Below, piece by piece: positions 1-32,502 of a stretch of DNA of 32,502 bases. The DNA is from a virus. The translations under genes and the position numbers were made by a program. The notes beneath the pieces are model-generated. The model saw only the letters and a program-made list of their open reading frames with translations. It was not told the DNA's origin and made no database searches. Numbering within the stretch: position 1 is the first letter of the stretch; every line of letters starts with the position of its first letter. The stretch lies in the IMG/VR virus record IMGVR_UViG_3300027861_000124, positions 1 through 32,502 of that record. One strand, given 5' to 3'.

Positions 1-16
1 CGTGTTCGTACTGTAA

Positions 17-48
17 ATGCTATACGCAGTATGCTATACGCTATACGC
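17..48. repeat. Three short direct repeats GCTATACGC
   Basis: GCTATACGC occurs at 19-27, 33-41 and 40-48; the last two overlap by two bases. The first two copies extend to ATGCTATACGC. A GC-rich, CGC-rich tract follows to about 77. The cluster resembles iterons in spacing, but it is at the very edge of the window and no replication gene is adjacent, so no role is assigned. Confidence 0.6.
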
Positions 49-105
49 TTCGCGTTGCTCCGCTCCGCACCTCGCGGATAGTTGGGGTTGACAACACGTA
101 TCCAC

Positions 106-145
106 ACACCACACCGCACCACACCGTACCGCACCGCGCCATGCC
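106..145. repeat. Eight tandem pentamers RYRCC
   Basis: Positions 106-145 split into eight consecutive 5-nt units: ACACC, ACACC, GCACC, ACACC, GTACC, GCACC, GCGCC, ATGCC. All fit RYRCC. Period 5 is not a codon multiple, so this is not a protein repeat. It is one of the few GC-rich stretches in the window. Confidence 0.7.
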
Positions 146-359
146 CCGGGAAAAAGCCTAAACCTTTCACGGAAAATATAACGCAGTACTATTACTTATA
201 TATATACTATACGTGTTTGCACGCATATATACAACCGGAAACCTGGAACGACAGGGGGGCTGGGTAAATAAAAACAGTTTACCAATTTAAAAAGTTTTTA
301 AAATTGTATGACGCTACCCCATACCCCTATATTTGTAACAACTTTTTTTTAGGCCCAGG

Positions 360-403
360 GCGACAATAGGTAGTTATATATAATAGTAGTAGGCTAACGT
401 CGC
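360..403 (+). promoter_or_regulatory. Conserved stem-loop element, copy 1
   Basis: GCGAC (360-364) can pair with GTCGC (399-403). A 2x2 internal loop follows, then TAG (367-369) pairs with CTA (394-396). The loop carries the core ATAGTAGTAGGCT at 383-395. Positions 362-403 match 34 of 42 bases of 19651-19692 without gaps, although the two sites are 19 kb apart. Six T residues follow (404-409), and the next start codon is at 424. It could be a promoter, a leader-RNA structure or an attenuator. The TATAAT at 379-384 lacks a properly spaced -35 box. Confidence 0.6.
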
Positions 404-423
404 TTTTTTAATTTTATTTAAAC

Positions 424-687
424 ATGCGTAATCATACTCGTATGGCACAAAAATTATCCGCTACGGCAAGAAGAGATAAAGCGGCAAGAGACAAAGCGTA
501 TGCAATGACTCCTGACAGAAAGGCTAAAAAGGCCCATGCAGAACGTGAGGCTAGGGCTAATCCGTCTGCGGCTAAAGGTAAAGACTTTGATCATAAGGAC
601 CAGAGATGGGAAACACCTGCTAGGAATAGAGGTAATGACGGAGAGGGAACTAAGAAAGAAGGTGGTAAAAAATATAACACCGGGTAA
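424..687 (+). CDS. Small basic protein with DHK...RN motif
   Basis: This is an 87-residue, very basic protein rich in Lys, Arg and Ala, with no hydrophobic segment. The N-terminal half (about residues 8-50) looks helical and charged. The C-terminal half has G-K-D-F-D-H-K-D followed by R-N-R-G-N and a Lys/Gly-rich tail. That DHK then RN spacing resembles short basic proteins often found among marine phage structural genes, which look like trimmed HNH-type domains. The resemblance is an impression and no second catalytic His is clear. The ATG at 424 follows an A/T-rich leader and lies 21 nt after the structured element at 360-403. It is the first gene of the run and precedes the fiber gene by 12 nt. 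Function is unknown; a nucleic-acid-binding or virion role is possible. Confidence 0.6.
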   Translation: MRNHTRMAQKLSATARRDKAARDKAYAMTPDRKAKKAHAEREARANPSAAKGKDFDHKDQRWETPARNRGNDGEGTKKEGGKKYNTG

Positions 688-699
688 AGTATAAAGCAA

Positions 700-2022
700 A
701 TGGCTAGAATTACAACATACAAAAATGACATTACGATAGTAGGTACAGACAAGCTATTAGGCACCGACTCGCAAGACTCAGACGCTACTAAGAATTATCT
801 AGTTCAAGACGTAGCTACTTTTATAAATACAGGTAACGCAAAAGGAACGGGCACAACAAGCAATTTAACTTTATGGTCAGACGGGCCTAACGGCGTATTA
901 GGCGATGCACCTATAAAATTAGGCACAGGAACAGGTTCTTTAATTATGGGCGCGGGGGCAACAGCTAGTGGAGAGAATTCCATGGCTATAGGATATGGTT
1001 CTATAGCAAGTGGGGATGGTTCTTTTGCTGGGGCTGGTAGAGAAATAAATAGCACTGTTGGAGGGCAAGCAACAGGGAGGAATACGTTTGCGTTTGGTTA
1101 TTTAGCAAAAGCTAACGCCGATGGCTCCATAGCTATTGGTTCTGAATGCCAGGCAAGCGCAACTAATTCTGTTGCTCTTGGAAACTTATCAACCACATCA
1201 GGTATTAATTCTTTTGCCACTGGTATTGGGAATTTAGCTTCCGGGAATAATAGTACCGCTTTTGGCTCTGTCACTGTAGCATCAGGGAACTTTTCATTTT
1301 CATGCGGTGATAATACTACTGCCAGCGGAGTTAACTCTTTTGCTGCAGGTAAAGGTAATACCGCTTCTGGAGCCGGAAGTATTGTTATGGGTGGAGTTGG
1401 AGCTGGGGTAAGTACTGCGGCTGGCGAAGCTAGCGCGGTGCTCGGGGGGGAATTAAATACTGCAAGTGGAACAAACAGCACTATATTAGGTGGACAGAAA
1501 AACTCTATAGACGTTAATTCGCAAGATTCTTCAATTATAGGTGGTGAAGATAACGCAATAGCAGCTGGCGCTACAAACTCTGTTATTTTAGGAGGTATTG
1601 GGTTATTGGGGGGAGGTACTCACCAAACAACATGTGGGGTAGCTAATGTATCTAAAGACAATTGTAAATTTATAGTAGGAGTTGGTACATATACTAACCC
1701 TACAAGTATTAGTAGAGAAAACGGGCTTGAAGTAAGAGATAGTGGACAATTAGTATTAGGTAAATACACGGGAACAAACTTTAACCCTGTAGCCACAAAC
1801 AGTAATGATCTATTAAGCGTAAACGCGACAGGGGATGTTCAACAATCAAGAACTTTACCTAGAGGTATAAAAGTAGGACCTGACACTATAAGCGGTACAA
1901 TAGCTGCAAACGCCGGGGCAATAAGATATAGAGAAGATAGTAATAATAGTTATGTAGACATGATTATGAAAGTATCTGAGTTTGGTTACGCGTGGGTAAA
2001 CATAGTGCAAAATAGCTGGTAA
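700..2022 (+). CDS. Tail fiber with YadA-head-type repeats
   Basis: 440 residues. Residues 1-45 form a conserved-looking attachment region (K-N-Y-L-V-Q-D-V-A-T-F-I-N). Residues 89 to about 265 are around twelve imperfect 14-residue repeats of the form A-S-G-x-N-S-x-A-x-G. This is the signature of trimeric autotransporter (YadA/Hep_Hag) head domains, which fold as left-handed trimeric beta-rolls. The C-terminal 55 residues (A-G-A-I-R-Y-R-E-D-S-N-N-S-Y and W-V-N-I-V) look like the tip domain seen on many environmental phage fibers. No signal peptide or membrane anchor is present, so this is a virion fiber and not an adhesin of the cell. It is followed 12 nt later by a holin gene and sits in a fiber cluster. 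The likely role is trimeric host recognition; the receptor is unknown. Confidence 0.8.
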   Translation: MARITTYKNDITIVGTDKLLGTDSQDSDATKNYLVQDVATFINTGNAKGTGTTSNLTLWSDGPNGVLGDAPIKLGTGTGSLIMGAGATASGENSMAIGYGSIASGDGSFAGAGREINSTVGGQATGRNTFAFGYLAKANADGSIAIGSECQASATNSVALGNLSTTSGINSFATGIGNLASGNNSTAFGSVTVASGNFSFSCGDNTTASGVNSFAAGKGNTASGAGSIVMGGVGAGVSTAAGEASAVLGGELNTASGTNSTILGGQKNSIDVNSQDSSIIGGEDNAIAAGATNSVILGGIGLLGGGTHQTTCGVANVSKDNCKFIVGVGTYTNPTSISRENGLEVRDSGQLVLGKYTGTNFNPVATNSNDLLSVNATGDVQQSRTLPRGIKVGPDTISGTIAANAGAIRYREDSNNSYVDMIMKVSEFGYAWVNIVQNSW

Positions 2023-2034
2023 AATAAAAATAAT

Positions 2035-2430
2035 ATGGACAAAATATTAAAGTTTTTTGGATCAAGCGTTATAGGAGACATCGGAAAAATCATAGATGAT
2101 TTATTCACTAGTGACGAGGAAAGAGATGCTGCTAAGCATAAAATAATAAGTGTATTAAAAGAAAAAGAATTAGAGCTGCAAAAAATGCAGACAGACATAA
2201 TAATAGCGGAGGCTAAAGGTAATTGGCTACAAAGAAGCTGGAGACCTATACTCATGCTGTCTTTTGGATTTATCGTTATATATAATAAGTTCGCTGCTCC
2301 TTTGTTTGGGTGGCCGATACCTATATTGGAGGGGGAGTTTTGGACTTTACTTCAAATAGGTATAGGCGGATACGTTGTAGGTAGAAGCGCTGAAAAGATT
2401 GCAGATAAAATAAACATAACAAAAAAATAA
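2035..2430 (+). CDS. Holin, 3TM family
   Basis: 131 residues. A soluble, amphipathic N-terminal part (1-60) contains a helical E-K-E-L-E-L-Q-K stretch. The conserved block G-N-W-L-Q-R-S-W-R-P at 62-71 comes next, then hydrophobic segments at about 71-90 and 102-118. It ends with G-G-Y-V-V-G-R-S-A-E-K. This layout matches the 3TM holin family found in phages and gene transfer agents, which opens the inner membrane at the end of infection. The ATG follows an A/T-rich leader 12 nt after the fiber gene. No endolysin is seen nearby; it may be encoded outside the window or carried as a domain of another protein. Confidence 0.75.
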   Translation: MDKILKFFGSSVIGDIGKIIDDLFTSDEERDAAKHKIISVLKEKELELQKMQTDIIIAEAKGNWLQRSWRPILMLSFGFIVIYNKFAAPLFGWPIPILEGEFWTLLQIGIGGYVVGRSAEKIADKINITKK

Positions 2431-2440
2431 ATAAAAAACA

Positions 2441-2728
2441 ATGGGACAATTTTTTAACCAGCCAGATTTTGGTACAGAGGCAACCCCAGTATTGCCAACC
2501 GACGTGATAAATGCAATCTCCAACAAAAATAGCGCGTGCCTTTATATAGGTACCGGTGGAGATGTTAAAGTAATAATGAACAGCAAGTTTGGACCTAATG
2601 GGGAATTCCCTACAGCTTCAGACGCGATTACATTTAAGAACGTGCCTGACGGATCGTTCCTACCGGTAATAGTAGACTTTATATTACTAACTGATACAAC
2701 AGCAACGGACATTATAGCAATAAAATAA
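2441..2728 (+). CDS. Small conserved phage structural-type protein
   Basis: 95 residues, starting M-G-Q-F-F-N-Q-P-D-F-G-T-E-A. A beta-rich middle follows (L-Y-I-G-T-G-G-D-V-K-V), and it ends V-P-D-G-S-F-L-P-V-I-V-D with T-A-T-D-I-I-A-I-K. These blocks recur in short proteins beside tail-fiber and holin genes of marine phages, so a virion role such as a spike or decoration piece is plausible. This is recognition by pattern only. There is no signal peptide, membrane segment or catalytic motif. It starts 10 nt after the holin with an A-rich leader, and the next small gene begins 1 nt after its stop. Confidence 0.6.
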   Translation: MGQFFNQPDFGTEATPVLPTDVINAISNKNSACLYIGTGGDVKVIMNSKFGPNGEFPTASDAITFKNVPDGSFLPVIVDFILLTDTTATDIIAIK

Positions 2729-2729
2729 T

Positions 2730-2879
2730 ATGGGACTAGGATTAGGATTAGGTATCTGGTGGCCTACTCAAACATCAATTATTCCTGGGCTGCTAAAAGC
2801 ATTATGCGCCAGAGCTACATATTGTGAAAATAAAACATGCACTACCGCTACGTTGTTAGCAATAGAAAATATAAAATAG
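2730..2879 (+). CDS. 49-aa protein with GLGLGLG start
   Basis: Called by eye from the ATG at 2730 to the TAG at 2877-2879; it fills the gap between two larger genes exactly (1 nt on each side). The protein begins M-G-L-G-L-G-L-G-I-W-W, encoded by a tandem GGATTA-type repeat, and has three Cys (24, 32, 36) in a polar C-terminal half. Short proteins with a GLGLGL start occur beside tail genes in other environmental phages, but I can name no function. Support comes from the tight fit in the operon and from a leader (AATAAAATA before ATG) like that of its neighbours. Confidence 0.55.
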   Translation: MGLGLGLGIWWPTQTSIIPGLLKALCARATYCENKTCTTATLLAIENIK

Positions 2880-2880
2880 A

Positions 2881-5634
2881 ATGGCAAATTTACTTCAGAA
2901 AGCATCGATAGTGTTAACACCCACCGCGTATAATGACGGTGAGGTATTATGCGCCAAACCAGATGATGGGAGCGGAGATTTCGACTTCTCGCGCAACAGC
3001 GCAGCTACGCGTGTAAATGCTCAAGGTCTTGTTGAAAACGTACAGATACTATCGAGTAATTTGGTGCAGAATGGCGATTTTTCAGAGGAGGGAGCAGAGG
3101 AGGTTTCTAATGGCAGCTTTTCACAAGAGGGGGTGGAATTAATTACCAACGGAAATTTTGATACAGATAGTGGTTGGGGTTTAGGAACAAATTGGAATAT
3201 TTCAAATGGCAAAGCAAATGCAGTATCTTCTCCAAATGGGGTAAGATTAGAGCAATTTAATTTAGGACAATCTATAAATAGACCATATAAGGTTACTTTT
3301 AGTGTATCTAATTTAACACAAGGCTCTTTTAAGGTGTGGTTTGGCAGTGTTCAAAGTCAAACCATAACAAGCGATGGAGACTATATTATATATTTAACAC
3401 CTACAACCACAGCCCAAATTTTTATATATACAATAGGCACAACCACTGGCTCAATAGATAACGTTTCAGTACGTGAGGTCGGTCAAGATTGGACTTTAGG
3501 TACGGGTACAACAATATCTGGAGGCAATGCTAACTTTTTAAATGCAGATAGTGTTTCATTATATCAATCTATTGGCAATCAATCTGGTTTTGTAAAAATT
3601 ACGTTTAATGTTACAGATTACACAAGCGGAACTTTAAATGTTTATAGCGGTGGTAATCAATCTGTAAGTACCATTAATGTATCTGCAAATGCTTTAGGAA
3701 CGTATACAGCTTATGTTGATAGAAATGGTGGGAATGTAAATATAATATTTGGCTCAATTGATAATTTCATAGGCTCTATAACAAACATCTCGGTTAAAGA
3801 GGTGGGTATGGATTGGGAATTGGGTACTGGGTTTAGTATTGGGGAGAATAAGGCGGTTGCTACAAATTCAAGTAATAGTAATTTAGAACAAGTCGGCATA
3901 ACTATAACTAATACAAAAAAATATAAAATTAATTTTACAATTTCTGATTATACAACTGGCGCTGTTCGACCAATGTTAGGGGCAGTTGGTGCTGTACCTG
4001 GTACTTTTGTAAGTGCAAACGGAACTTATACCGAAGTATTAACGGCAAATAATAATTTTGATAGAATTGTTTTTAGAACTGGTGGTACTGCTTTCAACGG
4101 CTCTATAACAAACATTTCAGTAATAGAAATAACTTCGGATACTAACCTACCGAGAATTTCGTATGAAAATTTCAGTTATCAAGATGCTTTAGGAAGTGAG
4201 GAAGTTGTAAATGGTGGGTTTGATACAAACTTAAATAATTGGGTTGCATATTCTAATACTTTAATTTCTTGGGAAAGCGGAGGTTATGCCTTGTTAAATA
4301 GTAATAATAATTATTGGTGTAAAATTAAACAAAGCAATGTTTTTGAAATAGGTAAAACATATAAAGTTATATTAACTGCAAAATCTAATAGAACAGATTT
4401 AAATTTTCATAACAGCCCTATTACTGGTAGTTTTTCTCAAGCAGATACATTTGAAACTTTTGACCAATATTACACCGCAACAACAACAGATTTTTTGTTT
4501 GGTTATTCAAATGCGGGTAGTTCAACAATAACAATAGACAACGTATCTGTAAAAGAGGTAACGGGACAAGAAGTAGTACCTAATTCGGGGTGCGGAAGTT
4601 GGTTGTTTGAAAGTCAGAGTACCAACCTAATAACACAATCTGAATTATTTAGTGGTGGGTCTTGGGGAAATTATAATTCAACGACAACAGATAACCAAAC
4701 TACTGCACCAGATGGTCTTTTAACTGCCTCTAAATTTAGTGGCACATCGGATGTTACGGCACACACATTATATCTAAATGCATACCCAGTTGTTTCTGGA
4801 AATGATTATACTTATAGTGTATTTGCTAAAAAAAATGAAAGTAACTTTATTCAAATAAATACTGGTCAAGGATTTGGTAACTTATATGCTAATTTTGATT
4901 TAGATAATGGTGTAGTTGGTAGCTTTAATACTTTAGATGCTGATATAGAACCTTACTTAAATGGATGGTTTAAATGTTCAGTAAAGGCAAATAGTTCTAC
5001 AGCTACTGGACAATCAACTTTTTCACTTATACAATCATTGACAGATTTAAGAAATCCATCGTTTAATGCTTTAAATAATAGTGTATACATTTGGGGCGCT
5101 CAATTAGAACAACAATCCTACGCAACATCTTACATACCAACCTCTGGCTCAACAGTTACACGTAACCAAGACGTATGCACCAATGGCGGTAGTTTAGCTA
5201 CAATAAATAGCACAGAGGGTGTTTTATATGCAGAGATTTTTATTGAGGAAAATATAGAAAGCAACATAAATATATCTTTATCTGCTGGAGTGCATCAAAG
5301 AAATTTAGTTAAGCTCATTTATTTACCATCAACAAATGAATTAAAAGCAGAAGCCTACAATTTGGTAGGTGTAAGTACAGTAATAACTTACTTAAATCTT
5401 ACATTAGGACAATACAATAAAATATCAATCTCTTATAATTCCACAATATTAAAATTATATGTAAATGGTACTCAAGTAGGTTCTACGAGTATGAACGGAT
5501 TACCATCTGGATTAGACAGATTAAGTTTTGATAGAGCAGACAATGTAGCGAATTTCTACGGCAAAACAAAAGCACTTGCAGTTTGGAAAGAGGCTTTAAG
5601 TGACCAAGAACTAACAGAACTAACAACAATATAA
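2881..5634 (+). CDS. Modular tail fiber, carbohydrate-binding-like repeats and LamG-like end
   Basis: 917 residues. Residues 1-55 form an N-terminal domain (S-I-V-L-T-P-T-A-Y-N-D-G and F-S-R-N-S-A-A-T-R-V-N), a pattern common to phage fibers in marine Bacteroidota. Residues 61-99 hold three 13-residue copies of an N-G-x-F module start. About four beta-sandwich modules of the CBM_4_9 type follow, ending at about 203, 311, 418 and 562. Each closes with a variant of S-I-T-N-I-S-V-K-E-V. A fifth, related domain covers about 570-765 (A-Q-L-E-Q-Q-S-Y-A-T-S-Y-I-P-T). The C-terminus, about 770-917, looks like a LamG/concanavalin-type lectin domain (L-Y-V-N-G-T-Q-V-G). The likely role is binding a surface glycan on the host. 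The stop overlaps the start of the next gene by 1 nt. Confidence 0.75.
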   Translation: MANLLQKASIVLTPTAYNDGEVLCAKPDDGSGDFDFSRNSAATRVNAQGLVENVQILSSNLVQNGDFSEEGAEEVSNGSFSQEGVELITNGNFDTDSGWGLGTNWNISNGKANAVSSPNGVRLEQFNLGQSINRPYKVTFSVSNLTQGSFKVWFGSVQSQTITSDGDYIIYLTPTTTAQIFIYTIGTTTGSIDNVSVREVGQDWTLGTGTTISGGNANFLNADSVSLYQSIGNQSGFVKITFNVTDYTSGTLNVYSGGNQSVSTINVSANALGTYTAYVDRNGGNVNIIFGSIDNFIGSITNISVKEVGMDWELGTGFSIGENKAVATNSSNSNLEQVGITITNTKKYKINFTISDYTTGAVRPMLGAVGAVPGTFVSANGTYTEVLTANNNFDRIVFRTGGTAFNGSITNISVIEITSDTNLPRISYENFSYQDALGSEEVVNGGFDTNLNNWVAYSNTLISWESGGYALLNSNNNYWCKIKQSNVFEIGKTYKVILTAKSNRTDLNFHNSPITGSFSQADTFETFDQYYTATTTDFLFGYSNAGSSTITIDNVSVKEVTGQEVVPNSGCGSWLFESQSTNLITQSELFSGGSWGNYNSTTTDNQTTAPDGLLTASKFSGTSDVTAHTLYLNAYPVVSGNDYTYSVFAKKNESNFIQINTGQGFGNLYANFDLDNGVVGSFNTLDADIEPYLNGWFKCSVKANSSTATGQSTFSLIQSLTDLRNPSFNALNNSVYIWGAQLEQQSYATSYIPTSGSTVTRNQDVCTNGGSLATINSTEGVLYAEIFIEENIESNINISLSAGVHQRNLVKLIYLPSTNELKAEAYNLVGVSTVITYLNLTLGQYNKISISYNSTILKLYVNGTQVGSTSMNGLPSGLDRLSFDRADNVANFYGKTKALAVWKEALSDQELTELTTI

Positions 5635-5975
5635 TGAATATATATAAAACAAATTTTCCAACAGAACAAGAGGGCAAAGACTACCTTTTAAGTATTGGTG
5701 TTTTAGTTGAAACAGATAACGAGATAGTATTTGCAAAAGATACGGCAGCGGTTGTTTATATCGGTAAGGTTGTAAAGATACCAGCTACTTATGATGCAGA
5801 TGGAAATATAATTACACCAGCAGTTTACTATGACGGCTACGCTATCGATGTAATGAGCGCAAAGCCAAACCTTGACTTTGGCTCTTTTATGGTGTATCCG
5901 GGGGATGCAGCAGCGCATAGTTTTATGGGTTGGCCAAGAGGCGCAGAAGTACCGCCTGCAAATATTGAAGAATAA
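5634..5975 (+). CDS. Small protein coupled to the long fiber
   Basis: 113 residues. The start overlaps the fiber stop by one base (TAATG), so translation is probably coupled. It begins M-N-I-Y-K-T-N-F-P-T-E-Q-E-G-K-D-Y-L and contains V-V-K-I-P-A-T-Y-D-A-D-G-N, a D-x-G-S-F-M-V-Y-P-G-D-A block and H-S-F-M-G-W-P-R-G. It is acidic and soluble, with no membrane segment. The position right after a fiber gene is typical of fiber-assembly chaperones or small tip proteins, but the sequence itself does not show which. Similar proteins accompany fibers in environmental phages. The 69-nt gap after it, before groEL, is A/T-rich and contains TATAAT at 6005-6010 without a matching -35 box. Confidence 0.55.
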   Translation: MNIYKTNFPTEQEGKDYLLSIGVLVETDNEIVFAKDTAAVVYIGKVVKIPATYDADGNIITPAVYYDGYAIDVMSAKPNLDFGSFMVYPGDAAAHSFMGWPRGAEVPPANIEE

Positions 5976-6044
5976 AACAAGGTTTTTAAAAAAACACGTA
6001 ACTATATAATAAGAGTTTAAAAAAAACAAATAAAATTAAATAAA

Positions 6045-7652
6045 ATGGAATTTAATCTACCAAGTCAAATCGTAAAAGATTTGAATTTCGGCGATAAGGC
6101 ACGAAATAAAATATTGTCAGGCGTTTATAAATTATCCGACGCAGTGAAGTCAACATTAGGAGCTTCAGGAAAATGCGTAATATACGAGGACGCAATGGGC
6201 AGGCCGGTGATAACAAAAGACGGGGTAACCGTTGCAGAAAGCGTAGTCTTAATGGACCCGGTCGAGAATATAGGTGCAACCCTAATAAAGGAAGCAGCTA
6301 ATAATACAGTGAGAGAAGCGGGTGACGGTACTACTACAGCTACCGTTCTCGCATCTTCATTACTAACAGGACTAAACGAATACAAGGGTGAAGAAAAAAT
6401 TAGGAGTATTAAAGACGGCATTCAAGAATGTTATAAAGAAATTGTGGATTATCTTGACAATGCCAGTATACCAGTTGAAGGCGACATGCTTAAACAGGTT
6501 GCTTATATCAGTTGTAATAATGACAAAAGTCTTGGAGATAAAATTGGAGAGGCTTTCGAAAAAGTTGGAAAGAATGGCGTCGTTTTAATGGAGGACTCTG
6601 AAACAAATGATACGTATGTAGATTTTGTGGAAGGGACCCAATTCAATGCAGGTATAAAATCAGTGCACTTATTAACAGATAAAGATAAAGGCACAGCTGT
6701 ACTTGAAAATCCATACGTTTTAATAGTAAGTTCAAACATACCAAGCGTGCGTCGTATACAAAGTATATTAGAGCATGTAGTTAAAACAAAAAGAGCATTA
6801 CTTATTGTAGCCCCAATGGACCAGCAGCCATACGCTACATTGCTAGCAAATAAGGTTAAGGGTAATATTAAAGTAAACATTGTTGATCTACCTGGCTTTG
6901 GGCCGACCAAGCAAGATACAATTGAAGACTTGGCTATATTGACAGGTGCTACTGTTGTGAACGAAGAACTTGGGGATGATTTAGATCTAATCGATCCGGG
7001 TGTTTTAGGGGAAGTAATAAAATCTGTTACCGACAGCAAGAACACTACATTGCAAATAAAAGAAAACACGGCAGACTTATCTGAAAGGATAACTGAGGTG
7101 AACAATAAGATAGAAAAAGAAACAAACAGCTATATCAAGAAAAAGCTTGAAGAGCGTTTGTCTATGCTAACAGGTAAAGTTGGTGTTGTTTACGTAGGTG
7201 CTGATTCCGCAGTTGAGCTAAAAGAAAAGAAAGATAGAGTTGAAGACGCAATTCATGCAACTAAAGCCGCTTTGCAAGAGGGTATTATACCTGGAGGTGG
7301 AACTGCTTTATTAAATGCTGCTCAACTTATAGAGTCTAAAAACGATGGCTACAGTATATTATTAAAAGCCATACAGGAACCATACAAAATAATCCTAGGT
7401 AATGCCGGGTATTCTGATTACGAATTTCCAAAAGCCAAATCAGAAGCAAGTGAAGCTAAAGGAGCTAAGGAAGACTGGGTAGGTATCGGGGTGGATGTAA
7501 CCTGCGGTTGTTATAAAAGAATGATAGAAAGCGGTATTATAGATCCCGTGTTAGTAACCAAGTCTGCATTAAAGAATGCGATAAGTGTTGCTACCACAAT
7601 TATATCAGCTGATTGTATAATCTCAAATGTAAGATCTCTTGAAGGCAATTAA
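6045..7652 (+). CDS. groEL: Phage chaperonin GroEL
   Basis: 535 residues, full length for a group I chaperonin (E. coli 548). ATPase residues are kept: D59 in T-K-D-G-V (E. coli D52), G-D-G-T-T-T-A-T at 93-100 (D94 = D87) and D401 in E-D-A-I-H-A-T (D398), followed by G-G-G-T-A-L. The early loop reads T-L-G-A-S-G-K in place of T-L-G-P-K-G-R. In the apical domain the positions matching the substrate-binding residues Y199, Y203 and F204 are I204, H208 and L209. The C-terminus stops after S-L-E-G-N, so the Gly-Gly-Met tail is missing. It should form an ATP-driven ring that folds phage proteins, perhaps the capsid or fiber proteins. GroES follows with a 14-nt overlap, the reverse of the usual groES-groEL order. 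Confidence 0.95.
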   Translation: MEFNLPSQIVKDLNFGDKARNKILSGVYKLSDAVKSTLGASGKCVIYEDAMGRPVITKDGVTVAESVVLMDPVENIGATLIKEAANNTVREAGDGTTTATVLASSLLTGLNEYKGEEKIRSIKDGIQECYKEIVDYLDNASIPVEGDMLKQVAYISCNNDKSLGDKIGEAFEKVGKNGVVLMEDSETNDTYVDFVEGTQFNAGIKSVHLLTDKDKGTAVLENPYVLIVSSNIPSVRRIQSILEHVVKTKRALLIVAPMDQQPYATLLANKVKGNIKVNIVDLPGFGPTKQDTIEDLAILTGATVVNEELGDDLDLIDPGVLGEVIKSVTDSKNTTLQIKENTADLSERITEVNNKIEKETNSYIKKKLEERLSMLTGKVGVVYVGADSAVELKEKKDRVEDAIHATKAALQEGIIPGGGTALLNAAQLIESKNDGYSILLKAIQEPYKIILGNAGYSDYEFPKAKSEASEAKGAKEDWVGIGVDVTCGCYKRMIESGIIDPVLVTKSALKNAISVATTIISADCIISNVRSLEGN

Positions 7653-7896
7653 TTACTACATCGTTATAGATAAGATAAAGGAAGCACCGAAAACGGTTGC
7701 TGGCCTAGAATTAACTGAAACACAGAACACAGACATTAGGTACTTAAAAGCCGAGGTTATAAGCGCTGGTGATAAGGTTGATTATATAAAAGAAGGTAGT
7801 GTTGTTAGGTATGACAAACACGCGGGTCACGGGATAGAATGGAATGACAAGATGTATCATGTTATTACTATAAATGATATAGTGCTAGTCGAATGA
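7639..7896 (+). CDS. groES: Phage co-chaperonin GroES, short form
   Basis: 85 residues (E. coli 97). It starts at a TTG inside the end of groEL; no in-frame ATG exists nearby, and the TTG gives the expected first strand (I-N-Y-Y-I-V-I-D-K-I). Residues about 15-35 correspond to the mobile loop, with G-L-E-L in place of the E. coli G-I-V-L that docks on GroEL. The segment A-E-V-I-S-A-G-D-K-V-D-Y-I-K-E-G-S-V-V runs straight from one core strand to the next. The roof hairpin present in bacterial GroES is therefore absent, as also known for T4 gp31. Its last 4 nt overlap the next start (ATGA). It is expected to cap the phage GroEL ring, or possibly host GroEL. Confidence 0.85.
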   Translation: MKAINYYIVIDKIKEAPKTVAGLELTETQNTDIRYLKAEVISAGDKVDYIKEGSVVRYDKHAGHGIEWNDKMYHVITINDIVLVE

Positions 7897-8333
7897 GACT
7901 AAGCGCGCAAGATCTAAGAAATAAGAATATTTTTAAGTATTACAGGCTCGTTAGAAAATGGGCTTGTAAAACTTACGGGTTAAAAGACGCAGACTTAGAG
8001 CTACTTATTTACTTAGATTGTAAAAAGCATTTTATACGTAATGATTTTATTAATGGTGCATATACGTATTCCTGGGATAAAGCAAGATGGGAAAGACTGC
8101 GTAAGAACGAGTGGATAACCATTTTTAGCAAAAGGAATAGAACTACGATGAAGTATAATACGTATACAACATCATTTAAGTGTAAGCAACTTATAACAAG
8201 AATATACAGAATATTACTCGGCGAGGAAGATTTACCTACGTCGGCAAAAAGCACATTTTATAAAAATAAAACGTACACAGATAAAGTGTTTAACCATGCT
8301 ATCGATAACATGATAAAAGATAGTGAAAGATAA
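7893..8333 (+). CDS. Winged-helix (MarR-like) protein
   Basis: 146 basic residues. The pattern L-K-D-A-D-L-E-L-L-I-Y-L-D at about 27-39, a second helix, W-E-R-L-R-K-N-E-W-I at 66-75, then a polar wing with R-N-R-T-T-M-K-Y-N-T-Y-T-T, and closing helices (K-C-K-Q-L-I-T-R-I-Y-R-I-L-L-G) fits a MarR-type winged helix. Related proteins are found in late regions of marine phages. It overlaps groES by 4 nt, so the two are probably translated together. It could regulate transcription or bind DNA in the virion or packaging complex; the sequence does not separate these. No ligand pocket or oxidation-sensing Cys pattern is evident. Confidence 0.55.
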   Translation: MRLSAQDLRNKNIFKYYRLVRKWACKTYGLKDADLELLIYLDCKKHFIRNDFINGAYTYSWDKARWERLRKNEWITIFSKRNRTTMKYNTYTTSFKCKQLITRIYRILLGEEDLPTSAKSTFYKNKTYTDKVFNHAIDNMIKDSER

Positions 8334-8340
8334 AATAACT

Positions 8341-9015
8341 ATGGCATTTAAAATGAACCCAAAATCCCCCTTATTGATGAAAGCAATGGGGTATGCATCA
8401 CCAGCAAAACAAACAATGAAATCCGGTAGTAGTATGACAGCTGCCGAAAAGAAAGCAATGAGTGATAAATCCGTATTTGGACCAGACGGTAAAAATGTTG
8501 CAAAACCACCAAAAAGTAAATCTAAGTCAAAATACGACAAATCTCCAGCTAAGCAACGCTCTGGAGGAATAAGAAACATTTCAGAAGAAATGGAACCAGC
8601 GCAAGGGCGCGGAATGAAAAAAGAGCTTAGGCGTATAAACAAGAAAAAGCCATCTACTATAGAGGCTGAAAGTGTTAAAGTTGAGGATCCTAAAAAAGGC
8701 ATAGTGGATACCTTGCCTAAAAATAATGGAAACAACAAAACTAAAAAAGACGCAAAACAATTAACCGCTAAGCAAAAAGCTCTTAAAGCTTTAAAGGATG
8801 CTCAAGAAGATAATGAAGTTTCAAATATTGAAAAAGAAACTTCTAAAGTAAAAAAGAATTCTACAAAGAAAAGAAAGCAAGCAAAAAGAAAAGACAGCCA
8901 AGCAGAGCGAAGAACTGAAAAAATAAAAAGGTTAGACGAAAGAATTGAAAGAAGAAAAGCTCGAAGATCTCCTGCTAAGCAAATGAGTAAGCTTAAAAAT
9001 AATCCAAAAGGATAA
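8341..9015 (+). CDS. Very basic Lys-rich protein with three SPAK motifs
   Basis: 224 residues from the ATG at 8341. An in-frame GTG at 8323 is possible but would overlap the previous gene, and the A/T-rich leader plus the M-A-F-K-M-N-P-K-S start favour 8341. The protein is extremely rich in Lys, with long charged helical stretches (about 130-205), and has no hydrophobic core. S-P-A-K-Q occurs at 20-24 and 68-72 and S-P-A-K-Q-M at 210-215. The first residues resemble those of the next gene (M-A-F-R-L-K-P-H-S). The charge suggests nucleic-acid binding, perhaps a DNA-condensing or virion-internal protein. That is an inference, and no known family is recognised. Confidence 0.6.
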   Translation: MAFKMNPKSPLLMKAMGYASPAKQTMKSGSSMTAAEKKAMSDKSVFGPDGKNVAKPPKSKSKSKYDKSPAKQRSGGIRNISEEMEPAQGRGMKKELRRINKKKPSTIEAESVKVEDPKKGIVDTLPKNNGNNKTKKDAKQLTAKQKALKALKDAQEDNEVSNIEKETSKVKKNSTKKRKQAKRKDSQAERRTEKIKRLDERIERRKARRSPAKQMSKLKNNPKG

Positions 9016-9369
9016 ATGGCATTTAGGTTAAAGCCACATTCTGAAATATTCGGTTTGCATGACGCTACGTCAGAGTTTGGCACACCCGTTATTATAAAAG
9101 ACGATTTGGAAGAAGGAGTACAAGCAGAAGCTAATAGAGATGGAACGATTTTTGTTAGCTCAGACTTGCCTGAAAGCAAAGTGCAAGATGCCGTAAACCA
9201 CGAAAAAGTTCATTTGGATCAAATGGCTTCTGGTAGATTGCAATATTCAGATGATTCTGTTACTTGGAAACGAGATACAAAATCGCCTGCTAGAAAATAC
9301 GACAGAGCAACAATGAACGAGGGACATCCTGATTTCGAGTGGGAAAACGAAGCATATAAACAATCATAA
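9016..9369 (+). CDS. Putative HExxH zinc metallopeptidase
   Basis: 117 residues, starting directly after the previous stop. A zincin motif H62-E63-K-V-H66 lies in an amphipathic helix (V-N-H-E-K-V-H-L-D-Q-M). Glutamates E110 and E112 in W-E-N-E-A-Y sit about 45 residues downstream and could supply the third zinc ligand, as in gluzincins. One S-P-A-R motif is at 90-93. Similar small HExxH proteins with a W-E-x-E-A-Y end occur in marine phage late regions. Possible roles are capsid-related processing, virion peptidoglycan or surface cleavage, or a degenerate structural copy. No signal peptide is present, and substrate and activity cannot be read from the sequence. Confidence 0.6.
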   Translation: MAFRLKPHSEIFGLHDATSEFGTPVIIKDDLEEGVQAEANRDGTIFVSSDLPESKVQDAVNHEKVHLDQMASGRLQYSDDSVTWKRDTKSPARKYDRATMNEGHPDFEWENEAYKQS

Positions 9370-9371
9370 TT

Positions 9372-9872
9372 ATGGGATTAAATTTTAGAGGATCAGCTAA
9401 TAGGTTTAAATATAAAAACCAAAACAGCTTTCAAGATAAATCAGCGCCTGGCCCAAGAAGAGGTGTTGGCGGAGATCAGCCGGGTAATTTAGCTAGGGCT
9501 GAAAAAAGGTTTGGAAGAATATCTAGTCCGGCTAAAATAAAGAAAAACTTTTACGGAGGTGAAGCTTATTTTCAAGATGGCTATAGTGGCGATCTAGCTA
9601 ATAGCTTACCTATAACACGTAAATCAAGTTCTCCTCTTAAGATTAATATGGCTTTAGTTGATGGCGCAGCGCGTTCTGCGAAAAAATTTACTGATATTGG
9701 AGCAGCTGTCGCGGATGGATTTAAAACATTAGAACCAGAGCCTGAAGTAGTTGACTTAGGCGCTACATATCCAGAAGTACCTGACGGCAATGCCGGCGAA
9801 GGCGAAGGCGAAGAAGGAACAACAGAAGAAACAACAGAAGAAACAACAAATACAGATACAGATGAACAATAG
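9372..9872 (+). CDS. Two-part protein, basic front and acidic repeat tail
   Basis: 166 residues. Residues 1-92 are polar and basic (M-G-L-N-F-R-G-S-A-N-R-F) with S-P-A-K at 52-55 and S-P-L-K at 87-90. Residue 93 is an internal Met (ATG at 9648) that begins M-A-L-V-D-G-A-A-R-S-A-K-K-F-T-D-I-G-A. This closely resembles the first residues of the internal-protein gene at 29534. The last 30 residues are acidic and come from short tandem DNA repeats (GGCGAA three times, then GAAACAACA-type units). The internal Met may be an alternative start. No family is recognised. The end overlaps the next start by 11 nt. Confidence 0.55.
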   Translation: MGLNFRGSANRFKYKNQNSFQDKSAPGPRRGVGGDQPGNLARAEKRFGRISSPAKIKKNFYGGEAYFQDGYSGDLANSLPITRKSSSPLKINMALVDGAARSAKKFTDIGAAVADGFKTLEPEPEVVDLGATYPEVPDGNAGEGEGEEGTTEETTEETTNTDTDEQ

Positions 9873-10812
9873 ACCAATTACAGCCCGCGTCAAAAGCGGT
9901 ATGTTCAAAACAAAAGAGCCTTTACTAAATGTAGGACCGGCTGGAGTTGATGGAAATAACAAGACTCGCACTATGCCTTCCCCAAGTAAAATGAAAGGGT
10001 ATACTATGAAGTCTTCGCCTTTTAAGCAAGCAAAAACAGGTGATACCAACGCTGCAGATGAAGCAATAGGAAATTCACAAAACGCTCAGTACAGAATAGG
10101 GCCAAACGGTGAGCTTTCAGCAAGGTCTATTATAAAAGTTGTTACACCTGGAGAGGATACTTTCATAGAAGGCACGCCAGATGTAGTTACTAAGAAGCCT
10201 TACGTAGGGGCGGCTAATGATGCCTGCTCACCTCAATACATTGCGGCGAATGGGCGAGCTAAGTGTGATGAATATGAAGCATTACCCCAGAAAGTAAAGG
10301 ACGAAGCAAATACAACAACAGTAAAAGGTACCCCTGATAAAACAGTTAAAGGTAAAGACAAAGTAACCGAAGTACCATCTGATAAAAAGATATACCGAAA
10401 AGTTGAAGGAAGAGCATCAAGTGCTTACGCCACCCGTAATAACTTAAGGAAAGCAAAAGTAGCAGCTCGCAATGAAAAAAAGTATCAAAGAAAAGAAGAC
10501 AGGGCAGCTCGCCTCGCCAAGGGCGGTGAAGACCTTTCCGCAAAAGATCAAAGAAGAGCTAGAAAAAAGAAGCAGGCTGAAGACGTTAATAAAGTTGCAA
10601 AGTCTGAAATGCTAAATGCAACAACTCAATCTGCTCAGGGCCAATCCGCATTTGACACATCGCAAAAAACAAGGCTTCAAGATGTTGAGGATTCTGCAGG
10701 AAGCTTGACTAGAGATGAGCAAAAAAATGCCGGCAAGGGTGTAGCTAAAATGAAAAACACAGGTTTCTTTAAAAAGAAATCACCTATGAAAATGAAGTAC
10801 TTTAAAAAGTGA
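9862..10812 (+). CDS. Basic, helical SPxK-motif protein
   Basis: 316 residues from the ATG at 9862. The frame is open back to 9790, but that extension would only translate the repeat tail of the previous gene out of frame as Lys/Gln runs, so 9862 is preferred. S-P-S-K lies at 40-43, S-P-F-K at 52-55 and S-P-M-K at 307-310. A region with two Cys (N-D-A-C-S-P-Q and A-K-C-D-E-Y) is at about 115-135. Residues about 175-250 are a long Lys/Arg-rich helical stretch, and the protein ends K-M-K-Y-F-K-K. The four-base GTGA overlap couples it to the following small gene. Function is unknown; virion DNA-binding or internal protein are guesses based on charge and neighbours. Confidence 0.6.
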   Translation: MNNRPITARVKSGMFKTKEPLLNVGPAGVDGNNKTRTMPSPSKMKGYTMKSSPFKQAKTGDTNAADEAIGNSQNAQYRIGPNGELSARSIIKVVTPGEDTFIEGTPDVVTKKPYVGAANDACSPQYIAANGRAKCDEYEALPQKVKDEANTTTVKGTPDKTVKGKDKVTEVPSDKKIYRKVEGRASSAYATRNNLRKAKVAARNEKKYQRKEDRAARLAKGGEDLSAKDQRRARKKKQAEDVNKVAKSEMLNATTQSAQGQSAFDTSQKTRLQDVEDSAGSLTRDEQKNAGKGVAKMKNTGFFKKKSPMKMKYFKK

Positions 10813-10949
10813 AAGCAAAAGGACTAGGAGATACAATAGAAAAAATTACAACCGTAACCGGAATTAAAAAAGCTGTTAAGGCTTTACCCTGGGATTGCGG
10901 TTGTAATAAAAGAAAAAAAACATTAAACAAGATGTTTCCATATAAGTAA
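10809..10949 (+). CDS. 46-aa protein with D-C-G-C motif
   Basis: Called by eye. GTG at 10809 overlaps the previous stop by four bases (GTGA) and TAA is at 10947-10949. The protein reads M-K-A-K-G-L-G-D-T-I-E-K-I-T, then G-I-K-K-A-V-K-A-L, W-D-C-G-C-N-K-R, and ends L-N-K-M-F-P-Y-K. The combination of a GLGDTIEKIT start, a CGC turn followed by basic residues and an L-N-x-x-F-P end recurs in small proteins of Bacteroidota phages, which supports it as real. The two Cys could bind metal in a multimer. No function is known to me. Confidence 0.6.
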   Translation: MKAKGLGDTIEKITTVTGIKKAVKALPWDCGCNKRKKTLNKMFPYK

Positions 10950-10966
10950 CAATTAAATTTAATTAA

Positions 10967-11248
10967 ATGAAAAAAGAAAAAGACTACACAGAGTTTGAAG
11001 TTGTTAAAGATAACCAGCTCAGCGAATCTGAATTAAATGAATTGCGAGAAGCTGTAAATCGTGTAAACGAAACACAAATGCAAATAGGTGGGCTTGAAGC
11101 ACACAAGGCTAAACTTCTAGCCGAAATATTATTATTCACTAAAGAAGTAGAAAGCACTCAAAAAATACTTGCCTCTAAATACGGGGACGTAAGCATCGAT
11201 CTTAATACTGGTAAATTTACAGAAAATGCAGTTAATAAGAAAGATTAG
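10967..11248 (+). CDS. Coiled-coil small protein
   Basis: 93 residues. After a charged start it has one long predicted coiled coil at about 20-72 (L-S-E-S-E-L-N-E-L-R-E-A-V-N-R-V, Q-M-Q-I-G-G-L-E-A-H-K-A-K-L-L-A-E). It ends K-Y-G-D-V-S-I-D-L-N-T-G, a pattern common in short coiled-coil proteins of marine phages. It starts after a 17-nt leader containing a perfect 14-nt A/T palindrome (10951-10964), and its end overlaps the next gene by 23 nt. It may be an assembly or oligomerisation factor, but nothing specific can be shown. Confidence 0.6.
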   Translation: MKKEKDYTEFEVVKDNQLSESELNELREAVNRVNETQMQIGGLEAHKAKLLAEILLFTKEVESTQKILASKYGDVSIDLNTGKFTENAVNKKD

Positions 11249-11444
11249 TATAGGCAAAGATTATAAGAATGACGCAATGCACTATGCTGTAGGGCAGGAA
11301 GTATACGGTGGGCACACTATAGATAGTATTATAGAGGAGGACAACAAATACACTGTGTATATATCTAAAGGGGATATTCTTATGCCTTGGAAAGATTTCA
11401 ATAAGAACATGTCAATATCCGTAGAATATAATATTTCATGGTAA
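11226..11444 (+). CDS. Small beta-rich conserved phage protein
   Basis: 72 residues, beginning M-Q-L-I-R-K-I-S-I-G-K-D-Y-K-N-D-A-M-H-Y and continuing V-G-Q-E-V-Y-G-G-H-T-I, then W-K-D-F-N-K-N-M and S-V-E-Y-N-I. Proteins with almost the same start and end are familiar from marine phages, always small and uncharacterised. It overlaps the preceding coiled-coil gene by 23 nt and the following gene starts 1 nt after its stop, so it belongs to the same translational block. There are no catalytic or membrane features. Function is unknown. Confidence 0.6.
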   Translation: MQLIRKISIGKDYKNDAMHYAVGQEVYGGHTIDSIIEEDNKYTVYISKGDILMPWKDFNKNMSISVEYNISW

Positions 11445-11445
11445 A

Positions 11446-12039
11446 ATGCAAAGTGTATTTAATTACCTTGTAACACCACAAGGAGGCAGAACGACAGGAC
11501 AGACTACAATTGAAGGACAAGAATTACTATTAAACACTGAGTTACAAAACCACGAGTATTCAAATAGAATAGGGGTTATACTAAGTTTACCATTAGCTAA
11601 AAAATACCAAGAACTTAGAGAAGGAGATGAAGTAATATTACATCACAATGTGTTTAGAAGATTCAGAGATGTAAGAGGTGAAGAAAAAAATAGTAAAAGC
11701 TATTTAACAGAAGAAACTTATTTGGCACAGCCGGATCAGATATACGCATACAAAAGAGACGGCGAATGGAAAGCTTTAGAAGGTTTTTGTTTTGTTGCCC
11801 CAATCAAGGAAACTAAAATGTTTTCTATTGAAAAAGAAAAGCCACTGATAGGCGTGGTTAAATATTGTACTTGCGGCTTAGAAGTAGATAATATAGTAGG
11901 ATTTGTACCTACATCAGAATACGAGTTTATTATAGAAGGGCAGAGGTTATACCGAGTACCCACCAATTCAATTACAATCAATTATGGACATAAAGGAAAC
12001 GAAGAGGAATATAATCCTAGCTGGGCAGAAAGCAGTTGA
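11446..12039 (+). CDS. Possible GroES-fold phage protein
   Basis: 197 residues. The middle R-I-G-V-I-L-S-L-P at about 41-49, then R-E-G-D-E-V-I-L-H-H-N-V-F-R-R at about 58-72, resembles the GroES core (strand, glycine-rich turn, GD-x-V strand). It is followed by the diagnostic-looking F-R-D-V-R-G-E-E-K-N-S-K-S-Y and, later, S-E-Y-E-F-I-I-E-G-Q-R-L-Y-R-V. Related phage proteins have been treated as co-chaperonin-like, but I cannot verify this here. It is twice the length of GroES, with extra beta segments after the core. It ends G-N-E-E-E-Y-N-P-S-W-A, in a 56-nt overlap with the next gene. Alternatives are a head or portal-region structural protein. Confidence 0.45.
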   Translation: MQSVFNYLVTPQGGRTTGQTTIEGQELLLNTELQNHEYSNRIGVILSLPLAKKYQELREGDEVILHHNVFRRFRDVRGEEKNSKSYLTEETYLAQPDQIYAYKRDGEWKALEGFCFVAPIKETKMFSIEKEKPLIGVVKYCTCGLEVDNIVGFVPTSEYEFIIEGQRLYRVPTNSITINYGHKGNEEEYNPSWAESS

Positions 12040-12259
12040 AGAATTAATAAAGGTAGCTAAAGAAGCTATCGTGGATTCAGACGACGACATATCAGCAGAC
12101 AGGCTTAAGAATGCAGCGGCTACAAAAAAGCTAGCTATATTCGATGCTTTCGAAATCCTAAATCGTATTAATGACGAGCAAAGAGCTTTAGATGGTAAGC
12201 CAAAAGAAGAAGCTGAAAAAAAAGACTTCAAAGGCTTTGCTGAAAAAAGATCTAAGTAA
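11984..12259 (+). CDS. terS: Likely small terminase subunit
   Basis: 91 residues, highly helical and charged: G-Q-K-A-V-E-E-L-I-K-V-A-K-E-A-I, then D-D-D-I-S-A-D-R-L-K-N-A-A-A-T-K-K-L-A-I-F-D-A-F-E-I-L-N-R-I. It sits immediately upstream of the large terminase (1-nt overlap, TAATG), where small terminase genes usually lie. Its size and helix-rich, oligomer-like character fit a minimal TerS, though no clear DNA-binding helix-turn-helix can be read. TerS binds the packaging site and regulates the large subunit. The call rests mainly on position. The first 18 codons are shared, in another frame, with the end of the preceding gene. Confidence 0.5.
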   Translation: MDIKETKRNIILAGQKAVEELIKVAKEAIVDSDDDISADRLKNAAATKKLAIFDAFEILNRINDEQRALDGKPKEEAEKKDFKGFAEKRSK

Positions 12260-14472
12260 TGTATACGCAGGATCTATACAGTATAATAACACCTATTAAG
12301 CCAAATACTATATCTAGATTAAATAGAAGTAGAAAATGGGAATATGGATATAACAAAGAACACGACGTTGTTGTTATAAGCAGAACAGGTAAAATAGGGG
12401 AAATATACAATATACAAGGTTTAAAAATTGCTTTGCCGGCTGAGCCTGCTAAAGTAAGTAAAGAAACCAGCAAATGGACACCGGAAGAATATCCTAAAGA
12501 GCTAAAGAGTATTAACAGTATATTTGATTGGCGCGATTATCCAAATGAATTTAAAGAAACTTGGGAAAAATATATAGATGAACAATTTAGAAAAAGAGAG
12601 GAGGGTCATTGGTTCAATAATAAAGGCGTGGCTACTTACATTACTGGTACTCACTTTATGTACTTGCAGTGGTCCAAGATTGACGTTGGGCAACCTGACT
12701 TTAGAGAATCAAACAGATTATTCTATATATTCTGGGAAGCTTGTAAAGCAGACAAAAGATGTTACGGAATGTCCTACCTCAAAAATAGACGATCTGGATT
12801 TTCTTTTATGGCTTCCGGCGAGACTGTTAACCAAGCAACAATATCTTCAGATGCTCGATTTGGAATACTGTCCAAATCTGGGGGTGATGCAAAGAAGATG
12901 TTTACAGACAAAGTTGTACCAATATCGATTAACTATCCATTCTTCTTTAAACCAATACAAGACGGAATGGACCGTCCCAAAACAGAACTCGCCTACAGAG
13001 TTCCCGCATCAAAGTTTACAAGAAAGAAGCTCGACTCTAACGCCGCAACGGAAGACATTATCGGGCTCGATACCACAATCGACTGGAAAAACACAGGTGA
13101 CAACGCATACGATGGTGAAAAACTAAAATTACTAGTACACGACGAAAGCGGTAAATGGGAAAGGCCAAACAATATACTTAATAACTGGCGAGTAACTAAA
13201 ACTTGTTTAAGACTAGGTAGTAGAATTATAGGCAAGTGTATGATGGGATCAACATCAAATGCTTTAGACAAAGGAGGAGAAAACTTTAAGAAACTATATA
13301 ATAGTTCTGATGTAACAAAGAGAAATGCAAACGGGCAAACAAAGTCTGGATTGTATTCTTTGTTTATTCCTATGGAATGGAATTACGAAGGTTTTATTGA
13401 CGAATACGGACATCCGGTATTTAATAAGCCGCCAGAAGGCACCGTGGGGCCACACGGAGACGTTATAGAAGTCGGAGTCATTGAGCACTGGAATAATGAG
13501 GTAGATGGATTAAAAGGCGACCAGGACGCTCTAAATGAGTTTTACAGACAATTCCCTAGAACAGAGGAACACGCGTTCAGAGACGAAACAAAAAATAGTA
13601 TATTTAATTTAGCAAAAATATACGAACAAATAGATTATAACGAAGACTTAGGCAACAGTAATGTCCTAACAAGAGGAAGCTTCCAGTGGGAACACGGTGT
13701 TAAAGACACGAAAGTAATATTTAATCCAAACCCTCAAGGTAGATTTTTAATTTCTTGGACACCTAGTTATAATATTCAAAATAGGCAAACTACACGTAAT
13801 GGTATAAAGTATCCAGGCAATGAACACATGGGCGCTTTCGGTTGCGATAGTTATGATATATCTGGAACGACAGACGGAAGAGGATCTAAGGGTGCTTTGC
13901 ACGGGTTAACTAAATTTAGTATGGAAGATGCCCCACCGAGTACTTTCTTTCTGGAATATGTAGCAAGACCGCAAACAGCAGAAATGTTTTTTGAAGATGT
14001 GCTAATGGCATGTGTATTTTACGGTATGCCCTTACTATGCGAAAATAATAAGCCTAGGCTTTTATATTATTTTAAAAGAAGAGGCTATCGCGGGTACTCA
14101 ATGAATAGGCCAGATAAGCTTTGGAACAAGTTGTCGGTAACAGAGAAAGAAATTGGTGGAATACCAAACTCAAGTGAGGATATAAAACAAGCTCACGCGG
14201 CAGCTATTGAAATGTATATAGACAGACACGTTGGTTTAAATGAAGAAGGCCAGTATGGAACGATGTACTTTAACGAAACATTAAACGATTGGTCTAAATT
14301 TGATATAAATAATAGGACAAAATTTGATGCTGCTATTAGTTCTGGTTTAGCTATAATGGCTTGTAACAAAGATTTATATAGGCCAAGTAATAAAATACAA
14401 AGGCAAGTTGTTAATTTAAGATTTGCAAAATACTCTCACGAGGGTACGGCATCAAAAATAATAAAAAAATAA
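12259..14472 (+). CDS. terL: Terminase large subunit
   Basis: 737 residues. The ATPase part carries an unusual Walker-A-like block K-N-R-R-S-G-F-S-F at 175-183, a Walker B strand L-K-L-L-V-H-D295-E296 and a coupling motif G-S-T-S-N at 330-334. The C-terminal nuclease part shows F-G-C-D530-S-Y-D533 and a late K-F-D690-A-A-I, the expected acidic residues of the RNase-H-like fold. TerL drives DNA into the empty head and cuts it. The start overlaps the small gene upstream by one base, and the portal gene begins 1 nt after its stop, the standard packaging gene order. The P-loop lacks the usual Gly-Lys-Ser/Thr ending, seen in some divergent phage lineages. Confidence 0.85.
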   Translation: MYTQDLYSIITPIKPNTISRLNRSRKWEYGYNKEHDVVVISRTGKIGEIYNIQGLKIALPAEPAKVSKETSKWTPEEYPKELKSINSIFDWRDYPNEFKETWEKYIDEQFRKREEGHWFNNKGVATYITGTHFMYLQWSKIDVGQPDFRESNRLFYIFWEACKADKRCYGMSYLKNRRSGFSFMASGETVNQATISSDARFGILSKSGGDAKKMFTDKVVPISINYPFFFKPIQDGMDRPKTELAYRVPASKFTRKKLDSNAATEDIIGLDTTIDWKNTGDNAYDGEKLKLLVHDESGKWERPNNILNNWRVTKTCLRLGSRIIGKCMMGSTSNALDKGGENFKKLYNSSDVTKRNANGQTKSGLYSLFIPMEWNYEGFIDEYGHPVFNKPPEGTVGPHGDVIEVGVIEHWNNEVDGLKGDQDALNEFYRQFPRTEEHAFRDETKNSIFNLAKIYEQIDYNEDLGNSNVLTRGSFQWEHGVKDTKVIFNPNPQGRFLISWTPSYNIQNRQTTRNGIKYPGNEHMGAFGCDSYDISGTTDGRGSKGALHGLTKFSMEDAPPSTFFLEYVARPQTAEMFFEDVLMACVFYGMPLLCENNKPRLLYYFKRRGYRGYSMNRPDKLWNKLSVTEKEIGGIPNSSEDIKQAHAAAIEMYIDRHVGLNEEGQYGTMYFNETLNDWSKFDINNRTKFDAAISSGLAIMACNKDLYRPSNKIQRQVVNLRFAKYSHEGTASKIIKK

Positions 14473-14473
14473 T

Positions 14474-16906
14474 ATGGCGAATAGCGTAACAAATAGTTTT
14501 TTCCCTAGCCAGGTGGTAAGTGATCAGGAGAAAGCTTCTCAAGATTACGGATTGAGAGTTGGTAGAGCGATTCAAAATGAATGGTTCAGCAGCAACTCAG
14601 GCGTAACTCGCTTTAGAAGTAATCAAAATTCTTTTCATACATTAAGGCTATATTCAAGGGGGGAGCAGCCAGTGCAGAAATATAAAGATGAACTTTCCAT
14701 AAATGGTGATTTATCTTATTTAAACTTAGACTGGAAGCCGCCTCCAATATTATCAAAGTTTGTTGATATAGTTGTTAATGGCATCGCGGATAGATCTTTT
14801 GATATTACCACTTATTCGCAAGATCCGTATGGAGTAAGCAAGAGGACTGCTTATATGGAGTCTATTATAAGAGACAAGCAAACAGAAGAGCTAAACAACT
14901 TTGCCCAAGAAAATTTTGGTATTAATCTTTTTGAAAATCCTCCCGAAAGTTTACCAGATTCTCAAGAAGAGCTAGATATACACATGCAGCTTACTTATAA
15001 GCAAGGTATAGAAATAGCAGAAGAAACCGCGCTTAACACACTGCTGGACGAAAACAGGTATGACTTAACAAAAAGAAGAACTTACCTAGATTTGGTAACA
15101 TTAGGTATTGGTTGCGTAAAAAATAACTTTTCAGAATCAGAAGGAGTAACGATTGATTATGTGGATCCAGCTTATTTAGTATATTCATACACAGAAGATC
15201 CTTACTTTCAGGACATATATTACGCGGGAGAAGTTAGGTTTGTACCAATAAATGAAATTAAAAAGCAATTCCCTAACTTAACGCAGGATCAATTAGAAAA
15301 AATCCAACAGCAAGGGACACAAAATTATGGTGTATTTGATCAGAATGTAGGCAATCAATACAACAACAACAGGGACTCAAACGTTATACAGGTTTTATAC
15401 TTTAATTATAAAACGTATATGAATGAGGTGTATAAGGTCAAAGAAACTGCAACAGGCGCTACGAAAATAATAGTACGCGACGATCAATTTGATCCACCGG
15501 TAGAAATGCTGGAAGAGCAGTTTGGCAAAATGTCAAGATCTCTTGAGGTGCTTTATGAAGGTGTTATGATTGTTGGTACAGATATAATGCTTAAGTGGGA
15601 AATGGCAAAGAATATGATGCGCCCTAAAAGTGATGTATCTAAGGTTAAAATGAATTACGCTATTACTGCCCCTAGAATGTATAAGGGTAAAATAGAATCA
15701 TTAGTAAGTAAATGTACAGGGTTTGCCGATATGGTACAATTGACTCACTTGAAATTACAACAGGTGCTTCAAAGAATGATACCTGACGGAGTATATCTTG
15801 ATGCTGATGGTATCAATGAAGTAGACCTAGGTAATGGAACAAACTACAATCCGCAAGAAGCATTAAATATGTTTTTTCAAACAGGTTCTATAATAGGTAG
15901 ATCATTTACACAGGAAGGCGATATGAATCCCGGTAAAGTGCCTATACAAGAAGTGCCAACCGGAGGCGGAGGACAAAAACTACAAACATTAATTGCAACT
16001 TACAACTATTATCTGCAAATGATAAGGGATGTAACCGGACTAAACGAGGCGAGAGACGGGTCTACGCCAGACTCTAGAGCATTAGTAGGGGTGCAAAAAT
16101 TAGCAGCAGCAAATTCAAACACTGCAACAAGGCATATATTAGATTCAGGTTTATATTTGACAAGAGAACTTTGCGAGTGCTTATCTTTAAGAATATCAGA
16201 TATAATAGAGTATCACCCAGCTAAAGAAGCGTTTATAACCAAAATAGGTAAATTTAATGTAGGTATTCTTGAGGAAATGTCAGACTTGTATATGCACGAC
16301 TTTGGCATAATGCTAGAATTAATGCCTGACGAAGAAGAAAAAGCTACATTAGAAAACAATATTCAAGTTGCATTGCAACAGGGTAGCATAGATCTTTCCG
16401 ACGCTATAGATATTCGTGAGGTAAAAAATCTTAAGCTAGCCAACCAACTGCTTAAGGTTAAACAAAAGAAAAGACAAGAAAGATTACAGGCAGAACAGCA
16501 AGCTAATATACAAGCACAAGCTCAAGCTAACGCGCAGGCGCAGCAAGTGGCGGCCCAAGCAGAAGTGGATAAAGATCAAGCTATGTTCCAGACTAAGGCG
16601 CAATTGGAGCAACTTAAAGCAGGTATAGAAGAAAAAAGAATAAGCATCGAGGTTAATGCTAAGAAAGAATTAATGGCGTTAGAATTCCAATACAATATGC
16701 AATTAAAAGGTATAGAAGTAGAGGGAGCTAAATCTAAAGAAAAAGAAGTAGAAGATCGTAAAGATCAAAGAACTAGGATACAAGGTACTCAACAAAGCGA
16801 AATGATCGCCCAAAGAAAGAACGATCTACCGCCTAAAAACTTTGAATCCGCAGGAAATGACGTAATGGGCCAAGGTTTTGGCTTAGGTGCGTTCGATCCT
16901 AGGTAA
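14474..16906 (+). CDS. Portal protein
   Basis: 810 residues, starting 1 nt after the terminase. The size, position and central region (W-K-P-P-P-I-L-S-K-F-V-D-I-V-V-N-G-I-A at about 90, T-G-L-N-E-A-R-D-G-S-T-P at about 520, S-R-A-L-V-G-V-Q-K-L-A-A) fit large portal proteins of podovirus-type phages. The portal is the dodecameric ring at one head vertex through which DNA passes. Residues about 660-770 form a long Gln/Ala/Lys-rich coiled coil (Q-A-Q-A-Q-A-N-A-Q-A-Q-Q), likely the extended barrel inside the head. The end is Gly-rich (G-Q-G-F-G-L-G-A-F-D-P-R). No protease domain is fused. Confidence 0.8.
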   Translation: MANSVTNSFFPSQVVSDQEKASQDYGLRVGRAIQNEWFSSNSGVTRFRSNQNSFHTLRLYSRGEQPVQKYKDELSINGDLSYLNLDWKPPPILSKFVDIVVNGIADRSFDITTYSQDPYGVSKRTAYMESIIRDKQTEELNNFAQENFGINLFENPPESLPDSQEELDIHMQLTYKQGIEIAEETALNTLLDENRYDLTKRRTYLDLVTLGIGCVKNNFSESEGVTIDYVDPAYLVYSYTEDPYFQDIYYAGEVRFVPINEIKKQFPNLTQDQLEKIQQQGTQNYGVFDQNVGNQYNNNRDSNVIQVLYFNYKTYMNEVYKVKETATGATKIIVRDDQFDPPVEMLEEQFGKMSRSLEVLYEGVMIVGTDIMLKWEMAKNMMRPKSDVSKVKMNYAITAPRMYKGKIESLVSKCTGFADMVQLTHLKLQQVLQRMIPDGVYLDADGINEVDLGNGTNYNPQEALNMFFQTGSIIGRSFTQEGDMNPGKVPIQEVPTGGGGQKLQTLIATYNYYLQMIRDVTGLNEARDGSTPDSRALVGVQKLAAANSNTATRHILDSGLYLTRELCECLSLRISDIIEYHPAKEAFITKIGKFNVGILEEMSDLYMHDFGIMLELMPDEEEKATLENNIQVALQQGSIDLSDAIDIREVKNLKLANQLLKVKQKKRQERLQAEQQANIQAQAQANAQAQQVAAQAEVDKDQAMFQTKAQLEQLKAGIEEKRISIEVNAKKELMALEFQYNMQLKGIEVEGAKSKEKEVEDRKDQRTRIQGTQQSEMIAQRKNDLPPKNFESAGNDVMGQGFGLGAFDPR

Positions 16907-16938
16907 TAATAGTAATAACAATCATATAATATTTTATC

Positions 16939-18126
16939 ATGTCAGAACAAACAGAAAACCAAAATGTACCTGAAGAGGTAGTTGAAAATGTCGTTGAAAG
17001 CCCAGTGTCGCTTGATGACGGCATTATTAAAGTCAATTTAGGAGAACTAAACAAACCCAAAGAAGATGCCATTCCAGAACAAGAAGCAAATGCAAGCGAT
17101 GTTTCTGTCGAGCAACCCGAAAACGAAAGCAACAGCGAGGAAGTGGTTCAAGAAGTACGGGAGCCCGTTCAAAATGAAGAGCAATCCGTTCTTGAGGAAA
17201 TAACAGAAGAAGAAGTACAAGAACAAGCGGATAATTTGCAAGGCAATATAGCCGAGGCTATAGAAGAGCAAAAAGAAACTGGTGTTGAGTTACCTGAAAA
17301 TATTCAAAAAGTTGTAGACTTTATGAATGAAACCAGCGGAACTCTTGAAGATTATGTTAAGCTTAATAAAAACTACGAAGACTTAGATGAGTCTCAGTTA
17401 TTAAGAGAGTACTACGCTAATACAAAGCCTCATTTGGACGAGGAGGATATAGACTTTATGATGGAAGATAACTTTCTTTATGATGAAGACTTAGACGAAG
17501 AAAGAGATATACGAAGAAAAAAACTAGCCAGAAGAGAGGAATTAGCAAAAGCTAAAAACCACCTTACTGGATTAAAAGATAAATATTATCAGGAAATTAA
17601 AGGCGGCTCAAGGTTGGCTCCTGAACAAAAGAAAGCGGTAGACTTTTTCAATCGCTATACAAAAGAAAACGAAGCAGCAACTCAATTAGCTGAAAAACAA
17701 ACACAAACGTTTTTAAAGAAAACGGAAAGTGTTTTTAACGATGATTTCAAAGGTTTTGATTATCAAGTTGGAGACAAAAAATTCCGTTTTAAAGTTAAAG
17801 ACGCTCCTACTATTAAGGAAACCCAAAGCGACATTAATAATTTTGTCAAGAAGTTCTTGGATAAAGATAACCAAATGTCAGATGCAGCGGGGTACCACAA
17901 GGGATTGTTTACAGCTATGAATGCAGATTCTATTGCAAATCATTTTTATGAGCAAGGCAAGGCCGATGCAATGAAAACAAGTATGTCCAATTCGAAAAAC
18001 ATACAAATGGGCGCTAGAGGCGTTCATGAAGACGTTAAAACATCGAATGGATGGGCAGTAAGATCTGTTGATTCTGGGGGAAGTGATTCAAAATTGAAAA
18101 TTAAAACATTTAGACACATTAAATAA
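16939..18126 (+). CDS. Acidic scaffold-like head assembly protein
   Basis: 395 residues between portal and major capsid genes, the usual place for a scaffold. Residues 1-115 are extremely acidic and low in complexity (many Glu, Val, Asn, Gln). The middle (about 120-260) is helical and charged, and the C-terminal part is mixed, ending basic (L-K-I-K-T-F-R-H-I-K). Scaffold proteins guide capsid assembly and leave before or during packaging; a basic C-terminal tail is often the capsid-binding end. No protease motif is seen, so the scaffold may leave intact. The ATG is preceded by a 32-nt A/T-rich gap. Confidence 0.65.
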   Translation: MSEQTENQNVPEEVVENVVESPVSLDDGIIKVNLGELNKPKEDAIPEQEANASDVSVEQPENESNSEEVVQEVREPVQNEEQSVLEEITEEEVQEQADNLQGNIAEAIEEQKETGVELPENIQKVVDFMNETSGTLEDYVKLNKNYEDLDESQLLREYYANTKPHLDEEDIDFMMEDNFLYDEDLDEERDIRRKKLARREELAKAKNHLTGLKDKYYQEIKGGSRLAPEQKKAVDFFNRYTKENEAATQLAEKQTQTFLKKTESVFNDDFKGFDYQVGDKKFRFKVKDAPTIKETQSDINNFVKKFLDKDNQMSDAAGYHKGLFTAMNADSIANHFYEQGKADAMKTSMSNSKNIQMGARGVHEDVKTSNGWAVRSVDSGGSDSKLKIKTFRHIK

Positions 18127-18134
18127 GAAAAATT

Positions 18135-19589
18135 ATGGCAGGATTTGCAACCGCGCCGGCTACATTAGCCAATTTAGCGCACTTAACACCACGCCCGGTA
18201 AAAGGTTTGTTTGGAGACAACTACCTATCTTTAGCGGACATGGATTTTACACAACAATTTTTACCTGAGGTATACGAAAAAGAAATCGAGCGTTATGGGA
18301 ACAGAACAATCACAGGATTTTTACGTATGGTCGGAGCTGAGATGCCTATGGCGTCGGATCAAGTAGTTTGGTCAGAGCAAGGAAGATTACATATCGCTTA
18401 TGATAATGTAACAACTCAAGCTGCAGCGAACCAAACAATATCTTTACCAGATGCAACAACATCGCCAGACGGTAAAGCGCCTTTACTAGGGCCAGGCATG
18501 ACAATAGTATTAGCTAAAGGTAATATAACGGCAAAAGCTTTCGTAAAAGCAATCGTTACACCTCAGGTTGGAACTAATGTAACATACGACATCGTAGTAT
18601 ATGATACTGCCAATGGACAATTGCCAACTGGTTTACATACAGAAACAGGTGTTAGTACATTCGTATATGGTTCTGAGTATGGAAAAGGATCTAGTTTAGC
18701 TGGTAATTCAGTTGACGCTTCTTTCACAACTTTCAGTAACAAACCAATCATTCTAAGAGACAAGTATGCCGTTAACGGATCAGATGTTGCTCAAATTGGA
18801 TGGGTTGAAGTTACTACTGAAATTGGAACTGGAGGATACCTATGGTACTTAAAGTCTGAACACGAGTCTCGTATTCGTTTTGAAGATTACTTAGAAATGT
18901 CAATGGTTGAAGCTACTGATGCTCAAAGTACTATTACTGATGCTTCTGGAGCAACTATATCAGGTATGCAAGGTTTATTTGATGCACTAGAAACAAGAGG
19001 TTTAGTATTTAACGACGCTGATTTTGACGGTGCGTCTTCTCCTACTGCAGGACTTGGAGCATTTGATACTATATTACAAGAGCTTGATAAGCAAGGAGCA
19101 ATTGAAGAGAACATGATGTTCTTAGATCGCGAAACTGCATTGAGCATTGATAATATGCTGGCGCAACAAAATTCTTACGGAACAGGAGGAACATCTTACG
19201 GTGTATTCGAAAATTCAGAAGAAATGGCGTTGAACCTAGGATTCTCAGGATTCCGTAGAGGATCTTACGATTTCTATAAGACTGACTGGAAATATCTAAA
19301 TGATTCTACAACTCGTGGAGGTATTACAGATATATCTGGAGTAATCGTTCCAGCAGGAACATCTACTGTATATGACCAACAATTAGGACAGAACATCTCA
19401 CGACCATTCTTACACATCCGTTATAGAGCTTCAGAAGCTGATGACAGACGTTTGAAATCTTGGGTAACTGGATCAGTTGGTGGAAACTACACAAGTGACG
19501 AGGATGCAATGAATGTTCACTTCCTATCGGAAAGAACTTTGTGTACTCAAGCAGCTAACAACTTTGTACTGTTAAAAAGAACAGTATAA
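18135..19589 (+). CDS. Major capsid protein, HK97-fold type
   Basis: 484 residues, following the scaffold-like gene by 8 nt and closed by a strong terminator. Features include an N-terminal region M-A-G-F-A-T-A-P-A-T-L, a helical spine with I-E-R-Y-G-N-R-T-I-T-G-F-L-R, the segment D-T-I-L-Q-E-L-D-K-Q-G-A-I-E-E-N-M-M-F-L-D-R-E, and a compact C-terminal beta region. The length and gene order fit an HK97-fold capsid protein of a podovirus-type phage without head protease. Codon choice differs from the neighbours: CGN codes for 11 of 20 Arg and ATC/ATT for most Ile, while AGA and ATA dominate elsewhere. That points to selection for very high expression. Confidence 0.8.
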   Translation: MAGFATAPATLANLAHLTPRPVKGLFGDNYLSLADMDFTQQFLPEVYEKEIERYGNRTITGFLRMVGAEMPMASDQVVWSEQGRLHIAYDNVTTQAAANQTISLPDATTSPDGKAPLLGPGMTIVLAKGNITAKAFVKAIVTPQVGTNVTYDIVVYDTANGQLPTGLHTETGVSTFVYGSEYGKGSSLAGNSVDASFTTFSNKPIILRDKYAVNGSDVAQIGWVEVTTEIGTGGYLWYLKSEHESRIRFEDYLEMSMVEATDAQSTITDASGATISGMQGLFDALETRGLVFNDADFDGASSPTAGLGAFDTILQELDKQGAIEENMMFLDRETALSIDNMLAQQNSYGTGGTSYGVFENSEEMALNLGFSGFRRGSYDFYKTDWKYLNDSTTRGGITDISGVIVPAGTSTVYDQQLGQNISRPFLHIRYRASEADDRRLKSWVTGSVGGNYTSDEDAMNVHFLSERTLCTQAANNFVLLKRTV

Positions 19590-19599
19590 TAAGTTTATT

Positions 19600-19647
19600 G
19601 TAATGATTACCCTCGTTGAATCTACGGGGGTAGTTATTACTTTTATT
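19600..19647 (+). terminator. Intrinsic terminator after the capsid gene
   Basis: A 17-bp stem pairs 19600-19616 with 19624-19640, including three G-U wobbles, around a 7-nt loop (TGAATCT). It is followed by TTTTATT. It starts 10 nt after the capsid stop codon. This is the strongest hairpin I found in the window and should end or trim the capsid transcript. Confidence 0.85.
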
Positions 19648-19648
19648 A

Positions 19649-19692
19649 GTGACATTAGCTAGTTATATTAAATAGTAATAGGCTATCGTCAT
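19649..19692 (+). promoter_or_regulatory. Conserved stem-loop element, copy 2
   Basis: GTGAC (19649-19653) pairs with GTCAT (19688-19692) with one G-U. A 2x2 internal loop and a TAGC/GCTA stem (19656-19659 with 19682-19685) follow, the same architecture as copy 1. The outer C-G pair of copy 1 is T-A here, a compensated change. The core ATAGTAATAGGCT is at 19672-19684. It begins just after the capsid terminator and lies 31 nt before the next start codon, so it is well placed as a promoter or leader-RNA structure for the downstream tail genes. Confidence 0.65.
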
Positions 19693-19722
19693 ACATTATT
19701 AACATTTATATCATATTATATT

Positions 19723-20571
19723 ATGGCTAACAAGAAAGCTACAGCAAAAAAAGTTGAGGTTGCACCTCAGGAAGTGGTTGAAAAAGTAACACAACCAAAA
19801 GTAGAAGCACCTAAAAAAGAGGAGCCAAAAAAAGACGAGTGGGTAATCAAAGATAGATTGTACGAATTAACAAGAACAAAACCACTTGTTTTCACATTAC
19901 CTACAGCGCATAGTAGGAAAAAAAGTTTATTGTATTTTGACGAAGAGCTAGGATACCAAAGAGAATTAAGATACGCTACTAACCAGCGATCTTGTTTTGT
20001 AGAGGAGCAGAAGGGACAAATAGTTATGGGACGCATCGTGTTTAGAGACGGCGTGCTTAGAGTGCCGAAAGAAAATGTTGCGCTACAAAAATTATTATCT
20101 TTATATCACCCAGCTTTAAAATCTAATATATACGAAGAATACAAACCAGCTCAGCAAGCAAGTAATGAGGTTGACTGGATTGAGTTCGAATTACAAGCAT
20201 TGAACCTTGCTAAAACATTATCTGTTGAAGAGGCAGAAGCTATTTTACGCGTTGAAATGGGAGCGACAGTAACAGAGCTTTCATCTTCTGAAATTAAAAG
20301 AGATGTATTAATTTTTGCTAAAAGGAATCCAAATTTATTCTTACAATTAGCTACAGATGAGAATACACAATTAAGGAGCTTCGGGGCAAAAGCTGTTGAA
20401 CAAGGGATACTAACATTATCACAAGACCAAAGAACGTTTACTTACGGTTCTAACGGAAGAAAAATAATGACAGTGCCGTTTGACGAGCATCCTTACTTTG
20501 CTTTATCTGCTTTCTTTAGAACAGATGAAGGTATGGAAGTATACAAGGCAATTGAGAAAAGACTAAACTAG
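19723..20571 (+). CDS. Conserved structural-region protein
   Basis: 282 residues. Residues 1-42 are a low-complexity Lys/Glu/Pro/Val tail (M-A-N-K-K-A-T-A-K-K). The rest contains blocks familiar from marine phages at this position: L-L-Y-F-D-E-E-L-G-Y-Q-R-E-L-R-Y-A-T-N-Q, V-F-R-D-G-V-L-R-V-P-K, S-S-S-E-I-K-R-D-V-L-I-F-A-K, and V-P-F-D-E-H-P-Y-F-A-L-S-A-F-F. The function is not known to me. Its place between capsid and connector genes suggests a head-tail junction or minor capsid role. It begins a transcription unit, with a terminator and the structured element upstream. A stem-loop containing the same 13-nt core follows directly at its stop codon. Confidence 0.6.
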   Translation: MANKKATAKKVEVAPQEVVEKVTQPKVEAPKKEEPKKDEWVIKDRLYELTRTKPLVFTLPTAHSRKKSLLYFDEELGYQRELRYATNQRSCFVEEQKGQIVMGRIVFRDGVLRVPKENVALQKLLSLYHPALKSNIYEEYKPAQQASNEVDWIEFELQALNLAKTLSVEEAEAILRVEMGATVTELSSSEIKRDVLIFAKRNPNLFLQLATDENTQLRSFGAKAVEQGILTLSQDQRTFTYGSNGRKIMTVPFDEHPYFALSAFFRTDEGMEVYKAIEKRLN

Positions 20572-20605
20572 TCACCTTTATAGTAATAGGCTGCTGAAAG
20601 GTGGC
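20571..20605 (+). promoter_or_regulatory. Stem-loop element, copy 3 (core in loop)
   Basis: A 9-bp stem (20571-20579 with 20597-20605, one G-U) encloses a 17-nt loop. The loop contains ATAGTAATAGGCT (20580-20592), identical to the core of copy 2. The stem sequence is unrelated to copies 1 and 2, so the loop core rather than the stem is conserved. The stem begins on the last base of the preceding stop codon and ends 29 nt before the next ATG. No T-run follows, so it is not a standard terminator. Confidence 0.6.
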
Positions 20606-20634
20606 CTATAACTATATAAAATAAAAAACAAATT

Positions 20635-21387
20635 ATGGCTGTAAGCGTAGATACTGTTTATCAGAGAGTATTAGCAATACTTAACAAAGAACAAAGAGGT
20701 TATGTAACACCTCAAGAATTTAATCTATTTGCTAACCAAGCTCAGTTAGATATATTCGAACAATATTTTTACGATATTAATCAGTTTGGCAGAATACCTG
20801 GTAATGATACCGAGTTTTCTGATATGCTTAACTTACTTAATGAGAAAATAAATATATTTGAAGTAGATGCAGATATGACTTATAATGCAGCTACCGAACA
20901 TTGGTCGCCTCCTGCGGACCTTTATAGAATAGGTACAATAGTTTATAACAATGTTACAACTAGTAAATCATTATATCCTGTTCCCAATACAGTAGTTACC
21001 ACTACAACACCGATAGAAGCAGAAAGAATAAACTTTAATGAATTTCTGTATATAAATCAGTCGGCCTACGCAAAACCCACAAATACAAGACCCGTGTTTG
21101 TAGCTTCAGAAGATGGCTACAAAGTTTATGGAGATTCTTTATTAACTACCAATGTAAGGTGTAATTATATAAAAGAGCCAGCTCAAGTACAATGGGCTTA
21201 CCAAATGGTTTTCGGCGAAGCACTTTATAATGCAAATGAGTCTACAGACTTTGAGTTGCATCCTTCAGAAGAAACTGAATTAGTAATAAAAATATTAGAA
21301 TTTGCAGGGCTGGTAGTAAAAGATATAGGAATGTATCAAGTAGCAAGTCAAATAAACGCACAAACTAATCAACAAGAAAAATCATAA
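20635..21387 (+). CDS. Head-tail connector-region structural protein
   Basis: 250 residues. The N-terminus T-V-Y-Q-R-V-L-A-I-L-N-K-E-Q-R-G-Y-V-T-P-Q-E-F-N is typical of a structural protein in marine Bacteroidota phages, followed by F-E-Q-Y-F-Y-D-I-N-Q-F-G-R. The middle (P-P-A-D-L-Y-R-I-G-T-I) and the C-terminal helix (E-E-T-E-L-V-I-K-I-L-E-F-A-G) fit a ring or adaptor subunit. It lies directly before the likely tail adaptor gene, separated by 3 nt. Whether it corresponds to a head-closure ring or another connector part is not decided by sequence. It has no enzyme motif. Confidence 0.55.
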   Translation: MAVSVDTVYQRVLAILNKEQRGYVTPQEFNLFANQAQLDIFEQYFYDINQFGRIPGNDTEFSDMLNLLNEKINIFEVDADMTYNAATEHWSPPADLYRIGTIVYNNVTTSKSLYPVPNTVVTTTTPIEAERINFNEFLYINQSAYAKPTNTRPVFVASEDGYKVYGDSLLTTNVRCNYIKEPAQVQWAYQMVFGEALYNANESTDFELHPSEETELVIKILEFAGLVVKDIGMYQVASQINAQTNQQEKS

Positions 21388-21390
21388 TAT

Positions 21391-22314
21391 ATGGCATTGA
21401 TAAATCAAACTCCAGAAGAATACTACTTAGGGCCCGACGGCGTATGGGATAGTGGCGATGAAAACTACGGTGATTACCAATTTGTCAGTATAAGTGATAT
21501 TATAAACAACTTTATAGTTGCCTATGTTGGGCAAGATAAGCTAATAACCAAAGTAAAAAGAACAGATGTAGCCTATTGGGCACAGCGAGCTATCCAGGAG
21601 TTTAGCTTTGATACACTACCTCAGGATAAATCAATAGAAATTGAAGTACCACCCGGATTATATATGGTGTTACCGCAAGATTATGTTAATTACACAAAAC
21701 TGTCTTGGACAGATAGCCGAGGTATAGAAAGAATAATATATAAAACCGACCTAACAAGTAACCCAAACGCTATTATACAAGATGACGATTACGAATATAC
21801 TTTTGATAACAACGGTAATATACCTTTGGCGGCACAATCAGAAACATTAAAAAGATGGAACGCTAATAGTAATTTTCCTTTAGGTGGACCAGGAGGTGGC
21901 AACTGGGATTTAACTAATAATCCAGACTTACTTGCATTATATGCTTACGGAGGTAGATATGGTATAGATCCTGAAAATGCTCAAGCAAACGGTACGTTTT
22001 ATATAGACCGTATAAACGGTATGATTAGATTTAGCTCAGATATAAGAGGGAGAATAGTTACATTAAAATACATAAGCGACGGATTAAGTAGCGCAGAAGA
22101 TATGACTGTTCATAAGTTTGCAATGGATGCAATAGAAAAGTACATAGCTTATTCTATATTATCTACAAGATCTAATGTACAAGAATACTTAGTTGCTAGA
22201 TTTAAGAAAGCTGCTTCGGCTGCTAGAAGAAATGCCAAGATTAGATTATCAGAACTTAAGTCAGACTTAATGGCGCAGGTATTTAGAAATCAATCAAAAT
22301 GGATTAAACATTAA
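21391..22314 (+). CDS. Tail adaptor (T7 gp11 / P22 gp4-like role)
   Basis: 307 residues. Conserved-looking blocks: Y-W-A-Q-R-A-I-Q-E-F-S-F-D-T-L-P, L-P-Q-D-Y-V-N-Y-T-K-L-S-W, I-Q-D-D-D-Y-E-Y, I-R-F-S-S-D, V-T-L-K-Y-I-S-D-G-L, and a helical C-terminus (R-F-K-K-A-A-S-A-A-R-R-N-A-K-I-R-L-S) ending S-K-W-I-K-H. The alternation of an N-terminal helical part, a beta domain and C-terminal helices is that of podovirus adaptor rings that join portal to tail tube. It is flanked by a connector protein and a very large tail protein, as expected for this function. The exact homology could not be tested. Confidence 0.6.
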   Translation: MALINQTPEEYYLGPDGVWDSGDENYGDYQFVSISDIINNFIVAYVGQDKLITKVKRTDVAYWAQRAIQEFSFDTLPQDKSIEIEVPPGLYMVLPQDYVNYTKLSWTDSRGIERIIYKTDLTSNPNAIIQDDDYEYTFDNNGNIPLAAQSETLKRWNANSNFPLGGPGGGNWDLTNNPDLLALYAYGGRYGIDPENAQANGTFYIDRINGMIRFSSDIRGRIVTLKYISDGLSSAEDMTVHKFAMDAIEKYIAYSILSTRSNVQEYLVARFKKAASAARRNAKIRLSELKSDLMAQVFRNQSKWIKH

Positions 22315-22320
22315 AATTAT

Positions 22321-25300
22321 ATGGCGGAATTAATACACACGTTTACCAGCGGTAAAATGAATAAGGATCTTGATGAGAGACTTGTTCCCAATGGAGAATA
22401 CAGAGACGCCTTAAATTTAGAGCTTGCAGCTTCAGATAGCTCTCAGGTTGGTACCTTTCAAAACATAAAAGGTAACTTAGAATTAGCGTACAAAACATAT
22501 AACCCCGTTACGGGAGCTAGAACACTGTGGAGCAGTGCTTATATATCTAATTTAACAAATGCGGTCTGCATAGGCTCCGTTGTTGATAGGAATACGGATA
22601 ATATATATTGGTTTATATCTAGTGATGAAGTTAGTGCTATTGCTTACTATAACGACGTTACAAAAGTTGTAGCTCCATTAATAGTCGATGCTAATGATAT
22701 ACTAAGCTTTAGCAAAGATTATTTAATAACCGGTGTAAACATATTAGAAGGTATACTAATGTGGACAGACAACCAGACTGAGCCCAAAAGTATAACCGTA
22801 AAAGATTGGGTTAATTCAACCTCGGATTTTTTAACGCACTCGCAAGTATATGGGCGTGATTTTATTGAGCAAGATACTACGGTAATAAAAAAGTATCCGT
22901 TAAACCCGCCGACAATATCCGTGTCCTCGGTTGCTAGAGAAGACGACGCAGGAAATACCGTTGTTATTGCCACTACTACGTCAGCCACCTTTATGACTGA
23001 GGATTCTAATAATAATGCAATTCCAGTTCCTACGGGCACGGCAAAAACATTAACCTGGGAGCAAAGCCAAACATTACCTTTTTATAGAGAAGGAGATGTA
23101 CTTATACTAACTCTTGTAGATGAGGGTGAAGTAGGTAGCGAAGTTGCAGAAGTAAGGTGTTCTGTGACTAGTATAATACCCCCTGACGAAGGGGCTTCGC
23201 AAACAGGGGCTAATGTTACAGTGCTAAGTGTTGGGCCGAGTACTACAGGGGGTGCTATTATTACCCCCTTAACTTATAATGTAATATTAGAACAACAAGA
23301 GCCTTTATTTGAATTTAAGTTTGCTAGATTTGCTACTAGATGGAAATACAATAATAATCAAGTATCTGCTTACTCTTCTTTTTCAAATATTGCTTTTTTG
23401 CCTGGGGAATTTGATTACTCTCCTAAAGAAGGGTATAACTTAGGCATGACTAATAATACTAGGCAGTTAACAATATCTAATTTTATACCTAGCACATTAC
23501 CACCCGATGTAAGCGAAGTTGAAGTGCTTTACAAAGCAACTAATAATCCTAATGTATACGTTGTTGATAGCTTCAAACCTTCTGATACAGCATGGCAAAA
23601 CAATACTTTTGAAATAAAAACTGAAATAATAACTTCTGTCATAAGAAGTAATCAGTTATTAAGACCTTACGACAATGTACCACGTAGAACTTTAGCGCAG
23701 GAAATAACTGCTAATAGGTTGATATACGGCAATTACGTGCAAAATTTTACGTTAAGCTCGCCTTTTACAAAAGTGCCTTACAAGACAGATATGTCTGTAG
23801 GATTATATTCGAAACCAATATCCTCCGACACTACCTTTGTAGGCAGCGTCAATACGGAAGGTAATGCTGTTTTTCCTTCAATTAAAACATTACGCACTTA
23901 TCAAATAGGTGTAGTTTATATGGATGAGTATGGCAGAAACACGCCTGTATTTACAAGTAATAGCGCTTCATTAGTAGTAGAGAAGGCATCTTCTGCTGCG
24001 GCTAATAACATAAGAGTGACCCTAAATGGCAACCCACCTAAATATAAAACTTTAACTGGCTTTGCTGATTTTACACATTACAAGTATTACATAAAAGAAA
24101 CGTCAAGAGAATATTACAATCTAGCGTTAGATAGGTTTTATGATGCAGAAGATGGTAATGTATGGCTTTCATTTCCGTCCGCAGAAAGAAATAAAGTAGA
24201 CGAAGATACTTTTCTGATACTAAAAAAAGAACACGATAACAATATACCTGTTTTTGAAAAAAGCAGATATAAAGTGATAGCTATAGAAAACGAAGCCCCT
24301 TTGTTTTTAACGCAACAAAGACTAGGCAAAGGAAATCTTATTACCAACTTTGGCGGTGGGGAAGGAGCTACGCCGGTAGAAGGGGGTAACGAAGTGCAAG
24401 TCCTTAAAACTGACTTTGACGCTGCTTTTGGAGCAGAAACTCGTACTGAATCTGGTTTACAATTAAGAATAACAGGTACAGCGGGTCAAGTGAGTGATTA
24501 TTACAAAATATCTACTTTTTCGCTTAACGGGACGCAAGCATTCGTTAGAATGGTAGTTTCGCCTGCATTCGGTCCAGATGTAAATTTTGCTACAGTTTCT
24601 AACGGAGAAGTTCCAGAGGGCACGGGAGTAACACTATATGATTTAACAGACGTTAAGAAAGCTGAATTTACCGGAAGGTTTTTTGTTAAAGTAAACTCAG
24701 ACAATATATTAAGGCAAAAAATACAAGCGGCTAGAAATAATAACAATACGTTTATTAGAAAAGCTATCGCCCCGCTTTGGAACTTTAGTTTTGCTAGTCA
24801 ATTTAACAGCAACTTTTGGAAAGAAGGAGGAACTTGGCCGCAGGTTGATGCAACAGGCCAAACAGGTAGGATATTTATTGATAGATTTAGTCCTAAATGC
24901 GAAAGCAGGGGACAGGGTACAAATGTTGAGGGTAAAATTGTTATATCCGATGCAACCGGGTACGGAGCCGGAAGAACTAACACTACCAATGGGCATGCTC
25001 ACGGTATAGTAGACAGGAATCCTCGATTACTGGAACAGCTTAATACAGTAGGAACTATGTTTAGGTTTGTAGATATTGGCAACGGCGTAAAAGATCCCAC
25101 TGAGACTGTTTATGTTGTAACCAATAGCCAGCTTGATCTTGGAACTACTTATGACTGTACTAATAACTCAGGCGCTTTTTCAGGAAATGATGCTTGGGAC
25201 GCGCAGACAAACCAATACGCAAGGTGGACCCTTACTTTTGAACAGCTTGAAGGCGGTTCAACGGCGCTTGCGTGGAATCCATCTGACGCCCTTGAAAATA

Positions 25301-26871
25301 TTATTGGAGGCAGCAGCCCAGCATATAATTTTACTAATCCACTTGCATACGTGGGTATAGAGTTTTTAGCATCAGACCCAAATGATGATACTTTTTCTAG
25401 CTCTAGCCCTGCTATATTTGAAACAGAACCTAAAGAAGCAGCTGAGTTAGATATATATTTTGAAACCCCAGATATTTATCCTATAAGTCAATTTGGTCAA
25501 CTTCAGAACTTAAGTTGGTTTAACTGTTACTCATTTGGTAACGGAGTTGAGTCAGATCGCATTAGAGACGACTTTAACCAGCCTGTAATAGGAGATGGTG
25601 TGAAAGCATCTGCTACGCTAGATGAGCCGTACGAAGAAGAAAGAAGATCTACGGGCCTTATATTTTCTCAAATATTTAATTCTGCTTCAAGTACAAATAA
25701 TCTTAACCAGTTTATACAAGCAGAGAATATCACAAAGGATGTAAATCCTGAGTACGGCAGCATACAGAAATTACACACCAGAGACACCGATTTAATTACC
25801 TTGTGCGAAAACAAGTCAATGAAGATATTGGCCAAGAAAGACGCCTTATTTAACGCTGACGGGAGCACTAACTTAACTTCTAATGCAGAAGTGCTAGGGC
25901 AGACATTAACATTCCAAGGGGAATTTGGTATAGCTACTAATCCCGAATCATTCGCCGAGTTTGGCTTTAGAATGTATTATACTGATGCGAACAAAGGAGC
26001 AGTGCTTAGACTTTCAGGTGATGGAATTACTGATCTATCCGATTATGGTATGCACTCGTTCTTTTCAGATAACCTATCGATCAACACTAAAATACTGGGA
26101 TCGTGGGATGTTGGAAAAAGAAATTATAATATAACACTAGTATCTTTAACGCCTTATTGGCAGCAAACTTTAGGTGCAGGAGAATTTGATAGATTGAATA
26201 GAGACCCTCTGTGTAATCAGTTTATAAATACATTACCTACGACTAGCACAACAATTTCTTTCAAAGAGGAAGTTAATGGGTTTACTTCAAGAAAAGCATA
26301 TATACCGGAGGCGGCTGCTTACCTTAATAATATATACTACACATTTAAAAATGGTAGAATATGGGAGCATGGATTAAACACGGAGTATAATACTTTTTAT
26401 GGTGTAGGACCGGGCACAGCTTTGGTTGGTCCCTATTATGAAAGTTCTTTTAATACTATCCTTAATGAGATGCCGTCAGTAGTTAAAGGTTATAAAACAC
26501 TAAATTACAGCGGTACCGATGCTAAAGAATTTTTGTATAAACTAAATGGCAGCGAAAGACTTTATACACTAGCCCAGATACAAGCGGAGGGTTTAACACC
26601 TAATACTTCTGTAGAAACAAAAGGCTGGTATGTGAATTCTATAGTAACGGACTTACAAGAAGGGCAAATAAAAGAATTTATAGACAAAGAAGGTAAGAAG
26701 TTTAATTACATAAAAGGCATGGATACTTTTTATGTAAGTTCTTGTAATACTAATGTAGACACCAAGGAGTTTAACGTACAAGGTATAGGTAATCCTAGCG
26801 TTATAACGGTTCCTCCTCAGACAGTATTTACGGTAAAAAATCAAGCAGACCCGAATTGCTCAACTCCGTAA
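22321..26871 (+). CDS. Large tail hub / stabilisation-like protein
   Basis: 1516 residues. The N-terminus (H-T-F-T-S-G-K-M-N-K-D-L-D-E-R-L-V-P-N-G, then E-Y-R-D-A-L-N, followed by Q-N-I-K-G-N) is a strong marker of the large tail protein that follows the adaptor in many marine and crAss-related short-tailed phages. In T7 and P22 the comparable position is taken by gp12 and gp10, beta-propeller-type proteins of the tail nozzle or hub. Residues about 520-560 (I-K-T-L-R-T-Y-Q-I-G-V-V-Y-M-D-E-Y-G-R) are another recurrent block. The protein is almost entirely beta-rich and shows no enzyme signature. It starts 6 nt after the adaptor stop. Confidence 0.55.
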   Translation: MAELIHTFTSGKMNKDLDERLVPNGEYRDALNLELAASDSSQVGTFQNIKGNLELAYKTYNPVTGARTLWSSAYISNLTNAVCIGSVVDRNTDNIYWFISSDEVSAIAYYNDVTKVVAPLIVDANDILSFSKDYLITGVNILEGILMWTDNQTEPKSITVKDWVNSTSDFLTHSQVYGRDFIEQDTTVIKKYPLNPPTISVSSVAREDDAGNTVVIATTTSATFMTEDSNNNAIPVPTGTAKTLTWEQSQTLPFYREGDVLILTLVDEGEVGSEVAEVRCSVTSIIPPDEGASQTGANVTVLSVGPSTTGGAIITPLTYNVILEQQEPLFEFKFARFATRWKYNNNQVSAYSSFSNIAFLPGEFDYSPKEGYNLGMTNNTRQLTISNFIPSTLPPDVSEVEVLYKATNNPNVYVVDSFKPSDTAWQNNTFEIKTEIITSVIRSNQLLRPYDNVPRRTLAQEITANRLIYGNYVQNFTLSSPFTKVPYKTDMSVGLYSKPISSDTTFVGSVNTEGNAVFPSIKTLRTYQIGVVYMDEYGRNTPVFTSNSASLVVEKASSAAANNIRVTLNGNPPKYKTLTGFADFTHYKYYIKETSREYYNLALDRFYDAEDGNVWLSFPSAERNKVDEDTFLILKKEHDNNIPVFEKSRYKVIAIENEAPLFLTQQRLGKGNLITNFGGGEGATPVEGGNEVQVLKTDFDAAFGAETRTESGLQLRITGTAGQVSDYYKISTFSLNGTQAFVRMVVSPAFGPDVNFATVSNGEVPEGTGVTLYDLTDVKKAEFTGRFFVKVNSDNILRQKIQAARNNNNTFIRKAIAPLWNFSFASQFNSNFWKEGGTWPQVDATGQTGRIFIDRFSPKCESRGQGTNVEGKIVISDATGYGAGRTNTTNGHAHGIVDRNPRLLEQLNTVGTMFRFVDIGNGVKDPTETVYVVTNSQLDLGTTYDCTNNSGAFSGNDAWDAQTNQYARWTLTFEQLEGGSTALAWNPSDALENIIGGSSPAYNFTNPLAYVGIEFLASDPNDDTFSSSSPAIFETEPKEAAELDIYFETPDIYPISQFGQLQNLSWFNCYSFGNGVESDRIRDDFNQPVIGDGVKASATLDEPYEEERRSTGLIFSQIFNSASSTNNLNQFIQAENITKDVNPEYGSIQKLHTRDTDLITLCENKSMKILAKKDALFNADGSTNLTSNAEVLGQTLTFQGEFGIATNPESFAEFGFRMYYTDANKGAVLRLSGDGITDLSDYGMHSFFSDNLSINTKILGSWDVGKRNYNITLVSLTPYWQQTLGAGEFDRLNRDPLCNQFINTLPTTSTTISFKEEVNGFTSRKAYIPEAAAYLNNIYYTFKNGRIWEHGLNTEYNTFYGVGPGTALVGPYYESSFNTILNEMPSVVKGYKTLNYSGTDAKEFLYKLNGSERLYTLAQIQAEGLTPNTSVETKGWYVNSIVTDLQEGQIKEFIDKEGKKFNYIKGMDTFYVSSCNTNVDTKEFNVQGIGNPSVITVPPQTVFTVKNQADPNCSTP

Positions 26872-26899
26872 AAATTTATTAGAAATTTAAACAAATATT

Positions 26900-28516
26900 A
26901 TGGCATTTAATAATTTCACAGTAAGCGTAGTAAGCTTTAATGAAACAGCGGGGGTTGACTGGACAATAGCGCAACCATCTGTTTCTTTGCTAATAACGCC
27001 TAACATTGGGTATACTGTAACCGCAGCTGACTTTACATCCATAACGCCTTTGCCTACTTATGTGAGCAGCGTATCATTTTTAAACAATGCCGGTAGCGGG
27101 ACAGTTACATGCATAATAACATACGATTCTCCGTCGGTAATGCCTAGCGCGGACGTGCTTATATCACTTTGTATCCAAGGATCTGCAGTAGAAAAAAAGA
27201 TATGCGTTGCAGGTGTAATATCTCAATGTGATGTAAGTAATACAAAAGTGCCTGTTTCTGGAGGGGCTGACGTAGCTTATAGTGTATGTGGCGCTATTGG
27301 AAGTACCGGTGCAATAACATCGACATACCAAGTTACAGCCAACTCCACTTATTACTATCCTACGGCCCCAACTTTGGCAGTTGTTATAGGTGATCCTAAT
27401 GACTACACTATTACCGACGTAAAGACTTATGACGCATCCGGTAATTTGATAGGCGTAGTATTTACCGTAACGTATACTTTCCCTTTAAACGATGCTACCA
27501 GTAATAAGATATGCTTAACGGCTAATGCTGTTCAAGTATATAATCCCTTAGTAAAAATAACATCCTATTCTTTCCCAACAGGGGAATCTCTAGAAATCAA
27601 TGGACAAACAACGAACTTCACTATAAATGGAGTTGAAGGTGCTAACTGGGCATTAAATATAGTGTCTAATGCTTTAGCAACGATAATCAATACCTCAGGT
27701 ACACTGGACAGCACAGGAACTTTTGTTGTGCCTGTAACGTTTCCCGCGGCAATAGCAAATGCAACCTACACAGTAACCTTAACGGGTGATTTAGCTAGCA
27801 CTTTTTGTACCGTAGCCCCTTATGTACCTTGTTTAACAGGGCAGCCTTCTGTATTTACACTGAATCAATATATTAACTCTACATTAAGCTTTGCTTTTAC
27901 TAGTACAAATTCTAATATAACTCCGGACGCCGCAACTACTATTACGCTTTTACCAGGCTCCAGTCAACCTTCTCCATTTAACGTTATAGTTACAGGTAGC
28001 TCAACAGGTATTCTTACAGTTGACTCTATACCTCCCCCTGAAGATTGGACAAATCAGGGAGGCCTTATTGCGGGAAGTTGGGATTTTAATGTAATTAGCT
28101 CTAGTTTTGTAGTGGATAATTCAACAGTGCCTACTATTATAACATCAACGCTTTCAGTTAATGTGGCATCCGTAGGGATCAACAACACGTCCAGTGCTTT
28201 AGATTTGGATCAATACGTGTCGGATGGTGGAGCATGGCTAGCTGATTTATGCAATGGCTCAGGCCAATATTACGTTAGTAATGCTGACGGCTGGTCTGGA
28301 GGCACAAACCAAAGTCAACTAAGTAGTTTGGTTAATGTTCCTTATGCGGCTGGGGATGTGGTCCAAATAAAAAATTCCGCAACAGGAGCTAAATACTGCG
28401 TCACCTTAGACTCTTTTGAGACCGGGGAAACACCGACATATTATATAGACGAAGGATTTCAAAATCAAGTTAGCACATTTGCCACTTGTACAATCTGTAA
28501 TAATCAAAACCAATAA
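26900..28516 (+). CDS. Beta-rich, Cys-containing virion-type protein
   Basis: 538 residues, Ser/Thr/Val-rich, made of several Ig-like or similar beta-sandwich stretches. One is L-E-I-N-G-Q-T-T-N-F-T-I-N-G-V-E at about 230 onward. It carries over a dozen Cys, unusual for a cytoplasmic protein of this phage: K-K-I-C-V, a similar N-K-I-C-L one domain later, F-C-T-V-A-P-Y-V-P-C, and a final A-T-C-T-I-C. No signal peptide is present. The position after the tail hub gene suggests a tail or head-surface protein with Ig-like domains that bind weakly to host surface sugars. Function is inferred only from fold type and place. Confidence 0.5.
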   Translation: MAFNNFTVSVVSFNETAGVDWTIAQPSVSLLITPNIGYTVTAADFTSITPLPTYVSSVSFLNNAGSGTVTCIITYDSPSVMPSADVLISLCIQGSAVEKKICVAGVISQCDVSNTKVPVSGGADVAYSVCGAIGSTGAITSTYQVTANSTYYYPTAPTLAVVIGDPNDYTITDVKTYDASGNLIGVVFTVTYTFPLNDATSNKICLTANAVQVYNPLVKITSYSFPTGESLEINGQTTNFTINGVEGANWALNIVSNALATIINTSGTLDSTGTFVVPVTFPAAIANATYTVTLTGDLASTFCTVAPYVPCLTGQPSVFTLNQYINSTLSFAFTSTNSNITPDAATTITLLPGSSQPSPFNVIVTGSSTGILTVDSIPPPEDWTNQGGLIAGSWDFNVISSSFVVDNSTVPTIITSTLSVNVASVGINNTSSALDLDQYVSDGGAWLADLCNGSGQYYVSNADGWSGGTNQSQLSSLVNVPYAAGDVVQIKNSATGAKYCVTLDSFETGETPTYYIDEGFQNQVSTFATCTICNNQNQ

Positions 28517-28518
28517 TC

Positions 28519-28866
28519 ATGCCAACAATAACTTTACAATTTCCACACCCACTAAACGACTCAGTTCAAGTTGGCGACACTGCTTATTACACTAATGATC
28601 CAAATGGCACAAATTTAATAAAGCTGGGCACTATAGAAGGAATACTTAGACCCATTAATAAAATGACAGTTGACGTAGAGCCAGTGCTAGTAGGTACAGT
28701 TAACACTGAATTAACAACAAGTAGTTTTATACTATTTAGCAAAACAGCATTAGTAAACACAAGCGGATTAAAAGGCTATTATGCCGAAGCCCAGTTTAAA
28801 AATGATTCAACAGACTATGCTGAACTATTCTTAGTAGGATCTGAGATATTTGAAAGCAGTAAATAA
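28519..28866 (+). CDS. Small virion-type protein
   Basis: 115 residues, starting 2 nt after the previous stop. It begins M-P-T-I-T-L-Q-F-P-H-P-L-N-D-S-V-Q-V-G-D-T-A-Y-Y and ends with L-K-G-Y-Y-A-E-A-Q-F-K-N and E-L-F-L-V-G-S-E-I-F-E-S-S-K. This arrangement is repeatedly found after large tail genes in marine phages, with no known function. It is beta-rich and without membrane or catalytic motifs, consistent with a virion component. A 38-nt A/T-rich gap follows. Confidence 0.55.
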   Translation: MPTITLQFPHPLNDSVQVGDTAYYTNDPNGTNLIKLGTIEGILRPINKMTVDVEPVLVGTVNTELTTSSFILFSKTALVNTSGLKGYYAEAQFKNDSTDYAELFLVGSEIFESSK

Positions 28867-28904
28867 CACGTAATAATAAAAGTATAATAATAAAATAAAG
28901 GTAT

Positions 28905-29522
28905 ATGATAACACCAGGTATGATAGGTGGCGCTGTGTCAGGCCTTACAAGTATTGTAGGGGGAATGATAGGCAGCGGCAAAAGAAAAAGGGAACAAAAA
29001 GCAGCGCAAGCAGAGTTTAATAGAAATAAAGCAAGAATGGAAGGGGCTGATACCTCTAACCTAAACAAAAACATGGAAAATACCATGGAAGACCTTACGG
29101 TCAATACTCAAGCAGCTGAATTTCAAGCTCAGCAACAAGCGGGAGGATTTGCTAACACGATGGATAACTTATCGAGTGCAGCCGGGGGATCTGGAATTGC
29201 GGCTTTAGCGCAATCATTAGCGGGAGCGCAAAGTAATGCGGCGCAAGCAGCGTCTGCAGATATAGGTAGGCAAGAAGCTAGCAATCAAAGAGCTGAAAGG
29301 CAAATGGCTGGACAACTACAGCAGCAAGAAATACAAGGAGAATACGCTTCTAGAGCGGCAGAAAAAGATAAGGTGGACACAATGTTTGGCATGTCTCAGC
29401 AAAGATTAGGAGCAGCGAATGCAGCTAGAGATGCAGCAACTCAATCTATATTAGGAGGTGTTGGAAGCATTGTAGGAGCCGGGGCAGCGTATGGCGCAGA
29501 TAAATTGGAATTCATGCAGTAA
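28905..29522 (+). CDS. Internal virion / ejection-like protein
   Basis: 205 residues. Residues 1-25 are Gly-rich and hydrophobic (M-I-T-P-G-M-I-G-G-A-V-S-G-L-T), followed by a basic K-R-K-R-E-Q. A long Ala/Gln-rich helical region (about 45-175) and a second Gly/Ala hydrophobic end (G-G-V-G-S-I-V-G-A-G-A-A) complete it. This layout resembles small internal core proteins of podoviruses, such as the T7 gp14 type, which enter the host membrane at DNA ejection. The similarity is of layout, not proven homology. Two further internal-type proteins follow, which strengthens the reading. Confidence 0.55.
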   Translation: MITPGMIGGAVSGLTSIVGGMIGSGKRKREQKAAQAEFNRNKARMEGADTSNLNKNMENTMEDLTVNTQAAEFQAQQQAGGFANTMDNLSSAAGGSGIAALAQSLAGAQSNAAQAASADIGRQEASNQRAERQMAGQLQQQEIQGEYASRAAEKDKVDTMFGMSQQRLGAANAARDAATQSILGGVGSIVGAGAAYGADKLEFMQ

Positions 29523-29533
29523 TAAAATAAATT

Positions 29534-30637
29534 ATGGCAAATAATCAATTAATAACAGGGGCTGGTGTAGCTGCAAAGAAATTTGTAGATGTAGGAGCAG
29601 AAATGATGAAAGGGCTTGGCAAGGGGTTTTTACCCGGGGCATTGTCAGGGCCCTCAAAAACTGCTTTAAAAAACAAAGAATACCAGGGTAAGGTTAATAC
29701 ACTGATGAGCAGGATGAAAACCGATATAGATTTTACTTCGTTTTCGCCGGCAGAAACAGCTTCTATGCGTTCTTTTCTAGTAGCGGAGCGAGGTAAGTAT
29801 GCGGCTGCCGCTAAAGCTTTGGCAGGTATGTCAGATACAACCTCCCCTGAGTATATGGCACAGGTTGACATAATGAACGGGGTTAACAATAGCTTTACTA
29901 ATTTAGCCGCTCAGCTTAAGTCCTACAAAGAAGGTAAAGTGGAGTTCGCAAAAGAAATGCTTGACGGCACCATATCTGCGGGTAATCCTACGGAAAACAC
30001 AAGAGAGGCTATGGCTATGTATGGTTTTCTTGATAAAGACGGCGATGGGGTTAACGATAAGCGATTAGATGCAGCGTTTAACATACAAGCAGGAGGTAAC
30101 TTAGGATTTAATATAGATGGAAAAACGATTGATTATAACACTCGTAAGCCAGCCGTTATGAAGGATTACGTGCTAAGTAATAAATTACTAAAAGGCAATG
30201 AATCAGCTTATACAGCGCAAGCAAGAATGAGTGATGTTTCACAAAAATTGTATAGAGAAGAACTTGAGCAAGACTTTGAAAGCCGCGATGCTTTAATGTC
30301 TATGGTATATGACTTTGACTCTATTGTACCTACATCAGACTTAGCAAAAAGATGGGATGCTAGTAAAAAATCTGAAAACCCTCTTGACGAAATTAATAGT
30401 ATTAAAGAAGAGTTAATAACCAGGTTAGTCAACGCAAGAGTTGATGTGTCCAACAAAGGTTACAATGAAAAGAAAAGCAAAGAAAATGAAAGAAGCCCTT
30501 ATCATTGGACAAAAGCAAATGGTAGTATGGAGGGTGCCATGCAGGCCGATGGAACAAAGCTTTATTACTTGTATTTTAAAGACGGTACGCGCAGAACAGT
30601 TGATTACAAAACTTACGAAAAGTACGAAAACTTATAA
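29534..30637 (+). CDS. Internal virion-like protein with Ca-binding-like loop
   Basis: 367 residues. The N-terminus (I-T-G-A-G-V-A-A-K-K-F-V-D-V-G-A) resembles the internal segment of the 9372-9872 protein. The middle is helical and includes D-K-D-G-D-G-V-N-D-K-R-L-D at about 170-182, a calcium-binding loop of EF-hand, dockerin or thrombospondin type 3 style. The C-terminal 45 residues form a small beta domain (Y-L-Y-F-K-D-G-T-R-R-T-V-D-Y). It lies between an ejection-like protein and a very large virion protein, so an internal core role is likely. No enzyme motif is seen. Confidence 0.5.
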   Translation: MANNQLITGAGVAAKKFVDVGAEMMKGLGKGFLPGALSGPSKTALKNKEYQGKVNTLMSRMKTDIDFTSFSPAETASMRSFLVAERGKYAAAAKALAGMSDTTSPEYMAQVDIMNGVNNSFTNLAAQLKSYKEGKVEFAKEMLDGTISAGNPTENTREAMAMYGFLDKDGDGVNDKRLDAAFNIQAGGNLGFNIDGKTIDYNTRKPAVMKDYVLSNKLLKGNESAYTAQARMSDVSQKLYREELEQDFESRDALMSMVYDFDSIVPTSDLAKRWDASKKSENPLDEINSIKEELITRLVNARVDVSNKGYNEKKSKENERSPYHWTKANGSMEGAMQADGTKLYYLYFKDGTRRTVDYKTYEKYENL

Positions 30638-30669
30638 TTAAATTAAATAATAATTAAACAAAAATAACT

Positions 30670-32502
30670 ATGCCTAGATATAAAGTAATTATAAACGGCG
30701 ATGTAGGGTTTAAAAATGTTAAAGAGGAAAATATAGAAATCTTTTTAGCTAAATACCCAGGCGCGGTACTCGTTGAAGAAACACCCCCTACTGAAAATTT
30801 TCAGAACGGAGATGCGGAGACCGATGCGTCTGTAACTCCGGAGACAAGTCAAGCATCAAATGGGGATTCCAACTCGGAAGATGGTTCATTGGAGGAACAA
30901 AAGCAAGATAGCACCTCAAAAATCTCTAAAACGAGAGTTATAAATTTCAAAGGAGGCAAACAAGTTAGGGAAGATGTATATTTAGCCGACTTTGCGGGAA
31001 CGAAAAGCTCTAATGGCCAATTGTATCCCGTAACTTTTGATGAGTACGCTAAGCTGTATAATACCACGCCTATAGAGATAACAGAGCAAACATTACCAAG
31101 CCCTGAGGCTGCGAGTTTAAACAAAGCACTAGATTCGGTAAACTCAAAAACGCCGGAAGCTAAAAATGAAATTGCTAAGGATTATTTTAATTTAACAGAG
31201 GGAGCTTTTGGAACAAATGAATATGCTCCATTAATGCCTGAATATGCTGCCGTAAAAAATAAAGAGGGCAAGCTAGTTCCAATAGGAGAATCAGCTGTCG
31301 GTAGAGAATACACTATAGATAAAAGCGGGTTTAGCAACAAAAGAATATACACTAATTCATACGAGGAGGACTTAAAAAATTACTTAGGTGAAGAAAAATA
31401 TAATGCCTGGGTTGAAGTGCAAGAAAAAGCTAGCTTATCTAACGAAGCTTTAACCCCTGAAAATATAAATAAGTATTTAGATTTGTCTAAGGTAAGCCAA
31501 AATACAATTACTGATGTAGTCACCAAGCAAAGAAAAGAGGCAGCTTCTAACTACATGATAAACAATAACGTTCCTGAAAACGAACAATTTAAAATGGTTG
31601 CTGAGCTTGAAGGCAATCAAGAAGCCTTAGAAATAGTGCAAAAAAGCAGGAGAGAAGACGCTGCTAGAAAAAAAGACAACGCTGATTTTGAAGCCACTTT
31701 TGGGCGTCCATTAACTTCTAAAGAAACTATACAAGGCAGGACATATATTCCTTATAATGAGGAGGCTTCAGAAGAACGCTTAAACAACGCGTTAAAAGAA
31801 TACCAAGCAAGTTCGGAAGCGGAAATACAAGAAAGGTACAAGAAGCTAGACCAAGATCTTAATGATTATTCTGAACAAGGCGCAGCGCCATTAGAAGAGA
31901 TTCAAGCAGATTACGATTACTTACTTAATAATATTGAGGCAAATTTTAATAACACAGACGACCCAGAGTATAAGCGACTATTGCAAGATCAATACGCTAA
32001 AACCTTCAAAGAGGGTAATGCGGCAATGTCCGCTAAATGGAATGAACTAGACCAGCAAAGACAATCAATGATTGCTGAATCTGATAGAATAACAAAAAGA
32101 GCAGGGCAATTAAGTAAATTTAAAATAGCACAAGAAGCAGCATATAAAACCTATGAGCTTGACGATAGAATGGCTATGGTTATGGAGAATTCTTTTTTAG
32201 GTAGTGGCGCTATGTTAGCCGCTTCCACTAAAAAGTTTTTATTAGGAGACGTACCTATCGCCATCGCTAGAGCTTATGCTCCTGATGATATTAGCGCTGA
32301 CTTAGTTGAGCAAAAAATACTTGAATCACAATGGTATGGGGATCTTGTTGCGGATAAAGGAGCCGCTATAGATTACAACCAAAGAATACAATCTAGGAAC
32401 GAAGAAAAGTTGTTTAGACCGTCGTTAGACAATAAAGGATTAAGTACCTCTGATTATTTAGGCATGACGCTTGTAGATAATTCGCCATCTATATTAGTTG
32501 CT
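30670..32502 (+). CDS. Start of a very large virion protein, runs off the window
   Basis: Open from the ATG at 30670 to the last base of the window, 611 codons with no stop, so the gene is truncated by the window edge. It starts M-P-R-Y-K-V-I-I-N-G-D-V-G-F and I-F-L-A-K-Y-P-G-A, a small domain that opens many giant internal proteins of marine phages. It continues with an acidic linker (about 40-90), a mixed domain (R-V-I-N-F-K-G-G-K-Q, Y-L-A-D-F-A-G), and then long charged helices (about 270-480). No catalytic domain has appeared by residue 611. A lysozyme, protease or RNA polymerase domain further on is possible but unseen. Confidence 0.65.
   Translation, partial: MPRYKVIINGDVGFKNVKEENIEIFLAKYPGAVLVEETPPTENFQNGDAETDASVTPETSQASNGDSNSEDGSLEEQKQDSTSKISKTRVINFKGGKQVREDVYLADFAGTKSSNGQLYPVTFDEYAKLYNTTPIEITEQTLPSPEAASLNKALDSVNSKTPEAKNEIAKDYFNLTEGAFGTNEYAPLMPEYAAVKNKEGKLVPIGESAVGREYTIDKSGFSNKRIYTNSYEEDLKNYLGEEKYNAWVEVQEKASLSNEALTPENINKYLDLSKVSQNTITDVVTKQRKEAASNYMINNNVPENEQFKMVAELEGNQEALEIVQKSRREDAARKKDNADFEATFGRPLTSKETIQGRTYIPYNEEASEERLNNALKEYQASSEAEIQERYKKLDQDLNDYSEQGAAPLEEIQADYDYLLNNIEANFNNTDDPEYKRLLQDQYAKTFKEGNAAMSAKWNELDQQRQSMIAESDRITKRAGQLSKFKIAQEAAYKTYELDDRMAMVMENSFLGSGAMLAASTKKFLLGDVPIAIARAYAPDDISADLVEQKILESQWYGDLVADKGAAIDYNQRIQSRNEEKLFRPSLDNKGLSTSDYLGMTLVDNSPSILVA

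What the first reader, a model, noticed from the sequence alone, without database searches (positions are those of the whole stretch)
19649..19692. A 44-nt structured leader element repeated 19 kb apart, with a near-identical core
Positions 362-403 and 19651-19692 match at 34 of 42 bases without gaps. Both fold as a 5-bp outer stem, a 2x2 internal loop, a 3-4-bp inner stem and a loop of about 20-24 nt. The outer C361-G402 pair becomes T19650-A19691, and the symmetric A-A mismatch (366/397) becomes T-T (19655/19686). Each copy sits 20-31 nt before a start codon. This is what a phage-specific promoter, a 5' leader RNA or a processing site would look like. I know of no described element with this sequence.
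Basis: partly seen in the sequence, partly recalled or inferred. Interest (0 to 1): 0.82.

Follow-up and report, generated by a model that had tools for sequence, protein, structure and literature searches.

The report
Phage regulator's binding site, not RNA
The repeated element is a DNA docking site that marine Flavobacteria phages keep at the start of a few gene blocks, and the protein that very probably reads it has the same site sitting across its own start codon, which points to a previously undescribed self-controlled switch for turning on phage genes.

Summary
The two copies are real (34/42 identical, none expected by chance), but they are not an RNA element. The full unit is a ~58-bp imperfect DNA palindrome, AAAAGTGYGACRWTAGS-(AT-rich)-GGCTAWYGTCRCACTTTT. 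I found 166 distinct copies in related marine phage contigs, 1-4 per near-complete genome; 73 of 76 lie between genes although 89-96% of each genome is coding. The two arms vary without compensation on either strand (pairing is below shuffled expectation), and at one locus the element occurs in both orientations or is cleanly absent, so a hairpin RNA is not supported. In all 42 contigs encoding a ~207-aa helix-turn-helix (HTH) protein, encoded beside a phage sigma factor, the palindrome spans that protein's start codon. Large contigs without the protein have no sites. At the late operon the palindrome precedes a conserved promoter-like motif by about 23, 33 or 43 bp, i.e. in one-helical-turn steps. 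Best explanation: this is the operator of an autoregulated phage transcription factor, probably a late-gene activator working like (but unrelated to) phi29 p4. Binding and direction of control are inferred; the regulator gene lies outside the 32.5-kb fragment, and the link comes from relatives.

The parts
352..411 (+). Palindromic site, type A (core GAC...GTC 362-401), in front of the rightward late operon
   Evidence: HMM match 56.5 bits, E 3e-15; same position relative to the late operon in relatives
423..447 (+). Promoter-like motif CATGCGTAATCATACTCGTATGGCA, 24 nt after the palindrome core
   Evidence: Position weight matrix hit of 22.2 bits, the only hit above 11 bits in the window; conserved at site A in 29 distinct sequences. 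Promoter function is inferred.
442..687 (+). First gene of the late operon, probable true start ATG 442 (MAQKLSATARR...)
   Evidence: ORF 424-687; relatives start at the equivalent of 442
19600..19640 (+). Intrinsic terminator after the major capsid-type gene
   Evidence: 17-pair stem and T tail, 0.0 expected in shuffles
19648..19699 (+). Palindromic site, type B (core GAC...GTC 19651-19690), between the capsid gene terminator and the next virion gene
   Evidence: HMM match 45.7 bits, E 6e-12; present in both orientations or absent at this spot in relatives
18135..19589 (+). Virion structural gene, phrog_13704, at the major capsid position (upstream neighbour of site B)
   Evidence: PHROG hit E 2e-97
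19723..20571 (+). Gene downstream of site B (phrog_34748, function unknown)
   Evidence: PHROG hit E 5e-22

Best explanation
Each copy is a ~58-bp operator: two inverted half-sites (AAAAGTGYGACRWTAGS) facing each other across an AT-rich centre, read as double-stranded DNA. The protein controls itself, because its own operator covers its start codon (GCTA-ATG-TCRCA). It also acts at a few other boundaries: upstream of the late operon (window copy 1), beyond the capsid terminator (window copy 2) and at single or paired sites in the early region. At the late operon it most likely activates, contacting RNA polymerase bound at the GYGTRAKNATA promoter-like motif, which lies at one of three distances differing by about one helical turn. 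Shown here: the palindrome, its distribution, its link to the HTH gene, the DNA-type constraint and the ~10-bp steps. Inferred: that this protein binds it, that it activates late genes and represses itself, and that the window's own phage carries the gene, which is off the fragment.
For: (1) All 42 viral contigs found with the HTH protein carry the palindrome across its start codon (the weakest, L152, is scored as G040). In an independent set found through the sigma factor, 34 of 35 HTH genes with upstream sequence have it, and the 35th (G052) has a diverged palindrome in the same place. (2) All 25 HTH-encoding contigs of 50 kb or more that I fetched have sites, 1-4 each. Three contigs of 52-58 kb without the HTH gene and the ~50-kb stretches scanned of three isolate genomes have none. 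(3) A half-site-pair scan of G052 returns one hit, exactly at its HTH gene; scans of HTH-less genomes and of shuffled sequence return none. (4) 73/76 sites are intergenic in genomes that are 89-96% coding. (5) Arms do not covary: at variable positions pairing is mostly at or below chance, e.g. z -6.9 at position 4, 0.822 vs 0.833 shuffled; GAC and the G of TAG are invariant. (6) Both orientations occur at one locus. (7) Distance from palindrome to the promoter-like motif is 21-24, 33-36 or 42-47 nt with 25-32 and 37-41 empty; periodicity peaks at 10.5 bp. (8) The C-terminal domain matches HTH models in 31 of 35 members.
Against: No binding or expression data exist. Co-occurrence is confounded by shared ancestry, since these phages form one group. 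The window's own fragment lacks the HTH gene, and its two nearest contigs reaching the sigma gene (G003, G008) end 0.7-1.2 kb upstream of it without showing the gene; a complete relative with extra genes there (G049) does carry it. HTH matches are weak and mostly below curated cut-offs, and no solved structure matches the fold. The phasing rests on few independent events. Nothing distinguishes activation from repression directly. Site B shows both orientations and is often absent, so its role is unclear.
Confidence: 0.78

Rival explanations
1. The same DNA operator, but the HTH protein is purely a repressor: it shuts its own gene and delays the late and early units, in the manner of dispersed repressor sites.
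For: Start codon inside the site is typical of autorepression; several sites sit inside early transcription units.
Against: At site A the palindrome lies wholly upstream of the promoter-like motif, and its distance to that motif changes in ~10-bp steps, which repression by overlap would not need.
Confidence: 0.25
2. A structured 5' leader RNA or RNA processing hairpin.
For: Copy 2 folds well as RNA (z -4.3); outer arms AAAAGTG/CACTTTT could form a long stem; it lies shortly upstream of a start codon in both window copies.
Against: No covariation on either strand; copy 1 folds no better than shuffles; no Rfam match at the element; occurs inverted at the same locus; at site A it lies upstream of the promoter-like motif, so probably is not transcribed from it.
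Confidence: 0.05
3. A recombination, replication-origin or genome-end/packaging site (palindromic arms and an AT-rich centre, several copies per genome, contig ends often nearby).
For: Long inverted repeat with AT-rich core; contig ends lie near copies in several contigs; clean presence/absence at site B.
Against: Spacer length varies from 39 to 42 bp; copies sit at transcription boundaries; different site types lie near contig ends in different contigs, and some contigs run straight through each type, so no fixed end; the linked protein resembles HTH regulators, with no recombinase family match above cut-off.
Confidence: 0.06
4. A bidirectional intrinsic terminator insulating neighbouring units.
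For: A-run and T-run flank the arms (AAAAGTG...CACTTTT), giving a hairpin-plus-T-tract look on both strands.
Against: Arm variants are not compensated; the most conserved bases are GAC and TAG inside, with a loop too long for an intrinsic terminator; a true terminator already precedes copy 2; no terminator called at copy 1.
Confidence: 0.03

Closest known systems
Phage phi29 regulatory protein p4 and its binding sites (early/late switch)
   Same: A small phage early protein that binds imperfect inverted repeats with outer A-tracts between early and late promoters, activates the late promoter by contacting RNA polymerase and represses early ones (PMC3100819). Here too the sites are inverted repeats with outer A-tracts near the early/late boundary, a few copies per genome.
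   Different: p4 recognises CTTTTT-15 bp-AAAATG, essentially one base plus A-tracts through an N-hook (PMC3100819); here about 10 well-conserved bases per half-site over a ~58-bp palindrome and a predicted C-terminal HTH. No p4 match by sequence or fold. The operator spans the regulator's own start codon.
Stoperators of cluster A mycobacteriophages
   Same: Repressor-binding sites distributed across one phage genome and read by one phage protein (PMC9283540).
   Different: Stoperators are asymmetric and bound by a monomeric repressor (PMC9283540 title and abstract); here few, long, symmetric sites and no lysogeny gene seen.
Lambda-type operators and autoregulation (from general knowledge)
   Same: Autoregulated HTH protein acting at its own and at distant phage promoters.
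   Different: Site length, half-site sequence and protein family differ; no CI-like domain hit.
Group 2 marine Bacteroidetes phages of Nishimura 2017 (relatives of Cellulophaga phi38:1 and phi40:1) and Elemovirus
   Same: Likely the same broad phage group: shared virion gene order and GroEL (PMC5332604).
   Different: No operator or regulator of this kind is described in the passages read; the isolates scanned lack detectable sites. Elemo gp54 is only a remote relative of the HTH protein.

Membership tests
phi29 p4-type regulator/operator | Protein homologous to p4 | tested here: not met
   Profile search of solved structures and fold search give no p4 entry
phi29 p4-type regulator/operator | Inverted-repeat sites with outer A-tracts between early and late promoters | tested here: met
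   Outer AAAA/TTTT arms; site A next to the late operon, often facing leftward early genes
phi29 p4-type regulator/operator | Activates late promoter by RNA polymerase contact | not testable with these tools
   Only indirect: ~10-bp steps between site and promoter-like motif
Mycobacteriophage stoperator | Asymmetric site, many copies | tested here: not met
   Palindromic, 1-4 copies, both orientations at site B
Structured leader RNA / RNase III-type hairpin | Compensatory changes in the stem | tested here: not met
   0.822 paired vs 0.833 shuffled on +; 0.686 vs 0.706 on -
Structured leader RNA / RNase III-type hairpin | Match to a known Rfam family | tested here: not met
   No match at the element
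Intrinsic terminator | GC-rich stem, short loop, T tract | tested here: not met
   Not called at either copy; called next to copy 2 instead
Phage promoter (site itself) | Fixed strand relative to the gene it drives | tested here: not met
   Inverted at the same locus in a set of relatives
HTH DNA-binding regulator (partner protein) | Helix-turn-helix domain | tested here: met
   HTH_11 in 31/35 members, best E 1.4e-5, weak; C-terminal helices in AlphaFold model, mean pLDDT 88
HTH DNA-binding regulator (partner protein) | Binds the proposed operator | not testable with these tools
   Needs gel shift or footprinting

The most novel reading that the evidence does not exclude
A new family of phage transcription switch, with a DNA-binding protein of undescribed N-terminal fold, in which one protein bound at 1-4 long palindromes per genome represses itself across its own start codon, represses early units and activates the late operon together with a co-encoded phage sigma factor, possibly by bridging sites.
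Probability: 0.4. Interest if true: 0.62.

Novelty: new variant of a known kind. Interest (0 to 1): 0.52.

Why it matters
Little seems to be known about transcription control in the phages of marine Flavobacteria. This gives a defined, testable regulator, its operator and a candidate late promoter motif for a large, mostly uncultured group, and a consensus that locates early/late boundaries in metagenomic contigs. The start codon being inside the operator in every case examined ties site and protein together unusually tightly.

Tried and rejected
RNA element: rejected by lack of covariation and by inversion. Rfam scan of the window: only a chance hit elsewhere. Near-identity search of known phages: nothing. 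BLAST of a consensus element against isolate phages: only chance hits in unrelated phages. Fold search against solved structures: nothing significant. Fold search against viral models: one match, A0A516MIB4, whose owner could not be named. tblastn of the HTH protein and of its diverged G052 relative against isolate phages: none. Hosts: only three bacterial genome contigs carry HTH relatives, all short MAG contigs and therefore probably viral; I could not scan bacterial genomes for the site itself. Mobile-element reading: at site B the element is flanked by short TTATTA repeats in some contigs but not others, so no consistent target duplication was seen. Operator or late-promoter descriptions in the literature for these phages: none found in the searches made.

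Full report
WHAT IS THERE. The window is a 32.5-kb fragment of a podovirus-like phage whose virion proteins resemble those of Flavobacterium elemo, Cellulophaga and Maribacter phages at under 60% identity, with its own groEL/groES-like genes. Related marine genomes were earlier assigned to Flavobacteriaceae phages, some with GroEL (PMC5332604).

EXTENT. Scanning 2.9 million viral contigs for the core gave 47 stretches, and a looser form of the pattern gave 97. Aligned, these show that the reported 44 nt is the centre of a ~58-bp imperfect palindrome with outer arms AAAAGTGY and RCACTTTT. An HMM from these sites finds 1-4 copies in each near-complete HTH-encoding contig. I collected 166 distinct sites. 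G-A-C and the G of TAG are invariant in both half-sites, and the GAC-to-GTC span is 39-42 bp, mostly 40.

DNA, NOT RNA. If the arms paired in RNA, changes would be compensated. Across 166 sites pairing at the variable positions is mostly at or below shuffled expectation. For the exact RNA structure drawn by folding, 86 distinct sites pair at 0.822 against 0.833 shuffled on the + strand and 0.686 against 0.706 on the - strand, with every shuffle reaching the observed value. Relatedness normally inflates this statistic, so the negative result is firm. Between the capsid gene and its neighbour the element is forward in 7, inverted in 3 and absent in 70 of 80 loci, and a further group carries it inverted. 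Orientation independence fits a symmetric protein-binding site.

WHERE THE SITES LIE. 73 of 76 sites are intergenic in genomes that are 89-96% coding. Four settings recur: (A) in front of the rightward late operon (window copy 1); (B) after the terminator of the capsid gene (window copy 2; terminator 19600-19640); (C) across the start codon of a ~207-aa gene; (D) singly or in pairs about 130-170 bp apart among small early genes.

THE PARTNER PROTEIN. The gene at setting C encodes a protein with a C-terminal HTH (weak HTH_11 match in 31 of 35 members) and a well-predicted model (pLDDT 88) without a solved relative. It normally lies within about 2 kb upstream of a phage sigma-70-type factor gene. 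All 42 contigs recovered with this protein carry the palindrome over its start codon, the ATG sitting inside the right arm as GCTA-ATG-TC. Starting instead from the sigma factor, 34 of 35 HTH genes with upstream sequence have it; the exception, G052, has a diverged palindrome in the same place, the only hit in its contig by a half-site-pair scan that finds none in shuffled sequence. Large contigs lacking the protein (G037, G050, G051) and the stretches scanned of three isolate genomes have no site. The group is related by descent, so co-occurrence alone is not proof, but the fixed position over the start codon is hard to explain otherwise.

HOW IT PROBABLY WORKS. Downstream of site A lies a conserved motif, GYGTRAKNATAY...GTAT, just before the first late gene; in the window it is at 423-447. 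In most complete genomes examined its strongest match is at site A, and a weaker copy follows the sigma gene in several. The distance from palindrome to motif takes values of 21-24, 33-36 and 42-47 with nothing in between, even inside one family of related promoters; the periodicity is strongest at 10.5 bp, p 5e-5 against uniform distances, though related sequences weaken that figure. Turn-wise spacing is what a DNA-bound activator touching RNA polymerase from one face requires. I therefore commit to an autoregulated operator/regulator pair that most likely activates late genes, with pure repression as the main alternative. Binding itself is not shown.

LIMIT FOR THE WINDOW ITSELF. The HTH gene is not on the fragment. 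The nearest contigs that reach the sigma gene (G003, G008) stop 0.7-1.2 kb upstream of it. A contig whose two ends together make up one HTH gene, hence probably circular and complete (G049, 66,615 bp, sigma 77% identical to that of G003), has the HTH gene ~1.8 kb upstream with its site, and a relative with 79% capsid identity (G035) has the full set.

RELATION TO KNOWN SYSTEMS. It works most like phi29 p4, a phage early protein that binds inverted repeats with A-tracts and switches early to late transcription (PMC3100819), but is not a member: neither the protein nor the recognition sequence matches. It is not a stoperator (asymmetric, monomer-bound; PMC9283540). I found no description of it in the papers searched.

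Noticed in passing
window 424-442: The annotated-looking ORF start at 424 is probably wrong; relatives start at ATG 442, and 424-441 belongs to a promoter-like motif.
   Followed up: yes
window 18-50: Three close repeats of GCTATACGC; a similar GCTATACA motif sits beside the paired early-region sites in relatives and may be an early promoter.
   Followed up: no
window 6045-7896: Phage-encoded groEL- and groES-like genes in the late region; relatives carry them too.
   Followed up: no
G012, G017, G020, G024, G009, G022, G016, G033 and the window start: Contig ends seem to fall near copies of the site more often than expected; the early small-gene region may be hard to assemble or hypervariable.
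   Followed up: partly
G035:40896-, G013:62313+, G014:46823+, G029:39584-: A weaker second copy of the promoter-like motif lies just after the sigma factor gene.
   Followed up: partly
G010:2440-2516 and equivalents: A conserved hairpin GTCGGAAGAGTAGACTCCG lies between paired early-region sites.
   Followed up: no
L119:18956-19822 (elemo gp54): A distant homolog of the HTH protein, apparently with two HTH motifs, in cultivated elemo phages, in which no palindrome was found; a tractable starting point for experiments.
   Followed up: partly
L166-L245, gap after the capsid gene: The element at site B is cleanly gained or lost between close relatives and occurs in both orientations.
   Followed up: partly
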